In this document: positions 1-64,000 of the stretch, one piece after another | Position numbering within the stretch: the first letter of the stretch is position 1 | Layout of the letters: each line of letters begins with the position of its first letter | NCBI GenBank assembly: GCA_902806095.1 | Contig: CADCVF010000059.1 | Span: forward strand, 1 to 64,000 | Reading direction: 5' to 3' | Length of the DNA: 64,000 nt | Source: an uncultured Rubrobacteraceae bacterium | GTDB taxonomy: Bacteria; Actinomycetota; Rubrobacteria; Rubrobacterales; Rubrobacteraceae | Translations under genes and position numbers: made by a program | Notes under the pieces: model-generated | What the model saw: the letters and a program-made list of their open reading frames with translations, nothing else | Told to the model about the DNA's origin: nothing | Databases searched by the model: none

Positions 1-1
1 A

Positions 2-475
2 GCTGAGGACGATATCCTGACCGTCCAGCAGCAGTTCATCGCGTCCATAGCACCGATCTTCCGATACTTCTACATCGTGGCCATCTTCCTGGTCTTCTTC
101 GGCACGATCTACGCCATCTGGGAGGTCTACAACCGCACCACGTACGAGAGTATCGGGGCCGTCTCCGAGCGCGTGCGCCGCGCCGGCGCGCAGAGAACTC
201 GTCCATTCGTGTACCTGTACGTGGCGGTCGCCGGGATCCTCCTCGTCCTCACGGGATTGGACCTCGTCGCCTTGGTGACGCCATCGACCATCGTCGGCGG
301 CGTCTTGGCCGGCGGCATCTACGCTGCCGGTCTACTCTACGCGGAGAGGGTGACTCTCCCGCCGCAGTATCGCATCGGTACCGTGGCGCGCGTGCTGCTG
401 ATCGCGGCCGCGATCTTCCTGACCGTCGCCGGGCTAGTTGGCCTGATCGACTACTTGGGAATCGCACCTTGGTAG
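2..475 (+). CDS. Small integral membrane protein, 5' end outside the window
   Basis: The frame is open from base 2 with no stop before the GTG at 77, so the gene very probably begins upstream of the window and only its C-terminal ~157 residues are seen. The product has about four hydrophobic segments (around the window's start, then near bases 215-290, 290-340 and 385-465) and few charged residues, so it should sit in the cytoplasmic membrane. Its stop overlaps the next gene by 7 bases, suggesting translational coupling of two membrane proteins. I do not recognise the family. Confidence 0.6.
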   Translation, partial: AEDDILTVQQQFIASIAPIFRYFYIVAIFLVFFGTIYAIWEVYNRTTYESIGAVSERVRRAGAQRTRPFVYLYVAVAGILLVLTGLDLVALVTPSTIVGGVLAGGIYAAGLLYAERVTLPPQYRIGTVARVLLIAAAIFLTVAGLVGLIDYLGIAPW

Positions 476-939
476 AGGGCCCGACGCAAGCGGGTAGCAT
501 CCAGTGGAGGTACGTGCTACTCGGGCTGTGCTTCGTTGCCCTGGCCGGCTTCCGGCTGGACGACGGCTCCACTACCTGGGCGGTCGTCTTCGGCCTGGCG
601 GCGCTGGCCTACGTGTACCTCTCGGTCCGCTTCGTCTTGCCGCCGAGCCTGGGCGGTGTGAGACTGCAGGAGGCTGAGCAACCGGGACCGGCCTCCGCGC
701 CCTCCGAGCCAACGCCCGCAGAGATGAGCCGGGCACTAAAGGCCTACGAGTCGAGGGCGTGGGGCTGGCTCGTGATCTCCGTCGCCGGGTGGTTAGCCAC
801 CGTCGGCGTCGTCCTGCTGACCCCGCCTCTCGCCCTGGTAGCCGCTGCGCTCTCGCTGTTCTCCACGTACAGGTTTCGGCGTTGTCGCCGCTCCGTCGAG
901 ATCCTGCGCCGGGCGCTGGGCCCGGACGAAGCACAATGA
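469..939 (+). CDS. Hypothetical membrane protein
   Basis: A 156-residue ORF starting at TTG 469, overlapping the preceding membrane gene. It has hydrophobic segments at about residues 14-28 and 38-58 and a long one at about 98-132, separated by a Pro/Glu-rich linker. The tail is basic and Arg-rich (residues 133-147). The overlap with the upstream frame is the main reason for choosing this weak start. Family and function are not recognised. Confidence 0.5.
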   Translation: MVEGPTQAGSIQWRYVLLGLCFVALAGFRLDDGSTTWAVVFGLAALAYVYLSVRFVLPPSLGGVRLQEAEQPGPASAPSEPTPAEMSRALKAYESRAWGWLVISVAGWLATVGVVLLTPPLALVAAALSLFSTYRFRRCRRSVEILRRALGPDEAQ

Positions 940-1054
940 ACGCAGACAGCGTAAAGTCCGGGACCGTAGATAACGGGCACCGTAACGGGTGAGCCGGGCG
1001 CTGATCAACCGCCGCTAGCGGGGCCGCGTGACCACTAGACAGTAATCAAGGGGG

Positions 1055-1085
1055 TCGCGTAGCCTAGCAAAGCCGAACTACGCGA
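1055..1085 (+). promoter_or_regulatory. Hairpin in the leader of the aldo/keto reductase gene
   Basis: The arms TCGCGTAG (1055-1062) and CTACGCGA (1078-1085) are perfect 8-base complements around a 15-base loop, ending about 27 bases before the ATG at 1112. It lacks a T-run, so it is not a typical terminator. It does not match a riboswitch consensus that I know. It could be an operator or an mRNA leader structure. Confidence 0.25.
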
Positions 1086-1111
1086 GTCAAAGACAGGAGG
1101 GTAGGTACTTT

Positions 1112-2152
1112 ATGGAGATGCGTTTCCTCGGCCACAGTGGGCTCAGGGTCTCGGCCCTAACCTTCGGTACCATGACCTTCGGAGGCGAGGGGCAGTTCCG
1201 GCAGATGGGTTCGGTTCAGGTGGAAGAGGCGCGGCGGCACGTCGACCTCTGCCTGGAGGCGGGCGTAAACCTCTTCGACACCGCCGACGTCTACTCGCAC
1301 GGCGCCTCCGAAGAGATACTCGGTCAGGCGCTCGGCCGTCGGCGTGACGAGGTCATCCTCGCGACCAAGGCGCACGGAAGGATGGGAGACGGTCCGAACG
1401 ACGTTGGGCAGTCTCGCCACCACATCATCCGCGCCTGCGAGGACAGCCTCAGGCGCCTCGACACCGACTACATCGACCTCTACCAGGTCCACGGCTTCGA
1501 TGCCATGACCCCGCTCGAAGAGACCCTCGGGGCCCTGGATGACCTCGTGAGGAGTGGCAAGGTACGCTACATCGGCTGCTCGAACTACTCGGCGTGGCAC
1601 CTGATGAAGGCCTTGGGCCTCTCGGAGCGCAAGGGGCTTGAGCGCTTCGTCAGCCAGCAAGTCTACTACTCCCTCGTGGCAAGAGAACTGGAGTACGAGC
1701 TCGTCCCGCTCTCCCTCGACCAGGGGCTCGGCATCCTGGTCTGGAGTCCGCTGGCGGCCGGCTTCCTCTCCGGCAAGTTCAGGCGCGGGCGGCCGGAACC
1801 CGAGGGCACGAGGCGTTCGCAGCGTGGAGACCCCGGGACCATCGATGAGGAGAGGGGCTACGACATAATCGAGGTTCTGGACGAGATCGCCCAGGAACAC
1901 GAAGCCACTATCGCCCAGGCGGCGCTGAACTGGGTCTTGCGCAGGCCCGGGGTGACGTCGGTTATCGTCGGCGCGCGCACGGAGGAACAGCTCAGGGACA
2001 ACCTCGAGGCGGCGAGTTGGGAGATGACCGAAGAGGAGGTGTGGCGGCTGGACGAGATCAGCGATACGCCGCCGATCTACCCGTACTGGCATCAGCGGCG
2101 GTTCAACGCGGAGCGCATCCCTCAAACCATCGAAGCCGGCGCCCATCGGTAG
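1112..2152 (+). CDS. Aldo/keto reductase
   Basis: A 346-residue NAD(P)H-dependent oxidoreductase with the aldo/keto reductase TIM-barrel signature. The N-terminal LGHSGLRVSALTFGTM block is typical. The catalytic tetrad is visible as Asp and Tyr in FDTADVYSHG, Lys in ATKAHG and His in YQVHGFD. The C-terminal nucleotide-binding part includes a SVIVGARTEEQL-like stretch. An AGGAGG sits about 11 bases before the ATG. It is probably the first gene of a short unit with the RpiB-like isomerase, close to two enolase-superfamily enzymes, which points to sugar or sugar-acid metabolism. The substrate cannot be told from sequence. Confidence 0.93.
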   Translation: MEMRFLGHSGLRVSALTFGTMTFGGEGQFRQMGSVQVEEARRHVDLCLEAGVNLFDTADVYSHGASEEILGQALGRRRDEVILATKAHGRMGDGPNDVGQSRHHIIRACEDSLRRLDTDYIDLYQVHGFDAMTPLEETLGALDDLVRSGKVRYIGCSNYSAWHLMKALGLSERKGLERFVSQQVYYSLVARELEYELVPLSLDQGLGILVWSPLAAGFLSGKFRRGRPEPEGTRRSQRGDPGTIDEERGYDIIEVLDEIAQEHEATIAQAALNWVLRRPGVTSVIVGARTEEQLRDNLEAASWEMTEEEVWRLDEISDTPPIYPYWHQRRFNAERIPQTIEAGAHR

Positions 2153-2194
2153 CAGGTTGTTAATGTGAGGGTCAAAGACCGGGAAGGGAGAGCG

Positions 2195-2638
2195 ATGCGG
2201 CTTGTGGTTGGAGGAGATCATGCAGGGTTCCCGCTGAAGGGGCCGGTCGTCGACACCTTGCGCTCCTGGGGACACGAGGTAGCCGACGTCGGCACGGACA
2301 GCCCCGATCCCGTCGACTTCCCCGACATCGCCGAGCTGGTGTGCGAGGCGGTGCGTGAGGGCGACGCGGAGCGGGGGATCATGGTCTGCGGTACGGGGGT
2401 GGGGGCTTCCATAGCCGCCAACAAGTTTCGTGGGATCCGCGCGGCGCTGTGCCACGACGTCTACTCGGCACACCAGAGCGTCGAGCACGACGACGTCAAC
2501 GTGCTGTGCATCGGGGCGCAGATCGTCGGCGACAAGCTGGCGTTCGACCTCCTGCGCGCTTTCCTGGAGGCCGAGCACAGCCCGGACGAGGAGTTCCGTC
2601 GGCGGGTCGCGAAGCTTGCCGAGTTGGAGGGCCGCTGA
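2195..2638 (+). CDS. rpiB: RpiB/LacA/LacB-family sugar-phosphate isomerase
   Basis: About 147 residues, the full length of the family. It begins MRLVVGGDHAG, the conserved phosphosugar-binding start, and carries the catalytic Cys in VCGTGVG plus AANKFRGIRAALCHDVYSA. The enzyme interconverts an aldose phosphate and a ketose phosphate (ribose-5-P/ribulose-5-P in RpiB; other pentoses or galactose-6-P in relatives). An upstream in-frame GTG at 2165 exists, but GGGAAGGGAG directly before ATG 2195 and family alignment favour the ATG. Its neighbours suggest a catabolic isomerase; the exact sugar is open. Confidence 0.9.
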   Translation: MRLVVGGDHAGFPLKGPVVDTLRSWGHEVADVGTDSPDPVDFPDIAELVCEAVREGDAERGIMVCGTGVGASIAANKFRGIRAALCHDVYSAHQSVEHDDVNVLCIGAQIVGDKLAFDLLRAFLEAEHSPDEEFRRRVAKLAELEGR

Positions 2639-2734
2639 ACGGCGCGAGATAGGGGAGTGTCCGCCGGATCTGTGCCCCTGCCCGACCGCGAGCGCGGACG
2701 GCACCATAGCCCGAGCACTTGTAGGCATGAGGGG

Positions 2735-3883
2735 CTAGCGGAACGGTTTGCCGTACCGCTCGAGCACCTCGCGATGGACCTCGACGCCGATGCCTGGTCC
2801 TTGCGGCACCGGCACCTTACCGTTCACGGTCGATATCGCGCCGCCGATGAGGTCCTCCCGGAAGGGGTGCAGCGACCTGTCGTACTCGAGCATCGGTTCT
2901 TCTGGGTTCAAGGACAGCGGCGTTGGCGGGAGCGTGGTGATGAGCTGCAAGGAGGCTGCCAGCCCGATCCCCGAGCCCCAGACGTGCGGGACCACCGCCG
3001 TGTTCCACGCCTGGGCCAAGGCCGCGATCTTCTTGCACTCGGTAAAGCCCCCGGAGGAGCAAAGATCCGGTTGCAGAATGTCCAGTGCGCCCTCGGAGAT
3101 CCAGCGGCGGTAGCCGATCTTGCCGAACAGGTTCTCCCCGGCGGCGACGTAGGTGGCGCTCAGGTTCCTCAAAGCCTTGTACCCTTCCAGATCCTCCGGC
3201 GCCAGAGGCTCCTCGAAGAAGTGGACCTCGGCGTCTTGAGATTCGAGGAGGAGGCGGCGTGCCGCGGGGAGGTCGTAGGCACAGTTGGCGTCCATCATGA
3301 GGCGCACCCTGGGACCCACGGTTTCACGCACGGCGTGGACATACTCCAGATCGGCCTCGACCCCGAAGCCGATCTTCAGCTTCATCGCCTTGAACCCTTC
3401 GGAGAGGTGCCTGCTGGCCTCCTCGACTCCTGCCTCTACGTAGTCTTGACCTTCGCGGCGGTAAAAGCCGGTCGCGTAGGGCGTCACTTCGGAGCGGAAT
3501 GCCCCGCCCAGCAGCTTGTGTATCGGACGGTCCAGGTAGCGGCCGATGACGTCCCAAAGGGCGATATCGACACCGCTCATGGCGTTGACGGCGGCGCCCC
3601 CTCCGAAGGGACGGGCCCGGTTGTACATCTCTTCCCAGAGCACCTCGACGTCGAAGGGGTCCCGGCCGACGAGCATAGGCTTGAAGCAGAATTCGACGAA
3701 GGCTGCGGCGACCTCCGGCGGCTGCAGCCCGTGGCACAACGATTCCCCCCAGCCCGTAACGCCCTCGTCGGTCAAGACCTCCACTATCATCGTGCTCCGT
3801 CTATCGACCCAACCTTGCGAGAAGGAAAAGGGTTCCTCGAGCGGAGTAGACAGTACGTGGGGAACTATGTCGACTATCTTCAT
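2735..3883 (-). CDS. Mandelate racemase/muconate lactonizing enzyme family protein
   Basis: A 382-residue enolase-superfamily enzyme. The metal ligands are readable as Asp in MMDANCAY, Glu in FFEEPL and Glu in AAGENL. The catalytic Lys pair is KLKIG (MR subgroup KxK), and the general-base dyad is Asp in ILQPD with His in VPHVWGSG. It should abstract the alpha-proton of a carboxylate, typically as a sugar-acid dehydratase, racemase or cycloisomerase. It is transcribed divergently from a second, different superfamily member, with 183 bases between them. The substrate is unknown. Confidence 0.9.
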   Translation of the reverse strand: MKIVDIVPHVLSTPLEEPFSFSQGWVDRRSTMIVEVLTDEGVTGWGESLCHGLQPPEVAAAFVEFCFKPMLVGRDPFDVEVLWEEMYNRARPFGGGAAVNAMSGVDIALWDVIGRYLDRPIHKLLGGAFRSEVTPYATGFYRREGQDYVEAGVEEASRHLSEGFKAMKLKIGFGVEADLEYVHAVRETVGPRVRLMMDANCAYDLPAARRLLLESQDAEVHFFEEPLAPEDLEGYKALRNLSATYVAAGENLFGKIGYRRWISEGALDILQPDLCSSGGFTECKKIAALAQAWNTAVVPHVWGSGIGLAASLQLITTLPPTPLSLNPEEPMLEYDRSLHPFREDLIGGAISTVNGKVPVPQGPGIGVEVHREVLERYGKPFR

Positions 3884-4066
3884 GTTCTTTACACCTCGCT
3901 AGATTGTGAGCCCGCCCGGGTATGATTACCCCACCGCACGAATGCCTATCCTCGCACATCTCGCCGCTGTCGCGGGCGGGCTCTTTCCCACCGCGCTAGT
4001 ATATGTTGAGGTTGTAAGGCCGACGGGAAGTAGGTTGAGACGGGTGTCAGACCAAGGACCTGAGCG

Positions 4067-5278
4067 GTGCAGGTCGTCCAGGTAGACACGCTGCGCCTCG
4101 GCGAGTATCCGAACATACTCTTCGTCTTGGTCCACACCGACGAGGGGCCGGTGGGCCTGGGCGAAACCTTCTTCGGCGCGCGGGCTGTAGAGGCCTACGT
4201 CCACGAGACCGCGGCCCCCTACTTGCTCGGAAAGGATCCCCTGCGCATCGACCAACACGCCAGTCAGCTCTACGGCTACCTCGGCTACGCGAGCAGTGGT
4301 GCCGAAACAAGGGGCAACTCGGCCATTGACATCGCACTCTGGGACCTGTTCGGCAAGGTCGTCAACCAGCCCGTCTACCAGCTGATGGGCGGTAAGAGTC
4401 GGGAGAAGATCCGCACCTACAACACCTGCGCCGGATACCGCTACGTGCGCAAAGAGCCACGCCAGGAGGTGGGTAACTGGGGGCTGCCCGAGACCGAGAC
4501 GGAAGGCCCCTACGAGGACCTCGACGCCTTTTTGCACCGCCCTGGGGAGCTCGCCGAGGACCTACTGTCGCAGGGCATAACCGGCATGAAGATCTGGCCT
4601 TTCGACCCCTACGCCGAGGAGTCGGGCGGTAACCACATCACGAATGAGGGCCTGCAAGTAGCTTTGGAGCCGTTCCGAAGGATAAGGGAAGCGGTGGGCG
4701 AGCGGATGGATGTGATGGTCGAATTCCATTCCCTGTGGGACCTGCCCACGGCCCAAAGGATAGCCCGAGCCCTCGAAGAGTTCGAGCCCTACTGGTTCGA
4801 AGACCCGCTCAAGGCCGACGATCTCGACGCCCTCGCGGAGTTCGCCCGTTCCACCCCCGTGCCGGTCACGGCCAGCGAGACGCTCTCGGGCCGTTCGGCC
4901 TTTCGGGAGTTGATGGAGAAGGGAGCGGCCAGGATCGTAATGCTAGACGTTAGCTGGTGCGGCGGCCTCGGTGAGGCCAAGAAGATCGCTACCATGGCAG
5001 AGGCTCGTCACCTGCCCGTCGCGCCCCACGACTGCACCGGGCCTGTGGTGTTTACCGCCTCGACCCATCTCTCCATCAACCTGCCCAACGCTTTGGTGCA
5101 GGAGTCGGTCCGGGCCTACTACACTGGCTGGTACAAGGAACTCCTCACAGCACTGCCGACGGTCGCTGACGGGCACGTCTCGCCTCCGAACGGCCCCGGT
5201 CTCGGAACCGAGCTCCTGCCGGGCCTCCACGAACGTCCTGACGCCCACCTCCGAACCAGCGAGCTTGAGGGCCTGTAG
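4067..5278 (+). CDS. Second enolase-superfamily (MR/MLE) sugar-acid dehydratase-like protein
   Basis: 403 residues starting at GTG 4067. It has an enolase N-terminal lid domain followed by the barrel: Lys in GMKIWPFD, metal ligands in VEFHSLWD, WFEDPL and TASETLSG, Asp in MLDVSWCGG and His in APHDCTG. The Lys-x-Trp context and long insert differ from the divergent neighbour, so it is a separate subgroup (mannonate/gluconate dehydratase-like architecture) and not a recent duplicate. The two genes share a 183-base intergenic region that must hold both promoters. The substrate is not assignable here. Confidence 0.88.
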   Translation: MQVVQVDTLRLGEYPNILFVLVHTDEGPVGLGETFFGARAVEAYVHETAAPYLLGKDPLRIDQHASQLYGYLGYASSGAETRGNSAIDIALWDLFGKVVNQPVYQLMGGKSREKIRTYNTCAGYRYVRKEPRQEVGNWGLPETETEGPYEDLDAFLHRPGELAEDLLSQGITGMKIWPFDPYAEESGGNHITNEGLQVALEPFRRIREAVGERMDVMVEFHSLWDLPTAQRIARALEEFEPYWFEDPLKADDLDALAEFARSTPVPVTASETLSGRSAFRELMEKGAARIVMLDVSWCGGLGEAKKIATMAEARHLPVAPHDCTGPVVFTASTHLSINLPNALVQESVRAYYTGWYKELLTALPTVADGHVSPPNGPGLGTELLPGLHERPDAHLRTSELEGL

Positions 5279-5359
5279 CCTGCTGTCCGCCTTCAAATGT
5301 CTATCTATAATCTCTTATTGCACTGTATAGGCTCTCGTCCATTCCATTTGCTGCGTACC

Positions 5360-5464
5360 GTCGAGTCTATGGGGCGCATAGACTTGCTGGTCAACGCCGT
5401 CGACATCAACGGTCCAAGCACCGTCGAGGAACTCGATGTCGAGGGTTGGGAGCGCATGTTCTAA
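5360..5464 (+). pseudogene. Short-chain dehydrogenase fragment
   Basis: This frame reads VESMGRIDLLVNAVDINGP and then continues to WERMF and TAA. It matches the middle of an SDR: the GxIDxLVNNAG strand and the following helix. The Rossmann GxxxGxG start and the YxxxK catalytic part are missing. The piece is only about 34 codons long, so it is a relic. Confidence 0.6.
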
Positions 5465-5502
5465 GTGTGCGCTTGGGTGACGGCGTAGGAGCTCTTTTAG
5501 CT

Positions 5503-5700
5503 TTGTATCCAACGAGGATATTGCTGGCGACCGACGGCTCCGAGGAGTCGGCTTCTGCCGTCAGGACTGCCGGAGCATTTCGGGGCGAGGACAGCGTCGC
5601 CGTGAGCCACATTCGGGCGGTCACAGCGGAAGTCGGATACGAGGATCTGAAAACCGTAGTCGACACGGTTGTCGGACAAGCTAGAACACTGTACTCGTGA
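5503..5700 (+). pseudogene. Truncated universal stress protein (UspA-like)
   Basis: A GTAGGAG precedes a possible TTG start at 5503. The frame reads YPTRILLATDGSEESASAVRTA, the conserved first strand and helix of a UspA domain. The ORF ends after about 65 residues, against about 140-150 for the family, so the ATP-binding GxxGxxxxS/T C-terminal half is gone. It lies among other relics. Confidence 0.55.
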
Positions 5701-5750
5701 AAGGTGCGGTAGATAGGAGCGCTCACGGCACCTAAGCACCGGGCACCGAG

Positions 5751-5902
5751 ATGCTCATGCTCGTGCGTGGCGTCGCCGCGCGAAGGCTCGTCGGCGTGGA
5801 CCTCGTAGAGGCGACACCCTGGACCCCGCAAACGTCACCTCGACGACGGCCGTCTGCCTCGTCACTGACGCTCTCGCCCGCCACTTCAGTGTCGAACGGT
5901 AG
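5751..5902 (+). pseudogene. C-terminal relic of an agmatinase/arginase-family ureohydrolase, frameshifted
   Basis: One frame reads VRGVAARRLVGVDLVEATP. After a one-base shift the next frame reads DPANVTS and continues through LARHFSVER to a TAG at 5900. Together they match the end of the ureohydrolase fold, which typically reads VGxDVVExxP, then YDxxxxT, then a helix. The metal-binding core is absent, so this is a non-functional tail. Confidence 0.5.
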
Positions 5903-5992
5903 GTGGCAGGGCTGTGAGGCGTGAGGGCGCGGGACCATACGTGCAACCGTCCCCGATCTCGATGCGCTGCGCCGGGGCGCGTTTCGTCGGGA

Positions 5993-6243
5993 TCACCCGT
6001 CCTCGTCCGACCTGCCCAGCTCCTTCAGCAGCAGGGCTGCTCTCAAGGGGTGACCGGTGTCCTTAACCCACCTCGCCAAGTCCCTGACGACACCTTGCAA
6101 GGGTTGACCTCCTGACGCAGCACGATCAACTCACGGAACTCCTCCGTGGCCTCTTGTCCGCACCACCCCATGACGATGGCGAAGACCGTTCCCAACTCCT
6201 CCAACCCGGCCTCGGCTCGCTCTCGGTAGGCTGCATTCTGAGT
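5993..6243 (-). pseudogene. Frameshifted relic of an unidentified gene of the integrated element
   Basis: On the minus strand a coding-like frame reads AGLEELGTVFAIVMGWCG and on to ELIVLRQEVN. After a shift near 6080 it continues as VVRDLARWVKDTGHPLRAA and ends in TGA at 5993. I do not recognise the family. Position and orientation match the neighbouring HTH relic, so it probably belongs to the same decayed element. Confidence 0.35.
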
Positions 6244-6294
6244 CCACTATGCTCTAAACGTGTCGGGGCCCGGGTGCAGGTTCGCGCGGCGTCA

Positions 6295-6436
6295 TTATCG
6301 TCCCAGGAGCCATGCCAGGAGCTCGCTCCGCAGGTAGATGTAGCGCCGCTCCGTGACGGCGTGGCAGCCTCGGCGCCATCCTCTTGAACTCCGACTCGCT
6401 TATCCTCAAGGAGTCCGTCGCCTCCTTAGCGTCCAT
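6295..6436 (-). pseudogene. Frameshifted helix-turn-helix DNA-binding protein relic
   Basis: The minus frame reads MDAKEATDSLRISESEFKRM (an excisionase/MerR-like helix-turn-helix). A shift then gives TERRYIYLRSELLAWLLGR and TAA. The second half is the typical wing plus final helix of small excisionase-like regulators. One lost or gained base separates the halves, so no intact protein is made. Confidence 0.5.
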
Positions 6437-6475
6437 GACCCAGGTCGGGACCGCTGAGCCGATCGAGGTGAGCAC

Positions 6476-6673
6476 ATGCAGACGGCGAACAAGGTCTGGA
6501 TGACGCCGCACGAGGTGGAGCAGATGTACGGGTTATCGCGCGGCCTGCTCTAGCTCCTCCGGAGTACTGGAGACGTCCAGAGCGCGACCATCGGCTCACG
6601 GGGGCTTAGCGTATCGCGGGCCTCACTCGACGCGTACATGGCCCGCCGGGCACGGGACACGAGTGACGGGTAG
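6476..6673 (+). pseudogene. Excisionase-like HTH protein with a premature amber stop
   Basis: From ATG 6476 the frame reads WMTPHEVEQMYGLSRGLL, then TAG at 6551-6553, then continues in the same frame through LLRSTGD and a SRASLDAYMARRARD ending to TAG 6671. This is the whole of a small excisionase-type HTH protein interrupted by one stop codon. It lies just upstream of the integrase remnant, as excisionase genes often do. Confidence 0.5.
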
Positions 6674-7070
6674 CCCCGAAGAGATCGCCGGCTGTTCGGG
6701 CCGGCTGCTGCTGCCGAACACCACGCAGGCTCCCAACTTCGTGCTCGACCGCTGGATGGCGTCCATGACCGGGGCTGAGATCAAAGTGGTGCTCTATGTG
6801 GTCAGGCGTACCTACGGCTCCAGGCGCACGAGCGACCGCATCTCAGTGGCGCAGATGAGCATGGGCCACAGCTCCTTCTCCACCACGATGAAATACTACA
6901 CGGGCGTCCCGGCCGATCTGCAAGAGCATGCCGCAGAGGCCCTCGGAGAGCCGCTTTTCGAAGTCTCAAACGGGCCGGCGGAGGACGCTACTCCCGTCAA
7001 ACCCCGAATGGTTGGCGGAACTGAAGGAGGAGCTGCAGGAGAAACTCCTGCAAAACGTAGGTTTATGTAG
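6663..7070 (+). pseudogene. Deletion-fusion ORF: replication-protein N-terminus joined to tyrosine-integrase C-terminus
   Basis: The 135-codon ORF changes character at about residue 63. Residues ~17-62 (PNTTQAPNFVLDRW, TGAEIKVVLYVVRRTYG, SDRISVAQM) resemble the N-terminal winged-helix part of phage/plasmid replication O-type proteins. From there SMGHSSFSTTMKYYTGV matches the end of a tyrosine recombinase, with the GHSS box and the catalytic Tyr region. An internal deletion most simply explains this. The ORF stops one base before the 3' end of tRNA-Arg, the normal place for an integrase next to its attachment site. Confidence 0.6.
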
Positions 7071-7144
7071 CGCGCTCGGCAGGACTCGAACCTGCGGCCT
7101 TCTGATTCGTAGTCAGACGCTCTATCCGGCTGAGCTACGAGCGC
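7071..7144 (-). tRNA. tRNA-Arg (anticodon ACG)
   Basis: On the minus strand a full cloverleaf folds. It has a 7-bp acceptor stem GCGCTCG/CGAGCGC, a D-arm with GCTC/GAGC, a 5-bp anticodon stem TCTGA/TCAGA with loop CTACGAA (anticodon ACG), a T-stem GCAGG/CCTGC with TTCGAGT loop, and discriminator G. CCA is not encoded. Its 3' end abuts the remnant integrase ORF, marking it as the attachment site of the decayed element to the left. Confidence 0.95.
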
Positions 7145-7156
7145 ACGAAGATACAC

Positions 7157-7185
7157 ATGATACCGCCGGGTGGGGCAACTCTCAA
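7157..7185 (-). promoter_or_regulatory. Sigma-70-type promoter of tRNA-Arg
   Basis: On the minus strand a TTGAGA box (7185-7180) and TATCAT box (7162-7157) are separated by exactly 17 bases. The -10 box ends 12 bases before the tRNA 5' end at 7144. This is a near-consensus housekeeping promoter. Confidence 0.65.
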
Positions 7186-7269
7186 GGCAGGTGCTCCTAA
7201 GAGGCATTTTTGTGGATATACTCTCGTGGTGACGGTTGGCGTTTGCACAGCGAAGGTAGGCGTGGCGTT

Positions 7270-7959
7270 TTGAGCGCATCTGTACTGCTTGTCATAGGGG
7301 ATGACGAGGAGAGGTTACATCTGAGGCGGGCGCTCTCCGGGGAGGGGTGGCGTGTGATCCCCGCCGGCTCGGGCTCTCAGGCCCGGCAGATGGCCGGTAG
7401 GGAGGAATTCGAGATCGCGGTCGTCGATAATCGGCTGCCCGATGAGCGGGGGTTTCAGGTTATCTCCGCTGTCCAGAAGCCGGGCGTCTCTACCGTTGCG
7501 CTCCTCAGGGACGAGGACACCATGGACCGTATAGTCGGGATAGAGCTCGGGGCCGATTACTACATGCGCTCGCCGGTCAATCCAAGGGAGTTGGTGGCGC
7601 GTGTAAAGCAGATCTTCCGCAAGAGAGAACGCGCCGGGGATGGGGACTCTGGCAGGATCTTCGTCGGGAAGCTGGAGATCGACCCGGATCAGGTCCAGGT
7701 CCTCAAAAACGGTAAAGAAGTCCTCCTCTCCCCCCGCGAGTTCAAGCTTCTCCACACGCTGGCCAAGAGCCCGGGAAGGGTCTTCCCACGCACGGCGCTC
7801 CTCAGGCAGGTGTGGGGCGAGGAGGAATACATAGACGAGCGCACCGTAAACGTCTACGTACAACGCCTCCGCAACAAGCTCGGCGACGACCCCACAGACC
7901 CCAAGCTGATAGAGACCGTGCGCGGTTTCGGCTACCGTCTGGTGAGGCCGGCGGGGTAA
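7270..7959 (+). CDS. OmpR-family response regulator with atypical receiver
   Basis: A receiver domain (residues ~4-115) is followed by a winged-helix DNA-binding domain ending RTVNVYVQRLRNKLGDD and VRGFGYRLV, typical of OmpR/PhoB proteins. The phospho-acceptor Asp is present in VVDNRLPD. However, the conserved Thr/Ser and Lys of switch positions appear replaced: LLRDED where LTAR is usual, and MRSPV where TKPF is usual. I chose TTG 7270 because a GGTAGG lies ~9 bases upstream and homology starts there; GTG 7210 is the longer alternative. No histidine kinase gene is adjacent, so the partner is unknown. Confidence 0.88.
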   Translation: MSASVLLVIGDDEERLHLRRALSGEGWRVIPAGSGSQARQMAGREEFEIAVVDNRLPDERGFQVISAVQKPGVSTVALLRDEDTMDRIVGIELGADYYMRSPVNPRELVARVKQIFRKRERAGDGDSGRIFVGKLEIDPDQVQVLKNGKEVLLSPREFKLLHTLAKSPGRVFPRTALLRQVWGEEEYIDERTVNVYVQRLRNKLGDDPTDPKLIETVRGFGYRLVRPAG

Positions 7960-8060
7960 CGGCGGTTCTTGGGCGGTTCGCGAACCGCCCCTACAACGTA
8001 TCGAATTGTCGTGTACCGGCCCTACGGTGTGATCACGTATCGCGTTGCCTCGGAACGCCT

Positions 8061-9092
8061 TTACGGTCGGCGGATGAGGGCGCCGCCCCTTATGGTCTCC
8101 TGGCGGCGTACGTCGTAGTGGTGGCCGACTATGCAGTCCTCGAGGTAAGCGCCGCCGCCTACGCTCGCACCGGGGAGCAGGATGCTGCGTTTGATAGTGG
8201 CGTTCGGCCTGATCCAGCAGTCGCTACCGACTATCACGTCCCCGAGGAGCTTCACGCCCCGCCCGACGACCGCGTCTTTTCCTATCAGAACGTGGCCCTC
8301 TATCTCTGCGGCAGAGTGTATCTGGGCGTCCTCCCCGACCCACAGTCCCTCGCTCCTCTCCTCGCCTGGGATCTTGACCCCGACCTTGCCGGAGAGCACG
8401 TCGTACTGGGCTTGGCGGTACGCCGCGAGGGTCCCTATGTCCGACCAATAAAAGTCCTCCTGATACCCCACGAACTGCTCGCCGCTCTCGAGTAACTGCG
8501 GGAATACGTCCTCGGCGAAGTCGAAGAAGGTGCCTTCTGGGATGTAGTCGAGGACCCGCGGCTCGAAGACGTAGATGCCTGTGTTCGCAAGGGTGCTAAT
8601 GGCCTCCTCAGGGCTTGGCTTCTCCTGGAAACCCTGGATCTTTCCTTCCTCGTCCACCTCGACCACCCCGAACTCGGAGGTGTCATAGACCCACCGCAGC
8701 GCTATCGTGGCCAGGGCGCCTTTTTCCCTGTGAAAATCCACCAGCTCTCTTATGTTCACGTCCGTCAGCGCGTCGCCGGAGACGACGACGAAAGTGTCGT
8801 CAAACCTGTCTGCCAGACGCTTCACGCCCCCAGCTGTGCCTAGCAGCTCGGCCTCCCTCTCGAAGTGTACTGTCATGCCGTTCACCATGGACTCTTCGCC
8901 GTAGGTTTCGAGAAGAGCGTCCGCCAGGTAGTGGACGTTGACGTAGACCTCCTCGATGCCATGGCCAGCCATGAGGTCGAAGATGTGCTCGATGATCGGG
9001 GTGTTCACCACCGGGGCCATGGGTTTGGGGATCTCACCGGTAAGCGGGAAGAGCCTGGTCCCTTTGCCCGCCGCTAGAGCCATCGCTTTCAT
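8061..9092 (-). CDS. NDP-sugar pyrophosphorylase (mannose-1-P guanylyltransferase/glucose-1-P nucleotidyltransferase type)
   Basis: 343 residues. The N-terminal nucleotidyltransferase domain has the signature AAGKGTRLFPLT followed by PKPM, the acceptor region VSGDALTD, FQEKP and NTGIYVF. The C-terminal ~95 residues form a left-handed beta-helix (hexapeptide repeats such as VLIGKDAVVGRGVKLLGDVI). The enzyme joins an NTP and a sugar-1-phosphate to give an activated sugar for wall or glycan synthesis. It faces murB across a 56-base divergent gap, and both genes feed the cell envelope. Nucleotide and sugar specificity cannot be read. Confidence 0.9.
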   Translation of the reverse strand: MKAMALAAGKGTRLFPLTGEIPKPMAPVVNTPIIEHIFDLMAGHGIEEVYVNVHYLADALLETYGEESMVNGMTVHFEREAELLGTAGGVKRLADRFDDTFVVVSGDALTDVNIRELVDFHREKGALATIALRWVYDTSEFGVVEVDEEGKIQGFQEKPSPEEAISTLANTGIYVFEPRVLDYIPEGTFFDFAEDVFPQLLESGEQFVGYQEDFYWSDIGTLAAYRQAQYDVLSGKVGVKIPGEERSEGLWVGEDAQIHSAAEIEGHVLIGKDAVVGRGVKLLGDVIVGSDCWIRPNATIKRSILLPGASVGGGAYLEDCIVGHHYDVRRQETIRGGALIRRP

Positions 9093-9148
9093 AGTTCTCT
9101 CCCTCCCCCGTTCTGCAAAGCATTCATCGGTACTCTATATTCCCTCTC

Positions 9149-10042
9149 GTGCATGCTAGCACTCTACACCGGCTATTCCCTTCGGCCAAGTTCGACGAAC
9201 CCTTGAAGCGCTACACGGCCTGGAAGATCGGGGGCCCCGCTGACGCCCTGCTCGAGCCAAGGAGCACAGGTGAGCTGATCGAGGCCACCGAGAAGGCCGG
9301 CGAACATGGCGTCCCGGTCACCATCCTCGGCGGGGGCACCAACGTGCTCGTGAGAGACGGCGGCATCAGGGGACTGACGATCCGGCTCGCCAAGTCCCTG
9401 AAGAACGTCGAGATCGAAGAGACGCACGTAACCGCCGACGCCGGTGTGCTCTACCCCGTGCTTGCCAACACCACGGCAGGGGGCGGCCTCGCCGGCCTGG
9501 AGTTCGCAACAGGCATCCCAGGCACAGTCGGAGGCGCCCTCTACATGAACGCCGGGGCTTACGGCAGCGAGACGACCGAGGTCCTCGTCTGGGCCGACGT
9601 GTTCAGGGAACACCGGGTTGTCAGGATGGAGAACGGAGATCTTGACCTATCTTACCGTCACAGTGCCCTGCACGATAACCCCGGTTGGGTCGTCCTGCGA
9701 GCCGGCTACACGCTCACCCCAGGCGATCCGACACAACTGAAAGCTCGCATAAAGGAGTTCAGAGTGCGACGCATGAACGGCTCCCCTAACAAGCCGAGCT
9801 GCGGTTCCACTTTCAAGCGTCCCAAGGGAGACTTCCCAGGCCGCGTGATAGAGGCAGCCGGCCTGAAAGGCACCAGGGTCGGCCGCATCGAAGTCTCCCC
9901 GGTGCATGCCAACTACTTCGTAAACCTCGGGGGCGGTACGGCCCAAGAGGCCCTCGAGCTGATCGAACACGTCCGCCAGAAGGTCAACGAGAGACTCGGC
10001 ATCGAACTGGAGCCGGAAGTAAGGGTAATAGGAGAGCCGTAG
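9149..10042 (+). CDS. murB: UDP-N-acetylenolpyruvoylglucosamine reductase MurB
   Basis: 297 residues, typical of the short type II MurB. It reduces UDP-GlcNAc-enolpyruvate to UDP-MurNAc using FAD and NADPH in the cytoplasm. Recognisable parts are TAWKIGGPADAL, the FAD-binding ILGGGTNVLVRDGG, GLEFATGIPGTVGGALYMNAGAYG, the catalytic Ser in KPSCGSTFKRP, and the terminal Glu region ELEPEVRVIG. The start is GTG 9149; no strong ribosome binding site is visible. Hairpin repeats follow directly after the stop. Confidence 0.95.
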   Translation: MHASTLHRLFPSAKFDEPLKRYTAWKIGGPADALLEPRSTGELIEATEKAGEHGVPVTILGGGTNVLVRDGGIRGLTIRLAKSLKNVEIEETHVTADAGVLYPVLANTTAGGGLAGLEFATGIPGTVGGALYMNAGAYGSETTEVLVWADVFREHRVVRMENGDLDLSYRHSALHDNPGWVVLRAGYTLTPGDPTQLKARIKEFRVRRMNGSPNKPSCGSTFKRPKGDFPGRVIEAAGLKGTRVGRIEVSPVHANYFVNLGGGTAQEALELIEHVRQKVNERLGIELEPEVRVIGEP

Positions 10043-10049
10043 GATTAAG

Positions 10050-10209
10050 CACGTCAGCATTTCAGCACGTCGCCTGTTCCAGGCGACTTGTCAGCATTTC
10101 AGCATTCTCCTGTAAATCCTGGCTGACTGGCTGACAAGCGAAGGCCGCAAGGCCTGAGCGTGCTGACATGCTGACAAGCGGAGGCGTCAGCCGGAGCGTG
10201 CTGAATTGC
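10050..10209. repeat. TCAGCA-type interspersed hairpin repeat cluster
   Basis: Multiple TCAGCA/TGCTGA units in both orientations surround small GC hairpins (GTCGCCTG..CAGGCGAC near 10067-10086; AAGGCC..GGCCT near 10140-10153). The left half carries TCAGCA forward and the right half TGCTGA, so the whole block is a loose inverted repeat. It fills the convergent gap between murB and the NYN gene. Related blocks occur at six other places in the window. Confidence 0.75.
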
Positions 10210-10781
10210 TATTGAGCTGACGGCTGAAGCCTGATGCCTGAAGCCTTCTTGAACAGATCCGGGATGTCTGCCAGGTCCGTATGCGCATCGCAGACGTCGA
10301 GGAGGGCCTGGGAGGTGCATTGGGCCGCGCTTATGACCTCGACGCGGATGCCTTTTTCGCTCTGGAGGTACTCGACGGCCTCGACGTAGTCTCCGTCGCC
10401 GGAGACGAGGACGTAGGTGTCGGCATGTCCTGCGAGACGCATCATGTCAACGACGACGCCTATGTCCCAATCGCCCTTGTGCGAGACCGTCCTCTCGCCT
10501 TCCGGGGTCAGGGTCTCGTGCACCACGAGCGGCTTGGAGCGCACCTTGTAGCCGAACTTGTTGAGGTTGTAGACGAAGGAGCGGGCCGAGGTCCCCTGGC
10601 CCTCTTCGGCCTCCTGCTTCTCGACGATGTAGAAAGTAGCCCTGAGGAGCTTCCTGTCCCCGACCGCCGCCGAGAGGAGCCTGGCGTAGTCGAGGATGCC
10701 TTTGTAGTAGTTCTTGATCGAGTGGTAGAGGTTCGCCCCGTCGACGAAGACGGCAACCCGCTCTGTATTTCTCCCTTCCAT
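10209..10781 (-). CDS. NYN domain (LabA/DUF88-like) PIN-fold nuclease
   Basis: About 190 residues. The N-terminal VAVFVDGANLYHS holds the first acidic residue of the NYN fold. KGDWDIGVVVDMMRLA and YVLVSGDGDYVEAVEYL hold the others, and the PIN-like acidic triad suggests a metal-dependent ribonuclease. ATG 10781 begins the conserved part; the longer upstream frame has no homology. It is transcribed toward murB, and no partner is encoded beside it. Related proteins act in RNA turnover; a specific target cannot be inferred. Confidence 0.85.
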   Translation of the reverse strand: MEGRNTERVAVFVDGANLYHSIKNYYKGILDYARLLSAAVGDRKLLRATFYIVEKQEAEEGQGTSARSFVYNLNKFGYKVRSKPLVVHETLTPEGERTVSHKGDWDIGVVVDMMRLAGHADTYVLVSGDGDYVEAVEYLQSEKGIRVEVISAAQCTSQALLDVCDAHTDLADIPDLFKKASGIRLQPSAQ

Positions 10782-10902
10782 AAGCCGCAATATTAGCAGA
10801 TAACTTCGCTTCGCCGTACAACACAGGCGGTTTACCGGGCACACGAACTGCGCTAATATCCATGGGCCACTCTGCGTCGACCCCAGAGAGGAGTGAGCAG
10901 GC

Positions 10903-11244
10903 ACGGACTTCGAGGTCAGCATAGCCGAGCATGCCAAGGGATACTCCATCGTCTCGGTGCGGGGCGAAATGGACCTCCATACCGCCCCGAGGTTCCAGTA
11001 CGCCGTAGAGCGGGCCGTCGAGAACGAGGGCGTAAGCGCCGTCGTCGTTGACCTCGGCGATGTCGCGTTCATGGACTCTACAGCCCTCTCGGCCCTCATG
11101 CGCTCCAAAGATACTCTTGGCCAGCAGGGGATCTCCCTCCGCCTCGCCGCCCCCTCGAAAGCTGTCGAACGCATCTTCTCCGTCACCGGCTTCCAGGACT
11201 ACTTCGATATCTTCCCCTCCCGCGAAGCCGCTATCCCCGCCTGA
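10903..11244 (+). CDS. STAS-domain anti-sigma factor antagonist, apparently starting at ACG
   Basis: The conserved STAS fold (SIVSVRGEMDLHTAPRF, VVVDLGDVAFMDSTALSALM with the phosphorylatable Ser, and VERIFSVTGF) needs a first beta-strand that is encoded upstream of the only conventional start, GTG 10957. Upstream of GTG the frame reads DFEVSIAEHAKGYSIVS and has no ATG, GTG or TTG before the TGA at 10894. ACG at 10903 lies 9 bases after GAGAGGAG (10886-10893), ideal spacing. So ACG initiation is proposed; a GTG 10957 start would remove strand 1. Such proteins bind anti-sigma kinases in a partner-switching pathway; no kinase is adjacent. Confidence 0.75.
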   Translation, partial: TDFEVSIAEHAKGYSIVSVRGEMDLHTAPRFQYAVERAVENEGVSAVVVDLGDVAFMDSTALSALMRSKDTLGQQGISLRLAAPSKAVERIFSVTGFQDYFDIFPSREAAIPA

Positions 11245-11247
11245 ACG

Positions 11248-11267
11248 ACGTATGGTATAACGTATGG
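11248..11267 (+). promoter_or_regulatory. Candidate VapB operator: direct repeat ACGTATGG
   Basis: Two exact copies of ACGTATGG (11248-11255 and 11260-11267) are separated by TATA, immediately before the ATG of the antitoxin gene. The spacer forms a TATAAC -10-like box. Ribbon-helix-helix antitoxins usually bind such repeats and repress their own promoter, so autoregulation is likely. Confidence 0.45.
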
Positions 11268-11268
11268 C

Positions 11269-11490
11269 ATGAAGAAGACCACCGTATACCTGCCCGAGGA
11301 CCTCAAATCCGCGCTCGGGCGCATTGCGGCGCAGAGGGGTCGCAGCGAGGCTGAGCTCATACGCGAGGCGGTTGGGGAGTTGGTCAAGGATTCCGAGCCG
11401 CCGCGTCCGCGATTGCCCTTGTTTTCGAGCGATGATCCAACGTTGGCTGAGAGGGTTGACGAGGAGCTTCGCGGCTTCGGAGAGTGGTAG
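11269..11490 (+). CDS. Ribbon-helix-helix antitoxin (VapB type)
   Basis: 73 residues. MKKTTVYLPEDLKSALGRIA followed by RSEAELIREAVGELV is a CopG-type ribbon-helix-helix DNA-binding domain. The acidic C-terminal tail would wrap the toxin. Its TAG stop lies inside the start of the PIN gene (7-base overlap), the usual coupling of antitoxin and toxin. Confidence 0.85.
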   Translation: MKKTTVYLPEDLKSALGRIAAQRGRSEAELIREAVGELVKDSEPPRPRLPLFSSDDPTLAERVDEELRGFGEW

Positions 11491-11909
11491 TCGTCCTCGA
11501 CACGAGCGGATTGCTCGCCGCCATCGACTCCGGACAACGTTTTCATGAAGTTGCAAGAGAGGCGTTGAATGGGATGTCGTCACCTCTCATTCTCTCTCCC
11601 TTCGTGCTGGCAGAACTCGACTATCTGCTGGCTACGCGGGTGGGTGGCGACGCCGAACTCGCCCTACTCCAGGAAGTGGCACGGGAAACGTACCGTCTGG
11701 CGCAGTTCTCGAACCGGGACGTGTCCGAGGCGAGGCGGATAATGGTGCAGTATGCTGACTTGCGTATCAGTCTCGCCGACGCATCCAACGTGGTGTTGGC
11801 GAACCGCCACGACACGCTCGACGTGCTTACGCTCGACGAGCGCCACTTCAGGGTCTTGAGGGGACCGGGTGGGCGTCCGTTTCGCCTTTTACCGGCCGAC
11901 GCTGGCTGA
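11484..11909 (+). CDS. PIN-domain ribonuclease toxin (VapC type)
   Basis: 141 residues. The PIN acidic residues appear as Asp in VVLDTSGLLAAID, Glu in FVLAELDYLL, and Asp residues in ISLADASNVVLANR and VLTLDERHF. VapC toxins cut tRNA or rRNA when their antitoxin is degraded. The GTG start overlaps the antitoxin stop. It ends about 45 bases before the CCA-adding-type gene, which may be incidental. Confidence 0.88.
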   Translation: MVVVLDTSGLLAAIDSGQRFHEVAREALNGMSSPLILSPFVLAELDYLLATRVGGDAELALLQEVARETYRLAQFSNRDVSEARRIMVQYADLRISLADASNVVLANRHDTLDVLTLDERHFRVLRGPGGRPFRLLPADAG

Positions 11910-11953
11910 GCTTCTGTGACCCGAAGTCCGTGGCGTACTAGAATCTCATCATC

Positions 11954-13513
11954 ATGATGGCCGACGTAAACAAAGTCGAGGTGCCAGAGGCTCTCTCGCG
12001 TCTCGGAGAAGCATTCAGGGAGGGTGGGCACGAGCTCTATCTGGTGGGTGGTGTCGTGCGGAGGGCGTTGCTCCGGGGGCCGGATACCGCGGACGAAGCG
12101 CGCTCGCAGAAGATCGAGCTGCAGGACGCGGACGCTGCGACGGACGCGCATCCGGCGCAGATAAAGTCGCTCTTGCGGCCCCACGCCGAGAATCTGTGGA
12201 CGGTGGGGGAGCGCTTCGGGACCATAGCGGCCAGGATGGGAGAGTACGAGGTCCAGATCACGACTTTCAGGACCGACCAGTACACGAGGGGCAGCAGGCA
12301 TCCCGAGGTACGATTCGGCGAGAACCTCGAGGAGGATCTGGCGCGGAGGGACTTCACGATCAATGCCGTGGCCGCCGATGCGCTCACTGGTGGGATCGTC
12401 GATCCTTTCGCGGGCCGCAAGGATCTGGAATCAGGTGTGATCCGGGCCGTAGGCGATCCCCTCGATAGGATGCGCGACGACCCCCTGCGGATGCTGCGCG
12501 CCGTCCGTTTCGAGACGAGGCTGAGCAGGTCCGAGCGGCCCTTCGCTATGACACCTGACCTCGAAGAGGCGATCCGAAACAACGCCGGCTGGCTAGAGAG
12601 CATCTCTGCCGAGCGCAAGAGGGAGGAGTTCGAGAAGATCCTGCTCTCCGAGAACGTGGCTTCGGGTCTGAGGGCACTGGTGCGCCTCAAGCTCATACCC
12701 TACGTGGTGCCCGAGTTCATGGAGACGGTCGACGTCGAGCAGGAGGCCGAGTTCCACCACAAGGACGTCTTCGAGCACACCCTTATCGTGGTCTCGAGCG
12801 TCGAGGCCGACCCTATCCTGCGCAAGGCGGCTTTCTTCCACGACATAGGGAAGCCAAGAACCCTCGCCTACGAACACCGCTGCACCTACTGCGGGGCGAA
12901 GAGCTTACTCAAGAGAGCCGAGGAAGGAGAGTGCGAGGTCTGCGGGGGGCGTACTATCCCGAAGAAGATCCACTTCTACGGCCACGAGAACGTCGGGGCC
13001 TCCATAGCGCGCAGGGCGATGCACCGCCTCGCCTACCCGAGGGACGACGTGGACGCCGTTGCCCACCTCGTCGCGAACCACATGCGTCCTTACGGGTACG
13101 CCGCGAGCAAGGACCCGTGGGGCGACGCCGCGGTCAGGCGCTTTATCAGGGACACGTACCTCGCCCGTGGCGATAGAGTGCTCGCTGACGTGGACATGCT
13201 CCTCAAGCTCGCCAGGGCAGACATCACGGGGAGCGCGCCGCGGCGGAGGCGCATCGCCGAGGAGTCCTGGCGGAGCCTGAGGAGCAGGGTGGACGAGATA
13301 AGGGCCGAGGACGCCGTCGAGAAGCTGGAGAGCCCTCTCAGCGGCAACGACCTCATGCAGCAGTTCGCTATGGGCCCGGGGCGTTGGATCAAGGGTCTCA
13401 AAGACTACCTGCAAAACGAGGTAGTCGAAGGACGTCTCGGCAAGGACGACAAGGACAGAGCCCGCGAGCTCGCCACAGCCTACGCCCGCGAACACGACAT
13501 CTTGGAGGAGTAG
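11954..13513 (+). CDS. CCA tRNA nucleotidyltransferase/poly(A) polymerase-family protein with HD domain and zinc-ribbon insert
   Basis: 519 residues. The class II nucleotidyltransferase head has LVGGVVRRALL, the catalytic DADAATDA, RRDFTINAVA and DPFAGRKDLE, then the RMLRAVRF neck. A C-terminal HD phosphohydrolase domain carries AAFFHDIGKP and, later, NHMRPYGY. Between the HD motif and the next conserved His (HFYGHENVGA) lies an insert of about 35 residues with two CxxC pairs (CTYCG and CEVCG), a probable zinc ribbon. Actinobacterial CCA-adding enzymes usually run directly from HD to HHH, so the insert is unusual. The likely role is adding or repairing tRNA 3' CCA. Confidence 0.9.
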   Translation: MMADVNKVEVPEALSRLGEAFREGGHELYLVGGVVRRALLRGPDTADEARSQKIELQDADAATDAHPAQIKSLLRPHAENLWTVGERFGTIAARMGEYEVQITTFRTDQYTRGSRHPEVRFGENLEEDLARRDFTINAVAADALTGGIVDPFAGRKDLESGVIRAVGDPLDRMRDDPLRMLRAVRFETRLSRSERPFAMTPDLEEAIRNNAGWLESISAERKREEFEKILLSENVASGLRALVRLKLIPYVVPEFMETVDVEQEAEFHHKDVFEHTLIVVSSVEADPILRKAAFFHDIGKPRTLAYEHRCTYCGAKSLLKRAEEGECEVCGGRTIPKKIHFYGHENVGASIARRAMHRLAYPRDDVDAVAHLVANHMRPYGYAASKDPWGDAAVRRFIRDTYLARGDRVLADVDMLLKLARADITGSAPRRRRIAEESWRSLRSRVDEIRAEDAVEKLESPLSGNDLMQQFAMGPGRWIKGLKDYLQNEVVEGRLGKDDKDRARELATAYAREHDILEE

Positions 13514-13519
13514 AGAGAT

Positions 13520-14389
13520 ATGGAGAACATGGATCCCCTCGTCACGACCGGCTGGCTCGCCGACCATCTCGAGGACGATAACTTGCGCGTCGTCGATATC
13601 AGGGGTTACGTCGACAAGACCGACCTTGGCGAGGGCCGCCAGAAGGCCGAATACCTCGCGGCCCGCGAGGAGTACGACGAAGCCCACATTCCCGGTGCCG
13701 TCTACGTAGACTGGACCAGCGACATCACCGACCCCGACGACCCCGTGTCCGTGCAGATCGCCCCGCCAGAGCGCTTCGCCGAGACGATGAGTTCTTTGGG
13801 CGTCGGCGACCACACCAGCGTCGTGGTCTACGATCACGCGGGGGGCCAGTTCGCCACCCGCCTGTGGTGGGCCCTTACCTACTATGGTCACGACGGGGTC
13901 TTCGTCCTCGACGGCGGCTGGGGGAAGTGGATCGCCGAGGACCGTCCGACCACCGCCGAAGTCCCACAACCGGAGCCGGCCGTCTTTACCCCCGAACCTC
14001 AGAGCGCCTGGCGGACGGAAGCCGAAGATCTGCTCGCCGCGGACGAGGCTCTCGTTCTCGATGCGCGCGACGAGGGACAGTACACCGGCGCCGTGGCGCG
14101 CGGAGAGGGCCGGGCAGGGCGCGTACCAGGGGCGTCCCACCTCCACGCCGACAGCCTCTTCGACCCCGAGAGCGGCACCTTCCGCCCCGACGAGGAACTG
14201 GCGCAGAGGCTGAAGGAGGCCGGCCTGTCCGAGGATAGAGACGAGCCTGTCATCGCCTACTGCAACGGCGGGGTCGCGGCGACGGTCCCGCTCTTTGCCC
14301 TGCACCGGCTCGGTTACAAGAGACTGGCCAACTACGATGGCTCGTGGAATGAGTGGGGTATCAGGGAGGACCTGCCCGTAGAGCGTTGA
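13520..14389 (+). CDS. Sulfurtransferase with tandem rhodanese domains
   Basis: 289 residues, the usual length of thiosulfate/3-mercaptopyruvate sulfurtransferases. The inactive N-terminal rhodanese domain ends near residue 140. The second contains VLDARDEGQYTG and the active-site loop PVIAYCNGGVAAT, where Cys carries the persulfide. It would transfer sulfur from thiosulfate or mercaptopyruvate to cyanide or thiols. It follows the preceding gene by 6 bases with a GGAGGAG overlapping that gene's end, so they are probably co-transcribed. Confidence 0.92.
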   Translation: MENMDPLVTTGWLADHLEDDNLRVVDIRGYVDKTDLGEGRQKAEYLAAREEYDEAHIPGAVYVDWTSDITDPDDPVSVQIAPPERFAETMSSLGVGDHTSVVVYDHAGGQFATRLWWALTYYGHDGVFVLDGGWGKWIAEDRPTTAEVPQPEPAVFTPEPQSAWRTEAEDLLAADEALVLDARDEGQYTGAVARGEGRAGRVPGASHLHADSLFDPESGTFRPDEELAQRLKEAGLSEDRDEPVIAYCNGGVAATVPLFALHRLGYKRLANYDGSWNEWGIREDLPVER

Positions 14390-14449
14390 ACGCCCGACAA
14401 GACCGACCAGAGAGCAGGGAGCAGCTTCGATGTTACAATCTCCGGCGGC

Positions 14450-15106
14450 ATGAAGAAGTACAACGTCCACAGTTCGAGGGCAAGAAACGCCATTTCCTGG
14501 GTGTTGAGCCTGCTCATGATAGTTGCCGGCGTCGCGCTCGTGGCCTCCTTCTTCCTGGCAGGACGCCTGGACAGCACCGCCACGAATAGCGACGACCCTG
14601 GTGGTTTCAACGTGCCCAAGCTAGAGACCACGAATGACGAGAGCACGAGCAACACGGGCCCCAGCGACAAGACCCTGGAGCTCACCGTCCCCGCGATGGC
14701 CAGGATCGAGAACGACGAGGTACCCTACACGGTGGGGACCGATGAGGACGCGCTGAAGACGAACGCCGCCATCCACTTAGAAGGCACCGGCTTTCCCTGG
14801 GACAACGTGGCCAATGTCTACATCGCGGGCCACCGCTTGGGCTACCCCAGCACCGAGAGCTGGCTGACCTTCTGGGACCTCAACGCGGTCAACAAGGGCG
14901 ATGACGTCTACCTCACCGACTCTAACGGTACCAAGTACACCTACAACGTCTTCAAGACCTTCATCGTCAGCCCTTCTGATACCCACGTTACGGATACCCT
15001 GCCTGGCAAGAACATACTCACCCTCCAGTCATGCACGCTGCCCGACTACAGGGAGCGTCTGATCGTACAGGCCGAGCTGACCGAGACGGCCGAGAAGGCG
15101 ACTTAG
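14450..15106 (+). CDS. Sortase (class E-like)
   Basis: 218 residues. A basic N-terminus and one transmembrane segment (residues ~15-38) are followed by a Ser/Thr/Asp-rich linker and a sortase beta-barrel. The catalytic His is in IAGHRLGY, the Cys in TLQSCTLPD and the Arg in YRERLIV. This places the enzyme outside the membrane, where it would cleave LPxTG/LAxTG-like signals and anchor proteins to peptidoglycan. No sorting-signal substrate gene was noticed nearby, so it may be a housekeeping sortase. Confidence 0.88.
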   Translation: MKKYNVHSSRARNAISWVLSLLMIVAGVALVASFFLAGRLDSTATNSDDPGGFNVPKLETTNDESTSNTGPSDKTLELTVPAMARIENDEVPYTVGTDEDALKTNAAIHLEGTGFPWDNVANVYIAGHRLGYPSTESWLTFWDLNAVNKGDDVYLTDSNGTKYTYNVFKTFIVSPSDTHVTDTLPGKNILTLQSCTLPDYRERLIVQAELTETAEKAT

Positions 15107-15117
15107 GGTCAGACGCC

Positions 15118-15819
15118 TTGGACGATGGGCTCCTCGAAGGTCAGCTGGCCTACTACCGGGCACGCGCTGATGAGTACGACGAATGGTTTCTCCGCAGTGG
15201 ACAATACGACCGCGGTCCAGTGTGGAATCGCAGGTGGTTTCTCGAGTTGGAGCGAGTACGCCGGGAACTCGACCGATTCGGGCCGATGGGCGAGGTGCTC
15301 GAGCTCGCATGCGGCACCGGTTTGTGGACGGTGGAGCTCGCGCGTCACGCGGCCGGCATAACTGCCGTTGACGCCTCGCCAGAAGTACTCGATATCAACC
15401 GTGCCAGGCTGCAGGAGGCCTGTGCCGAGATTTCCGTCCGCTACGTCAGGGCCGACCTGTTCGATTGGAGCCCCGACGATGCCTACGACGTGGTGTTCTT
15501 CGGCTTCTGGCTCTCGCACGTGCCGCCAGGGCGCTTCGCCGCTTTCTGGGACCTCGTCAGGTCCGCGCTACGGCCCGGCGGACGCGCCTTCTTCGTGGAC
15601 TCACTGCGCCCGGAGGCTCCCGCAGAGAAGCGACGGCTCGGGTGGACGCCGGGAGACCACACGATGCTCAGACGTCTCAATGATGGACGGGAGTACAGGA
15701 TCGTCAAGATCTTCTACGATCCTGTCGACCTCGAAGCGCGACTCGCCGACATGGGTTGGCGCTTCTCGGTGCGAAGGACGGAGAACCACCTGCTCTACGG
15801 TTTCGGCGAGCCCCGCTAG
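15118..15819 (+). CDS. Class I SAM-dependent methyltransferase
   Basis: 233 residues from TTG 15118, 12 bases after the sortase stop. An alternative start overlapping the sortase at 15031 would add an unconserved tail. Motif I is VLELACGTGLWTVEL, motif II gives AVDASPEVLDINR, and the later conserved part is VVFFGFWLSHVPP and LRPGGRAFFVDS. It would transfer a methyl group from S-adenosylmethionine to an unknown small molecule. Co-direction with sortase suggests shared transcription but no functional link is evident. Confidence 0.85.
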   Translation: MDDGLLEGQLAYYRARADEYDEWFLRSGQYDRGPVWNRRWFLELERVRRELDRFGPMGEVLELACGTGLWTVELARHAAGITAVDASPEVLDINRARLQEACAEISVRYVRADLFDWSPDDAYDVVFFGFWLSHVPPGRFAAFWDLVRSALRPGGRAFFVDSLRPEAPAEKRRLGWTPGDHTMLRRLNDGREYRIVKIFYDPVDLEARLADMGWRFSVRRTENHLLYGFGEPR

Positions 15820-15835
15820 ATAGTCGCCGCGCCAG

Positions 15836-16546
15836 CTAACCCCGCTGGAACTCCTGCGCCTTGAAGCGCTCTCCTGTTACGTCTTTCGATTCGTCTGAGG
15901 CCAGATACAGGAAAACGGCGGTGTTCTCTTCCGGCGTAATGCGGGTGGTTGGGTCCTCTTCAGGGTAGGCGGCGGCGCGCATGTCCGTGCGCATCCCGCC
16001 AGGGTCGACGGCATTCACGCGGATACCGCGCCCCGCTAGCTCTGCGGCCAGGATCTGGGTGAGCCCCTCTATCCCGAACTTGCTGACCGAATAAGCGCCC
16101 CACTCGGCCCTACCATCGACGCTGACACCGCTGACGACGTTGATCACGGAGCCACCCTCGGGGACGTGTGGGATCGCCGCCCTGGTGACCAGGAAAGGCC
16201 CTGTGAGGTTGGCGTCTATGACCTCTCTCCACTCTTCCTCGGGATAGTCTTCTATCCCGACCCTTGGACCTAGCAGGCCGGCGTTGTTGACGAGTACGTC
16301 TATCTTCCCGAAACGCTCGACCGTCTCGCTGATCATCCTCTCGACATCGGCGCCCATGGACACGTCCGCCGCGAGGGCGAGGACCTCAGCGCCAGCATCT
16401 TCGACCTCTTCGGCGACCGGGCCGATAGACCCTTCGCTGCGGGCGTTGATCGCCACCCTGGCACCCTCTCTCGCAAACGCGAGCGCGAGCGCCCTGCCGA
16501 GACCCTGACTCGCGCCGGTGATCATAACTACCTTGCCTTCGAGCAT
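15836..16546 (-). CDS. SDR-family oxidoreductase
   Basis: 236 residues, with the classical SDR order: TGASQGLGRALA (cofactor loop), DVLVNNAG, the catalytic Ser in NVVSGVS, and Tyr-Lys in YSVSKFG. This is the 3-oxoacyl-ACP reductase-like subfamily, NAD(P)-dependent, acting on an unknown alcohol/ketone. It converges with the methyltransferase gene, with only 16 bases between stops. Confidence 0.9.
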   Translation of the reverse strand: MLEGKVVMITGASQGLGRALALAFAREGARVAINARSEGSIGPVAEEVEDAGAEVLALAADVSMGADVERMISETVERFGKIDVLVNNAGLLGPRVGIEDYPEEEWREVIDANLTGPFLVTRAAIPHVPEGGSVINVVSGVSVDGRAEWGAYSVSKFGIEGLTQILAAELAGRGIRVNAVDPGGMRTDMRAAAYPEEDPTTRITPEENTAVFLYLASDESKDVTGERFKAQEFQRG

Positions 16547-16664
16547 CTCTCTCCCTTAGGTATCAGGTTACAGGCTCTCTCGGCCTTCCGCCGCCAGCTC
16601 GACCGCCGTTTTAGGGGTCGCCGTTTACGGTGCAGGCTTCCGCTGTGAGCTCGCTGCCCTGGCA

Positions 16665-17492
16665 TTATCCTGGTTTCGCATGCGGCATGTTGGCCGAAAG
16701 CGCTCTCAAGATGGTCTTCATCTGGAAGAGGGTGAGGCCAGGGTGCTTACCGAGGATCTTCGCGACGATGCCGGTGATGTGTGGTGCGGCGAAGCTGTTG
16801 CCGGTCGCCGTGATCCAACCGCCATCGGCCCATGCTACGCGCACGTCTATACCAGGAGCACCGAACTCCACAGGTGGGGAAGGATTGTAGTAGAAGAGGT
16901 GCGGATCGTCCAGACCCTCGTGGGAGGCGACCGAGATCACCGATGCGTAGAGCGACGGAAAGCTCGGGACTGGCATGTTGTTGGCGGCTGTTACGAGCAT
17001 GGTTTTCTGGAAGTAGGCCCTGTCTGCCAGGTTGTGCAGAAGTCCGAAGAAGTTCTTCTTTGTGGTGCCCATGCTTACGTTGCAGACGTCCATGCCGTTC
17101 TCTATGGCCCACTGAAGGCCCGCGGCGAAGGTGGTGCCTCTTCCTGTCAGGCGCTGTCCCAGGACCTTCACGCTGTAGAGCTCGCAGTCAGGGGCTATGG
17201 AGCGGATGATACCTGCGCAGGCCGTGCCGTGCCCGTAGGAATCCTCGTGGGGCTCGGTGTCGTGCAGGAGCCCCATAGGCCCATCGGTGATGGCGACATA
17301 GCCGCTGATGCCACGGCCAACCGCCTCATGCCCGGGGTCTATGCCTGAGTCTATGATGGCCACCTTCACTCCTGCACCGGTGCTCCTGTTCCACGCCCAC
17401 TCGGCTGTGATCTCGTCCAGGGACGGAACGGGTGTGAGCGTCCGCAGGGCGTCGGGGGCGAACTGCGCGCTCCACGCCGGACGCTCGTCCAC
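16665..17492 (-). CDS. S8-family subtilisin-like serine protease, probably cytoplasmic
   Basis: About 275 residues with the subtilase triad in order: Asp in VAIIDSGID, His in SYGHGTACAG, Ser in TGNSFAAPH, plus the oxyanion Asn in VTAANNMP. There is no signal peptide and almost no propeptide. I chose GTG 17492 because it overlaps the upstream GAF gene's stop (TAGTG), a standard translational coupling; a longer start would lie deep in that gene. Coupling to a GAF sensor suggests regulated intracellular proteolysis, which is inference. Confidence 0.88.
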   Translation of the reverse strand: MDERPAWSAQFAPDALRTLTPVPSLDEITAEWAWNRSTGAGVKVAIIDSGIDPGHEAVGRGISGYVAITDGPMGLLHDTEPHEDSYGHGTACAGIIRSIAPDCELYSVKVLGQRLTGRGTTFAAGLQWAIENGMDVCNVSMGTTKKNFFGLLHNLADRAYFQKTMLVTAANNMPVPSFPSLYASVISVASHEGLDDPHLFYYNPSPPVEFGAPGIDVRVAWADGGWITATGNSFAAPHITGIVAKILGKHPGLTLFQMKTILRALSANMPHAKPG

Positions 17493-18397
17493 TACCCGAA
17501 GTCCCCAAGACCCAGGTCGTCGCGCTCCTGGGGTCGGGATCTCAGATACCCAGCGAAGCCTTCGAGGATGGCCAGGCATGCGGCGTGCTCCTCTTCGCCC
17601 GCGCGGGAGATCTCTCGCACCAGCGCGGCCAGCTCCAGGGCGCGCTGGTGCGCGGCGTCTTCCTCTATCCTGTCGGAAAAGGACCTCGCACCTTCGGCGA
17701 GCCCCTCTCTCCGGTGATCCGGAACCCCGCCTGGTGTTCCCAACGCCTCGCCGAGCAGCGCAGCCAGGTTACCCCTGGCGCGCGACTGCTCGATGGCCAC
17801 TGCGGCCTGGTTGGCGAAGAGGCCTAACGTCGCCATGTCTGCCGAACTGTAGGAAGGCGCGCCCTCTCTGTCCAGGAGCTCGAGTACCCCAACGACCTCC
17901 TCCTCGTAGAAGAGGGGCACGCCGAGGATACTCTCCGGCTCGTAACCGACGCTCTGCGCTATGTCGGCGGCCTGGCGAGGGTCGCTCCTGGCGTCGGAGA
18001 TCGCCATCGGCTGGCCGCTTACGGCCACGAGCCCCGCGATGCCGTGACCCAGGGGGATGCGGAACTTCCTAACCTCCTCGGCCTTGGAGCCCAGGGCCAC
18101 CTCGAAGACCAGTTCCTCGGCCTCCTCATCGATGAGGAACAGAGAAGCGGCCCTCGAAGGGATGACGCTCGCCGCCGTCTGGACGATCATCTCCAGGAGC
18201 CTCGAGTGGGAGGTCGGAGAAGAGATCTCCCCGACGGAAGCCGCGAGGGTAAGTACATCCTTCAGCTCCTCGGCGAACCGCTCCTCGGCGAGGCGGCGTC
18301 TGAGGCCCGAGATCTCCTCCCGCGCCCGCGCGAGATCTTCCCTCTCCCTTCCCTCTCCGCTCACTATCTCCGTCCTCCGATCAAGGGATACCCACAC
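17492..18397 (-). CDS. GAF-domain sensor protein
   Basis: 301 residues from GTG 18397. An N-terminal coiled-coil-like stretch (ARAREEISGLRRRLAEE) leads to a GAF domain at about residues 45-210, with SLFLIDEEAEELVFEVALG, IPLGHGIAGLVAVSGQP, LGVPLFYEEEVVGVLEL and FANQAAVAIE. The remaining ~90 residues are helical and unassigned, with no kinase, GGDEF or HTH output. It would bind a small ligand or sense redox/phytochrome-type signals. Its stop is fused to the start of the subtilase gene. Confidence 0.88.
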   Translation of the reverse strand: MWVSLDRRTEIVSGEGREREDLARAREEISGLRRRLAEERFAEELKDVLTLAASVGEISSPTSHSRLLEMIVQTAASVIPSRAASLFLIDEEAEELVFEVALGSKAEEVRKFRIPLGHGIAGLVAVSGQPMAISDARSDPRQAADIAQSVGYEPESILGVPLFYEEEVVGVLELLDREGAPSYSSADMATLGLFANQAAVAIEQSRARGNLAALLGEALGTPGGVPDHRREGLAEGARSFSDRIEEDAAHQRALELAALVREISRAGEEEHAACLAILEGFAGYLRSRPQERDDLGLGDFG

Positions 18398-18594
18398 CTC
18401 ATTCTAGCGAGACGAACGCCCCCAGGCATCCTCCGCCCGGTTTCTCGTCGCATGAGTAGAGACGAGTGTTACGCATTTTACATCCTGGATGTTAAGCACT
18501 TGATAGCGTGGTTACTTGCACGTGGTTATGATAGGTGCCGTAAGAGCAATCGGCCCGCGGCGGACGATAAGGGCCACGAGAGAGGAGAAGGACG

Positions 18595-18864
18595 ATGGCG
18601 GAGAGCGGCGAAGAGAGGGCCAGCCACGAAGAGGTCGAGGCGTTCGTGGGTAAGCTAAGGGAGTTCCACGCATCCCTGGATGAGAACGAGCAGGGCATGA
18701 TGGACTCAGTCCTCGACTCTGCCCAGGGCGGGGAGACTGCAGGCTACAAAAGGATAATGCGCTCCGGGGAGGGTTCGGAGGAGTCCTGGAACGACCTGGT
18801 AGGCTGGATCGAGGAGCAGGGCGACGACGACACCCAGGGGTTTAGGCATAAGATAAGGCGCTAG
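18595..18864 (+). CDS. Small hydrophilic hypothetical protein
   Basis: 89 residues, strongly charged, with no membrane segment or known motif beyond a helix reading KLREFHASLDENEQGMM. GAGAGGAGAAGG lies just before the ATG. Codon use and the clear ribosome binding site support a real gene. Function is not recognised. Confidence 0.6.
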   Translation: MAESGEERASHEEVEAFVGKLREFHASLDENEQGMMDSVLDSAQGGETAGYKRIMRSGEGSEESWNDLVGWIEEQGDDDTQGFRHKIRR

Positions 18865-19065
18865 AGAACCGCGCCAAGGGCCGACCAGGACAGGGCGGGG
18901 CCTTCGGGTCCCGCCTCTTGCGCGTGTGCTTTCAGACGAGCCGAACGATCTGTGGCGCTCGCGGCGGAGGCGAACGCGGCTTTCGGGGGCCCGTCGAGGT
19001 CGCAGGCGAACTCGACGCCTTCGATCTCTGATCCGGCAGCCCACCCGTGATTACGAGGTAGCCTC
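18861..19065 (-). pseudogene. 3' fragment of an unidentified gene truncated at the insertion sequence boundary
   Basis: The minus strand has an open, codon-biased frame reading GVEFACDLDGPPKAAFASA and continuing to LSWSALGAVL with a stop at 18861. It runs without a start into the IS end at 19066. No matching 5' part is visible beyond the two insertion sequences (after 21597). It may be the tail of a gene cut by IS insertion; the family is unknown. Confidence 0.3.
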
Positions 19066-20528
19066 TAAGCTCGACTTTAGCCATTCAGGCTGCATAGCAA
19101 ACCGCGTCGGTTAGGCGTTGCACGAATGCCCTCGGTACTTTTACCGTCTCGGTCTCCGCGAGCGACCCGCAAAAAGTCGCTTCCTGTGCCCACAACTTCT
19201 TCCTCACCAGCGCCAGAGCATCGGAGAAGGTCGGGGCACGTTTGCCATACCAGGCCGTCCGTCGGGCAATGTCTGCACTCCCAGCCATGTATTGGTGAGC
19301 GAAGAGGGTGAGCATCGAGAAGAGCGCAAGCATCGCCGGAGCGGTGCGCTCGATGGCCTTATCTGAGCAGTGCCTCTGCGTCTCGAATCCCAGGCGCTGA
19401 CGCACCTCTTGAAAAGTGCTCTCCATTTGCCATCTGCGGACAAACCACGAGATGATGCGCTCGGGATCGGCATCAAGATCGGTGCATAAAAGAGCCTGGG
19501 TCTCGAACGTCTCCTGCGGATCGCGGATCAGTACCCAACGCAGTGGCACAGCGGGTAAGCCACTGTTGTACCAGAGCGCCGTCCCGGAGAGCAGCTCCAC
19601 GGTGCGCTGCTGGCAACCGTACCAGCCGGCGATCGTGATCGGAGCCCATCGGGCATCGGGATCCTCGGCCACGGCGGAGAGGTTCGCAAGCCGCTCCCCC
19701 TTCAGGCGGGGTCGTCCTATCTGGCCGGGACGGCGTAGCGGGGCTGGCTCGTAGAGGGCAGCGTCCAGCCTAAGGCGGGTAATGAACGTGATCGGCTCGG
19801 GGAGTCTTCGGCAACGGTCGAGGAGCTTCAAAGAGGCATAGGTACTGTCAGCCACCGCCACGATCTGGCGCCCCGGGCACCAGCGCCTGACCAACAAAAG
19901 AAGCTGGCCGGCCCATTCGGTGAGACTCTTGTGGCGTTTACCTTGTTCTCTGGCGTAGCGTTCGGAGTGGGCCATGGCACACAGAAAACGGCAAAGCCCA
20001 CACTCGCCCGGCCCAAGGAACCTCGGCAAGCAACGTCACACATATCCAGCGCAGGCCACTGGTTTTGACGAAGTGCGAATGGCTGGATCTAACCGGGTCG
20101 CGGTAGATGCCCTTGGCCCGGATCTTCTTACCCTTACGCCTCTCCAACGTCTCGTCTATGCCCACAACGAGCGGTCCTTGCGGGGCGAACGCTTCTACGA
20201 GTAAGCCGAAAAGCACCCGACTGGCCTCCATGCTTGAGCACTTTGCGCGACTCAAGAGCCGGTGGTAGCGGTGGAAGTTCTTCTGCTGATCGAGACCCAT
20301 GGCACGCAGAGCAGAGCTCACCGTCCGATTGCCTGGAGCGAGGATGGCGCCTGCCACGAGCACCTGGACATGTCCCCAGACGCGCTCGGAGAAAAGTGGC
20401 GTGAACGGGGCCAGAACCCGTATCATCGTTTGCGGTAGGGTACGCATCTTAAGATCACCTCTTTGAGCGGAGGGTGCTGAGGAGCGTACCCTACCCCTTG
20501 CGCTCAAAAATGGCTAAAGTCGAGCTTA
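19066..20528 (-). mobile_element. IS701/IS4-like insertion sequence with perfect 20-bp terminal inverted repeats
   Basis: The left end (19066-19085) and right end (20509-20528) are perfect 20-base inverted repeats beginning TAAGCTCGAC and ending GTCGAGCTTA. The 1463-bp element carries one minus-strand DDE transposase gene. The flanking tetranucleotides are CTAA and TTAA, both fitting the YTAR-type target of IS701 elements but not identical, so a clean target duplication is not proven. Confidence 0.85.
19085..20447 (-). pseudogene. IS701/IS4-like transposase with one frameshift
   Basis: The N-terminal half (from ATG 20447) holds the first catalytic Asp in VVGIDETLERRKG. The C-terminal half, in another frame, has the second Asp in VAVADSTYAS and the Glu in RWQMESTFQEV. 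The frames meet at a TTTT run (19985-19988), where one extra T separates WALPF from LCAMAHSERYA. Removing one T restores a continuous protein of about 450 residues. It is either inactivated by a base insertion or read by +1 slippage; the former is simpler. Confidence 0.8.
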
Positions 20529-21595
20529 AGTACCGCCAAGATATAATTGCAATATGCCTACGCCACGATACATCAGATTGGAACCGGAACAAGACGCTCG
20601 ATTGCGAGAGGTCGAACAGGACCCCAACTTGAGGAGCAAGGTGCGCTTGCGCGCCCAGGTTTTGCGCCTCTCGGGCAGGGGGGAGAGCATCAAGGGCATC
20701 TCCTCCTACACCGGACGCAGCGAGGCGAGCATCTCGCGGGACCTGGACCGCTGGGAGGATCGTCGCTTCGAGGGGCTCGCCGACGGCTCGGCGCCCGGCA
20801 ACCCGCCGCGCGTAACCAAGGAGGCCAAGGAGTTCCTAAAGGAGAGGCTTTCGGAGGAGAGGACCTGGAACGCGCCCCAGTTGGCCGAGGCCCTTTCGGA
20901 GCGCTTGGGAGTTTCGGTGAGCGCGGAGGCTGTCCGCCAGCACCTGATCGCGATGGGCTACTCCTGGAAGCGCACTCGCTACGTCCCCTCCAAGGAACCC
21001 GACCCTGAGCGGGAGGGCGAGGCCTGCGAAGAGCTCGCGTCCCTAAAAAAGGGGCCTTCGAAGGCGAGATAGTACTCAAGTATCTGGACCAGAGCGGCAT
21101 CTCGTTGTGCCTGCCGCCCGCCTACTCGTGGACGAAGAAGGGGCGGGCCAACCGCCGCGAGGTAAGGACCCGGTGGGGCAAGCAAGGATCAACCTGATCG
21201 GCACGCTGTGCTTGGAGGAGGGAATCGAATCGCTTCAGTACCGGATGCTTGAGGGGCCTTGCCGGACGGGGGAGGTGCTCGGCTACCTAAACTCCCTGGC
21301 CGAAGAAGCCCACAGGGAGGGCGGACGAGTCGTGGTGGTCTTGGACAACGCCCCTTTCCACAAGGCCCGAGCGATCCAAGAGGCGCGAGAGGGATGGGAG
21401 GCGAAGGGGCTCGAGCTCTACTACCTGCCGGCTTACTGCCCGCACCTGAACCTCATAGAAGGGGTGTGGCGGAGGTTCGAGGGGTTCTTGATGCCCAGAC
21501 GCTACTACGACTCGTTGGCCGAGTTGAAGCAGGCCGTACTAAGCGCCCTGCGTCTGCTGGGAGCTGTGGAGCTTCAATGTTAGATTGGATGTACT
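20529..21595 (+). mobile_element. IS630-family insertion sequence
   Basis: Imperfect inverted ends (left AAGTACCGCCAAGATATAATTG, right its approximate complement near 21573-21595) are flanked on both sides by the TA dinucleotide (20527-20528 and 21596-21597), the IS630 target. The element is about 1.07 kb, the normal size. Its left TA lies within the last bases of the preceding IS, so the two elements abut or the IS630 entered the other's terminus. Confidence 0.75.
20554..21583 (+). pseudogene. IS630-family transposase disrupted by two frame changes
   Basis: The N-terminal 172 codons carry the paired HTH (DPNLRSKVRLRAQVLRLS; WNAPQLAEALSERLGVSVS) and end just after CTAAAAAAG at about 21048. 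A -1 shift at that A_AAA_AAG heptamer joins to GEIVLKYLDQSGISLCL (first Asp). A second break near 21180 is needed to reach LIGTLCLEEG, VVVVLDNAPFHKA (second Asp) and YCPHLNLIEGVWRR (Glu). The first could be programmed; the second is not at a slippery site, so this copy is probably inactive. Confidence 0.75.
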
Positions 21596-21646
21596 TAGGC
21601 ACCCGGTGCATTATAGTGTCGGGGTCAGAAGGAGGATTGGTAGCGG

Positions 21647-24415
21647 ATGTCCGTCTTGCCTACAGGTACCGTGACGTTCCTGTTTACGGACATAGAAGGC
21701 TCCACCCGCCTCTGGGAGCGAGACGCCGCGGCGATGCAATCCGCAATCACTCGCCACGACGAGATCCTGAACAGCGCCATAGAGGCTCAGGGAGGCTTCG
21801 TCTTCAAGACGATGGGAGACGCTTTCTGCGCCGCCTTCGCCACCGCCACGGATGCCCTCCAGGCCGCCCTGGCGGCGCAGCGCGCGCTTCACGCCGAGGA
21901 GTGGGAGGAGGAGTGCGTGATCCTGGTACGCATGGCGCTTCACACGGGGGTTGTTGAGGAGAGGGACGGGGACTACTTCGGTCCTCCCCTGAACCGGGTG
22001 GCAAGGCTCCTCTCGGCGGCTCACGGGGGACAGACACTGCTCTCTTTGCCGGCACAGGAGCTGGTGCGCGACCTGCTGCCTGTGGGTGTGGAACTGCGAG
22101 ATTTTGGTGAACATCGCCTGAAGGACCTCGCCCGCCCCGAGCGGGTCTATCAGCTTGTGGCCACTAGCCTGCCCGCCGACTTCCCTCCATTGAGGACTCT
22201 AGAGAGCCGGCCCAACAACCTGCCCATGCAGCCCACGCTGCTCGTCGGGCGCGAGAGGGAAGTTGAGGAAGTAAGAGGGCGCCTTCTTGCTCCTGAGGTG
22301 CGCCTGCTGACGCTCACGGGACCTGGGGGCACGGGCAAGACCCGCCTCGCTCTGCAGGCAGCGGCAGACCTCCTGGATGAGTTCGAGGACGGCGTCTTCT
22401 TCGTACCGCTCGCCGCTGTAACAGACCCCGACCACTTCTTTACGGAGATCGCAGGCGCGCTCGGCCTGCAGGAGAGAGGTGACGTCTCGCTCAGGGATGC
22501 GCTCAAGGAGTACCTGGGCCGTAGGGAGATCTTGCTCGTCCTGGATAACCTCGAGCAGATCCTCACCGCCGTCCCGCTCGTCGGGGAGCTTCGCTCCGCC
22601 GCGCCCCGCCTGAAGGTGCTCGCCACCAGCCGCATACCCTTAGGCATCTACGGCGAGCACGAGTACGCCGTGCCACCCCTCTCCATACCCGACCCGAAGC
22701 GGCTGCCCTCCGTCAAGGTCCTCTCTCAGTACGAGGCGGTGAGGCTGTTCATAGAGCGTGCGGAGGCGGCGAAGGCGGACTTCGAGATCACCAACGAGAA
22801 TGCCCCGGCCATCGCGGAGATCTGCGCCCGCCTGGACGGGCTGCCGCTGGCCATAGAGCTTGCAGCAGCCCGCATCAAGTTGCTGCCTCCCAAGGCCATC
22901 CTCACGCGCCTTGCCAATCGCCTCAAGCTGCTGACTGGCGGGGCGAAGGACCTCCCCGCTAGGCAGAGGACCCTGCGTGGAGCCATCGAATGGAGCCACG
23001 ACTTGCTGGAGGAGGGCGAGCGTACGCTGTTTGCCCGCCTGGCCGTCTTCTCAGGGGGGCGGACGATAGAAGCTATAGAGGCGATCTGCGACGCGGAAGG
23101 GGATCTGCCGGTAGACGCTTTGGACGGCGTCTCCTCACTTCTGGACAAGAGCCTCTTGAGGCGGGAGGAAGGGCCAGAGGACGAGCCTCGGTTCGTGATG
23201 TTAGAAACTATCCACGAGTATGCGAGGGAGAAGCTCCAACAGAGCGGGGAGGCCGAAGAGATCGGGAGGGCGCACGCACAATACTTCCTGGCGTTAGCGG
23301 AAGAGGCTGCGCCCGAGTTGACGGGTCCGGATCAGGTGCCGTGGACAGATCGGCTTGAGGCCGAGCACGACAACCTAAGGGCCGCCCTCTCATGGTCGCT
23401 GGAGGCTGGAGACTCGGAGGCGGCGCTACGGATCGGGGGCGCCCTGTGGCGGTTCTGGGGTGTTCGGGGCCACTTTAGCGAAGGCCGGCGCTGGTTGAGC
23501 ACAAGTTTGGCCAGGGGAGAGGCTGCTCCTTCTAGCGTCAGGGCCAGGGCGTTGCTTGCTGTGGGGGACCTGGCTCGGAGGCAGGGCGACTACACGCGGG
23601 CGGAGGACCTCGAAGCGAGCCTGTCACTCTACAGGGAGGCCGAGGACACGAGGGGAGAAGTCTATGCTCTGTGCTTTCTCGGATGGATAGCCTTGGACCG
23701 CAGTGACCTGGAGCGGGCCGAGGGATTACTGGAGGAGAGCCTCGCCCTGAGCCGGGAGGCTGGCACGGCCAGAGATGTAAGCGTCGTGCTCAACGCGCTA
23801 GCAGTGCTTGAGGTCTATCGCGGCGATTACGCGCATGCTAACGCTTTGCAGGAGGAGAGCCTGAGCCTGGCTAGAGAAGCCGGGGACATTCGAAGCGTGG
23901 CCAACTATACCGTCAACCTCGGGTGGACAGCGGCCATCACCGGCAAGTACGAGCGGGCGGAGACGTTCTTGCATGAGGCTCAGGATTTGTTCTGGGAACT
24001 AGGAGACAGGAACATGGCCGCCCTTTGTGATCGCCTCTTCGGATTTGTGGCGCTTTCCAGGAACGATCTCGACCGGGCGCAGATACTCAGCGTCAAGGCC
24101 ATAAGAGGTTTACAGGAGCTGGCTGAGGCACCGGGCATCGATTTCGCCCTGGACGTCCTGGCGGGGGTTGCCGCTTTGAGGGGGGAGATCGGCAAGGCGG
24201 CGCAGCTCTGGGGCGCAGCGATGGCTACCCGCGAGGCCAACAATATTCCCTGGCTGCCAGAGGAGCGTGCGATGATCGAGCCTCACATAGACGCGGCGCG
24301 CACCCGGCTGGACGAAGCCGTCTGGCGGGAGGAGTGGGAGAAGGGGAGATCGATGACCCTGGATCAGGCCGTGGGCTACGCCCTGGGAGGCGTCTGGGAA
24401 CGCGCGATAGAGTAG
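21647..24415 (+). CDS. Class III nucleotide cyclase domain + NB-ARC-type ATPase + TPR regulator
   Basis: 922 residues. The cyclase homology domain (residues ~8-170) has both metal-binding Asp (FLFTDIEGST and KTMGDAFCA) and the transition-state Asn/Arg in PPLNRVARL, so catalysis is possible. An AP-ATPase-like module follows, with Walker A GPGGTGKTRLAL, Walker B ILLVLDNLEQI, and GLPLAIELAAARI. The C-terminal ~350 residues are tetratricopeptide-like helices. It is cytoplasmic. The fold resembles LuxR/SARP-type STAND sensors but lacks a DNA-binding domain, so cAMP or protein contacts are the likely output. AAGGAGG lies ~12 bases upstream. Confidence 0.9.
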   Translation: MSVLPTGTVTFLFTDIEGSTRLWERDAAAMQSAITRHDEILNSAIEAQGGFVFKTMGDAFCAAFATATDALQAALAAQRALHAEEWEEECVILVRMALHTGVVEERDGDYFGPPLNRVARLLSAAHGGQTLLSLPAQELVRDLLPVGVELRDFGEHRLKDLARPERVYQLVATSLPADFPPLRTLESRPNNLPMQPTLLVGREREVEEVRGRLLAPEVRLLTLTGPGGTGKTRLALQAAADLLDEFEDGVFFVPLAAVTDPDHFFTEIAGALGLQERGDVSLRDALKEYLGRREILLVLDNLEQILTAVPLVGELRSAAPRLKVLATSRIPLGIYGEHEYAVPPLSIPDPKRLPSVKVLSQYEAVRLFIERAEAAKADFEITNENAPAIAEICARLDGLPLAIELAAARIKLLPPKAILTRLANRLKLLTGGAKDLPARQRTLRGAIEWSHDLLEEGERTLFARLAVFSGGRTIEAIEAICDAEGDLPVDALDGVSSLLDKSLLRREEGPEDEPRFVMLETIHEYAREKLQQSGEAEEIGRAHAQYFLALAEEAAPELTGPDQVPWTDRLEAEHDNLRAALSWSLEAGDSEAALRIGGALWRFWGVRGHFSEGRRWLSTSLARGEAAPSSVRARALLAVGDLARRQGDYTRAEDLEASLSLYREAEDTRGEVYALCFLGWIALDRSDLERAEGLLEESLALSREAGTARDVSVVLNALAVLEVYRGDYAHANALQEESLSLAREAGDIRSVANYTVNLGWTAAITGKYERAETFLHEAQDLFWELGDRNMAALCDRLFGFVALSRNDLDRAQILSVKAIRGLQELAEAPGIDFALDVLAGVAALRGEIGKAAQLWGAAMATREANNIPWLPEERAMIEPHIDAARTRLDEAVWREEWEKGRSMTLDQAVGYALGGVWERAIE

Positions 24416-24440
24416 GGCTAGCGGTAGGCCGTAGGACTCA

Positions 24441-25565
24441 TCATCCGAGTAGTTGCCTGGCGAGGACTTCGCGCTGTATCTGGTTGGTGCCCTCGTAGAT
24501 CTGGGTGAGCTTCGCATCGCGCACGTACCGCTCCAGGGGGAGGTCCCTGCTGTAGCCGCTCGCGCCGTGTATCTGCAGCGCATCCACCGTAACCTTCATG
24601 GCCACGTCGGAGGCGCGCAGCTTGGCCATCGCCGACTCCGTGGTGTGCCTGAGGCCGGCGTCCCTGAGCGTCGCCGCCTTGTGGCTCAGGAGCCGCGCCG
24701 CTTCTATGTCGGTGGCCATGTCTACCAGCATCCACCTGAGCCCCTGGAAAGAGGCGATGGTCTGCCCGAACTGCTCCCTGCTGCCGGCGAAGTCCACTGC
24801 AGCCTCGTACGCGGCGCGGGCGATTCCGACAGCGAGGGCTGCTATCCCGATCCTCCCTGTGTCGAGGGCTTTCATGGCGAGCCTGTAACCCCGGCCCTGC
24901 TCACCTACTACAGCACCCTCGTTGACTCTGCACCCGTCGAGGTGAAACTCTCCGACCGCGGTGCCACGCTGGCCCATCGTGTCGTAAGGGCCTTCACCAT
25001 TGGTGAAGTCTCCCCGCTCGACTAGGAATGCGGTTATTCCCCTCGTTCCTGCTTCCGGGTCCGTCTTCGCAAGCACGATCGCCCAATCCGCCGCCTGAGC
25101 GCAGGTGATCCAGGCTTTCGTGCCTTCGAGGACGTAGGCATCGCCCTCGCGCCGCGCCACGGTCTCTATCGCTGCCGCGTTGGAGCCTGCCTGGGCCTCC
25201 GTCAGGGCGAACGCGCCAACGGTCTCTCCCGCCAGCAGAGGACCTACTCTAGTCTTCTGCTCATCTGTTCCGTGCTCGTCCAGGATGAGCGCAACGAGGT
25301 CAGCGCTGCACACGATGTCCGCGACCGTGGCCGAGGCGGCGGCGAGCTCCTCGATCCAGACCGCCCACTCCAGCGTACTCTTCCCGGCGCCCTGGGGACG
25401 GGCGAGGCCGAGAAGACCCTCATCTCCCATGCGGCGGTAGAGGTCGCCGGGGAACGCGTTCTCCCTGTCTATGCTGGCGGCGTGAGGCGCCACCTCCTCG
25501 GCGACGAAGCGGCGCACAAGCTCGATTAGCTCCGGCTTCGGATCTTCTTCACCCCGTGTGGTCAT
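24441..25565 (-). CDS. Acyl-CoA dehydrogenase
   Basis: About 374 residues from ATG 25565, preceded by AAGGAG; a longer frame exists but lacks homology. Family marks are FALTEAQAGSN with KAWITCAQAADWAIV (FAD/substrate region), FGQTIASFQGLRWML, and the C-terminal YEGTNQIQREVLARQLL containing the usual catalytic Glu. It oxidises an acyl-CoA to the 2,3-enoyl-CoA with FAD, passing electrons to ETF. It is the last gene of the minus-strand catabolic operon. Confidence 0.93.
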   Translation of the reverse strand: MTTRGEEDPKPELIELVRRFVAEEVAPHAASIDRENAFPGDLYRRMGDEGLLGLARPQGAGKSTLEWAVWIEELAAASATVADIVCSADLVALILDEHGTDEQKTRVGPLLAGETVGAFALTEAQAGSNAAAIETVARREGDAYVLEGTKAWITCAQAADWAIVLAKTDPEAGTRGITAFLVERGDFTNGEGPYDTMGQRGTAVGEFHLDGCRVNEGAVVGEQGRGYRLAMKALDTGRIGIAALAVGIARAAYEAAVDFAGSREQFGQTIASFQGLRWMLVDMATDIEAARLLSHKAATLRDAGLRHTTESAMAKLRASDVAMKVTVDALQIHGASGYSRDLPLERYVRDAKLTQIYEGTNQIQREVLARQLLG

Positions 25566-25585
25566 CGGCCCGAACTCCTTGTTTA

Positions 25586-26026
25586 CTACGCCAGGAATTT
25601 GAGGATGTGCTGGGCCACGGTGCACACCTCACCGCGCTGGTTGACGACCTCGATGTCGGCGTGCGTCCTCAGGTTCTCCTGGTCGATCTCGGAGATGGTG
25701 TAAGTTACCGTGACCGTATCGCCGATAAAGATAGGCCCTATAAACCTGATGCGGTCGTAGCCCAAAGAGACTGCCTTCCCACCCGACTTCTCGATCATCA
25801 GCGTCGAGGTCGTAGAGGCGAAACCTACCGAAAGCACGCCGTGGGCGATGCGCTCCTTGTACGGCGTCCCTCCCATGACCTCTTTGTTCACGTGGTTCGG
25901 GCTGAAGTCGCCCGTGATGCCGGCGAAAAGGTAAACGTCTGACTCGCCGACGGTCTTGGCGAACGAGACCGAGTCGCCGATGTCCAGCGGTATGGCCCCG
26001 CTTCCCGCCTCAATGTCCCTCCGCAC
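25586..26026 (-). CDS. MaoC-like (R)-specific enoyl-CoA hydratase
   Basis: 146 residues forming a single hot-dog domain. The hydratase motif appears as AGITGDFSPNHVNKEV (catalytic Asp/His dyad) followed by RIAHGVLSVGF. It would hydrate an unsaturated CoA ester such as the dehydrogenase product. The GTG start overlaps the end of the CoA-transferase gene by 17 bases, so the two are translationally coupled. Confidence 0.9.
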   Translation of the reverse strand: MRRDIEAGSGAIPLDIGDSVSFAKTVGESDVYLFAGITGDFSPNHVNKEVMGGTPYKERIAHGVLSVGFASTTSTLMIEKSGGKAVSLGYDRIRFIGPIFIGDTVTVTYTISEIDQENLRTHADIEVVNQRGEVCTVAQHILKFLA

Positions 26027-27191
26027 GCACGACTCCTTCCGCCTTCAGCTCGCCTATCTTCTCAGGGCCGTAGCCAAGCTCGGCCAGGATCTCCTCGGTG
26101 TGCTCGCCGAGCCCTGGCGGCACAGTGCGCAGGGGCGGCGCCTCTCCGTCGTAGCGCACAGGGTGGGAGAGCACCCGCACCGTCCCTGCCTCAGGGTGCT
26201 CGAAGGCCATTATCGCCCCGTTGTGGACGACCTGCGGGTCCTCCTCGACGTCCTCGTAAGAGTTCACCGGCGCGTACCAGATCCCGACCTCGTCGAACAC
26301 CCCGTACCAGTGCTCCGCGGGTTTCGTCCTGATGTGGCCAGCGATGTGGGCGTTGACCTCCTCCCTCTTGCGGAACTGGTCCTCCTCGGTCCACTCGTTG
26401 AAGGTGTCGTCCCCGAACGCCTCGGCCAACTTCTCCGGCGGCGTCAGCGAGATGCATATGTAACCGTCAGCTGACTCGAAGATCCCGTACGGCGCCTGGT
26501 GGAAGCGTGAGGAGACGCCCGTCTCGCTGCGTTCGTAGAGGTGCCCGTTGAGGTGGTAGATGAATGGTTCGATCTGCAGATCCAGCGCCGAGTTCAGCAG
26601 GTTGCTGTCGACGCGTTTCCCCTTACCCGTGTCCCTGCGCTCGTAGAGGGCGGCGAGGACGCCCAGAGCTCCCAGCACCGCCGCATGCTGGTCCACGATG
26701 GCGGAGCCGACCAGGGTCGGAGGGTCGCTCTTGCGACCGTTGATCGTCGCCAGGCCGCTCATGGCCTGGCTCAGGAGGTCCTGGCCGGCCCGGTCCCTGT
26801 AAGGGCCGTTCGTGCCGTAGCCCGAGAGGGAGCAGTATACGAGGTCAGGCTTCTCCTCGGAGACCTTCTCGTAGCCGAAACCCAGCCGCTCCATCGCGCC
26901 TGGCCTGTAGTTCTCGACGATAACGTCGGAATCGCGGATCAGACGCCAAACGATCTCCTTGCCCTCCTCGGAGCGCAAATCCACGCCCAGGCTGCGCTGG
27001 TTGCGCCCGCTGAGGAGGAAGAAGACGCTGACCCCGTTCAGGTAAGCCTCAGCCCCCGACCAGTGACGCTCCCACGCCCCTTTTGTCGGCTCTATCTTGA
27101 CCACGTCAGCCCCGAGGTCGGCCAGGATCTGGACTGCGGAGGGGCCTTGCAGGAAGTGCGTGAAGCTAAGGACCTTTACCCCGTTCAACAT
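26010..27191 (-). CDS. Class III (CaiB/BaiF/Frc) CoA-transferase
   Basis: 393 residues. Typical segments are VKVLSFTHFLQGPSAVQILADLGADVVKIE, the nucleophile-region ENYRPGAMERLGFGYE, YCSLSGYGTNGPYRDRAGQD and PLRTVPPGLGEHTEEIL. The enzyme moves CoA between carboxylic acids through a glutamyl/aspartyl-CoA intermediate. In this operon it most likely activates the imported organic acid. The donor and acceptor are not readable. Confidence 0.93.
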   Translation of the reverse strand: MLNGVKVLSFTHFLQGPSAVQILADLGADVVKIEPTKGAWERHWSGAEAYLNGVSVFFLLSGRNQRSLGVDLRSEEGKEIVWRLIRDSDVIVENYRPGAMERLGFGYEKVSEEKPDLVYCSLSGYGTNGPYRDRAGQDLLSQAMSGLATINGRKSDPPTLVGSAIVDQHAAVLGALGVLAALYERRDTGKGKRVDSNLLNSALDLQIEPFIYHLNGHLYERSETGVSSRFHQAPYGIFESADGYICISLTPPEKLAEAFGDDTFNEWTEEDQFRKREEVNAHIAGHIRTKPAEHWYGVFDEVGIWYAPVNSYEDVEEDPQVVHNGAIMAFEHPEAGTVRVLSHPVRYDGEAPPLRTVPPGLGEHTEEILAELGYGPEKIGELKAEGVVRAEGH

Positions 27192-27244
27192 CGTCTATCC
27201 GGTCCTTTCCGTGGGCAGCCGGTAAACAGTGGCGGACAAATCCC

Positions 27245-28048
27245 CTAAACCTCGTCGCCGGTCTCGGGAGCCCCCGCAAAACGCGGCTCGCGTTTCTCGA
27301 AGAAAGCCTGGATCCCCTCGGCGCAGTCATCCGTCTGGAAGACGTGGTCGCTCAGCTCGAGCGTCAACCTGACGGAGTCTTCGCGGCCCGAGTGTAGCGA
27401 CTCCCTCACGCCGCGTTTGATCGCCGCCACGGCCTCCTTCGGCTGGCGGGAGATGCTCCCGGCGACGTCGAGGGCGCGCGAGATGGCCTCCCCGTCGGGG
27501 ACAACCTCGTTGACCAGGCCGATACACTCTGCTTCGCGGGCGTCGATAGGCTGGCCGAGGTACATCAGCTCCATCGCCCGCGCCGGGCCAACCAGCTCGG
27601 GCAGGCGGAACAGGCCTCCGCTCCCGGGTACGACCCCGAGCCGTACTTCGGGGAGCGCGAACTTCGCACCCTCGCCGGCTATACGAAGGTCACAGGCCAT
27701 CGAGATCTCACACCCCCCGCCGTAGGCCAGTCCCTCGATGGCCGCAACAGTAGGCCTGGACAGGGACTCGAACTTCCCGAAAGCCTCGTTCTCCCTGGCC
27801 AGCTTCTTCTCCACGACCCTGTCGCGGACGTCCGCGAACTCCCCCACGTCGGAGCCGGCGCAGAACGCTCTATCGCCTGCCCCGGTTACGACGACCGCGC
27901 GGACGGCGTCGTCCCCTTCAAGCTCGTCGAGAGCCTCTATCAGTTGCTCGGTCATCTCTAGTGTGACCAGGTTGAGCGGCGGGTTGTTCAGGGTTAGTTT
28001 CGCAACACCCTGCTCCAACCGCTCCACGAGCATGGGACCGCCGGCCAA
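27245..28048 (-). CDS. Enoyl-CoA hydratase/isomerase family protein
   Basis: 267 residues of the crotonase fold. The oxyanion-hole parts are AFCAGSDVGEF and GLAYGGGCEISMACDLRIA; LPEVRLGVVPGSGGLFRLPELVG follows. Glu residues in the usual hydratase positions could not be confirmed by eye, so hydratase versus isomerase or other crotonase activity is open. It sits directly after the TRAP transporter genes in the operon (4 bases). Confidence 0.92.
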   Translation of the reverse strand: MAGGPMLVERLEQGVAKLTLNNPPLNLVTLEMTEQLIEALDELEGDDAVRAVVVTGAGDRAFCAGSDVGEFADVRDRVVEKKLARENEAFGKFESLSRPTVAAIEGLAYGGGCEISMACDLRIAGEGAKFALPEVRLGVVPGSGGLFRLPELVGPARAMELMYLGQPIDAREAECIGLVNEVVPDGEAISRALDVAGSISRQPKEAVAAIKRGVRESLHSGREDSVRLTLELSDHVFQTDDCAEGIQAFFEKREPRFAGAPETGDEV

Positions 28049-28051
28049 GAT

Positions 28052-29341
28052 CTAGTACACCCCCATCAGCCCGGGAAGCCACAGCGAGAGGGGGGGGAAG
28101 AAGATGAGCAACGAGATGACCACGAAGAACACCACGTAGATCGGCAACGACTTGACCAGGCCCCGCGAGAAGGGGACTTCTGCGAAGGTGGTGGCAAGGA
28201 GCAAAGCCAGGCCGTAGGGGGGTGTGATCAGGCCGAACGCCAGCGTTACGATGGCGACGACGCCCATGTGGACCGGGTCTATGCCCCCCAGCTCGACCAG
28301 CACCGTTATGACCGGCAAGGAGATCACGATCGTGGGGATGGCGTCCAGAAAGTCCCCGGCGATGACGAGCACGACGACGATGAGGACCATAATCAGGGTG
28401 CCATTCGAGCCCGCAATATCCTGGACCAGGACGGAGACTGCTTCCGGAGCTTCCAGATAGGCGATCACGTAGGCCAGGGCGGATGCGCCGGCCACGGCCA
28501 TCAGGGGGAGCGAGTAGAGCACCCCTGCGTGCATGAAGTCACTGGGAAGGTTACGCAGGTGCCCCCGCACGAGGAGCGGTATCACGACGACGATGGTGTA
28601 TATGACCGCGACCATCCCGGCCTCCGTCGGGGTGAACAACCCGCCCAATATGCCCCCGACGATGAGGAACGGTATGAGCAAGGGCAGCACGCTCCCGCCG
28701 GCCGTGCGCGCCACCTCCGCGAACGACGAGCGTTCTCTTACGGTCTCCGAGAAACCGAAAAAGTAGCTGTAGATCATCAGCCCGAACCCGACCATCACCC
28801 CGGGCACGACACCGCCCACGAAGAGTGCGGCGATAGAGACACCCCCGATGGCGCCGTAGACGATGGCCATAATGCTCGGTGGGATCATGTTGGCTATGGT
28901 TGACGCCGCGGCCACGAGCGCGGCTGAGTTCGCGGGGTTGTACCCCTCCCTCTTCATGGGCGGCAGCATCACCCTGCCTATGGCCGCCACATCAGCCGAG
29001 GAGGAACCGGAGATCCCGGCGAAGAACATGCTGACCACGGTAACGACCTGCGCGAGGCCGCCGCGGATATGACCGACCAGCGCCTGGGCGAAACTGACCA
29101 GCCGTTCGGTGACGTTCGAGGACGCCATGAGCTCGCCGACCAGTATGAAGAATGGCACCGCAAGCAGGGGTACCGCGTTGATACCGTTGAACATCTCGGC
29201 GACGACCGTGGTCATGCTGATATCGGTAAAGAGCACCCCGATAATGACGCTGGCCATGACGGCGAAGGGCACGGGCACCCCGAGCACGCCGAAAAGGACG
29301 AACAAAAACGCCATAAGGGCGACTATCGCTCCCTCGTTCAC
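28052..29341 (-). CDS. TRAP transporter large permease (DctM type)
   Basis: About 429 residues with some twelve hydrophobic segments, the DctM/ion-transporter superfamily topology. Conserved stretches include MFFAGISGSSSADVAAIG and TIANMIPPSIMAIVYGA, and near the end GLITPPYGLALLLATTFA. The GTG start overlaps the DctQ stop by 4 bases (GTGA); the much longer open frame upstream is the shadow of DctQ. With DctQ and DctP it makes a sodium-driven uptake system for an organic acid. Confidence 0.93.
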   Translation of the reverse strand: MNEGAIVALMAFLFVLFGVLGVPVPFAVMASVIIGVLFTDISMTTVVAEMFNGINAVPLLAVPFFILVGELMASSNVTERLVSFAQALVGHIRGGLAQVVTVVSMFFAGISGSSSADVAAIGRVMLPPMKREGYNPANSAALVAAASTIANMIPPSIMAIVYGAIGGVSIAALFVGGVVPGVMVGFGLMIYSYFFGFSETVRERSSFAEVARTAGGSVLPLLIPFLIVGGILGGLFTPTEAGMVAVIYTIVVVIPLLVRGHLRNLPSDFMHAGVLYSLPLMAVAGASALAYVIAYLEAPEAVSVLVQDIAGSNGTLIMVLIVVVLVIAGDFLDAIPTIVISLPVITVLVELGGIDPVHMGVVAIVTLAFGLITPPYGLALLLATTFAEVPFSRGLVKSLPIYVVFFVVISLLIFFPPLSLWLPGLMGVY

Positions 29342-29919
29342 TCCCCGGCCCCCCCTTCCTCCGCGTACGTCTCGAACTGATCGTCTTCCTCGCTCTCGAA
29401 GCCGCCCCTCCAGCCGTTGACGAGCCTCTCCACGGTAAACAGGGCTATGAAAGCGCCTGAGACGGGGATGGCGGCAGTTATAACGGCAACCGGCGTCCCC
29501 GAGGGCTGCGAGTGGATGCCGAACCCGAGCAGGAAGAAGGCGAACCCGAAGAAGGCCAGAAAGAGGGCTACCGCCAGCAGGATCAGGTGGCTTGTCGTCT
29601 CGAGCATCAACCTTCTCCTGCCCTCTAGCGACCTCGCTATCCTGGCCAGGAGGAAATGCTCGTTGCGGCGGACGGCGACGGCCCCGCCGACGAAGACCCC
29701 CCAGACGAAGGCGCCCAGGGTGACCTCTTGCAGCCAGAGTATGGGGGTGCCGGTAAACCTGGTCGTCACGTCGAGCAGCACGGTGACGGTGAAAACGGCG
29801 AGCAACAGCCCACTGAGCCCCATGAGAGCCCGCTCCACGACGTCCAACGCCTCCCACTTGAGGTGGCGCTCCTTCTGCAGGACCACCGAAGTACTCTGGC
29901 CGCCGACGTTCTCGCTCAT
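29338..29919 (-). CDS. TRAP transporter small permease (DctQ type)
   Basis: 193 residues with four membrane segments and the family feature WLQEVTLGAFVWGVFVGGAVAVRRNEHF. It couples the binding protein to the large permease. It lies between DctP (38 bases upstream) and DctM (4-base overlap). Confidence 0.9.
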   Translation of the reverse strand: MSENVGGQSTSVVLQKERHLKWEALDVVERALMGLSGLLLAVFTVTVLLDVTTRFTGTPILWLQEVTLGAFVWGVFVGGAVAVRRNEHFLLARIARSLEGRRRLMLETTSHLILLAVALFLAFFGFAFFLLGFGIHSQPSGTPVAVITAAIPVSGAFIALFTVERLVNGWRGGFESEEDDQFETYAEEGGAGE

Positions 29920-29956
29920 CGTACGGAACCTCCGTCATAGGGATGCACTCGCAAGG

Positions 29957-31018
29957 TCATCCGAGCTCGCGCACGCGCTCCAGGATTCGCACAGCGTCCT
30001 CGCCCAGATCCTCGGCGATCCTCTCCTGGAGCGGCAATGAGATCTCCTTGAAGCTCTCCTTGTCCACGTTCTCGACGAACTGCACGCCCTCGGCCTTGTA
30101 GTCGGCCCTGAGCTCCCTCTCCGACTCGAAACCCCGCTCCGAGGCCGTCGTCTTCACCGCGTCGGCCGCCGTCTGCACCCACCCCTGCTCCTCTTCGGAC
30201 ATGCCGTTCCAGGCTTTGTCGGCGACCCAGATGATCTGGGTGTTCCCCTCGTGCTCCGTCAGGGACATGATGGGGGCGACGTCGTAATGACCAGCGCTGC
30301 CGTAGTACATGAGCGCGTTCTCGGCCATGTCGATGACGCCGGTCTGCAAAGATGTGTAGACCTCGCTGAACTGCATGTGCACGGTCTGGGCGCCGTACTC
30401 GGCGAACGTTATGTCCTCGGTCCTGGTTGCCTGGACCCGCACCTTCTGTCCCCTCAGGTCATCGACGCTGCTGACCTCAGTGTCCCTCGAATACATGTTT
30501 CGCAGCGGCGACGAGTACAGGGTCAACGCGTGACCGCCGTTGACCGTTGCCTGGGTCAACTCCCTGAAGATGTCGTTGATCCTTCCATCAGCCACTACCT
30601 TCAGATTGTGTTCTATGGAATCGTACAGATAGTGGAGCGAGAACACCCCAGCCTGAGGGACCAGCAGCGAGGCGTTCGCGGTGGAAGAGTTTATGAAGTC
30701 TATGTCCTGGGTGAGCACCTTCTGCAAGAGCCCTGGCTCCCCGCCCAACTGCCCCGCCGGATACACCTGGAGAGCTATCGCCCCACCGCTCTCCTCTTCG
30801 AGCCTCTCCTTGAAGATGCGCGCGGAGATACCGTGAGAGGTCTCCTCCGCCTGCTCGTAAGCATACGTGAGCCTGCGCGCACCGTCGCCACCGGCACCGC
30901 AGCCCGCGGCGCCCAAGACGGATGCCCCGGCGAGCCCAGCCCCACCAAGCTTCAGGAAATCTCGGCGACTTAACGCCCTCTGCCTGCGCACTCTCCCCCT
31001 ACTGCCGTAGTTCCCCAC
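29957..31018 (-). CDS. TRAP transporter substrate-binding lipoprotein (DctP type)
   Basis: 353 residues. A Tat signal (LSRRDFLKLGG) runs into a lipobox (VLGAAGC), so the mature protein is exported folded and lipid-anchored. The binding domain has the DctP features FKERLEEESGGAIALQVYP and AGQLGGEPGLL. The substrate-anchoring Arg region is LRGQKVRVQAT. It captures the extracellular acid for DctQM. The ligand is unknown, but TRAP systems favour carboxylates. Confidence 0.93.
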   Translation of the reverse strand: MGNYGSRGRVRRQRALSRRDFLKLGGAGLAGASVLGAAGCGAGGDGARRLTYAYEQAEETSHGISARIFKERLEEESGGAIALQVYPAGQLGGEPGLLQKVLTQDIDFINSSTANASLLVPQAGVFSLHYLYDSIEHNLKVVADGRINDIFRELTQATVNGGHALTLYSSPLRNMYSRDTEVSSVDDLRGQKVRVQATRTEDITFAEYGAQTVHMQFSEVYTSLQTGVIDMAENALMYYGSAGHYDVAPIMSLTEHEGNTQIIWVADKAWNGMSEEEQGWVQTAADAVKTTASERGFESERELRADYKAEGVQFVENVDKESFKEISLPLQERIAEDLGEDAVRILERVRELG

Positions 31019-31099
31019 CGGGCGAGCATCTCTCTACCATACAGAACGCTTGCCCTTCTCATGGAGAGCATAGGAGAGTTGCGAGACACAGTCAAGCGA

Positions 31100-32806
31100 T
31101 CACTCGGGAAGCAGCGCCGCCCTGAAGGCGCCGTCTATGGCGTCCCTGGCTTTGCCGGCGCTTGCGGCATCACCGATGATGACGACCTCTTGATCTGTCC
31201 TGGCGAGCCGCCGCATGGCTGGCCCTGTGCTGCTCCTGGCCCCGTAGTAGAGCCAGTTTCGCACGCGCCCGGAGGCGAACAACCTCCGGCCCGGCTTCGA
31301 CTTGCCGAGGCCTGAGTCAAGGAGGCGCGTCGCGAGGGCGCCAAGCCCATACCGGTAGCGTGCCCCTGTGGCGAACACCACGCGGTCGTAGCCTTCGAGG
31401 GTTTGCGGCTCCTCCGTTACGTCGGTGCCGTGGCGGAAAAAGACCCCCTTCTCGCGGCATGCCCGCTCGAGCTCAGCGACGTAGTCCACAAATGATTTCT
31501 CGCTGGTTTCGACTTCTCCGAACACCGGGGCCTTGCCCGTGCGGCGGAACGCTCCCCCTGACACAGGGGCGCGTTCGACCACAGTGACGCTGTTCCGGTC
31601 GGCCGTCAAGTGGGCGTAGGAGAGCCCAGCGGGACCTGCGCCGACGACACAGATCTTCTCGTTCTCGGGAGGGACGGTATCCGTGAAGTCGAGTTCGAAG
31701 CCGGCCATAGGGTTGACCACGCAGGATACATGTGCGCCGGAGCGCATGCTGTTCACGCAATGGTTGCAGGACAGGCATCGGCGCGGTGACTTGCCGGCGC
31801 GCACCCTGTTGGGCCAGTCAGGGTCGGCGATCAAGGTCCGCCCGAGCGCGACCATGTCGACCTTGCCGCTCTCTAATGCGGACCTTGCGACCGCGGGGTT
31901 GCCCATACGGCCGACCCCGACGACCGGGACAGGGACTTCTTCCTTGACCCTGGCGGCGAAGTCCAGAAACGTCCCCTCACGGTAAGCCATCGGCGGGATC
32001 ATGTATTCCGCCGATGGAAGCGAACGATAGTGGCCCGCGGTAATGCTCAATGCATCAGCTCCCGCCTCGGCCACCCAACGCGCGACTCTTAGCCCCTCTT
32101 CGAAGGTAAGCCCTCCGGGGAAGAAATCTTCGACACCCAGTCGGAAGACGCCAGGGAGGGTAGGTACCTCCTCCTTTATGCGTCGCAGAACGTCGAGGCC
32201 GAACCTCGCCCGGTTCTCCGGGGAGCCGCCGTACTCGTCGGTCCTCGCGTTCTCCCTGGGCGACAGGAACTGTGAGATCAGGTACCCATGCGCCCCGTGC
32301 AGCTCGACGAGATCGAAGCCTGCGCGGTCTGCGCGGCGTGCGGCCTCGACGAAGGCCTGCGTCGTCTGTCCGATCCTGGCCTTCGTCATCTCCGAAGGTA
32401 CGACGGTTTCGGCCTCGACCTCGAAGACGGGGGTAGGGATCGAAGAAGGGGCGACTGGTGTCTCTCCCGAGACGGCGCCGCGGGCCCTTGAGCCGCCGTG
32501 GCCCAGCTGTACCGAGACGCGGGACCCGGCGTCGTGCAAAACGGCGACGAGGCGTTCGAGGCCGGGGAGGAATCTGTCGTCGTAGACGCCGAGCTCTCGG
32601 AAGCGGTGGCGCCCCGCCCTCTCAGGCGAGCCCATCTCGATCGTGATCAGGCCTACCCCACCGAGTGCGCGGGCCCTGTAGTAAGCGATGAGGTCGTCTG
32701 TGACGTAGCCTTCGGGGTCAGCCAGCCGGGTCGTCATGGGCGGCATGACTATCCGGTTGGGCACCTCCACCCCTCCGACGATTATGGGAGAGAAGAGGCC
32801 GTTCAA
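31100..32806 (-). CDS. NADH:flavin oxidoreductase/enoate reductase with 4Fe-4S and FAD domains
   Basis: 568 residues. The old-yellow-enzyme barrel has VPNRIVMPPM, VELHGAHGYLISQFLSP and TDEYGGSPENRARF. A Cys cluster RRCLSCNHCV plus a later Cys binds 4Fe-4S, and the second half has a Rossmann FAD motif CVVGAGPAGLSYA. This layout matches 2,4-dienoyl-CoA reductase/trimethylamine dehydrogenase-like enzymes. It is somewhat short (about 640-680 is common), with a compact NAD(P) domain. It would reduce or demethylate an operon intermediate. Confidence 0.9.
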   Translation of the reverse strand: MNGLFSPIIVGGVEVPNRIVMPPMTTRLADPEGYVTDDLIAYYRARALGGVGLITIEMGSPERAGRHRFRELGVYDDRFLPGLERLVAVLHDAGSRVSVQLGHGGSRARGAVSGETPVAPSSIPTPVFEVEAETVVPSEMTKARIGQTTQAFVEAARRADRAGFDLVELHGAHGYLISQFLSPRENARTDEYGGSPENRARFGLDVLRRIKEEVPTLPGVFRLGVEDFFPGGLTFEEGLRVARWVAEAGADALSITAGHYRSLPSAEYMIPPMAYREGTFLDFAARVKEEVPVPVVGVGRMGNPAVARSALESGKVDMVALGRTLIADPDWPNRVRAGKSPRRCLSCNHCVNSMRSGAHVSCVVNPMAGFELDFTDTVPPENEKICVVGAGPAGLSYAHLTADRNSVTVVERAPVSGGAFRRTGKAPVFGEVETSEKSFVDYVAELERACREKGVFFRHGTDVTEEPQTLEGYDRVVFATGARYRYGLGALATRLLDSGLGKSKPGRRLFASGRVRNWLYYGARSSTGPAMRRLARTDQEVVIIGDAASAGKARDAIDGAFRAALLPE

Positions 32807-32845
32807 GGCCTTGACCTAGCCGCGTCTCCCGAGGGCTGCATCGGG

Positions 32846-33790
32846 CTACTCCCTGCGAGCGCCTGGTAGCCCGGCCTCGGTGACGACGCGCCGGATCTTC
32901 TCCCTCTCCGCGTCGGAGATGCGCCGGAGTGGGGGACGCACGTGGGCCTCGTCGATCCTGCCAAGGATGGCCAGCGCCTCCTTCATCCTGTTGTGCCCGT
33001 CGAGGAACGGCTCGGCGTAGGTCGCCTGCACCACGGGGTAGGCCCTGGCGGCCACCCTGCGGGCTCCTTCGAGGTCGCCGCGGTTCACGGCCTCGAACAT
33101 CTCAACGTGCAGATCGGCTACGACGCTGCCGTGCCCGGAGAGGACGCCGTCGGCGCCGATACAAAGCGACGCAAGGAGTGACTTGCTGAAACTGGAGAGC
33201 AGCGAGATCTTCTTGTCCAGCGCCCCAAGCTCGCGCCAGTTCCGCTCGTAGACACCGATGTCGTTGGACCACTCTTTGACCGCGATAACGTTGTCTATCT
33301 CGTCGCAGATCCTCACCAGACTGTCGGTAGGGATGTGCAGCCCTGACGACACGGGGTAGACGAACACGATGATAGGCAGGCTCACGGCTTCGGCGATGGC
33401 AGCGATATGCCCGTATGCCATCTCGGGCCTGAGCTGATGCCCGAAGTCATAGACCGTGGATGGGAACACCAGAAGACAATCAGCCCCCTGCCGCTCGGCG
33501 GCCTTCGCGATCCTGGCGGCCTTGCTCGTTCCGTCTTCGTAGACGCCGCACACGACCGGCACGGCCTCCGCCACCTCATCCAGCGTCATCTCCAGTACGC
33601 GCTGCTGCTCTTCGAAGGTCAGCGTCGCCACCTCAGAGGCGTGGGCGTTGGTGGTGATGCCGGCCACCCCTGGCGTGTCGACCAGGTACCGCAAGTGCCT
33701 GCGGTAATTCTCCTCGTCGATCTCCAACTCCGAATCGAAGGCCATCAAATTAGCGGGTATGACACCCCTGAGAACCAGCTCCGGCCTCAT
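32846..33790 (-). CDS. Dihydrodipicolinate synthase (DapA)-family aldolase/lyase
   Basis: About 314 residues from ATG 33790, with AGGAGAGG directly upstream. The Schiff-base Lys lies in VIAVKEWSND and the assisting Tyr in VFVYPVSSG. The start GVIPANLMAFD differs from lysine-pathway DapA. Such enzymes make or break a pyruvate or similar keto-acid aldol. As the first gene of the nine-gene operon it is more likely catabolic than biosynthetic. Confidence 0.9.
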   Translation of the reverse strand: MRPELVLRGVIPANLMAFDSELEIDEENYRRHLRYLVDTPGVAGITTNAHASEVATLTFEEQQRVLEMTLDEVAEAVPVVCGVYEDGTSKAARIAKAAERQGADCLLVFPSTVYDFGHQLRPEMAYGHIAAIAEAVSLPIIVFVYPVSSGLHIPTDSLVRICDEIDNVIAVKEWSNDIGVYERNWRELGALDKKISLLSSFSKSLLASLCIGADGVLSGHGSVVADLHVEMFEAVNRGDLEGARRVAARAYPVVQATYAEPFLDGHNRMKEALAILGRIDEAHVRPPLRRISDAEREKIRRVVTEAGLPGARRE

Positions 33791-33861
33791 AGGAAGACCT
33801 CTCCTCACTCCGCGTCCGCTGCGCCGGTTACTCTAACATCCTAACAAGCCTCTTTCACAGC

Positions 33862-34022
33862 AGGTTGCAATGAGGTTCAACCTCATTGCAAGCATTTCAG
33901 CACTTCAGCACGCCGTCTTCGACGGCTTTTCAGCTTGTCAGCTTCTAAAGTTTTGGCTGACTGGCTGAAAGCTGAATTGCTGACGAGCGAAGCCCGAAGG
34001 GCGCAGCGTGCTGACCAGCTGA
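33862..34022. repeat. TCAGCA-type repeat cluster with a perfect hairpin
   Basis: It begins with the hairpin TTGCAATGAGGTT/AACCTCATTGCAA (33864-33891). TCAGCA units and a TTCG-loop hairpin (GCCGTCTTCGACGGC) follow, and then the mirror half with TGCTGA units and CGAAGCCCGAAGGGC. It lies between the operon head and the NlpC gene. Confidence 0.75.
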
Positions 34023-34026
34023 CGTG

Positions 34027-34458
34027 CTAGTAAGCGTCGACGGCACCAACGTAGCCTGGAATGTATTCGATGGGTGTCTCCACGACCGCCCCGTAGTAGG
34101 TCGAGGCGTGGACGACCGTCCCGTAGCCGGTCGCTATTCCGACGTGCGAGATACCGTAGCCTGCCTCGTCGAAGAAGACCAGGTCGCCGGCCTTCCCGTA
34201 GGAGGGCGTCCCGTAAGCATACTGGGCGTCTGGGCTATCGGGCAGGTACACGCCGAGCTCGGCGAACACCGCCGAGGTGAAGCCCGAGCAGTCCAGACCC
34301 CATGCACCATAGGGCGTCCCGATGTAGGATCGGGCGTCGTCCACGACCGCCTGCCCCGAGGCCTCGTAGCCTTTGGCGTACGCTTCAGAAGGTGAGCTTG
34401 TCAGTAGAACGACCGAAAACAGGGCGCAAGAAAGCATGACCGCTGCGAGTTGCCGCAC
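34027..34458 (-). CDS. Secreted NlpC/P60 (C40) peptidoglycan endopeptidase
   Basis: 143 residues: a signal peptide (residues 1-~26, ending SEAYA) and a single NlpC/P60 domain. The catalytic Cys is in LDCSGFTS and the His in ISHVGIA; VVHASTYY follows. It has no SH3 or other wall-binding domain, so it is a minimal enzyme. It should cut the peptide part of peptidoglycan outside the cell. GGAGGGGGA precedes the GTG start, in a leader shared with the RlpA-like gene. Confidence 0.9.
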   Translation of the reverse strand: MRQLAAVMLSCALFSVVLLTSSPSEAYAKGYEASGQAVVDDARSYIGTPYGAWGLDCSGFTSAVFAELGVYLPDSPDAQYAYGTPSYGKAGDLVFFDEAGYGISHVGIATGYGTVVHASTYYGAVVETPIEYIPGYVGAVDAY

Positions 34459-34465
34459 GATTTGT

Positions 34466-34496
34466 ATCCCCCTCCGAATTACCTTACTTGCACAAC
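34466..34496 (-). promoter_or_regulatory. Leader motif shared with the RlpA-like gene (NlpC copy)
   Basis: On the minus strand GTTGTGCAAG (34496-34487) is followed by CGGAGGGGGA, just upstream of the GTG start. The same two blocks, 10 and 9 bases identical with similar spacing, lie before the RlpA-like gene at 62315-62339. The GGAGG part is the ribosome binding site; the GTTGTGCAAG part is extra and may be regulatory. Confidence 0.4.
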
Positions 34497-34737
34497 GGCG
34501 GTGGATGCTACCAGAGCTACGCGCGGTTTCAAGGCGAATCCGGCCTAATGATGGGTCGCCCGCGGCGCGAAGACACCAGGTATCACGAAGGTGCTAAACC
34601 CGAAGTCAGGTCATAAATCTCCCCGCGCATCTCATCACCCGCGCGCCCGCGAGGGACGCAGACTTCAGGCTGACAGATCTCTAGGAGCAAGAAAAACAGT
34701 TACGGTGTACTCGAGAACCATCCCCGGTACTAGTACC

Positions 34738-34816
34738 AGCATTTCAGCACGCTCAGGCCTTGCTGCCTTCGCTTGTCAGCACGCCGCTTCGCGGCTTGTC
34801 AGCATTTCAGCAAGTG
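34738..34816. repeat. TCAGCA-type repeat cluster
   Basis: CAGCATTTCAGCACGCTCAG is followed by GTCAGCACG, a TTCG-loop hairpin (GCCGCTTCGCGGC) and GTCAGCATTTCAGCA. This is the half-element form, without the mirrored TGCTGA half. Confidence 0.7.
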
Positions 34817-35036
34817 TTTGCCAGTCTGGCTTCCACACGCGGAACCAGGATCTGTGGCCATTGATGCGGAGCCTCATCTACCGCAGAGAGCACGACTAAC
34901 GTAAGTCGCTCTCTGAACGGCAGGGGCGAGGGATAGGGCGGCGAACAGGCAGTTCTTGGGCGAGGACCTGGACGATCACGTGCGCCTAAAGCAGTTTGCA
35001 GAGAGGCTCTGCGCCTCCTACAAACCGCGGCTACAG

Positions 35037-35098
35037 ACTTCAGTGAAACACAAGCTGAAATGCTGAAATGCTTGCAATGGGGTGCAACCCCATTGCAG
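35037..35098. repeat. TGCTGA repeat with perfect hairpin
   Basis: AAGCTGAAATGCTGAAATGC leads into the hairpin TTGCAATGGGGT/ACCCCATTGCA (35076-35099). The hairpin resembles that at 33864-33891, but its stem sequence differs with pairing kept. Confidence 0.65.
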
Positions 35099-35130
35099 AT
35101 GGAGGGTCTGATCCCGGTCTCTCCGAAGGC

Positions 35131-36510
35131 TTACGTCTGGGACTCCTCTTCGGGCCAGCGGCCTCCGTTGTACCAGTAGGTGCGGATCGCCTCTAGTGGT
35201 CGTCCCTTGGTCTCGGGGGCGAGTACGTAGACGAAGGCCAAAGAGACCAGTGCCAGGGCGAAGAAGATCCCGAAGGTTACCGAGCCGCCTAAAGCGCCCA
35301 GGGCGCCGAGGAACACGACCCCGACGATGAAGTTCGCGAACAGGTCCGCTGTCAGCATGGCCGAACCACCCTGGGTGCGCAGCCGCACCGGGAAGCTCTC
35401 GGAGGCGTAGACCCAGACCAGCGAACCGTAGCCGAAGTTGAAGCCAACGGTGAAGAGCAGGATGCCGAGCAGGGTGAACGTCGCCGGAGAGTTCAGCGCG
35501 TAGGCGAGGACGAGGATGGCGTTCGCGGCCGCCATCGTGCCGATCCCGGTCAGCAGCGTGGGCCGCCTTCCCCACCTGTCCACGACCAGGAAGGCAATGA
35601 TCTCGGCGATTACGCCCGCCACCTGGACGAAGCCGGTCGCGACGATCGCGCCCGTCGGACTCGTGACGCCGACCTCCTGGATGATCGTCGGGCTGTAGTA
35701 GACGATGGCGTTGATACCTGTGATCTGGACCAGGAAGCCAAGGCCGACGACGAAGATGCCGGCCTTGCGGAACCGTCCCTGGAAGAGCTCGGCGAAGCTC
35801 CCCTTCTCCTCGTAGCTAAGGTCGTGTTCGATCCTCCTGACTTCCTCGTCGGGGTCCATGTCGGGTTCGACCCTGCGCAGGAGGTCGGCCGCCTCCTCGC
35901 GTTGGCCGTTCATCAGGAGCCAGCGGGCGGTGTCAGGCAGGCGGAAGATGAGGACCAGCACGATAACGGCCGGGATGGCGGAGAGGGAGAGTATGAGACG
36001 CCAGCTCTCGGTGCCGGAGAGGGCCGCGCCGACGAAGTAGGCTATGGCGATACCCGAGGTGGTTGCTATCTGGAAGGTGACGAGCATCGAGCCCCTGACA
36101 CTGACTGGCGCGGACTCGGCGATGTATGCCGGCGCAACGACAATCGAGATGCCGATGGCGAGACCGAGGAGGAACCTGACGACGGTCAGGAACCACTCGT
36201 TGGGGGCAAGTCCCTGTAGACCGGCGAACGCCGCGTAGCCTAGCGCGACCAGCACGAGGGAGCGCTTGCGTCCTATGGTGTTGGAGATGCGCCCCGCAAA
36301 GAGCGCTCCGAACAACTGCCCGAGCACTACCGCTGAGGTAACCACGGAGGTCATGAAAGTGGTGAGGTCGAAGGCCGGGACGAGGAAGAGGAGCGCGCTC
36401 GCGATAGAGCCAAGGTCGTAGCCGTAGATCAGGCCGATGATCGCGGCCGTGATGGCAATAAGGACGTTGAGCCTCGAAACGCTCCGCCCGCGCGCTGCCC
36501 CTTCTTCCAC
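35131..36510 (-). CDS. MFS sugar transporter
   Basis: About 459 residues from GTG 36510 (AAGAAGG upstream); a longer open frame to 36603 is not conserved. Twelve hydrophobic segments and sugar-porter signatures are present: GRISNTIGRKRSL, VVAPAYIAESAP with VRG, VVDRWGRRP and the terminal VLAPETKGRPLE. It is a proton-coupled or facilitative importer of a sugar or polyol. It is divergent from the HDAC-like gene, with about 97 bases between starts. Confidence 0.92.
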   Translation of the reverse strand: MEEGAARGRSVSRLNVLIAITAAIIGLIYGYDLGSIASALLFLVPAFDLTTFMTSVVTSAVVLGQLFGALFAGRISNTIGRKRSLVLVALGYAAFAGLQGLAPNEWFLTVVRFLLGLAIGISIVVAPAYIAESAPVSVRGSMLVTFQIATTSGIAIAYFVGAALSGTESWRLILSLSAIPAVIVLVLIFRLPDTARWLLMNGQREEAADLLRRVEPDMDPDEEVRRIEHDLSYEEKGSFAELFQGRFRKAGIFVVGLGFLVQITGINAIVYYSPTIIQEVGVTSPTGAIVATGFVQVAGVIAEIIAFLVVDRWGRRPTLLTGIGTMAAANAILVLAYALNSPATFTLLGILLFTVGFNFGYGSLVWVYASESFPVRLRTQGGSAMLTADLFANFIVGVVFLGALGALGGSVTFGIFFALALVSLAFVYVLAPETKGRPLEAIRTYWYNGGRWPEEESQT

Positions 36511-36607
36511 GGTAAACCTTCTTTCCCCAGAGGTCCCATCCGAGATGCTGGCATAGTAGCATAGTGGACGAGAACGAAGGGCCCGACATATTTGTGGAAA
36601 CAAGATC

Positions 36608-37642
36608 GTGACCTGGGGAAGAGTGAAACGCTTGCACGTCTACAGTGACCCGGCCTCACAGCACCACGTCAACGAACTCGCCGGCGTGGAATCCCCTGAG
36701 AGGTTCCCTGCTGCCCTCGCAGGGGTCGATAGAGCGGAGCAAAGCGGCGTACCCGTGGAGTGGCGCCCGTGTAGTCTCGCTGATGAAGATACCCTCGCCG
36801 CTGTCCACGACCCAGCCTACCTCGACCATCTGCGGGAGATGTCTGCGGCGGGAGGAGGCTACCTCAGCCTGGATACCGCGGTCGGCTCGGGTTCGTGGGA
36901 GGCGGCCTCGTTCGCGAGCGGCGCCGCCTGCTCGGCACTCGAGAGCTCCATAGCCGGTGAGACGGCCTTCGCCATCGCCCGTCCTCCGGGCCACCACGCG
37001 GGAGAGGACTACGGGATGGGGTTCTGCCTCACGAACCACGCAGCCGTCGCAGCCGGCCACGCCCTTTCGAGAGGTCTCAACCGGGTCGCCATCCTGGACT
37101 GGGACGTGCACCACGGCAACGGGACCCAGGATATCTTCTACGCTGATGCCAGCGTCCTTTACCTCTCGGTGCATCAGAGCCCCTTCTACCCAGGGACAGG
37201 GGAGGCCGGTGAGGTGGGGGAGGGAGAGGGGATCGGCTTCACGGCGAACGTGCCGCTGCCTGTGGGTTCTGGGGAGGATCTCTATGCGGCGGCTTTCGCC
37301 GGGGTTTTCCTACCCGTGCTGCGGGAGTTCGGGCCAGGGGTGATCCTGGTCTCCGCCGGTTTCGACGCCCATGTAGACGACCTGCTCGGGGGCATGGATC
37401 TCGGGAGCGACTCTTTCGGACGCTTCGCCGCCCTGATCTCAGACCTCTCCAGCGAGCTCGGGGCCACGCCCCCTGCGTTCGTCCTCGAGGGAGGCTACAA
37501 CCTCGACGCCCTCACCGAGAGCGTCGCCGCGACCATGCAAGGGGTCGGGGAGAGAGCTCCCAGCTGGGAGTATTCGGGTGGGGTGAGGCAGGTCGAGAGG
37601 AGCCGCGAGGCCCTGGCGCCGTTCTGGCGGAGCCTCCGCTGA
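36608..37642 (+). CDS. Histone deacetylase-family (acetoin utilization/APAH-like) deacetylase
   Basis: 344 residues. Zinc ligands and catalytic residues are visible: RPPGHHAG (His pair), LDWDVHHGNGTQ (Asp, His), SAGFDAHVDD (Asp), and LEGGYNLDA near the end. The enzyme removes acetyl groups from lysine side chains or polyamines in the cytoplasm. GTG 36608 gives the longest form; GTG 36623 starts closer to the conserved RLHVYSDP. It overlaps no neighbour but is only 4 bases from the phosphoribosyltransferase gene. Confidence 0.9.
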   Translation: MTWGRVKRLHVYSDPASQHHVNELAGVESPERFPAALAGVDRAEQSGVPVEWRPCSLADEDTLAAVHDPAYLDHLREMSAAGGGYLSLDTAVGSGSWEAASFASGAACSALESSIAGETAFAIARPPGHHAGEDYGMGFCLTNHAAVAAGHALSRGLNRVAILDWDVHHGNGTQDIFYADASVLYLSVHQSPFYPGTGEAGEVGEGEGIGFTANVPLPVGSGEDLYAAAFAGVFLPVLREFGPGVILVSAGFDAHVDDLLGGMDLGSDSFGRFAALISDLSSELGATPPAFVLEGGYNLDALTESVAATMQGVGERAPSWEYSGGVRQVERSREALAPFWRSLR

Positions 37643-37646
37643 TGTC

Positions 37647-38324
37647 GTGAGGATCTTCGGCTTTCCTCCGTTCGAGGACCGCAGGGACGCGGGCCGCCGG
37701 CTTGCCGGGAAGCTGGCCCGCTTCGAGGACGAGCGGCCTGTGGTCTTCGCCCTACCGAGAGGAGGCGTGCCTGTGGGGTATGAGATCTCACGCGCCCTCC
37801 ATGCGCCGCTCGACGTGTTCGTCTCGCGCAAGCTCGGGGCGCCAGACCAGCCCGAGTTCGGCATCGGGGCCGTCGCTGCCGGCGGTGTGCGCGTCCTGAA
37901 CGACGACGTAATCAGGCGACTCGGCATCCCCGACGACTACGTAGAGCAAATCACAGCCCGTGAGACCGCGGAGGTAAGGCGGAGGCTGCGCTACTTCAGG
38001 GGCGAGAGGCCCGAGCCGGAAGTCAGCGGGCGGACCGCTATCCTTGTCGACGACGGCCTGGCGACTGGGGTTACTGCCCGCGCCGCCGTGGAAGCCCTGC
38101 GATTGCGGGCACCTAGACGACTGGTCCTCGCCGCGCCCGTGTGCGCCGCCCAGACGGCGAATCGCTTTCTGCCCAGGGTAGACGAGCTCGTCTGCCTGGA
38201 GTCTCCCTCGGACCTCGGGGCCATAGGCTTCTGGTACAAAAACTTCGAGCAGACCTCGGACGAGGAGGTCGTGGAACTGCTCGAGAGAGCCAGGAGCGAG
38301 CGCGGCGCAAGAGGGAGCCCGTAG
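37647..38324 (+). CDS. Phosphoribosyltransferase-domain protein
   Basis: 225 residues. It has the type I PRTase fold with the PRPP loop AILVDDGLATGVTARA and the N-terminal FALPRGGVPVGYEISRAL. This group (predicted phosphoribosyltransferases of about 220 residues) is often of unknown substrate, so a named base cannot be given. It follows the deacetylase by 4 bases and is probably co-transcribed. Confidence 0.85.
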   Translation: MRIFGFPPFEDRRDAGRRLAGKLARFEDERPVVFALPRGGVPVGYEISRALHAPLDVFVSRKLGAPDQPEFGIGAVAAGGVRVLNDDVIRRLGIPDDYVEQITARETAEVRRRLRYFRGERPEPEVSGRTAILVDDGLATGVTARAAVEALRLRAPRRLVLAAPVCAAQTANRFLPRVDELVCLESPSDLGAIGFWYKNFEQTSDEEVVELLERARSERGARGSP

Positions 38325-38414
38325 AACCATCTCGAACCGTAACAACCGGTGGGAGAAGGGCGTCAGGCCGGTACAATTAGGGTAGGATTTCGAGTCTTTG
38401 GAGAGGTGAGAGAG

Positions 38415-39077
38415 ATGTGTGGCAGGTATACGCTTTCTGCTCCGGCCGGCAGGCTGGCCGAGGAGTTCCAATTGGACGAAGGTTCGGTTGACCTTACGCC
38501 GAGCTACAACGTCGCCCCGACGCAGGAGGTTGCTGCGGTTCTGGAGAAGGAAGGGGAGCGGCGTCTCGAGATGCTCAGGTGGGGGCTCATCCCCTCCTGG
38601 GCCGATGACCCCGGGATCGGGGCGCGCATGATCAACGCCCGCAGCGAGACAGCCGCTGAGAAGCCTTCTTTCCGCAGTGCCTTCCGCAGGCGACGGTGCC
38701 TGATCGCGGCGGACGGATTCTACGAGTGGAAGCGCGAGAACGGGGGCAAACAGCCCTACTACTTCCACATGCAAGAAGGCCGTCCCTTCGCCTTCGCCGG
38801 GCTCTGGGAGAGCTGGGACAAGGGCGACGGGACTCTCCGCTCGTGCGCTATTCTGACCACCAGGGCAAATTCCGTGCTCGACGGGATCCACGACAGGATG
38901 CCCGTGATACTGCCTTCTGGCGCTTACGACCTCTGGCTCGATCCCGACGCGGACAGGGAGCAGCTCGCCGACTTGCTTATTCCCTATCCCGGCGACGACC
39001 TCGAGACCTACCCTGTGAGCCGCTTCGTCAACAGTCCGCGCAACAACGACGAGCGCTGCATAGAACCTGCCGCTTGA
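38415..39077 (+). CDS. SRAP (HMCES/YedK) abasic-site DNA-protein crosslink protein
   Basis: About 220 residues from the ATG of MCGRYT, since Cys2 becomes the N-terminal catalytic residue after Met removal; the longer frame is discarded for that reason. Other active-site residues are Asn in MINARSET, Glu in DGFYEWKR and His in GIHDRMP. The protein covalently shields abasic sites in single-stranded DNA. GAGAGGTGAGAG precedes the ATG. Confidence 0.93.
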   Translation: MCGRYTLSAPAGRLAEEFQLDEGSVDLTPSYNVAPTQEVAAVLEKEGERRLEMLRWGLIPSWADDPGIGARMINARSETAAEKPSFRSAFRRRRCLIAADGFYEWKRENGGKQPYYFHMQEGRPFAFAGLWESWDKGDGTLRSCAILTTRANSVLDGIHDRMPVILPSGAYDLWLDPDADREQLADLLIPYPGDDLETYPVSRFVNSPRNNDERCIEPAA

Positions 39078-39363
39078 GCCTCGAGATCAGGGCCGACGTT
39101 AGGGAGGCCCTGGGAGAAAGGGCGCCCGTCGTGGCGCTAGAGTCGACCCTGCACTCCACGAACGGGCGCTCGGCGCGAGCCTCGAAGAGCTGAAGAGGCG
39201 CGGCGTCCGCGGCAAGGACGTGACGCCCTTCCTCCTGGACCGCTTCGCTACAGAGATAGGGGGTGAGAGCCTGAGGGCCAACAGGCTCATTATCGTGGGC
39301 AACGCCAGCCTCGCGGCGCGTATCGCCGGGGCGCTCTCGGCCCTCGGCGACGAACAGTCCTGA
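39074..39363 (+). pseudogene. psuG: Internally deleted pseudouridine-5'-phosphate glycosidase (psuG)
   Basis: The first ~30 codons read [20 protein letters not shown] and then ESTL, the start of PsuG. The frame then shifts into [20 protein letters not shown], followed by [20 protein letters not shown], the C-terminus of PsuG. The middle ~600 bases, including the catalytic core, are missing (290 bp against about 900). It starts within the SRAP stop (TTGA) and ends 4 bases before the kinase gene. Confidence 0.75.
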
Positions 39364-39366
39364 GGC

Positions 39367-40251
39367 GTGCCTACTCCTCGGGTCGTCATAGTCGGAGACC
39401 TGCTCTACGACCTGCTCGCCAGGGTGGACGGGGACGTGACCCTTGGGACCGACACCTTCACCCGGATACAGGCCGTCGCCGGTGGTTCGGGCGCGAACGC
39501 CGCGGCCTGGCTGGCCGCGTCGGGTGTCGAGACCCACTTCGTCGGGAGGGTAGGCGACGACGCCTTCGGCAGCTTCCTGGGAGACGAGATGGAGCGCGCG
39601 GGAGTGCTGGCGCACCTGGCACGAGATCCGTCTCTGGCAACGGGCAAGGTCTTCGTGCTCGTCGACGGTGCCGGGGAGCGGACCATGATCACCGACCGCG
39701 GCGCCGGCGAGGCTCTCAGCCCCGAAGACCTCCCAGGATCACTCTTCGGTGGAGGACACCTGCACCTCTCCGGCTACACCTTCTCCGGTGGTAGCCGCAT
39801 AGAGACCGCGACAGGGGCCCTTCGCCTGGCTCGCGAGTCCGGGATGACCGTCTCGGTCGACCCCTCGTCCGTCCCACTGCTTCGGGACATTGGTACCGAG
39901 CGCTTCCTCGGGTGGACCCGTGGGGCGGATCTGTGCTTCCCGAACCTCGAAGAGGGCGCGTTGCTGGCCGGGACCGAAGACCCTGGGCGTATCGCGGATA
40001 CTTTGCTCGGCTACTACTCCGCCGTCGTCCTGAAGCTCGGTGCGGAGGGAGCCATCTACGCGGACGAAGAAAGAACGCACGTCCCTGCAGCAGCGGCACG
40101 TGTAATTGACTCCACGGGCGCGGGAGACGCCCTCTGCGCGGGTTTTCTAGCAGCCTGGCTAACCGGGGCCCCGGCGGCCGAGGCATTGCGGCGGGGCGTC
40201 GGGCTCGCGGCTCGCGCCATCGAGCGCGTGGGTGGTCGCCCGAAAAGCTGA
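39367..40251 (+). CDS. PfkB-family carbohydrate kinase, PsuK-like by position
   Basis: 294 residues. It has the ribokinase fold with VAGGSGANAAAWLAASG near the N-terminus and the C-terminal ATP/anion-hole signature DSTGAGDALCAGFLAAWL containing the catalytic Asp. The remnant psuG directly upstream suggests this was the pseudouridine kinase of a psuGK pair. It appears intact, so it may now phosphorylate pseudouridine without cleavage, or act on another sugar or nucleoside. Confidence 0.88.
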   Translation: MPTPRVVIVGDLLYDLLARVDGDVTLGTDTFTRIQAVAGGSGANAAAWLAASGVETHFVGRVGDDAFGSFLGDEMERAGVLAHLARDPSLATGKVFVLVDGAGERTMITDRGAGEALSPEDLPGSLFGGGHLHLSGYTFSGGSRIETATGALRLARESGMTVSVDPSSVPLLRDIGTERFLGWTRGADLCFPNLEEGALLAGTEDPGRIADTLLGYYSAVVLKLGAEGAIYADEERTHVPAAAARVIDSTGAGDALCAGFLAAWLTGAPAAEALRRGVGLAARAIERVGGRPKS

Positions 40252-40365
40252 CCCTTATCATACGTTCCCGTGTCCTCGTGCGGTAGGATCTAACCCGCTG
40301 AATCGACAGGAGCATTCTCGTAGTCCAGCGGTAAGGCGTCGCGGATCATGGAGAAGCCTTATCGC

Positions 40366-41199
40366 TCACCGATCTTCGAAGACCGACACCCTGTTCTTGC
40401 CCGTCTTCTTGGACCGGTACATCTCCGCATCCGCCATCGCGATCAGACGATCCAGGCTCTTGGTCTCTTCTGAGAGGGGAACCACTCCCAACGACACTGT
40501 AGTCGGGCGTTCCAGCAAGTTTCCAGGTTCAGGCACGCACTCTCTCTGCACGGCTTCCCTGATGCGCTCGGCGACCTCGCGTGCGCCCCCCACCTCGCCG
40601 TTGACCAGCAACACGAACTCCTCGCCCCCGTAACGCCCGACCAGGTCGTCCGCCCTGGCCGACTCCCGCAGGATTCTTGCCACGCAACGCAGGATCTCGT
40701 CGCCTGCGCCGTGGCCATGGCTGTCGTTGTAGGCCTTGAAGTCGTCCACGTCGAGCAGGACGCAAGCCAGGGGCGTGCCGTTATCCATGGCTTGCTCGAC
40801 CCTGCGCCCCGCGGCCCGCTCGAAGAAAGAGCGGCTGCTGAGTCTGGTCAACTCGTCTACGTCTGCGGAGCGCCTGAGGGGGGAGATCTCTTCGCGCTCC
40901 ACCCGACTCAGGTAGTGCAGCACGGCCGCGGCGGCCGAGATGGCCACGAGCTCCGCGAACTCTTCGGCGGCGTCTGTTAGGGTGCTTGCTCCCCTCAACG
41001 CCGCGGCTATCCCGATGATCTCGGAGACTACGACGATCACGGCAGCGGCAGCCAGCACCCGCATGGCCTGACTGTGGGCGGAGAGGGTGAAGGCTGAAGC
41101 CACCCGCAGCGCCATGGCCACCACGAAGAGCCCGGCGGCGATACTCAGCGAGTCGAAGCCGATCTCCAGTACCCTCGGTGCTGCGAAAAGCTCTCCCAT
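40366..41199 (-). CDS. Membrane-bound GGDEF diguanylate cyclase
   Basis: 277 residues. About three N-terminal membrane segments (residues ~15-100) are followed by a GGDEF domain. The domain contains DELTRLSSRSFFERA, LLDVDDFKAYNDSHGHGAGD and the active-site RYGGEEFVLLV (GGEEF). It makes c-di-GMP from two GTP. No clear inhibitory RxxD site or PAS/GAF input is present, so the membrane part is the likely sensor. Confidence 0.92.
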   Translation of the reverse strand: MGELFAAPRVLEIGFDSLSIAAGLFVVAMALRVASAFTLSAHSQAMRVLAAAAVIVVVSEIIGIAAALRGASTLTDAAEEFAELVAISAAAAVLHYLSRVEREEISPLRRSADVDELTRLSSRSFFERAAGRRVEQAMDNGTPLACVLLDVDDFKAYNDSHGHGAGDEILRCVARILRESARADDLVGRYGGEEFVLLVNGEVGGAREVAERIREAVQRECVPEPGNLLERPTTVSLGVVPLSEETKSLDRLIAMADAEMYRSKKTGKNRVSVFEDR

Positions 41200-41263
41200 A
41201 CGCCTTCATTGTACCGAGACGGGTGTTGCGAGGATCTGAGGATCCCAGTTCCTTGATGCGGCG

Positions 41264-41458
41264 TTACGGGCTACCCAGCAGAAGGTTGGTGAAGAAGCCA
41301 TACGTGTAGGTCGCCTCCTTCGCCGCGACCCTGGCGGCAAGCCTCACGAGGATGGTTGCCAACGTCTCCCCGAGGCGAAACTCGCGGTTGAGAGTCGCCC
41401 GACGAAAAAGGTCGCCGACGAACTCGACCCCGGACCGTGCGAAGGCTGCGAAACGCGG
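41264..41458 (-). pseudogene. C-terminal fragment of a transposase
   Basis: The minus frame reads VEFVGDLFRRATLN and then LGETLATILVRLAARVAAKE, followed by ATYTYGFFTNLLLG and a stop. This resembles the end of IS982/IS4-type transposases, which typically have RIAAK, AYTYAF and NRLLGRP motifs. The catalytic part is missing. It lies under the upstream side of the second VapBC promoter. Confidence 0.4.
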
Positions 41459-41513
41459 CGTTTGGCTTGAAAGAGCGTATAATGACCACAAACGATATAC
41501 GAAAGACATCACT

Positions 41514-41777
41514 ATGGCACGATTCGTGGTCACAATACCGGAGGATTTTCTCGAAGAGGTCGATGCTAGGGCCAAAGCCGAGCACCGGAGCCGGAGCGAG
41601 TTGGTGCGGGAGGCGCTTCGGAGTTATCTGCGTTCGGGGGGAGGCAGGGGAAACATCTCGGATCGGCCCGAGTTCAAGAGGGCGATCCAGTTTCAGGACG
41701 AGATGCGGCGTCGCCACGAAGGGTCGGGATACAGTGGGTCGGAGGCCGTGCGCAAGATGCGCGACAGGATCTATTGA
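41514..41777 (+). CDS. Ribbon-helix-helix antitoxin (second VapB type)
   Basis: About 87 residues from ATG 41514. MARFVVTIPEDFLEEVDARA with RSRSELVREALRSYL forms the RHH domain; the rest is a charged tail. The longer open frame upstream has no homology. A TATAAT box lies near 41477-41482. The stop overlaps the PIN gene by 4 bases. Confidence 0.85.
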   Translation: MARFVVTIPEDFLEEVDARAKAEHRSRSELVREALRSYLRSGGGRGNISDRPEFKRAIQFQDEMRRRHEGSGYSGSEAVRKMRDRIY

Positions 41778-42202
41778 GTTATCTGTTCGAAGCCGCTCTG
41801 CTCGATACCTCCGTCGCGGTCAAGTGGTTTATCCTCGAAGAGGATTCGGAGAAAGCGGCGGACTTGCGTCAGGCTCATGGTCAGGCGGAGCTCCTGCTTC
41901 ACGGGCCGGACATCCTGTTCATGGAGCTAGCGAACGCGCTACGGTACTCGCCCCTGGTATCCGCCGGGGAGATACCGCAAGCCCTCCGGCTGTTCTCGGA
42001 CATGGAGATCATCACCGTCGCGTTCGATATGGACGTTCTGATCTCCTGCGTAACCCTAAGCACAGAGCACGACCTGGCCGTCTACGACGCCTACTTCCTG
42101 GCGCTGGCCCAGTCCCTCGACATGCCCCTCATCACCGCCGACCGGAAGATGATTTCCCGTCTCTCCGCAGAGTCTGGCGCCGTGGACCTCAAGGACCTCT
42201 AG
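41774..42202 (+). CDS. PIN-domain toxin (second VapC type)
   Basis: 142 residues from TTG 41774. PIN residues: Asp in ALLDTSVAVKWF, Glu in LFMELANALR, Asp in LAVYDAYFLALAQ, and Asp in LITADRKMI. Together with the preceding RHH gene it is a complete VapBC module, unrelated in sequence to the one near 11.5 kb. It marks the left edge of the defence-rich stretch. Confidence 0.87.
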   Translation: MSYLFEAALLDTSVAVKWFILEEDSEKAADLRQAHGQAELLLHGPDILFMELANALRYSPLVSAGEIPQALRLFSDMEIITVAFDMDVLISCVTLSTEHDLAVYDAYFLALAQSLDMPLITADRKMISRLSAESGAVDLKDL

Positions 42203-42237
42203 TGAGCCCGCGAGAGGGTACCTTGATCCGATGAAAG

Positions 42238-42372
42238 GGATTGCGCCGCGAGAAGGATGGGCACGACCTGATCTGATGCTGAGCGCAACCCCCAGGTCTC
42301 GACTGGTCGCTGGAGTGGGAGGGAATCTCATAACCGGCCGCAGACAGGCTGCTTACAGGCTTGCATCGAAGG
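42238..42372 (+). pseudogene. Degraded duplicate of the MNT-HEPN junction
   Basis: The bases align with 45544-45680: both contain GATTGCG-CGCGAGAA, GACCTGATCTG, GACTGGTC, the shared AGTGGGAGGGAATCTCATAA, and then ACCGGCCGC, GACAGGC and GCTTAC. It therefore covers the end of the nucleotidyltransferase and the start of the HEPN gene, with both frames broken. It ends where the DUF2283 gene leader begins. Confidence 0.7.
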
Positions 42373-42415
42373 TCACTGTGATGCGTCGGCGGCGCATCGG
42401 CGGAGGAGGTGGCTT

Positions 42416-42697
42416 GTGAAGCTTAGATACGACCCCGAATCCGGTGCCTTCTACGTGCGCGTCAAAGAGGGCGCGATAGAAGAGACCGTGCAGCACGCCG
42501 ATGGCGTCTACCTGGACATCGACGCCGGGGGAGGCGTGATCGGTGCCGAGTTCCTCAGCCTGAAGGAGTTGGCCGAGGCTATTACCGCGGAGGGCGGCAG
42601 GTGGGAGCTGCCCGAGCGTATCGAGGATTCAGACTCCTACGAGACTTCCCGAGCCGAATCGCTCACCAGGATGCGGCCCACCCGTCGTCTGGCCTGA
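42416..42697 (+). CDS. DUF2283-domain small protein
   Basis: 93 residues from GTG 42416 with GGAGGAGG upstream. MKLRYDPESGAFYVRVKEG and ADGVYLDIDAGGGVIGAEFL match DUF2283, a small beta-rich family often found beside toxin-antitoxin genes (DUF4258-type partners). No partner is adjacent. It occupies the place the HEPN gene would have in the duplicated block to its left. Confidence 0.8.
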   Translation: MKLRYDPESGAFYVRVKEGAIEETVQHADGVYLDIDAGGGVIGAEFLSLKELAEAITAEGGRWELPERIEDSDSYETSRAESLTRMRPTRRLA

Positions 42698-42751
42698 TCA
42701 CACACCGTAGTCAGTAACGGTCCGGACGCCTTCACGCTACACTGCCACGAC

Positions 42752-43147
42752 GTGACGGTGCGGGAGTTGGTCTGCGACGCGTGGGGTGCTCACGCTATCG
42801 CACCACTACGTCCAACTTTCAGTTCCCTATCTAGCGGGAGTGGGTCTGCGACGGACCTCATCATCGCCGCGCATCAGGGGCGGCTCCACTTTCAGTTCCC
42901 CTCCGTGCTGGACATGCTGACATGGCTGGAAAACAGCGAGCAGGTAGAAGCTGTGAATGGTAATCCCGGGGACGAAAGCGCCCAGAGCCCGACGGGGGAC
43001 AAGATAGCCGACAAGCTGAAGTTCGAGACGGCAGTTGGTGATCCTGTGTCCCTGCTCGGCGGCGAGATCGCCGAAGTTAGGAAGAAACTGGACGACGAGT
43101 TCAAGTCCTACCTTACCGCGCTCAACAACACATCGGCTGGCAGGTGA
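42752..43147 (+). CDS. Hypothetical protein, possibly a remnant of a type I-D Csc2/Cas7-like gene
   Basis: 131 residues from GTG 42752. The first part looks composite: just upstream the same frame reads SNGPDAFTLHCHDVTVREL, resembling the Cas6 N-terminus at 46072. The last ~40 residues (DPVSLLGGEIAEVRKKLDDE) may correspond to the C-terminal helix of Csc2, which normally precedes csc1. The short length and mixed character suggest a deletion product. The Csc2 link is inference. Confidence 0.35.
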   Translation: MTVRELVCDAWGAHAIAPLRPTFSSLSSGSGSATDLIIAAHQGRLHFQFPSVLDMLTWLENSEQVEAVNGNPGDESAQSPTGDKIADKLKFETAVGDPVSLLGGEIAEVRKKLDDEFKSYLTALNNTSAGR

Positions 43148-43153
43148 GGGACG

Positions 43154-43942
43154 GTGCTTTACGCACGGGCCTTGTTGCTGCGTAACTGCGGGCGGTTCAC
43201 GCACGTCAGTTCCGATTTCGGGTCGCAGTACCGCACGCACACTTTCGCCAGCAGCGAGGCGTTGTACGCCAGCCTGACGCGAGGAGTTACGTGGCGGCAC
43301 GCCAACAGGTTCGTGGACTTGAAGGAGGACGCCAAAAAGTCCGCGAGCGATGATTACTTCTTCTCTGACTATGACGTGAAGGCCAGGCCAGTTTGGTTTA
43401 CGCCGGGCATCTTCGTGGATGAAGACCTTCACCTGCTAGCAAAGCAGCGCGGCGTTGTGGACAGAAACGATTTCAACGTCGTGAATGAAGGATATCCGAG
43501 TACGGGTGGAGGAGGACGACCGTACTTCGTGCCCACTTACGGACGCATCGAAGGCGTCTTGCCCGATCATCGGCTACTCACCTGCGCCTTGTCGCCGCAA
43601 GAGAGCGAGCTGGAAGCGTTCGCTCTTGGACAGACATTCTTGATGGGCAAGAAACGAACGATGTTTCAGGTCACGGACGCCTCTCAGGTTGCGGAGTTGA
43701 TCGAGGCAGAAGGCGATGCTCCTATCGAAGAATGCCAACCCATACAAGTCAGGATGGACGAGATCAGCAATTTCCACGAATACGAGGTACTGGCCGGAAC
43801 CGCCCGCTACTTGCTGGTACGTGGACGTACTCCGGACACATCTTTAGGGACATTGTTTGTCAGCCCCGATGAGACGCTGAGACTCAAGCGTGTTTTGCCT
43901 ACATTCTGGGTGGAAAAAGTCGAACAGATGCTACGTGTCTGA
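43154..43942 (+). CDS. CRISPR-associated Csc1 (type I-D Cas5)-like protein
   Basis: 262 residues. By eye it follows Csc1: an N-terminal strand, then SSDFGSQYRTHTFASSEALY (Csc1 has an aTREiGrLYeTepilhnyAL-type stretch). Next comes WFTPGIFVDE, then PTYGRIEGVLPDHRL and ALGQTFLMGKKRTMF, where Csc1 has PSFGR and wirLGkwmsKae. Cas5-type subunits cap the 5' crRNA handle in Cascade. It overlaps the CARF gene by 8 bases. Cas10d and Cas3 are not in the window, so it cannot act as a full effector here. Confidence 0.55.
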   Translation: MLYARALLLRNCGRFTHVSSDFGSQYRTHTFASSEALYASLTRGVTWRHANRFVDLKEDAKKSASDDYFFSDYDVKARPVWFTPGIFVDEDLHLLAKQRGVVDRNDFNVVNEGYPSTGGGGRPYFVPTYGRIEGVLPDHRLLTCALSPQESELEAFALGQTFLMGKKRTMFQVTDASQVAELIEAEGDAPIEECQPIQVRMDEISNFHEYEVLAGTARYLLVRGRTPDTSLGTLFVSPDETLRLKRVLPTFWVEKVEQMLRV

Positions 43943-45174
43943 ATCGAAAACAATCTCTGTCAAAGCCATCCTCCTCCTCGCCTCGCGGCCTGAGTCGGTG
44001 GAGATCGCGGTTCGGGAGATGCGGCCTGGGGTTCTGGCTGTGATCGTCTCGCAGGAGGTGCTGGAGGCCGTGGTGCTGAAGGGGAGGGAACTGAAGGGCG
44101 AGGCTCGCCTCCTGTACCGGATGGTGGACGACCCAATGGAGATCTCCGACGCCTTCCACAAGTTCGAGCTGGCGCTCTCTGACCTCGAAACAATCGGCTA
44201 CGGTCGCGAAGAGGTCCTTCTCGACGCCACGGGCGGCACGACCCCGATGCGCCTCGGCGCCGCGCTGGCGGCGATGACGCGGGGCATCGAGATGGTGCAC
44301 CAGCGGGTGCCGCAGGTCTACGTGGAAGGGCGCTGGGAGCGGGACGAGTCGAGGGAGGTGGAGGTCGCCCCTATGGGAAACCCGCTGGAGGCGACCGGGC
44401 CCCTGCGCGAGGGGCAGGCCATCGAGTTGTTCAACCGTCGCGACTACGGCGCAGCGGCGCTGGTCTTCAGGGACATCGCGTCCAAAGTGAGTGGCGCGGA
44501 GCGCGGGCACTATTACCGCTCACCTTCCCGAGAAAAGGGAGGTGCACCGAGATCCTCTGTCCACCAGAGCCGCCGCCCGCTCCGCGAGAGCCCCCTCCGA
44601 GAACTCTACTCCCAACTCCTCCCGCGCCCCCGCAGCTTCTGCAGGGCCACCCCGTAATCCGCCACGTCCCATGCCGCGTACCCTTCTGAGAGTAGTAGAA
44701 GCCCAGGGTAGGCTCTCTCTGGAGAACGTCGTGGATATGCTGGAGAACGCCCGAAGGCGCATCGCCGACCAGGGCCGCTACGACGACGGCGTCGCCAGGC
44801 TCTACCGCTGCGTGGAAATGTGGCACCAGTGGAGGTTGGGCCAACACTCCATCTCCACAGAGAAGGTGGACTGGGAGAAGGTGGACGGGGAGGTTAGAGA
44901 GCGTTTCCTGCAGGAAACGAGACTGAATGAGCCGCCGCGAGTCCTGGCGTTGCATCACGCCCGTCTCCTGGACCATATAATGAACGGCGAGGAGACCGAA
45001 GACGAGGCGGTGCTCAAGGACCTCTTGCAGAAGCGGAATCACTCCATACTCGCCCATGGCCTGCAGCCGATAGAGAAGAAGTCTACGGTGCGCTTTGTGG
45101 AGTACGTGGACGCGCTGGTGGAGGCGCCTGAGGCCGGGGTCGGGGCGGAGCACGCGCGCCTGAGGGGATTGTAG
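43935..45174 (+). pseudogene. CARF-HEPN CRISPR ancillary ribonuclease (Cas02710-like) broken by an internal inversion
   Basis: From GTG 43935 the N-terminal CARF part reads SVKAILLLASRPESVEIAV, with the family motif LLDATGGTTPMRLG. It runs to GAERGHYYR near 44519. The C-terminal HEPN part resumes at 44705 (GRLSLENVVDMLENARR) and holds the R-x6-H site in LLQKRNHSILAHG. Between them the coding sense is on the opposite strand: there one reads GLLLLSEGYAAWDVADYGVA, then AREELGVEFSEGALAERAAA, then ISVHLPFLGKVSG, the missing middle. So ~44520-44704 is inverted, with two further frameshifts inside. The intact protein would be a cyclic-oligoadenylate-controlled RNase. Confidence 0.75.
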
Positions 45175-45177
45175 GAG

Positions 45178-45648
45178 ATGGCGCTCGCAGGGTTAGAGAT
45201 ACCGGAAAGCATCGTGTCGGGACTGAGGGAAGGATTGGGAGACGACCTGCTCGCCGTGGTGCTGTTCGGTTCACGGGCGCGCGGGGAGGCGCGCGAGGGT
45301 AGCGACTGGGACTTCCTGGTCGTGGCCCGCGACTTGCCCGAGAGGACGTTGGAACGCGCCTTCCGACTCAAGAAGATGCTACCTCCTCTACATCGTGGGG
45401 AGGCTAGCCTGCTGGCCAGGACACCGGAAGAATTCATGAGTAGTCTGCCTGACCTGTACCTGGATATCGCACTGGACGGTGTGATCCTCCATGACACGGA
45501 CGGTTACATGGCAGAACGGCTCAGGTTCTTGAGGACTTTGATCCGGCAGAATGGATTGCGTCGCGAGAAGCAAGGACGTGACCTGATCTGGCGTTGGGAG
45601 CAGCCGCCAGGCCCTGACTGGTCATTAGAGTGGGAGGGAATCTCATAA
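45178..45648 (+). CDS. mntA: MNT-type nucleotidyltransferase antitoxin
   Basis: 156 residues. The minimal nucleotidyltransferase motif is VVLFGSRARGEAREGSDWDFLVV, with the G-S-x10-D-x-D pattern. In HEPN-MNT pairs such proteins adenylylate the HEPN toxin and so silence it. It starts 3 bases after the CARF-HEPN stop and overlaps the HEPN start by 19 bases, so it is embedded in the cas operon. Confidence 0.85.
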   Translation: MALAGLEIPESIVSGLREGLGDDLLAVVLFGSRARGEAREGSDWDFLVVARDLPERTLERAFRLKKMLPPLHRGEASLLARTPEEFMSSLPDLYLDIALDGVILHDTDGYMAERLRFLRTLIRQNGLRREKQGRDLIWRWEQPPGPDWSLEWEGIS

Positions 45649-46082
45649 CCGGCCGCGGACAGGCGGCTTACCGACTCGAACTTGCCCGAGGTTTTCTCGA
45701 AGAAGCGCGCCAGGACAAAGTCCTCGAGCGTTGGAGGTCCGCCGTGGACGGCGCCCAGCTCGCCGTCGAGAACGCAGGAAAAGCCGCGCTGGCGCTGGCC
45801 GGACAGATCGGTCGTACCCACAACCCGGCCACCCAGCTTCGCCGCCTGATCGGAGAGGAGCGGTTCGATCCCGCGTACTCGGAAAAGCTAGAGCGCCTGG
45901 CTGAGTTGGCAGAGCTTCTCGGGCCAGACATCCACGTCCAGACTGACTACGGTGATGAGGTAGAAGGCCGCACACCCTGGGAGCTCTTCGATGAGGCCGA
46001 TGCCGGCCAGGCTCTCGTCGTTGCTGAGGAGGCAGTGAGCCTAGCCAATCAACTCATAAGCAAAGAAAGCCATGAGCAATAG
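45630..46082 (+). CDS. hepT: HEPN-domain toxin of the MNT-HEPN pair
   Basis: 150 residues from GTG 45630. The helical HEPN fold is visible in AYRLELARGFLEEARQD and AVDGAQLAVENAGKAALAL; an Arg-Thr-His site lies in GRTHNPATQLRRL. HEPN toxins cut RNA or tRNA ends. The cas6 reading frame starts inside its last codons (11-base overlap), indicating continuous translation from mntA through hepT to cas6. Confidence 0.82.
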   Translation: MGGNLITGRGQAAYRLELARGFLEEARQDKVLERWRSAVDGAQLAVENAGKAALALAGQIGRTHNPATQLRRLIGEERFDPAYSEKLERLAELAELLGPDIHVQTDYGDEVEGRTPWELFDEADAGQALVVAEEAVSLANQLISKESHEQ

Positions 46083-47025
46083 CGGTCCGGACGCGCTGAA
46101 GCTCTACCGTTACGAGGTCACGATCCGATTTCTGGAGAAGGCCGTCGTGCCGCCTTATTAGGGGTCCATGATCCGGGGCGCCTTCAAAGAGAGTTGCTGT
46201 CCCTTCCCACACGATGACGATTCCGGCTGTCCTCTGGGAGACAAATGTCCTTACGGCTACGTCTTCGAGACCTCTCCGCCCGAAGACACGCGGGAGTTCG
46301 CGAAGAACAGGGAGGTGTCGCGTCCCTACGTCTTCGAGCCGCCCGATGGGACGAAGATGGAGTACGCACCCGGCGAAAAGATGCGCTTCGGGTTTACCGT
46401 GGTGGGCCGGGCGGCGGAGTACATGCCTTACTTTGTCTACGCGTTCTCGAAGATGGGTGAGGAGGGGATCGGACGTCTGAGGGCCCGCTACGCGTTGGAA
46501 CAGATGATAGCCGAGAACCCACTCTCGGGGACGCGGGAAGAGGTCTTCGACGGCGAGATGGTGAAGAACAGGAGGCTGCCCACCTCCTGGGATGATGCCA
46601 TAAACGCGGCCGGGGCTATGGATGGGACATGGGTGCGCCTGGAGTTCCTGACCCCGACCTTCGTGAAGTTCAGGGGCGAGGTCTCCACTGAGGCCCCACC
46701 GTTCGCGGCTCTGGTGCAGAACCTCCTGATCCGCATCCCGATGCTCTCGGCCATACACTGCGGTGAGGTCTGGCAGGAAGACTTCAAGTCGCTGGTAGCA
46801 AGGGCCGGGGAGGTCGAAACAGTAACCGACGAAACCACGTGGGTATCCTTCCGCCGATATTCCTCGTTCAGGAAAAAGAGCGAGACGCTCGAAGGCGTCG
46901 TGGGACGGGTGGAGTACGCCGGACCCGTCGAGGAATTCCTGCCGCTGCTGCACATCGGGCAACTGACGCACGCCGGCAAGCGGGCGGTCTTCGGGCTGGG
47001 ACGTTACCGGTTACGGGAAACCTGA
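46072..47025 (+). pseudogene. cas6: cas6 pre-crRNA endoribonuclease with an in-frame amber codon
   Basis: From ATG 46072 the frame reads LKLYRYEVTIRFLEKAVVPPY, then TAG (46159-46161), then GSMIRGAF without frame change. This matches the first strand and PPYxGSxxRGA loop of Cas6. The rest has CPLGDKCPYGYVFE (Cys cluster), PFAALVQNLLIRIPMLS and the C-terminal RAMP signature LTHAGKRAVFGLGRY. Translation may restart at ATG 46168, giving 285 residues without the first beta-strand. With one sense codon restored, a full-length protein of 317 residues would result. No repeat array is in the window. Confidence 0.8.
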
Positions 47026-47106
47026 GCCTCAGGATCTTCTCGCCTGTATCGAGAGGAGTGCTTTGTTGGTGAACGTAGCGGTTGCTGACGGCGGATGTGG
47101 GGTTCT

Positions 47107-48495
47107 TCAGAAGCTGATCCAGGAGCCCTTGTACTTGATCTCCGGTCTCTCGACCCAGCCGAATCTGTAGACGCCATTGTCGCCACGGTAGTAGCGGTGG
47201 TCAACTACCTTGAGCCCCGCGCCCCCGTACGGCGAGCCGTTAGGGGTGTACGTGGGGTTGCGGTAGTAGGCCTGGTGCAGGTGTACGGGTCCGACCGGGA
47301 ACTTATCGCCACCCGTCTTGCCCGCAAACCCGATAACGGTGTGCCTGTCGACCACTGCTCCCTTTTTGATCCCTGGGGCGAGGAGGCTCAGGTGCCCAGA
47401 GAGGTTCACGTAACTGCCGTTGGCGGCTTCGATCGAGACGAAGAGGCCGTAGTCTTTGTGGGTGATGTTGCGGCCCGCGAAGGTCACCGTGCCGCTCCCG
47501 AAGGGCGAGTAGATAGGATCTCCGTGGTTGAGGGGGTAGTCTACGGCGAACTTGTCGTTGGTGAAGTGTCGCCTGTTACAGCGACCGTACTCGTCGAGAC
47601 TGCCGTGGGTGTACTCATCCCAGTAGTTGGGGCTGCCTACGATGCTCCAGCCCGTGGGGATGTTATCTTTGGGGTCGGCGTTGGCCGTGGACCCGTACTG
47701 CGTCTGGAAGAAGAAGTCGGGGTCGGCCTGCCAGCAACCTTCATCGATCAGAGTCTCCTCCCCCAGCGACGAGGCCGCGAAGGTCGTCTTCCCCTCCGTA
47801 GCCGCCTCATGAACCGTCCGCCCGCGCTCGGCGCGTTTGGGATCACCCGCCCCGTAGAGGGATTTCGCAGAATTGGCGACACGTAGTCCGAGCGAGCTGA
47901 CCGGCCTCGATGGGGGCTCGAAGCGCAAAGTGGAGAGCATTTTCTTGTCGCCTGAACCTAATCTCTTCCCGTAGACATTGATCTGGTACACCCGGCCGTT
48001 CAGCGGAACGTAGACTTCTGTGGAGGGGGTGCTACCCGGGATGGGCCCGACCGCCACACCTCTGTGTCCCTTCTCGGCGATGCTGACCTCCTGGCGAGTA
48101 ATGGGGAGGTCACGGTAGGCACGGAGCTTCTCTTGGACTGTCGCCTTGATCTGTCCTGGCCGAAGACCGTAGGCCAGCGCGACGCGCACCGCCGGCGTTC
48201 CGCCGTGGTCGTGCAGGGCGCCAGAGTCGGGCCTCCACAACGTGAAGCCGTAGGTTTGGTTGTACGTGTACCGTTCGCGCTCGACGAACCACCTGGTGGG
48301 ATGGGAGATCGAGGCCCCGACCACCTCACCTTGCGTCCTCTGGGTCGGCCCCTTGCTCCCCTGGAGAGCCTCAGCGGAGGAGACGAGCTTGCCCGCGGCC
48401 GACAACGCGGCAAGCGCCCCCACGATCCCAAGCAAGACGGCAAGACCTCTCAGGCCCCCGCAATGTGTGAGGTTCAACCCCAAAACGCGCCGCAC
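47107..48495 (-). CDS. Secreted M23 (LytM-type) metallopeptidase
   Basis: About 462 residues from GTG 48495, which has GGAGGGG 6 bases upstream. An N-terminal membrane/signal segment (AVLLGIVGALAALSAAGKL) precedes a long extracellular region of unknown fold. The C-terminal peptidase domain carries HFTNDKFAVDYPL (zinc His/Asp), GTVTFAGRN and VHLHQAYY (HxH). It would cut peptidoglycan cross-links. It is divergent from the DUF3105 gene. Confidence 0.88.
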   Translation of the reverse strand: MRRVLGLNLTHCGGLRGLAVLLGIVGALAALSAAGKLVSSAEALQGSKGPTQRTQGEVVGASISHPTRWFVERERYTYNQTYGFTLWRPDSGALHDHGGTPAVRVALAYGLRPGQIKATVQEKLRAYRDLPITRQEVSIAEKGHRGVAVGPIPGSTPSTEVYVPLNGRVYQINVYGKRLGSGDKKMLSTLRFEPPSRPVSSLGLRVANSAKSLYGAGDPKRAERGRTVHEAATEGKTTFAASSLGEETLIDEGCWQADPDFFFQTQYGSTANADPKDNIPTGWSIVGSPNYWDEYTHGSLDEYGRCNRRHFTNDKFAVDYPLNHGDPIYSPFGSGTVTFAGRNITHKDYGLFVSIEAANGSYVNLSGHLSLLAPGIKKGAVVDRHTVIGFAGKTGGDKFPVGPVHLHQAYYRNPTYTPNGSPYGGAGLKVVDHRYYRGDNGVYRFGWVERPEIKYKGSWISF

Positions 48496-48742
48496 CGAGT
48501 CCCCTCCGGTAGTTCTTCTTACCCTTGATCTTAGGGCATGCATATTAAGTGGCTTACGGATCGGCGTCAATGGCTGCTCTAGCTGTCCTGTCAGGTTCGA
48601 GCCCACTCACGGCGCGCCGACGGCACAGGCTGGTCTCCGAAGTCATCCTGCAAACCGCCTCCACGACAAGTGGCCCCCGGCCCGGTCGGCCGAGGACAAC
48701 CTCGCGGCAAGATCCATAGTATCGTCAGATCCGTAGATACCA

Positions 48743-49564
48743 TTGCCGGAAGAAAAATGGAAGGTCGCATCCTTGAGCGCCGAGAGCCCGAGACGAGAGT
48801 TCGGAGAGAGACTCAGCGGAAAGAAGCCCGCCGTCATGTTCCTGCTCGGCATCCTCGTACTCCTCGCGACCGCATGCGGCGGGCAGGCGTCGGACAACTC
48901 CTCCAACGATTCAGGGAAACAGGAAACGTCAGGGACCCGAAAACAGGAAGCCACAAGCGCCGCTTCCTCAGAGAAGAGCGTTGTCGAAGAGACCACAGTA
49001 GGGAAGACCGGCGACTCCGGGGAGGCGGCCGAGCTCGCTAGGGCCGAGGTGGGGAGGAGGGAGATCTCCAACATGATCCCTGCCGACAGGAAGAAGCCTG
49101 ACGCGGCGCAACCTTTGCCTGAGAACCCTCCAAATGGGATAGAAGTCTATCCGGCCACAACCAACCGCACCGTCGAGGGTCCCATAGATTACGAAAGGCA
49201 CCCGCCAACCAACGGGGACCACGATCCGCTGTGGCAGAACTGCGGCTTCTACGAAGAGCCCGTAGAAGACAGGCACGCCGTACACAGCCTGGACCACGGC
49301 GTGGTCTGGATCACCTACCGCCCCGACCTGCCAGAACAGCAGCTCGAAACCCTACGCCCGTACGGCGATGAGGACTACGTCATACTCAGCCCGCATCCCG
49401 GCCAGGACGCGCCTGTAACCGCCACCTCATGGAGGGTCCAGCTACAACTCAACGGTGCGAACGACCCGCGCCTCACACACTTCGTAGACCAGTTCCGCAT
49501 ATCCGAGCTAGCCCCCCTCTCGGGCAACCGCTGCACCCTAGGCGTTGGCAACCCGGAGGGGTAG
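48743..49564 (+). CDS. DUF3105-domain lipoprotein
   Basis: Up to 273 residues. A basic start and hydrophobic run end in a lipobox (LLATACGG), followed by a low-complexity Ser/Glu/Thr linker and a DUF3105 domain (RHPPTNGDHDPLWQNCGFY, AVHSLDHGVVWITYRP). The start is uncertain: TTG 48743 gives the longest form and ATG 48836 starts just before the hydrophobic core. The mature protein should be outside, lipid-anchored. Function unknown. Confidence 0.8.
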   Translation: MPEEKWKVASLSAESPRREFGERLSGKKPAVMFLLGILVLLATACGGQASDNSSNDSGKQETSGTRKQEATSAASSEKSVVEETTVGKTGDSGEAAELARAEVGRREISNMIPADRKKPDAAQPLPENPPNGIEVYPATTNRTVEGPIDYERHPPTNGDHDPLWQNCGFYEEPVEDRHAVHSLDHGVVWITYRPDLPEQQLETLRPYGDEDYVILSPHPGQDAPVTATSWRVQLQLNGANDPRLTHFVDQFRISELAPLSGNRCTLGVGNPEG

Positions 49565-49585
49565 AACCCGGTCCTGCACATTCAG

Positions 49586-49660
49586 CAACCAAGAAGCTGA
49601 CAAGCTGAAGTGCTGACCAGCGCGAATTGGGGAAGGTGCAACCCTTCCCCAATTCGCTGT
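49586..49660. repeat. TGCTGA repeat plus long perfect hairpin
   Basis: AAGCTGACAAGCTGAAGTGCTG is followed by the perfect hairpin GCGAATTGGGGAAGG/CCTTCCCCAATTCGC (49620-49654) with loop TGCAA. The stem differs from the related hairpins at 33.86 and 35.08 kb, but the loop region GGTGCAACC is shared with the latter. It may double as a terminator between two convergent genes. Confidence 0.7.
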
Positions 49661-51669
49661 CACATCCCCGGGCCGGGCGAGATGGAGGCCTCGCACGGCA
49701 GTGGTACCGGTACGCCGCTCGTCTCGTCGAAGATCAGGGGCTCGTTTATGGCCTGTCCCGCGAAGGTGGTGCCGAAGGCCGGGACCCTGAACTTCCTCAG
49801 GACCTCGGCCGTAGTCTGACTGGGGTCATCTTCCCTTATACCGTTGGCGTTCGGGTTCTCCGGAGACGGGGTGGTGCTGATGGCCTTCATGGTGCAGAGG
49901 ATAGAGCCCTTCGTGACCTCCATGACGTTGTAGCCGTGTTTGTCGGAGTTGAAGAACTTTATGTGGGGATTGTTGGCCGTCACCTGCGCTGTGAACTGTC
50001 CGACGTCCGGTGCAGGAGCGGCCCCGAAGCCGAGGGTGGCAATCTCCGACAGGTTGGAGGAAGTCACCGATGAGCATACCAGCTCCACCCCTACGGGCCT
50101 GTTTTCCCCCATGCACGTGCGGTCGTCGTAGTTCTCCTTGATGTAGCCGGCTATGTAGGAGTGGATGTCTCCCGTCAAGGTGACGAAGTTCTCTACCCCC
50201 TCGGGGCCTGGAAGCGTCTGATCTTCCCTTATCCGCCGTGTGATCCTGCCCCGCTCCGCCTGGTAGCCGTCCCATTGGTCGAGCGTTATATAGACGCCCT
50301 CCGGGGCCCCAACAGCGCCCGCGGCGGGGAAGTCTGCTATGCCTGGGAAGAGACCTTCGAGGGAGGTGATGGGGTCGGCGGTCGCTGATTCGACGGAGGT
50401 ATTGGCCACCTTTATCTGCATGAGCGTTACCTCGTTGCCCCATAGCTTCCAGGTCCTCGGGGAACTCGTGATCCTGTTCAGGAAGTATCTCACCTGATCC
50501 GGCCCGCGCAGGCCGTTCTGGCCCGGAGTGCCATCGCCTAACATGGTGCGGTCGGGGTCCTCCTCACCCTGTCCCTCCACTCCCGCGCCTGGCGTTACGT
50601 AACGGTCCTGGGTCTGGTTCCCGTTGGGAGGTCCGTCGCGGTAGAGACGCTCGTCGGTCATCACGAGCTCCATGAGGTTGCCGAAGGCGAACGAGCGGTA
50701 GATGACGATCTCGTTCAGCGGGTCTTTGGAGGGGTCGTAGTAGACCCCGACGGGGTTGAACTCGGCCCACGCCCGGCTCGCGACCTCGCGCCGCTTTGGG
50801 TCTCTCTTGTCGCCGTCCTGGTTGCCGCCCGAGTCGGGGGCGCTGATCTGGTAGGCGTCGTTGGCGAACTCGTGGTCGTCCCAGATCATGATGAAGGCAC
50901 ATTTCTCGTGCAGCCTCTGGAGGTTCGGGTCGGTCTTGTACTTCTTGTACCCGAAGCGGTAGTCCCTGAGCGTCAACTCCTCGTCACCGCCGTCGGGGAA
51001 CGTGAACTGCCGCTCCTCTGGACCATTGCCCTGGAAGCTGTCCGATGCGACGGTCTCGTACGTGTAGTCCCCGAGGTGGACGACGTAGTCAACGGTCTCC
51101 TGCTCCAGGTGATAGAGCGCGTTGTAGTAGCCGTTGGTGTAGTCCTGACAAGAGATGTAACCGAACCGTATCTTGCTTACGTCTGCCGTAGGGGCCGGCA
51201 GCGTCTTGAAGCGGCCCGTCCGGCTGAAGCCGCCGTCGTGGTAGAAGCGGTAACGATACCTCAGGGAGGGCTTGAGTTTCGAGTTCTGCAACTGGATCTT
51301 GACGGTATAGTCCCGTGCCCCGCTCGTCTCGACCACGCCGTTCAGCACGGGGTCGGCGAAAGCTTCGGCATCACTCCGACCGTCGTCGAGGGCTATTCTG
51401 TAGCCTACTCTCTGGGTGCCGGACCCCGCCGCTATCCGGGTCCACAGCACGATGCCGTTCGGCTTGGGGTCTCCCGAGGCGACGCTCTGCGGGAATCGGT
51501 TCTCGGCCAGGGCCGCCGCGCCGAATAGTTCCTGAGCCTCTGCCTCGTCGATACCCAGTCCACCAGGAACGCCCGCCCCGGCCCACACCGCCACGCTGGT
51601 CGCCAGCGAGTACCTGAGGAAGTCCAGGCGGCTTACGTAGAAACCGCTCTTACATTCGTGTTCGCCCAA
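49660..51669 (-). CDS. phoD: PhoD-family alkaline phosphatase/phosphodiesterase
   Basis: 669 residues from TTG 51669. A short leader with a hydrophobic stretch (LATSVAVWAGAGVPGGLG) lacks a clear twin-Arg motif. PhoD features follow: SVASGDPKPNGIVLWTRI, the metal site VVHLGDYTYE, WDDHEFANDAY, and LTGDIHSYIAGY. These bind Fe/Ca and hydrolyse extracellular phosphate esters. It belongs to the phosphate-scavenging group of this region. Confidence 0.93.
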   Translation of the reverse strand: MGEHECKSGFYVSRLDFLRYSLATSVAVWAGAGVPGGLGIDEAEAQELFGAAALAENRFPQSVASGDPKPNGIVLWTRIAAGSGTQRVGYRIALDDGRSDAEAFADPVLNGVVETSGARDYTVKIQLQNSKLKPSLRYRYRFYHDGGFSRTGRFKTLPAPTADVSKIRFGYISCQDYTNGYYNALYHLEQETVDYVVHLGDYTYETVASDSFQGNGPEERQFTFPDGGDEELTLRDYRFGYKKYKTDPNLQRLHEKCAFIMIWDDHEFANDAYQISAPDSGGNQDGDKRDPKRREVASRAWAEFNPVGVYYDPSKDPLNEIVIYRSFAFGNLMELVMTDERLYRDGPPNGNQTQDRYVTPGAGVEGQGEEDPDRTMLGDGTPGQNGLRGPDQVRYFLNRITSSPRTWKLWGNEVTLMQIKVANTSVESATADPITSLEGLFPGIADFPAAGAVGAPEGVYITLDQWDGYQAERGRITRRIREDQTLPGPEGVENFVTLTGDIHSYIAGYIKENYDDRTCMGENRPVGVELVCSSVTSSNLSEIATLGFGAAPAPDVGQFTAQVTANNPHIKFFNSDKHGYNVMEVTKGSILCTMKAISTTPSPENPNANGIREDDPSQTTAEVLRKFRVPAFGTTFAGQAINEPLIFDETSGVPVPLPCEASISPGPGM

Positions 51670-51854
51670 GGGATCTCCTAGTGTCCTGTTGCTTCCGCCG
51701 CGTTAGACGGTTTGGAACACGATTAGTTTAGGGACCCGACGCCGGACTTGTGTTACACGACCAACAACAAGGAGTTAATTCCCTGTGAAACAGGCCTGTT
51801 CTCCAGCCCGCCGCGACTATCTTCTAGGGCGAATCCTGATGCCTGAAACCTCTT

Positions 51855-53207
51855 TCACCCCGGTATGCCTGCGACGGCCGCTTCTATCTCCTCCTCCGAG
51901 TGTTCGAGGTTGACCAGCTCTCCAGCGAGGTACTGCTGGTAGGCCGAGAAGTCGAAGTGGCCGTGGCCGCAGAGGTTGAAGAGGATGGTCTTCTGCTCTC
52001 CGGCTTCCTTCGCCTCGAGCGCGAGGTCTATGGTGGCTTTGATCGCGTGCGTCACCTCGGGAGCCGGCACGATGCCTTCGGTCCTGGCGAACGTAACCCC
52101 GGCCTCGAAGGTGGGGTTCTGGGCGTAGGCCCGCGCCTCGATGAGTCCCTCGTGTGCGAGCGCCGAGACTATGGGAGATTCACCGTGGTAGCGTAAACCC
52201 CCGGCGTGGATGCCGCTGGGGACGAATGAGTGCCCGAGGGTGTACATCTTCATCATAGGGGTGGTGCCTGCGGTGTCGCCGAAGTCGTAGGTGTAGCGGC
52301 CCTTGGTGAGCGTCGGGCACGAGGCCGGCTCGACGGCCACGATGCGCGTATTCTTCCCGTTCTTGAGGTTCTCGCGGATGAAGGGGAAGGCGACGCCGCC
52401 GAAGTTCGAGCCGCCCCCGGCGCAGCCGACGACCACATCAGGGTACTCGCCGGCAAGCTCCATCTGCTGCAGGGCCTCCTGACCGATCACCGTCTGGTGC
52501 AACAGCACGTGGTTCAGGACGCTCCCGAGTGAGTATTTCGCGTCCTCGTGTCCCACCGCGTCCTCGATCGCCTCGCTTATGGCTATACCGAGCGAGCCCG
52601 GCGAGTCAGGGTGCTCCTCGAGGATGTTACGGCCTGCCTGCGTGAGGTCCGTCGGGCTAGAATGTACCTCTGCGCCATAGGTCTCCATCATGATGCGCCT
52701 GTAGGGTTTCTGGTCGTAGCTGACGCGGACCATGTAGACCGTGCAATCGAGGTCCATCACGCCGCAGGCGAAGGCGAGGGAGGAGCCCCACTGGCCCGCT
52801 CCGGTCTCTGTGGTCAGGCGCCTGACGCCCTCCTCGCGATTATAGTAGGCCTGGGGGACGGCGGTATTCGGTTTGTGGCTGCCCGACGGGCTGACACCTT
52901 CGTACTTGTAGTAGATGTGGGCCGGAGTATCGAGTTGCTTTTCGAGGCGGCGAGCACGGAGGAGCGGCGTCGGGCGCCAGAGAGCGTAGATCTCACGCAC
53001 CTCTTCGGGGATGGGAACGTAGGAGTCCTGTGTCACCTCCTGCTCGATAACAGCTTGCGGGAAGATAGGGGCGAAAGCCTCGGGCCCGACAGGCTCCATC
53101 GTGGCAGGGTTCAGGGGTGGCTCGAGCTGGAAAGGCAGATCCGGCACCAGGTTGTACCAGCTCTCGGGGATGGCCTTCTCTTCGAGGAGAAACTTCGTGT
53201 ATTCCAT
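51855..53207 (-). CDS. trpB2: TrpB2-type tryptophan synthase beta subunit
   Basis: 450 residues, the longer TrpB2 form. The PLP Lys is in [34 protein letters not shown] and the Gly-rich phosphate clamp [13 protein letters not shown] follow. It joins indole (or a related nucleophile) with serine to make tryptophan. No trpA or other trp gene is nearby, as is common for TrpB2. It sits between two phoD genes without evident link. Confidence 0.93.
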
Positions 53208-53464
53208 GAGGAGCTCCTGTTCCTGTAGCTATCAGCGGTCAGCTTACAGTGTTTCGTCGCACCGGGTCGACCGAGGCCGTCGGTGGTGTCGTTGGTGAAG
53301 CTTCCCTCGTGCTGGATCAGCCGTCTACCTTTAACACGTTCTTAAATCGGGATTTACTTGGATGAAACAATACATGGCAGGGTCGTTGCTATATTGTCCC
53401 GCGACGTGCTAATAGTACTGTCCTTGCGAGTAGAGAATCGCCTGGAATTGGAGAGGAGATCTCG

Positions 53465-55195
53465 ATGGGAGTACAGGGGAACTGGGAGAAACGGCGAGTC
53501 GGCACACTCGAGAGCCTCGGGTCCATAGACCGCAGGAAGTTCTTAGCGTTGAGCGGCATGAGCGCCGCAGCGCTGGTATTGGGCGGAGGACCCCTCTCTG
53601 AAAGGACCATGGCCAGGCCCTCTTTCCGGGACGACCCTTTCTCCCTCGGCGTGGCTTCAGGCGACCCTCTGTCCGACGGGGTGGTGATCTGGACCAGGCT
53701 CGCCCCTGACCCGCTGGCCAAAGACGGAAGCGGTGGAATGCCTGACATAAAAGTTCCGGTGCGCTGGGAAGTGGCTACCGACGAAGGCTTCCGCAAGGTA
53801 GTCCGGCGTGGACTATCATTCGCCGCACCCGAGTTCGCCCACTCGGTTCACGTGGAGGTCGAAGGGCTCGACCCCGCGTGGGAGTACTTCTACAGGTTCA
53901 AGGCAGGCCCAGAGACGAACCCCCTGGGTAGGACGAAGACTGCCCCAGCGTCCGGCGCGAAGGTCTCGGAGCTCAGGTTCGCGTTCGCCTCGTGCCAGCA
54001 GTACGAGCACGGCTACTACACCGCCTACAGCCACATGGTCGAAGAAGACCTCGACCTCGTCATCCATCTCGGGGACTACATCTACGAGTACGGATCGAAC
54101 GAGTACGTCGCCCCTGGCGGCAACGTACGCAAGCACGTCCCCGGCTCGGAGATCTTCGACCTCTCCGATTATCGGGTGCGCCACGCTCAGTACCGCGGCG
54201 CCGCCAACCTGCAGCGGGCCCACGCGGCGTTCCCCTGGATCGTGACCTGGGACGACCACGAGGGGGAGAACAACTACGCCGACGAGATCTCCGAGGAGGA
54301 CTCCGAACGGGATCAGGACCCCGAGGTCTTCCTGAAGCGGCGGGCTGCGGCCTACCAGGCCTACTACGAACACATGCCCCTCAGACGCTCATCCGTACCC
54401 CGAGGGCCGAACGCGCGCCTCTACCGCAGGCTTACCTACGGCAAGCTCGCCGAGTTCAACGTCCTCGACACGCGCCAGTACCGCACGGATCAACCTTGCG
54501 GCGACGCCTTCCCGGCTGACTGTCGCGGACGCTTCGACCCTGACCAGACGATCACCGGAGAGAGGCAAGAGCGCTGGCTCAGGAAGGGACTCGCCGCCTC
54601 CCACTCCCGTTGGAACGTCCTCGCCCAGCAGATCTTCATGGCCCAGATCGACCTGGTCAAAGGACCCAAGGAAGGCTTCTACGTCGACGGCTGGGACGGC
54701 TACGTCGCCTCGCGCGACCGCCTGCTCAACTTCCTGTACCGCAGGGAGATCAGCAACCCTGTGGTGCTGACCGGTGACTGGCACGCCAACTGGCTTTGCG
54801 ACCTCAAGACCGACTTCGACGAGCCCGACTCACCCGTAGTCGGCACCGAATTCGTCGGTACCTCGATCACCTCGACCGACTACGCTGCACCGCAGCCCCC
54901 TTATGGAGGCGTAGTCTTGGAAGAGAACCCGCACATCCGCTTCTTCGACAACCAGCGTGGTTACGTGCGCTGCCGGCTTACGCCAGAGGAGTGGCGCACC
55001 GACTACCGCGTCGTGCCCTACGTAAAGTGGCCTGGAGCCCCGATCCGCACGAGGGCCTCCTTCGTCATACAGGATGGGGACCCAACCGCCCACCAGGTCG
55101 GAGGCGCACCGTCGGCACGTAGCGACCGTACGGCTTCGCGTGCCGCGGGAGCCGGCGGTGTTGGATCTACCCCGAAGCGACCGGATCAACCATGA
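53465..55195 (+). CDS. phoD: PhoD-family alkaline phosphatase with Tat signal
   Basis: 576 residues. The Tat leader is SIDRRKFLALSGMSAAALVLGGG, preceded by MGVQGNW, a start also seen (MGVTGNW) in the PhoX protein at 59.1 kb. The catalytic parts are GVASGDPLSDGVVIWTRL, VIHLGDYIYEYG, TWDDHEGENNYAD and VVLTGDWHANWL. It is exported folded and releases phosphate from esters. GAGAGGAGATCTC precedes the ATG. It is only distantly like the first PhoD. Confidence 0.94.
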   Translation: MGVQGNWEKRRVGTLESLGSIDRRKFLALSGMSAAALVLGGGPLSERTMARPSFRDDPFSLGVASGDPLSDGVVIWTRLAPDPLAKDGSGGMPDIKVPVRWEVATDEGFRKVVRRGLSFAAPEFAHSVHVEVEGLDPAWEYFYRFKAGPETNPLGRTKTAPASGAKVSELRFAFASCQQYEHGYYTAYSHMVEEDLDLVIHLGDYIYEYGSNEYVAPGGNVRKHVPGSEIFDLSDYRVRHAQYRGAANLQRAHAAFPWIVTWDDHEGENNYADEISEEDSERDQDPEVFLKRRAAAYQAYYEHMPLRRSSVPRGPNARLYRRLTYGKLAEFNVLDTRQYRTDQPCGDAFPADCRGRFDPDQTITGERQERWLRKGLAASHSRWNVLAQQIFMAQIDLVKGPKEGFYVDGWDGYVASRDRLLNFLYRREISNPVVLTGDWHANWLCDLKTDFDEPDSPVVGTEFVGTSITSTDYAAPQPPYGGVVLEENPHIRFFDNQRGYVRCRLTPEEWRTDYRVVPYVKWPGAPIRTRASFVIQDGDPTAHQVGGAPSARSDRTASRAAGAGGVGSTPKRPDQP

Positions 55196-55271
55196 AAGTG
55201 GCCGGGATCTTCTAGCCGGACGTCGCGCTTAAGGGCGAGATTACGCGCTTGCGAAGGCCCACATCCTCGTC

Positions 55272-55420
55272 CTACGGTGCGACGTTCTCCTCGACGATCT
55301 CAGGCTCGAAGGAGAAGACTTCCTCGCCGCGGGGGTCGACTGTCGCGCGCACCCAGTGTACGTCCGGGCTGCCGAAGGTCTCCGAGTGAAGTTCAGCGGA
55401 CGTGTCTCGGAGAGTATGAA
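55272..55420 (-). pseudogene. C-terminal fragment of an unidentified (possibly phosphoesterase) gene
   Basis: The minus frame reads SAELHSETFGSPDVHWVRAT and continues DPRGEEVFSFEPEIVEEN to a stop at 55272. It is codon-biased and protein-like but has no start and is out of frame with the GDPD gene. Tails of this kind occur in extracellular phosphoesterases; the assignment is weak. Confidence 0.3.
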
Positions 55421-55438
55421 ATCTTTGGCAGGGGTTTC

Positions 55439-56443
55439 TCAACTCCCGCGACAGGCCTTCGATGCTTCCGCCGCCAGACTCGCGCCCGTCTTGCCACCAG
55501 CCGCGTCCTTGCCGAGCACCCCTTCGAGGCGGTCGGGGAAGTTGGTGAACATGCCGTCGACGCCGAGGGAGCGCAAGGCCTCCATCTCCACTGTCTCGTT
55601 CACGGTGTAGGGATGTACGTCCAGGCAGCGGGCGTGCGCCGCTTCCACGAGCGCGGCGTCCACGTCCGTCTTCGAAGGGCCCATACCGACGGCGTAGGTC
55701 AGCACGAGGTCGAGTTGTGCCCGTATCGACTCGCTCGTCTCTGTGCTTGAGTGGAGTTGGATCAGGGGCAGTGATGGTTCGAGGGCGTGGATCTTCTGCA
55801 GGCTCGCTGCGCTGAAGGACTGGATCAAGACCTGCCAATCCTTGGCCGCTGGCTCGATCAGGTCGTACTTCTCCATCAACCGCAGCAGCTCCTCTTCCAT
55901 GCCTGGTGCCGCTTCTGGGTTCTTGGTCTCGATGTAGTAGTTGACGCTCGTACCGTAGCGCTGGAAGACCTCTTCTAGCGTCGGTATCTTCAGGCCGACA
56001 TAATCCTCGCTCGCGTACTGTGGGTAGGCCTCGTTGAACCAGCTCCCCACGTCGCACATCTTTATCTGCTCGAGGGTCCTCTTGATGACGGGGCCCGAGC
56101 AGAACCGCTTCGGCACTCCTGGCGGCGCCTCAGCAGTGCGGTCGAGGGTGTCGTCGTGCATGGCTACGAGCACGCCATCCTTGGTAAGCTGAAGGTCCTG
56201 CTCGATGTAGTCAGCGCCCATCTGCAGCGCCAGGTCGTAAGCGGGGATCGTGTGCTCCGGCGCGTACCCGGAAGCTCCCCTGTGGCCGATGTTCAGTACC
56301 GGCTCGTCCTGGGGTGGCTACTCGGGCGCTGCCCCCGCCGAGGCCACGAGCGCGAGCAGCGCCGTGAGTCCGACCGCAAGCGAGCCAGCAAGCAGAGATA
56401 ACCGCCCGCGAACCCGCACTGTCTGGGTATGCTCAAGTCTCAT
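55439..56443 (-). pseudogene. Glycerophosphodiester phosphodiesterase with an amber stop after the signal peptide
   Basis: From ATG 56443 the frame gives a signal peptide (LSLLAGSLAVGLTALLALVA, then SAGAAPE), then TAG at 56320-56318. It then continues without shift into DEPVLNIGHRGASGYAPEHT, the start of the GDPD barrel. The metal ligands follow in YIEQDLQLTKDG and MHDDTLDRT, with VNYYIETKNP later. Translation from the internal ATG 56221 would lose the catalytic HRGASG loop and the export signal. The gene is therefore broken unless the codon is read through. Otherwise it would release glycerol-3-phosphate outside the cell. Confidence 0.8.
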
Positions 56444-56523
56444 GTTTCCATCCTCCCGTCTCGCTGTACCTGTGACTTCCGGTCGACCGTAACCTACTCA
56501 CCCCACGGCTTTCACCGTCAGGC

Positions 56524-57669
56524 CTATAGCAGACTGTTCTCCGCCGCCAGAACGATCACACGCGTGGTCTGGCTCCTGTTGAAGTTGTCGTCACTCACAA
56601 GTACGAGCGACTGCCTTCCGTCGGGCAAGACCGGTCCGAGGGTTAGGGCCTCGAAATTGTCCAGGAGCGGGTTGGGCTGGACGGCGCCAGGGGCGGTCTT
56701 CGCGCCGCTTGGTGGACAGTCGGCCAGATCGACCAGCAACTCTTTTTGCACAGGCTCCACGTTCGACGCGGCGAGGCTTTCGACTCCGGAGACATCAGCG
56801 GCCCCTGCTAGCGAGACGCGGTAGATCTTGACTGTGTTGCCTACCCCGGCCTGGAAACCGCGCTCCAGCACCAACAGTTCGTCTTCTGAAAGCGCCACGA
56901 TCTCGACGACTCCAAGCCCGGGATCCGCCAGGTAGTAGAACTCCTCCGCTGGCACGAAACCGTTTTTCGCGTCGTTCTCGTAGCGCAGGATGCGGATGCG
57001 GTCGCCCCCTTCGGCGGTCTCCCCGTCGGAGGTGAGGTAACCCTCGTTGGCTGTGAACAGGCTCTGGCCCTCAGGACTGAGCGAGAGGCTCTCGAACGAC
57101 TGGTTGGTCCGTCCCCCTCCGCCCTGGACGAGGAAGCGCTCAGGCACCGGCAACTCTCCAAGCAGTGTTCCGTCGAGCGCGAAGCGCCTGATGGAGGGCT
57201 TCGTCTCCGAGGATACGAGCAGCTCCCCGTCGGGTGTTAGCGCGATGCCCTCACCGTCGAAGTTCACCCCCGTGAACGGTTGGCCACTTGCATCCTTCAA
57301 GGTGGTGACATTGAGGATTCTCGGCTTGCCGAGTCTCTGGCCGTCGGTCGGCAGGCGCAGGGTGTAGAAGCGGGCTGGCGTAGTACCCTCATTATCCACC
57401 AGGCCGTAGTATACGCCCCGTCCGGCGTCGTAGGTCAGGCCAGAGAGGCCGCCTATGTTTGTGCCCTCGAAGGTTCGCTTGTCCAGCGCGTCTGAGAACC
57501 CGAACGGGTCAACGCCGGCGGCGCACTGCGTTGTGTCAGGCTGGGGTCTTGCGGCTGTTGCCGGCTCTGGGCCGGCAAAGCTCGCGGCGCAGGCCATCAG
57601 GAGCAGAGCGGCCAGCACGAGGATCAAGAGCTTGTGAGTTCTGGTGGTCGTTCTGTGAATCCGGATCAT
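56524..57669 (-). CDS. Phytase-like esterase (secreted beta-propeller)
   Basis: About 381 residues from ATG 57669, with TTGAGGAAC just upstream; ATG 57687 is the alternative. A signal peptide (LLILVLAALLLMACAASFA) with a possible lipobox Cys is followed by the esterase-like phytase pattern: IGGLSGLTYDAGRGVYYGLVD, VNFDGEGIALTPDGELLVSSE, FESLSLSPEGQSLFTANEG and DNFEALTLGPVLPDGRQSLV. It would hydrolyse phosphate esters extracellularly. It lies in the phosphate-scavenging region, 81 bases from the GDPD gene. Confidence 0.9.
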   Translation of the reverse strand: MIRIHRTTTRTHKLLILVLAALLLMACAASFAGPEPATAARPQPDTTQCAAGVDPFGFSDALDKRTFEGTNIGGLSGLTYDAGRGVYYGLVDNEGTTPARFYTLRLPTDGQRLGKPRILNVTTLKDASGQPFTGVNFDGEGIALTPDGELLVSSETKPSIRRFALDGTLLGELPVPERFLVQGGGGRTNQSFESLSLSPEGQSLFTANEGYLTSDGETAEGGDRIRILRYENDAKNGFVPAEEFYYLADPGLGVVEIVALSEDELLVLERGFQAGVGNTVKIYRVSLAGAADVSGVESLAASNVEPVQKELLVDLADCPPSGAKTAPGAVQPNPLLDNFEALTLGPVLPDGRQSLVLVSDDNFNRSQTTRVIVLAAENSLL

Positions 57670-57778
57670 GTGTTCCTCAAGGTCCATGCTTTTGTCCTAC
57701 AGTAGAGAAGGGAGCAGCGTGGCTGCTCCCGTCAATCTTCAACTGCACGATTGTCACTCTTCTGGCGATCTTCGCTCT

Positions 57779-59158
57779 CTAACGCCGCCGCGGGAAGGGA
57801 CCGGTGATCGCGTAGGTCACCGCGTTGCCTCCCACAGGGCCAGTTGGCAGGCTTCCGCGCTCGCCCTGCTGGTTGAGGAAGAAGACCGAGCCGTCCAGTG
57901 AGAAGCAGCCGCCGCAAAACTCGGTGTCGTTGGTGATCGTCCGGGCGAAGTCATAGATCTTTCCGTCCGGGGTGAGCCCGCGGACGAAGTGCTCGCCTGC
58001 GGAATCCTCCTGCAGGAAGATGTCGCCTGTCTTGGGCACGATCACGATGTTGTCCGGCTTCTTGAGCGTCGCCTCGTTGGTTGACTCGTAGATGAGCGTG
58101 ATGGTCTGACTGCGCGGGTCGAACTCGTAGACCTGGCCCAGATCGGCCTCGCCACCTTCCGTACAGTCGAAGTAGACCCTGTTGCCCCGCACCCATATGC
58201 CCTCTTCGCGGTCGAAGATCGCCGCACCCCGAGCTTTGGCCTGCTCGCCCACCGCCAGAGGTGTGCTGTCAGTGTCGTCGACAGGGTTCGGCTCTTCTAT
58301 GGTCACCCACTCGACCTTATGGGGCTTGCCGACCCTGGGGAAGGCGTCCATGAGAGCGTTGTCGACGCGTTTGATCTTGAGCGCCTGAAGTACACCGTCG
58401 GTGTCGGCGAGGTCGCCGCTGCTCCCCGGCAGATTTTCGGGGATGTAGCGGTAGAAGAACGAGTCGTCCCTGCGATCCTCGGTCTCGTAGAGGATGCCGC
58501 CCAGCCAGGCCACAGCCTCGTGCACGAAGCGCCCGGCGGCGGTGACGGGCCTCGCCTCCACGGGTCCTCCGACTGAAGCGTCGATCTCGAATATATAGCC
58601 GTGCGGTGTGCCCGTGTCGCCCCGGTTTACGACCTCCTCGCAGGTGATCCAGGAGCCCCAAGGCATCTGCCCGCCGGCGCAGTTGGTGTCCGTGCCACCG
58701 AGGATGGCGAAGTCCTCGATTACCTGCAAGTTCCGATCCACGATGAGCTTGGTGCCGCCAGCGACGTAAGTAGGGTCCTGATCATAGCGATCATCCTCCG
58801 GTACCATCACGGGAATCTCACCAGCCTTACGCTGGTTCTCGTGGTTGCGGATCAGGATGGTGCTCCCGTCCGGTCCAGGGAAGGCGCCCATACCGTCGAA
58901 GATGCCTGGCGTGAGGTTGCCGTCGTCCATCGGGTCGCCCTGCCGCGAGATCACCTTGTAGCTGAAGCCGCGGGGCAGCGCCAGATCACCCATCGGCACC
59001 AGGGGCCCGTAACCACTGACGCGCGCTACCAGCTTATCTTCGGCCTCGCACGCTCCCAGCGCCGTAAGGCCGCCACCGGCCGTAACCACCATCGCAGCCG
59101 CTCCCCGTACGAAAGACCGGCGGCTTATCCGACCATCCCAGTTGCCCGTAACGCCCAA
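57779..59158 (-). CDS. phoX: PhoX-like (DUF839) alkaline phosphatase with Tat signal
   Basis: 459 residues from TTG 59158. The Tat signal is RISRRSFVRGAAAMVVTAGGG, preceded by MGVTGNW. DUF839/PhoX features are GAFPGPDGSTILIRNHEN, GGQMPWGSWITCEEVV, PHGYIFEID, GRFVHEAVAWLGG and VYFDCTEGGEADLGQVYEFDP. PhoX enzymes use Ca and Fe and release phosphate from many monoesters. It is read in the same direction as the phytase-like and GDPD genes. Confidence 0.92.
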   Translation of the reverse strand: MGVTGNWDGRISRRSFVRGAAAMVVTAGGGLTALGACEAEDKLVARVSGYGPLVPMGDLALPRGFSYKVISRQGDPMDDGNLTPGIFDGMGAFPGPDGSTILIRNHENQRKAGEIPVMVPEDDRYDQDPTYVAGGTKLIVDRNLQVIEDFAILGGTDTNCAGGQMPWGSWITCEEVVNRGDTGTPHGYIFEIDASVGGPVEARPVTAAGRFVHEAVAWLGGILYETEDRRDDSFFYRYIPENLPGSSGDLADTDGVLQALKIKRVDNALMDAFPRVGKPHKVEWVTIEEPNPVDDTDSTPLAVGEQAKARGAAIFDREEGIWVRGNRVYFDCTEGGEADLGQVYEFDPRSQTITLIYESTNEATLKKPDNIVIVPKTGDIFLQEDSAGEHFVRGLTPDGKIYDFARTITNDTEFCGGCFSLDGSVFFLNQQGERGSLPTGPVGGNAVTYAITGPFPRRR

Positions 59159-59274
59159 GAGACCAGCCTCGACCTGGATCGATGTGCTTTCCGAGGGAAA
59201 GATACACCAATAAACCTCGAGAGCGTCGTTTCATGGTCGTAAACTCTTCGCTAGAGCTGAGTCCCTCTCTCCTA

Positions 59275-59394
59275 CTATCGTGTCTCTACAATAAGCGTGT
59301 GCTCGCCATCAGGGGTGGCTTTGACGAGAACCTCCTTGCCGCGGTTGGTCCTGCTGACTCTGTAGTTAAGACCGTCGGCGTCGTGCCGGTACAT
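59275..59394 (-). CDS. Possible 39-residue small protein
   Basis: From ATG 59394 the frame gives a short basic product (YRHDADGLNYRVSRTNRGKE, then VLVKATPDGEHTLIV) ending in two consecutive TAG codons. The codon pattern is coding-like and the length fits a single small beta-rich domain. It has no clear ribosome binding site. It could also be the tail of a decayed gene. Confidence 0.3.
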   Translation of the reverse strand: MYRHDADGLNYRVSRTNRGKEVLVKATPDGEHTLIVETR

Positions 59395-59459
59395 CACGCG
59401 GCTCGAAGGGCCCCGTACGAGTTCTTGGCATCAAGAACGCCCCAACGCAAGATCCGGTC

Positions 59460-59705
59460 TTACGCGCGCCTCTTGAGGCGTCTGGACTGCCGTTCGTTGC
59501 CGCGCTTGAAGTCGCCGGTGACGCGGGCCATGAGATGCTGCGCCTCGCGGTCCCCGAGAGCCTCGATGCGGTTCACGAACTTCGCGGCGGCTTCGCCACG
59601 CAGGGTGGTGACGGGATGGCCGTGGTAGGAGATCTCGACCTCCCCACTCTTGCGCGTCAGGTAGGCGAAGGCCGCCTCGTCGATGCTGGTGCGCCGCCCG
59701 CTCAA
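59460..59705 (-). CDS. Small hypothetical protein coupled to the S9 peptidase gene
   Basis: 81 residues from TTG 59705, which overlaps the upstream peptidase stop (TTGA). It has a strand-turn-strand then helix pattern (GEVEISYHGHPVTTLRGEAA, AKFVNRIEAL) and a very basic tail, resembling small antitoxin-like or nucleic-acid-binding proteins. No partner toxin is present. Function unknown. Confidence 0.6.
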   Translation of the reverse strand: MSGRRTSIDEAAFAYLTRKSGEVEISYHGHPVTTLRGEAAAKFVNRIEALGDREAQHLMARVTGDFKRGNERQSRRLKRRA

Positions 59706-61507
59706 CCACCCGTCTCCAGATGACGTTCCAGGAAGCCGGCTATCTTCGGGTAGGCGTCGAGGCGGTTCTTCAGTTTGGCGAGGCCGTGGCCCTCGTCGGC
59801 GTAGAGCAGGTACTCGACTGTGCCGCCGTTGCTTTTCACGCGTTCGACGATCTGCTCCGCCTCTCCGACGGGCACACGTGGGTCGTTCTTTCCGTGGACG
59901 ACCATGAGCGGGGCCGTGATGTCCCCGGCCTTGTGGATAGGGCTTATGGACTCGAGGAACGTGCGGTCGTTCTCCAGCGAGCCGTACTCTGGCTCGCGCA
60001 AGGAGCGGCGGTAGCTGCCCGTGTTCTCCAGGAAGGTGACGAGGTTAGCGATCCCCACGATATCTACCCCGGCGGTCCATAGCTCCGGGTGCTCGGTCAT
60101 CGCCGCGAGCACCATGAACCCGCCGTATGAGCCGCCCATTACCGCTATGCGCCCGTGGCCGCGTTCCCTCAGCCAGTACGCCGCGTGTGCCAGGTCCTCG
60201 ACGGAGTCCATCCTCAGGCCTACGTCGTCGAGGTGCGTGTAAACCTTGCCGTATCCCGTCGAGCCGCGGACGTTCGGGAAGAACACGGCGAAGCCCAGGC
60301 CGAGGAGGTACTGAGTCACGGGGGCGAAAGCGGGGCGTGCCTGGCTCTCCGGGCCGCCGTGGACGTTCACGATGACGGGTGCGTTCTCCGTTTCAGGCTT
60401 GTAGTAGAGGGCCGGTATCTCTCGCCCGTCGAAGCTGGTGTAGCGAACGAGCCGCGGCTTGCGGAAGGTCCGAGGCGGGATGCCTGCGGTCGATGAGCGG
60501 GTAAGGCGGCGTGCGTCGCCGTCGGGCAGATCGACGACCCAGACGTCGGGGTTGCGGTCGGGGGCCGTGAGGGTGAAGGCGAGCCGCCCCGAGTCGGGCG
60601 AGAACTCGAAGCCGCCCACGATGCCTTCCGGTATCTGCGGGTCAGGCATCCTTCGTCCTCTGCCGTTGAAGAGCAGCACGTCCGAGTAGCCGTCAACGTT
60701 GCGGGCCGCGACGAGGTAGCGGCCGTCCCTCGAGAGCTCGACGCTCTCGACGTCCCGATCGTCCGGGGTGAGGTACTCGAGATCTAACGTCGCGAGGTCG
60801 AGGCGGGCGAGACGCAAAAACTCCCCGTCGCGGTCCGTCGCCAGGTAGAGGCTCCCGCCATCCGGCATCACGTTCGCGCCGGTGAACCTCGCGTCCCCCT
60901 CGTGCCCGGTCAGGAGCGTCGCCTCGCCGGTTTCGAGGTCCACTCTGTAGAGATCGTTGTTCACGTTGGAATGGTGGCGGGAGACGATCAGAGCCCTCCC
61001 GTCAGGAGCCCAGTCCGCTACCGTATGGTAGCCTGAGACCTCCCAGACCATCTCGGGCTCGCCCTCCGGTAGTACCTGGACGAACACATCGAAGTCCGTC
61101 CCGTTGCGGCGGGTCGCCGTATACGCGATGCGGCTTCCGTCGGGCGAGAAGCCCCCAGGATAATGTATAGCGTCAGGGTCGCCGGTAAGGTCCCTGACCT
61201 CGCCGTCTCCGAGGAGAAACAGCTGCGAACGTTCGTTGCCGCCGGCGTCCATGCCGAAGAGGAGCCTGTTCTCCTCTGGCGAGTAAAGGGCGCCCGAGAT
61301 GCGCTCCTCGTGGAAGGTGAGTTGCTCGGGCCAGGAAGGAGCTTCGCTGGCGACCTCCCAAACCTGGGGTACGCCGGTGATCTCCGTCAGGAAAGAGACC
61401 CTCGTGCCGTCGGGAGACCAGCTCGCGCCCCAGGCACCTCTTACTTTGAGATATCGGGCGAACTCGTAGGACAACAGGGTCCCTTCCAAGTAGGTGCCAA
61501 AGAGCAT
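59702..61507 (-). CDS. S9-family prolyl oligopeptidase-like serine peptidase
   Basis: 601 residues. An N-terminal beta-propeller with WD/PD40-like repeats (YSPEENRLLFGMD, FSPDGSRIAYTA, LSRDGRYLVAA) covers residues ~15-340. The C-terminal alpha/beta hydrolase has the nucleophile Ser in VMGGSYGGFMVLA, Asp in GKNDPRVPV and His in DEGHGLAK. There is no signal peptide, so it is cytoplasmic. It cleaves short peptides (acylaminoacyl-peptidase or dipeptidyl-peptidase-like). Confidence 0.93.
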   Translation of the reverse strand: MLFGTYLEGTLLSYEFARYLKVRGAWGASWSPDGTRVSFLTEITGVPQVWEVASEAPSWPEQLTFHEERISGALYSPEENRLLFGMDAGGNERSQLFLLGDGEVRDLTGDPDAIHYPGGFSPDGSRIAYTATRRNGTDFDVFVQVLPEGEPEMVWEVSGYHTVADWAPDGRALIVSRHHSNVNNDLYRVDLETGEATLLTGHEGDARFTGANVMPDGGSLYLATDRDGEFLRLARLDLATLDLEYLTPDDRDVESVELSRDGRYLVAARNVDGYSDVLLFNGRGRRMPDPQIPEGIVGGFEFSPDSGRLAFTLTAPDRNPDVWVVDLPDGDARRLTRSSTAGIPPRTFRKPRLVRYTSFDGREIPALYYKPETENAPVIVNVHGGPESQARPAFAPVTQYLLGLGFAVFFPNVRGSTGYGKVYTHLDDVGLRMDSVEDLAHAAYWLRERGHGRIAVMGGSYGGFMVLAAMTEHPELWTAGVDIVGIANLVTFLENTGSYRRSLREPEYGSLENDRTFLESISPIHKAGDITAPLMVVHGKNDPRVPVGEAEQIVERVKSNGGTVEYLLYADEGHGLAKLKNRLDAYPKIAGFLERHLETGG

Positions 61508-61675
61508 GTTAGCATGTCAGCATGTCAGCACTACTTCAGCTGGTCAGCTCGTTTGGAGAGCGGTCCGAGTTCGTTTTGCCCTGCGGTGGATAAGGGCGCG
61601 CAACGTTTGCCACGGAGCCAGGCTGCCGGACACTTGCTGAAATGCTGACTAGCTGACATGCTGAGGTGCTGAGCG
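61506..61675. repeat. TCAGCA-type repeat cluster between divergent genes
   Basis: The left part has AGCATGTCAGCATGTCAGCA and CAGCTGGTCAGCTC. The right part has TTGCTGAAATGCTGACTAGC, TGACATGCTGAGGTGCTGAG and CGACCGAAGGGAGCG. Unlike the other blocks it lies in a divergent, promoter-bearing gap. Confidence 0.65.
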
Positions 61676-61699
61676 ACCGAAGGGAGCGTAGGAAAGAGC

Positions 61700-62140
61700 T
61701 TGGTACTAAGACGTCTGAGGGATCTCTTCGGCGGGCCGGATCGGCCTGCGGGTAAGCCGGCGCCCCTCTATGGGCTCGAAGACGAGGAGAGGGCGAGGAT
61801 CGGGACGGAAGAGGACCCACTTCGCAACTTCGAGGCCGCGATGCAACGCAACGAGGAGGCCGAGCTGGCCGTCCACAATGGCGACACTGAACGGGCCATC
61901 AAGCTTTACGAGATCAGCATCCGCGAGGAATTCGTCGGCAGCCATCCTTACGAGCGTCTCGCCTCCGTCTACGAAAGCCGGCACAACCCCGCCGAAGCCC
62001 TCAGAGTATGTGAGGCTTTCATAGACCTCGCGTCCAGCGGAAAGATGCCCCGCGGAGCCCAACGCTCCGCAGACCGCAAGCTCCCCGAGTTCGAAGCCCG
62101 CATCCAACGCTACAAACGCTCGCTCGACGAAGGGCGATAG
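61700..62140 (+). CDS. TPR-like small cytoplasmic protein
   Basis: 146 residues from TTG 61700. After a basic, Pro-rich N-terminus there are about two tetratricopeptide-like helix pairs (NEEAELAVHNGDTERAIKLYE and HPYERLASVYESRHNPAEALRVCEA). It is likely a small scaffold. Function is not recognised. Confidence 0.75.
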   Translation: MVLRRLRDLFGGPDRPAGKPAPLYGLEDEERARIGTEEDPLRNFEAAMQRNEEAELAVHNGDTERAIKLYEISIREEFVGSHPYERLASVYESRHNPAEALRVCEAFIDLASSGKMPRGAQRSADRKLPEFEARIQRYKRSLDEGR

Positions 62141-62314
62141 ACCCCGAAGCCCGAATCTCCCCTTACACGGCAAGAACCGCCATATGTAGGTAAAAAGCGT
62201 TGCTCATACCGCATAGCGTGCGTCCGCCGTTCATGTAACTGGTTCACAAGTAGACGCTAGAAACGATATGTAGCGGCTTGTAACTCAAATGTAACGTAGT
62301 AAGGTCTTGGACTT

Positions 62315-62339
62315 GTTGTGCAAGCGATCTGGAGGGGGA
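62315..62339 (+). promoter_or_regulatory. Leader motif shared with the NlpC/P60 gene (RlpA copy)
   Basis: GTTGTGCAAG (62315-62324) is followed by GGAGGGGGA (62331-62339), just before the GTG start at 62344. It matches the leader of the NlpC/P60 gene at 34.48 kb, suggesting co-regulated wall-hydrolase genes. Confidence 0.4.
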
Positions 62340-62343
62340 CTCT

Positions 62344-62709
62344 GTGAAGTCTTGTCTCAAGATGCTCTTGGTGGCCGGTGCGTTCGCCGTATCGCTGGCC
62401 GCTTTTCAGGATGATGCCCTGGCCGACACCCAGCTGGCGAGCTGGTACGGGCCCGGGTTGGAGGGCAACCTGACGGCGAGTGGGGACGTCTTCGAGCCCT
62501 ACACCGAGTACACGGCGGCGTCGCCGTACCTGCCTTTCGGTACGGACTTGCTCGTGACTTACGGGAGCTACTCCGTGGTCGTCGAGGTCACTGACCGTGG
62601 GCCGTACGTGGGTGGCAGGGACCTGGATCTCTCCGCGGCTGCCGCAGAGGAGATCGGGCTTACCTACACAGGCGTCGACTACATCGATGTGGAGGTTCTC
62701 GACTACTAA
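62344..62709 (+). CDS. RlpA-like secreted double-psi beta-barrel protein
   Basis: 121 residues from GTG 62344. A signal peptide (residues 1-27, cleaved near ALA-D) is followed by a double-psi beta-barrel with the RlpA hallmarks ASWYGPGLEGNLTASGDVF, LPFGTDLLVTYG and VTDRGPYVGGRDLDLSAAAA. The Asp in the DRGP motif is the catalytic/structural residue of lytic transglycosylases of this type. It lacks a SPOR domain. It would act on peptidoglycan outside the cell. Confidence 0.88.
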   Translation: MKSCLKMLLVAGAFAVSLAAFQDDALADTQLASWYGPGLEGNLTASGDVFEPYTEYTAASPYLPFGTDLLVTYGSYSVVVEVTDRGPYVGGRDLDLSAAAAEEIGLTYTGVDYIDVEVLDY

Positions 62710-62743
62710 GGGTCTTCGCCAAACTACCGGCGAGACACCGGGG

Positions 62744-62776
62744 CGGGCGCGGCATTTTTGCCGCGCCCGTTTCCCT
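62744..62776 (+). terminator. Rho-independent terminator after the RlpA-like gene
   Basis: A perfect 10-bp GC stem (CGGGCGCGGC / GCCGCGCCCG, 62744-62753 and 62760-62769) with loop ATTTTT is followed by TTTCCCTTT. It lies 35 bases after the stop codon. Confidence 0.8.
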
Positions 62777-62865
62777 TTGGGCCAGAACCACGGTATCAGG
62801 ATTTCTCATCACACAGAGCGGGCGTATAATCTCGCTCAGGGCTTCGAGGCTGAAGGGGTGATGGG

Positions 62866-63390
62866 ATGATGGAGGAGACGCTTCAGGGGGTCAGGTTCTT
62901 CGAGTTCCTGACCGAGGAGGAGCGGGAGGAGTTTGCGGGTGCATCAGAGCCCGTCTCCTTTGGTCCCGGCGAGAACATAATCGAGGAGGGTGCTGAGCAG
63001 GAGAGTTTGTTCGTGCTCGTCTCAGGCAAGGTCGAGGTCAGAAAAGGATTGCCTGCAGGAAGGAGCAGGCTCCTGGCCGAGATCGACACCTCGAGCGGGC
63101 GGACGGTCGTGGGGGAGAGGGGACTTCTGGGGGAGAGCGGGGCGTCAGCGACGGTCAGGACCATTAGTGAGGTCGAGGCTATAAAGATCCCACGCAACAC
63201 CTTCAGGCGCATGGTCGCAGAAGGTAGACCTGCTGCGTTCAAGCTCTCCTACCGCATCGCCCGCACCCTCGCGAGGAGGCTCACGCGTCTGGACGAGGAG
63301 GTGGTCGAGGCGATCCGGGAGATCGAGAATAGGGGGGAGACCGACATGGAGGCCTTCCGCGACAGGCTGACAACAGACTGGTCCGTGTAG
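62866..63390 (+). CDS. Cyclic nucleotide-binding domain protein
   Basis: 174 residues. One CRP-like cNMP domain (residues ~8-125): FFEFLTEEEREEFAGAS, ENIIEEGAEQESLFVLVSGKVEV, and the binding-cassette region GERGLLGESGASATVRT. The usual Arg of the phosphate-binding cassette is not evident. A long C-terminal helix follows, but there is no HTH, so it does not bind DNA like CRP. It forms a tandem pair with the next gene, 13 bases apart. Confidence 0.88.
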   Translation: MMEETLQGVRFFEFLTEEEREEFAGASEPVSFGPGENIIEEGAEQESLFVLVSGKVEVRKGLPAGRSRLLAEIDTSSGRTVVGERGLLGESGASATVRTISEVEAIKIPRNTFRRMVAEGRPAAFKLSYRIARTLARRLTRLDEEVVEAIREIENRGETDMEAFRDRLTTDWSV

Positions 63391-63403
63391 AGGAGTATTT
63401 TTT

Positions 63404-63931
63404 ATGCCAGAGATGCCAGACCTCAGTGAAGTGCCGATCTTCGAGCACCTGGACGAGGACGAGCGGGCCGAGTTCGAGGAGCTTTCAGAGCCGGTGAGGT
63501 TCGAAGCCGGGCAGAGGATCTTAGAGGAAGGCGGACCGGAGGAGCGACTGTATGTGATCACCTCCGGAACCGTCGAGGTCTACAAGAGCGTCCTGCCTGG
63601 ACGCCGGCAACTCCTGGCGACCATCGAGGCGCCGACCGTGGTCGGCGAGATGGGCCTCCTCACCGAGCCCAGGGCAGCCGCGAGCGTCGAGGCGATGACT
63701 ATGGTCGAGGCGCACGGCGTAGGCAGGGACCGGCTACTCGAGATGCTCGACGCTGACTCCCCGGCAGCCTGCAAGCTCGTCTACGAGATCGGCCGTACCC
63801 TCGCCGAACGTATGGCGGCGACCAACGAGACCGTCGCCGAAGTCATCTCCAGGCTCGAGAACACGGCCGCCAGGGGGTCCGAAGATATAGACGTGTTCCG
63901 AGACCAACTCATTCAAGAGTGGAGCTATTAG
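63404..63931 (+). CDS. Second cyclic nucleotide-binding domain protein
   Basis: 175 residues, a paralogue of the gene before it with the same length and order: IFEHLDEDERAEFEELSEP, RLYVITSGTVEVYKS, and GEMGLLTEPRAAASVEA in the binding cassette. A C-terminal helix ends DVFRDQLIQEWSY, parallel to AFRDRLTTDWSV in its neighbour. No effector domain is seen, so both may act as small signalling partners. Confidence 0.88.
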   Translation: MPEMPDLSEVPIFEHLDEDERAEFEELSEPVRFEAGQRILEEGGPEERLYVITSGTVEVYKSVLPGRRQLLATIEAPTVVGEMGLLTEPRAAASVEAMTMVEAHGVGRDRLLEMLDADSPAACKLVYEIGRTLAERMAATNETVAEVISRLENTAARGSEDIDVFRDQLIQEWSY

Positions 63932-63933
63932 AG

Positions 63934-64000
63934 CAATTCAGCACGCTCCAGCCTACGGCTGTCGCTTGTCAGCACTTCAGCATGTCAGCTTCTTGTTCTT
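63934..64000. repeat. TCAGCA-type repeat cluster at the window end
   Basis: AATTCAGCACGCTCCAGCC, a TACG-loop mini-hairpin (AGCCTACGGCT) and GTCAGCACTTCAGCATGTCAG continue to the last bases. The element may extend beyond the window. Confidence 0.65.

Follow-up and report, generated by a model that had tools for sequence, protein, structure and literature searches.

Locus organization and start region

We analyzed a 64,000-nucleotide stretch (hereafter, the window) from a Rubrobacteraceae genome, whose relatives are mostly recorded as Rubrobacter sp. or uncultured Rubrobacteraceae. The gene considered here lies on the forward strand (10903..11244) and comprises 113 codons, probably beginning with ACG at a position homologous to the ATG starts of related genes. 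Its product was assigned to the STAS/anti-sigma-factor antagonists by matches to PF01740 (3e-25; 88.5 bits against a cut-off of 22.6) and TIGR00377 (anti-sigma factor antagonist; 91.9 bits, above the curated cut-off of 53.45). Sequence matches to proteins of solved structure (4qtp, 1th8, 6m36, and 8ih8) were of the SpoIIAA/RsbV type, and the residues D58, S59, and T60 (DST) were invariant in 21/21 aligned STAS sequences. The conserved Ser of this DS(S/T) motif is the predicted phospho-acceptor. We read the gene as coding for an orphan antagonist of an anti-sigma factor, of the SpoIIAA/RsbV type, which probably helps to activate a stress sigma factor.

The STAS gene is placed between a divergent NYN-domain gene (10209..10781, reverse strand; PF01936, 3.8e-33), a syntenic marker conserved beside it, and cca, and this position is kept in genomes G003, G004, G006, and G014. 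An adjacent kinase/anti-sigma gene is common for anti-sigma-factor antagonists but not obligatory. The genome has 18 HATPase_c_2 matches, all of them on contigs other than that of the window (C59). Two other STAS genes of the genome adjoin a HATPase gene, and each shows a canonical codon (ATG, GTG, or TTG) at the apparent start; a SigB/SigF/SigG-type sigma gene is encoded on a different contig. A small gene pair between the STAS gene and cca (11269-11909), judged by eye to be antitoxin-toxin-like (VapBC-like), was matched in G004 and G014 and not in G003 or G006.

Upstream of the STAS gene, a putative -35 element TTTACC (10831..10836, forward strand) is separated by 17 nt from a putative -10 element TAATAT (10854..10859, forward strand), and both hexamers were identical in all eight genus orthologs and in G014. 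The short divergent NYN-STAS intergenic region (10780-10870) thus carries TTTACC-N17-TAATAT in 9/9 genomes. A strict consensus promoter scan of 10700-11300 returned no match, these two hexamers included. A sigma-B type promoter (GTTT-N14-GGGTT) was seen in G001, G002, G004, G006, and G014. It was dropped because four genomes (G000, G007, G003, and G005) have it in broken form, whereas all nine retain TTTACC-N17-TAATAT. In the window genome (G000), TAATAT also occurs on the other strand close to the NYN start, and the NYN transcript may therefore be nearly leaderless.

The ACG codon (10903..10905, forward strand) is preceded at 9 nt by the Shine-Dalgarno sequence GAGAGGAG (10886..10893, forward strand), for which pairing with the 16S 3' end CUCCUUUC, including one G-U pair, is possible; this end was read in G002 and G006, two of the four genomes searched. 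An in-frame TGA (10894..10896, forward strand) blocks any in-frame start above it, and the frame then reads GCA GGC ACG(10903) GAC TTC GAG GTC. The first in-frame canonical codon after this stop is GTG 10957 (residue 19), followed by ATG 10969 (residue 23). A preliminary description of the locus had placed the stop at 10894 and the Shine-Dalgarno sequence 9 bases before ACG 10903, and both positions were exact. It had also located the conserved first strand upstream of GTG 10957, in agreement with a structure model (mean pLDDT 92) in which residues 4-11 and 14-23 form strands. The octamer GAGAGGAG occurs 11 times in the window against 6.8 expected, a count reached in 10/100 shuffles; by itself the octamer is not rare, and it is its position and presence in relatives that carry weight. 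No leader structure beyond chance was detected in seven leaders (z from -0.96 to 0.98).

Codon 1 across Rubrobacteraceae

We typed the codon homologous to ACG 10903 in 33 of 39 family genomes, the window genome included. The others comprised one without a match (G008), three in which the start was not located by motif (G011, G018, and G023), and two with a distant match only (G026 and G061), which were left untyped. The genus sample consisted of nine genomes, eight with a STAS ortholog; the ninth, G008, is 79% complete. The eight genus orthologs were 71-91% identical to the window protein and free of internal stops. Six of them carry ACG at codon 1 (G000, G001, G002, G004, G006, and G007) and two carry GCG (G003 and G005), whereas a canonical codon occupies this place in all 25 typed orthologs from the family's other genera (23 ATG, one GTG, and one TTG). 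The expectation that relatives would show ATG was thus borne out outside the genus and failed within it, where 0/8 orthologs are canonical at this codon. A base error at 10903, which had been named as grounds for rejecting the ACG start, was excluded because the non-canonical codon recurs in separate assemblies, that of G006 comprising two contigs.

On a cca tree of nine genomes, rooted on G014 by choice, two codon changes suffice, one producing ACG at the root of the genus and the other GCG in the pair G003 and G005. A tree of 33 STAS proteins required a minimum of five codon changes, not four, with G014 (ATG) beside G007 at weak support (84/0). Within the genus, codon 1 has changed only at its first base (A to G), in parallel with ATG to GTG. 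The Shine-Dalgarno sequence is GAGAGGAG in the window and GAGAGGAGGGGATC in G003, G004, and G005; that of G006 is the weakest.

Constraint on codon 1 and control genes

Across 28 pairs, pN/pS was 0.21 for codons 2-18 versus 0.33 for the rest of the gene. All eight genus orthologs have G as the third base of codon 1. Of the 51 columns with fourfold degeneracy in each of the eight genomes, codon 1 supplies the only all-G one; the other 18 invariant columns hold C throughout. All-G fourfold columns numbered 0/50 elsewhere in the STAS gene, 3/166 in cca (eight genomes), 3/68 in the NYN gene (seven), 0/28 in the sulfurtransferase gene (seven), 2/63 in murB (six), 6/116 in the SDR gene (five), and 12/150 in the nucleotidyltransferase gene (four). 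The invariant third-base G lends moderate support to codon 1 acting as a start.

Control starts were taken from six neighbor genes (response regulator, nucleotidyltransferase, murB, cca, sulfurtransferase, and SDR), omitting one case truncated at a contig end. Relative to the starts in G000, which were picked as canonical and are not all proven, a canonical codon was found at the homologous position in all 32 cases from other genomes (27 in the genus and five in G014). The NYN gene, for which the query began too far upstream, has an ATG within five codons in 8/8 genomes; the sortase-like gene was excluded from this scoring. In a wider control of G006-G004 orthologs passed through a codon-position filter, 98 of 120 pairs share a canonical start and four have canonical starts at different places. 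The remaining 18 lack a canonical start in at least one genome; judged by eye, they comprise the STAS gene, an SDR-type gene in which CTG is aligned, and for the rest shadow-like frames. In the unfiltered control over genome stretches, a canonical start was common to 100/162 pairs, and shadow frames overwhelmed the comparison. The SDR-type gene NALDLFRLDGKTAVVTGGG (G006:C1, ~1079130, with its ortholog on G004:C79) shows this CTG and lacks, near its N-terminus, a canonical start common to the two genomes.

Initiation machinery

The initiator tRNA has the anticodon CAT in 8/9 genus genomes, with no match in G007; ACG would therefore be read with a mismatch at the middle position. A search for an initiator tRNA with the anticodon CGT, specific to the stem sequence, gave two GGGCTCGTAACCC matches (G004 and G006), neither of which contains a tRNA.

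The infC gene, encoding IF3, also has an unusual codon in this family. GTA occupies the start place in 29 of 31 Rubrobacteraceae infC loci (L118-L148; one was cut and one was not located), the locus of the window genome being L120 (G000:C6:10993-11496). In 19 of the 29 GTA loci, a close upstream stop leaves no canonical codon, and the Shine-Dalgarno sequence, where shown, is mostly GAGGAG or AAGGAG at 9 nt before GTA. Rubrobacteraceae infC thus seems to start at the non-canonical GTA; the start is described as ATC in Streptomyces and ATT in Escherichia coli (PMC5472188).

Comparison with known systems

The closest parallel that we found is Streptomyces sigR, which starts at GTC and is repressed by IF3; a canonical codon at its start unleashes the regulon, and its ribosome-binding site is extended (Feeney et al., PMC5472188). 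The STAS gene is likewise a sigma-circuit gene of Actinomycetota with an extended Shine-Dalgarno sequence, and the codon at the start place is non-canonical across a genus in both cases (sigR, 32/34 GTC and two GTT, PMC5472188; STAS, six ACG and two GCG of eight). Unlike sigR, a sigma factor whose GTC start was established experimentally, the STAS gene encodes an anti-anti-sigma factor with ACG and no adjacent partner gene, and its case is built from sequence. It resembles infC, with its ATT or ATC starts and autoregulation (PMC5472188), in that the probable start is non-canonical, conserved, and expected to respond to IF3, and differs in that ACG fits the anticodon at the first and third bases with the mismatch in the middle, and in having no autoregulatory loop.

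With SpoIIAA, RsbV, and RsfB, the window protein shares a TIGR00377 score above the cut-off, the structural matches, and the DST motif; it differs from them in being encoded by an orphan gene beside NYN and cca with an ACG start. ACG also serves as an initiation codon in plant organelle and virus genes. Organellar ACG is often edited to AUG, and such mRNA editing is not known to occur in bacteria. We found no report of a natural ACG or GCG start of a bacterial gene in the openly licensed literature, and the main text of a survey of start-codon evolution (Belinky et al., PMC5622118) yielded no mention of "ACG".

Interpretation of the probable ACG start

The preliminary description had proposed ACG as the start, and this proposal is supported by homology with ATG starts, by ACG in 6/8 orthologs (GCG in 2/8), by purifying selection on the N-terminus, and by the loss of GTG 10957 in 6/8. 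We consider it likely that ACG 10903 is the start codon in the window genome, taken as a step on its own. In the full reading, the ordinary initiator tRNA (anticodon CAU) would read ACG 10903 by pairing at codon positions 1 and 3, with the C-A mismatch tolerated at the middle position and fMet as the first residue, and the strong Shine-Dalgarno sequence on a short leader would offset the poor codon. The antagonist would thereby be kept scarce relative to its kinase/anti-sigma partner, such that the sigma factor is not freed by chance. IF3 should discriminate against the ACG start, and synthesis of the STAS protein should increase at low IF3. We put the probability of this full reading at roughly 0.7. 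The analysis shows a conserved gene with no canonical start, retention of its codon 1, Shine-Dalgarno sequence, and promoter-like hexamers, and selection on its N-terminus; initiation at ACG, its low yield, control by IF3, and the identity of the partner are points that we infer. The suggestion that the regulator is "poorly expressed by design" is consistent with the kept bad codon and with the Streptomyces sigR precedent (PMC5472188), and the recurrence of this peculiarity in close relatives hints at deliberately low output. The argument from the stoichiometry of antagonist and partner rests on analogy, because no HATPase_c_2 gene lies on the contig of the window.

A stronger proposal is that the genus has an obligate NCG start (ACG, with GCG in one subclade) that ties stress sigma release to the fidelity of IF3-dependent initiation, in a family where infC, too, seems to begin with GTA. 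We regard this proposal as tentative and rather doubtful. The GCG codon in 2/8 orthologs, for which no bacterial precedent was found, is a point against the main reading of codon 1 as the start.

Alternative explanations

The ACG start might be merely tolerated, as a mutation fixed in the ancestor of the genus and compensated by the Shine-Dalgarno sequence, with no regulatory role. The two changes that explain the codons on the cca tree fit such a history, as does the ATG-bearing relative G014, which already carries the same strong Shine-Dalgarno sequence. However, ACG is a single transition away from ATG, yet ATG occurs in 0/8 orthologs at 71-91% identity. Moreover, among 61,358 ancestral AUG starts in 36 groups, only three switched outside GUG/UUG (two to CUG and one to AUU), and substitutions to AUG were significantly more common (Belinky et al., PMC5622118). 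We consider mere tolerance possible, albeit unlikely.

Another candidate is an ATC two codons before ACG/GCG, at codon -2 within GGAGGGGATC, which is present in 6/8 orthologs; it would be the start in these relatives and ACG/GCG would be internal, with G000 and G002 using ACG or another codon. Streptomyces infC starts at ATC (PMC5472188), and an ATC start would account for GCG in G003 and G005. The codon is missing from G000 (GCA) and G002 (GCC), and its spacing to the Shine-Dalgarno sequence would be 3 rather than 9 (in G006, 2 rather than 4). Among 70 G006 open reading frames with a strong Shine-Dalgarno match, the spacings were broadly distributed, with 8 the commonest (12 cases) and 3 as frequent as 9 (three cases each); spacing thus fails to decide between ACG and ATC. 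Also against ATC are the third-base G of codon 1 in 8/8 orthologs and the resemblance of GGAGGGGATC, which holds the ATC, to the complement of the 16S tail GGATCACCTCCTTTC, a tail read in two of the four genomes searched. Similarly, AGGAGGGGATC resembles the complement of the tail GATCACCTCCT, and the ATC may be part of the Shine-Dalgarno sequence. We judge an ATC start in the six relatives less likely than ACG/GCG and improbable, though more plausible in G003 and G005 than in the others.

Canonical codons in frame do not offer a common start. Between the upstream stop and codon 1, none is present in 5/8 orthologs (G000, G001, G002, G003, and G004). In the nearest relative, G002, the TGA also lies three codons upstream, and only GCA/GCC, GGC, and ACG precede the conserved DFEVSI in G000 and G002. 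The three other orthologs have an upstream canonical codon (TTG at -5 in G006, TTG at -11 in G007, and ATG at -9 in G005); these share no common place, and by eye none follows a strong Shine-Dalgarno sequence. Downstream, GTG at residue 19 (10957..10959, forward strand) would give a shortened STAS domain. It is the first in-frame canonical codon, occurs in G007 too, and yields a protein that still matches STAS at 5.4e-23. Nevertheless, it is poorly kept (2/8), being replaced by GCG in G002 and by GTC in five other orthologs; no Shine-Dalgarno sequence was seen by eye just ahead of it, and the codons 2-18 upstream of it are under purifying selection. According to the structure model, a start there would delete strand 1 and half of strand 2. 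We judged this GTG to be internal and its use as the start very improbable.

An out-of-frame start followed by frameshifting is hardly credible, since of the two candidates in the window, ATG 10862, 3 nt downstream of the putative -10 element, is confined to G000 and G002 (GTA or GGG in the other six), and GTG 10893 overlaps the Shine-Dalgarno sequence and is missing from 5/8 orthologs; no slippery site was noticed. Decay of the gene after loss of its ATG start has a very low probability, given the lack of internal stops in 8/8 orthologs, pN/pS values of 0.21-0.33, and the conservation of the promoter-like hexamers and the Shine-Dalgarno sequence.

Implications of a probable non-canonical start

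Gene finders assume ATG, GTG, or TTG, and the STAS protein would consequently be annotated 18 residues short or missed. If the reading of codon 1 as the start is true, GCG would initiate translation in the two genomes that carry it, a use of this codon of which the openly licensed literature gave us no bacterial example. A genus-wide start with a mismatch at the middle position would be a natural test of how much mispairing bacterial initiation tolerates. If true, the STAS gene would also join sigR as the second case of a sigma circuit in Actinobacteria whose regulator is dosed through its start codon.

Follow-up and report, generated by a model that had tools for sequence, protein, structure and literature searches.

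The window, a stretch of 64,000 nucleotides from an uncultured Rubrobacteraceae bacterium, contains fragments of CRISPR-Cas genes interspersed with small toxin-antitoxin-like genes, all on the same strand. The most informative comparison is with genome G008 (MAG Rubrobacteraceae bacterium MGR_bin48, JACCSM010000061.1), which belongs to the same genus as the window genome; both are draft assemblies. Other relatives are designated by G numbers and their loci by L numbers. The features of the locus are as follows.

41514-42202, + strand: vapBC-like pair, RHH antitoxin gene at 41514-41777 and PIN toxin gene at 41774-42202 (profile matches PF01402, E 1.6e-10, and PF01850, E 1e-13)
42205-42214, + strand: native downstream bases of vapC, AGCCCGCGAG, ten bases common to G008
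42220-42361, + strand: relic of mntA from about codon 120 and of the first 16 or so codons of hepT, by similarity to the right copy, G026 and G008
42363-42411, + strand: probable remnant of a DUF4258 gene (its 3′ tail), sharing the reading frame of the hepT start, by alignment to L061
42416-42697, + strand: intact, open DUF2283 gene, 93 aa (PF10049, E 2.5e-10)
42707-42763, + strand: relic of the first codons of the left-operon cas6, by similarity to G008, G026 and the right copy
42760-42900, + strand: CRISPR array relic, with a 3′ half-repeat (42760-42778), a spacer, a whole repeat (42816-42852), a spacer and a 5′ part-repeat (42889-42900)
42901-43147, + strand: 3′ end of cas7d (csc2) of the right operon, by protein alignment with the C-terminus of the G018 Cas7 (score 281)
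43154-43942, + strand: cas5d (csc1), open, 262 aa (PADLOC Cas5d, E 3e-86)
43939-45174, + strand: csm6-like CARF-HEPN gene, broken, matching TIGR02710 in halves
45178-45648, + strand: mntA, open (PF01909, E 7e-9; motif GSRARGEAREGSDWD)
45630-46082, + strand: hepT, open (HEPN, PF05168, E 7e-9)
46072-47025, + strand: cas6 of the right operon (PF10040, E 1e-16), with one in-frame TAG

At the left edge, the window sequence jumps after AGCCCGCGAG to about codon 120 of mntA, two points that lie about 9.4 kb apart in G008. Because the bases just 3′ of vapC are those of G008, the left copy would once have been a full operon running from vapBC and cas3 to cas6. A vapBC pair is also found upstream of cas3 in G018 and G012, and the end of vapC lies upstream of cas3 in G008. 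The mntA/hepT relic aligns with 45535-45676 of the right copy over 142 nt, ungapped, at 80% identity (E 2e-32, alignment within the window), and is 84% identical to G026 and G008; its mntA frame contains stops. The sequence-only reading had placed this match at 42238-42372. The similarity is real, and only its limits have to be redrawn.

A small ORF (42315-42419) leads from the hepT start into the probable DUF4258 tail and overlaps the DUF2283 gene by 4 nt (GTGA). This tail was not in the earlier account. The 49 bases before the DUF2283 gene align with the 3′-terminal part of a G061 DUF4258 gene (L061) at a score of 19, which was reached by none of 2000 shuffles. A complete DUF4258 gene is absent upstream of the window DUF2283, where only the tail of about 49 nt is present, and neither the window genome nor G008 yielded a DUF4258 gene. 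The DUF2283 gene itself starts with GTG after GGAGGAGG and scores 40.8 bits against PF10049 (gathering score 23), in agreement with the initial description of an intact gene between the mntA/hepT and cas6 pieces.

The frame of the left cas6 start reads SNGPDAFTLHCHDVTVR. Its similarity to the right cas6 start (42712-42762 against 46077-46127; 71%, E 0.004 within the window) is marginal alone, but the same bases are 84% identical to G008 and 82% identical to G026. In G008 the cas6 start holds the same position, and the same DNA continues into a cas6 frame that is open to the end of the contig. The cas6-like piece first described at 42713-42765 is therefore genuine: the alignable sequence does not end with the first 130 bases of the left relic, and chance similarity is ruled out by the identity to G008 and the continuation there.

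The CRISPR array relic, also new relative to the first description, consists of one whole 37-nt repeat and two partial ones with a repeat unit of 73-74; a functional array is absent from the window. The repeat matches 37-nt repeats spaced about 72 in G012 (52 copies), G009 (29 copies), G020 and G019, and the relic is the only place in the window genome where the repeat occurs within 3 mismatches. The relic spacers gave no phage match. At the left junction GCG is common to the array and the cas6 start, and at the right junction CAGTTC is common to the array and the cas7d 3′ end. The ORF at 42752-43147 was considered as a gene and rejected, since it merely joins the CRISPR relic to the tail of cas7d. 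In G018 and G009 the array precedes the operon, both being on one strand. G031 keeps, at the corresponding chromosomal site, one repeat joined to the tail of cas6 and followed by the same downstream flank as in the window (49013-49557), so that nearly the whole operon has gone from this site in G031. Given these arrangements in G018, G009 and G031, an array would be expected between two tandem operons.

The right operon has lost cas3 to cas7d. In its csm6-like gene, about 196 bp at 44516-44711 are inverted relative to the loci of eight relatives (L022, L023, L024, L025, L101, L102, L105 and L106), separating the CARF half from the HEPN half. The mntA and hepT genes are open and conserved, with a dN/dS of about 0.1 against G026. 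The mntA gene, upstream of the HEPN gene, carries the MNT motif hG[GS]x9-13[DE]h[DE] and matches NF047752 with E 4e-9, yet below the cut-off of that model. A motif scan found no HEPN RX4-6H RNase motif in hepT of the window, G026 or G023; therefore, toxicity of the window HEPN protein is not to be assumed. The in-frame TAG in cas6, at about 46159, corresponds to GAG in G008 and G026, and shortly after it the segment 46159-46215 lacks four codons that are kept in both relatives. Both loci are broken, and CRISPR function is lost in both.

In the relatives, the operon matches Cas10d, Cas11d, Cas7d, Cas5d, Cas3 and Cas6 models, which by PADLOC and NCBIfam assigns it to type I-D. The G008 contig reads vapC end, RHH, cas3, HD, cas10d, cas11d, cas7d, cas5d, csm6 (CARF half), mntA, DUF2283 and cas6. 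Its Cas10d-type large subunit (PDLC01506, E 2e-94) is encoded by a gene that is deleted in the window, and in a test for Csc2/Cas7d and Csc1/Cas5d G008 matches TIGR03157 above the cut-off. The G008 sequence from DUF2283 to the cas6 start is 87-88% identical to the window. Thus, the type I-D operon of G008, which ends in the order mntA, DUF2283, cas6, independently confirms that DUF2283 stands in place of HEPN, as the sequence-only reading had proposed. The mntA gene of G008 is frameshifted and its last codons are gone; this MAG is 79% complete, its contig ends inside cas6, and the frameshifts in mntA and cas10d are possibly errors. Elsewhere, the order csm6, mntA, hepT, cas6 is found in G026, G017 and G023, and the order cas5d, mntA, hepT, csm6, cas6 in G018. 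Since csm6 directly adjoins cas6, with no pair between them, in G012, G009, G016, G029 and G034, the small toxin-antitoxin-like pair can be regarded as an insert in a slot of the operon. At L024 (9601-11712) it was also seen that a csm6-like CARF-HEPN gene is part of the family's type I-D operons, yet their Cas10d shows no GGDD motif.

The DUF2283 proteins of the window and G008 share 89% amino acid identity. The 26 nucleotide changes between the genes comprise 16 silent and 10 nonsynonymous ones (dN/dS 0.18, P 8e-5), which shows purifying selection over both branches spanned by this comparison and makes selection still ongoing in the window likely. One scan of the GTDB species genomes with DUF2283 found G008 alone, and none was found in viral contigs. 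Sequence searches returned no DUF2283 homologue in the PDB, and the AlphaFold model (pLDDT 43.5) was too poor for a fold search. To our knowledge DUF2283 has no described function, and no paper naming it was found in the literature searched. Elsewhere in the family, DUF2283 genes mostly lie directly after a DUF4258 gene (PF14076), and such pairs are scattered. DUF4258 is listed, with function unknown, in the RelE/ParE superfamily of toxins (PMC11980606). Judged by this usual partner, the most economical reading would be that the window DUF2283 is an orphan antitoxin-like gene; at present it may be an orphan antitoxin or merely a gene in slow decay. A second DUF2283 gene, in G023 (L018, 1-807), apparently also has only a DUF4258 tail upstream, and a parallel loss of DUF4258 is possible there.

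The left piece is probably what decay has left of the end of a once complete, G008-like type I-D CRISPR-Cas operon, next to a second operon of divergent sequence in which hepT was retained. The sequence-only reading had instead postulated that the mntA-hepT-cas6 block was duplicated in tandem in the window lineage and that DUF2283 then replaced hepT in the left copy. The pieces do occur in the same order and orientation and share 80% identity over 142 nt. However, CRISPR repeats, the cas7d 3′ end, cas5d and csm6 lie between the two mntA pieces, so that the repeated unit is the whole operon rather than the block, and the left edge is the native end of vapC. The swap is also present in the G008 operon, and in comparable pieces the left copy is closer to G008 (84-88% identity) than to the right copy (71-80%); hence the swap predates, or lies outside, any duplication in the window lineage. 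A duplication of the block in this lineage is consequently highly improbable. The left-right divergence of 20-29% is as great as that between operons of different genera, the right copy being about 79% identical to G026, whereas the left operon differs from G008 by only 12-16%, even though the best core-gene match between the window genome and G008, with part of the window searched, was 79%. This makes a recent local duplication unlikely.

A duplication of the whole operon could still have preceded the split from G008, with one copy then swapped and the hepT-bearing copy of G008 lost or located on another contig. The G008 contig does stop inside cas6, its MAG is incomplete, and in both trees, built on short pieces, left and G008 group together as sister to the right copy with a weak 56-62% support. 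No genome of the family was found to have two operons, however, and we consider this older duplication unlikely. A search for strains with two full copies, as had been suggested, found none among 39 family genomes, although G008, whose contig ends inside cas6, might hold a second copy, and a tandem pair of complete operons was seen in no genome. The data seem to fit better with two divergent alleles that were brought together, either via transfer or through an old duplication. Under the preferred reading, that of a G008-type operon beside a divergent hepT-keeping one, two full operons would once have lain in tandem, and we infer the following order of events. The left, G008-type operon would have come to lie directly before the second operon. 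Deletions would then have removed three stretches: vapC to mntA in the left operon, the left cas6 beyond its start together with most of a CRISPR array, and cas3 to cas7d in the right operon. Decay of the left copy after the exchange, as first suggested, is supported.

The exchange itself may be pictured as follows. The slot between csm6 and cas6 can hold a small mntA-hepT pair. In an ancestor common to the left operon and that of G008, a toxin-antitoxin-like module, the DUF4258-DUF2283 pair, would have taken the place of hepT; later loss of all of DUF4258 but its tail would have left DUF2283 flanked by mntA and cas6. Replacement by the pair with later loss of DUF4258 is the simplest reading of the tail and its frame. 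Whether a functional swap took place is another matter. The DUF4258-DUF2283 pair could have been inserted by chance while hepT was deleted, the functions of the two being unlinked, and we give this even chances. Such pairs, scattered in the family as they are, may be simply mobile, and mntA is frameshifted in G008; on the other hand, in both genomes DUF2283 occupies the very position and orientation of hepT, with mntA before it and cas6 after it, and is under purifying selection. A chance insertion is compatible with the favoured anatomy and differs from it only in the meaning of the exchange. It is improbable, at the other extreme, that the slot is an exchangeable addiction slot in which DUF2283 would work together with MntA or with the CRISPR operon and be no leftover antitoxin.

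Several known systems resemble parts of the locus. Of type I-D CRISPR-Cas (Cas10d, Csc1/Cas5d and Csc2/Cas7d), the window has Cas5d and the tail of Cas7d; in contrast to that type, the relatives' operon includes a TIGR02710 csm6-like CARF-HEPN gene and mntA-hepT, and in the window only a dead remnant of the locus is left. The right pair is like HepT-MntA (type VII) in having MNT first and HEPN second, overlapping genes and a polymerase-beta motif in MNT. Unlike HepT-MntA, the pair is inside a CRISPR operon, its HEPN is devoid of the RX4-6H motif, and both the left allele and G008 have DUF2283 in place of HEPN. With DUF4258-DUF2283 pairs, the left piece shares an intact DUF2283 gene whose frame overlaps by 4 nt that of the DUF4258 tail in front of it, but DUF4258 itself is lost, and none was found elsewhere in the genome. 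CreTA is a toxin-antitoxin pair guarding CRISPR-Cas, whose CreA component, an RNA resembling a crRNA, acts via Cascade (PMC12737573). As with CreTA, a toxin-antitoxin-like module lies within a CRISPR-Cas locus; the modules described here, by contrast, are protein pairs, and control by Cas proteins is not indicated.

Taken across the relatives, one slot of a CRISPR operon thus offers a natural series of no module, mntA-hepT, mntA-DUF2283 and remnant, which shows that one toxin-antitoxin-like module can take the place of another. In the dying locus of the window, the genes still open are mostly module genes (VapBC, DUF2283 and mntA-hepT), though cas5d is open too. Since it is mostly module genes that are left open, the idea that such modules guard the locus becomes testable.

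G003 lacks the stretch 40243-48839, and there about 160 bp separate the two flanking sequences; therefore, the stretch as a whole acts like an island that is either present or absent. At its edges are two genes, GGDEF-like and M23-peptidase-like, which were identified by inspection of the sequence only. Finally, dispersed repeats of the form GCTGACAAGC..GCTGACATGCTGA occur in the window at 10049-10210, 33866-33920, 61512-61672 and 63932-63995, and they are frequent in G008 too.
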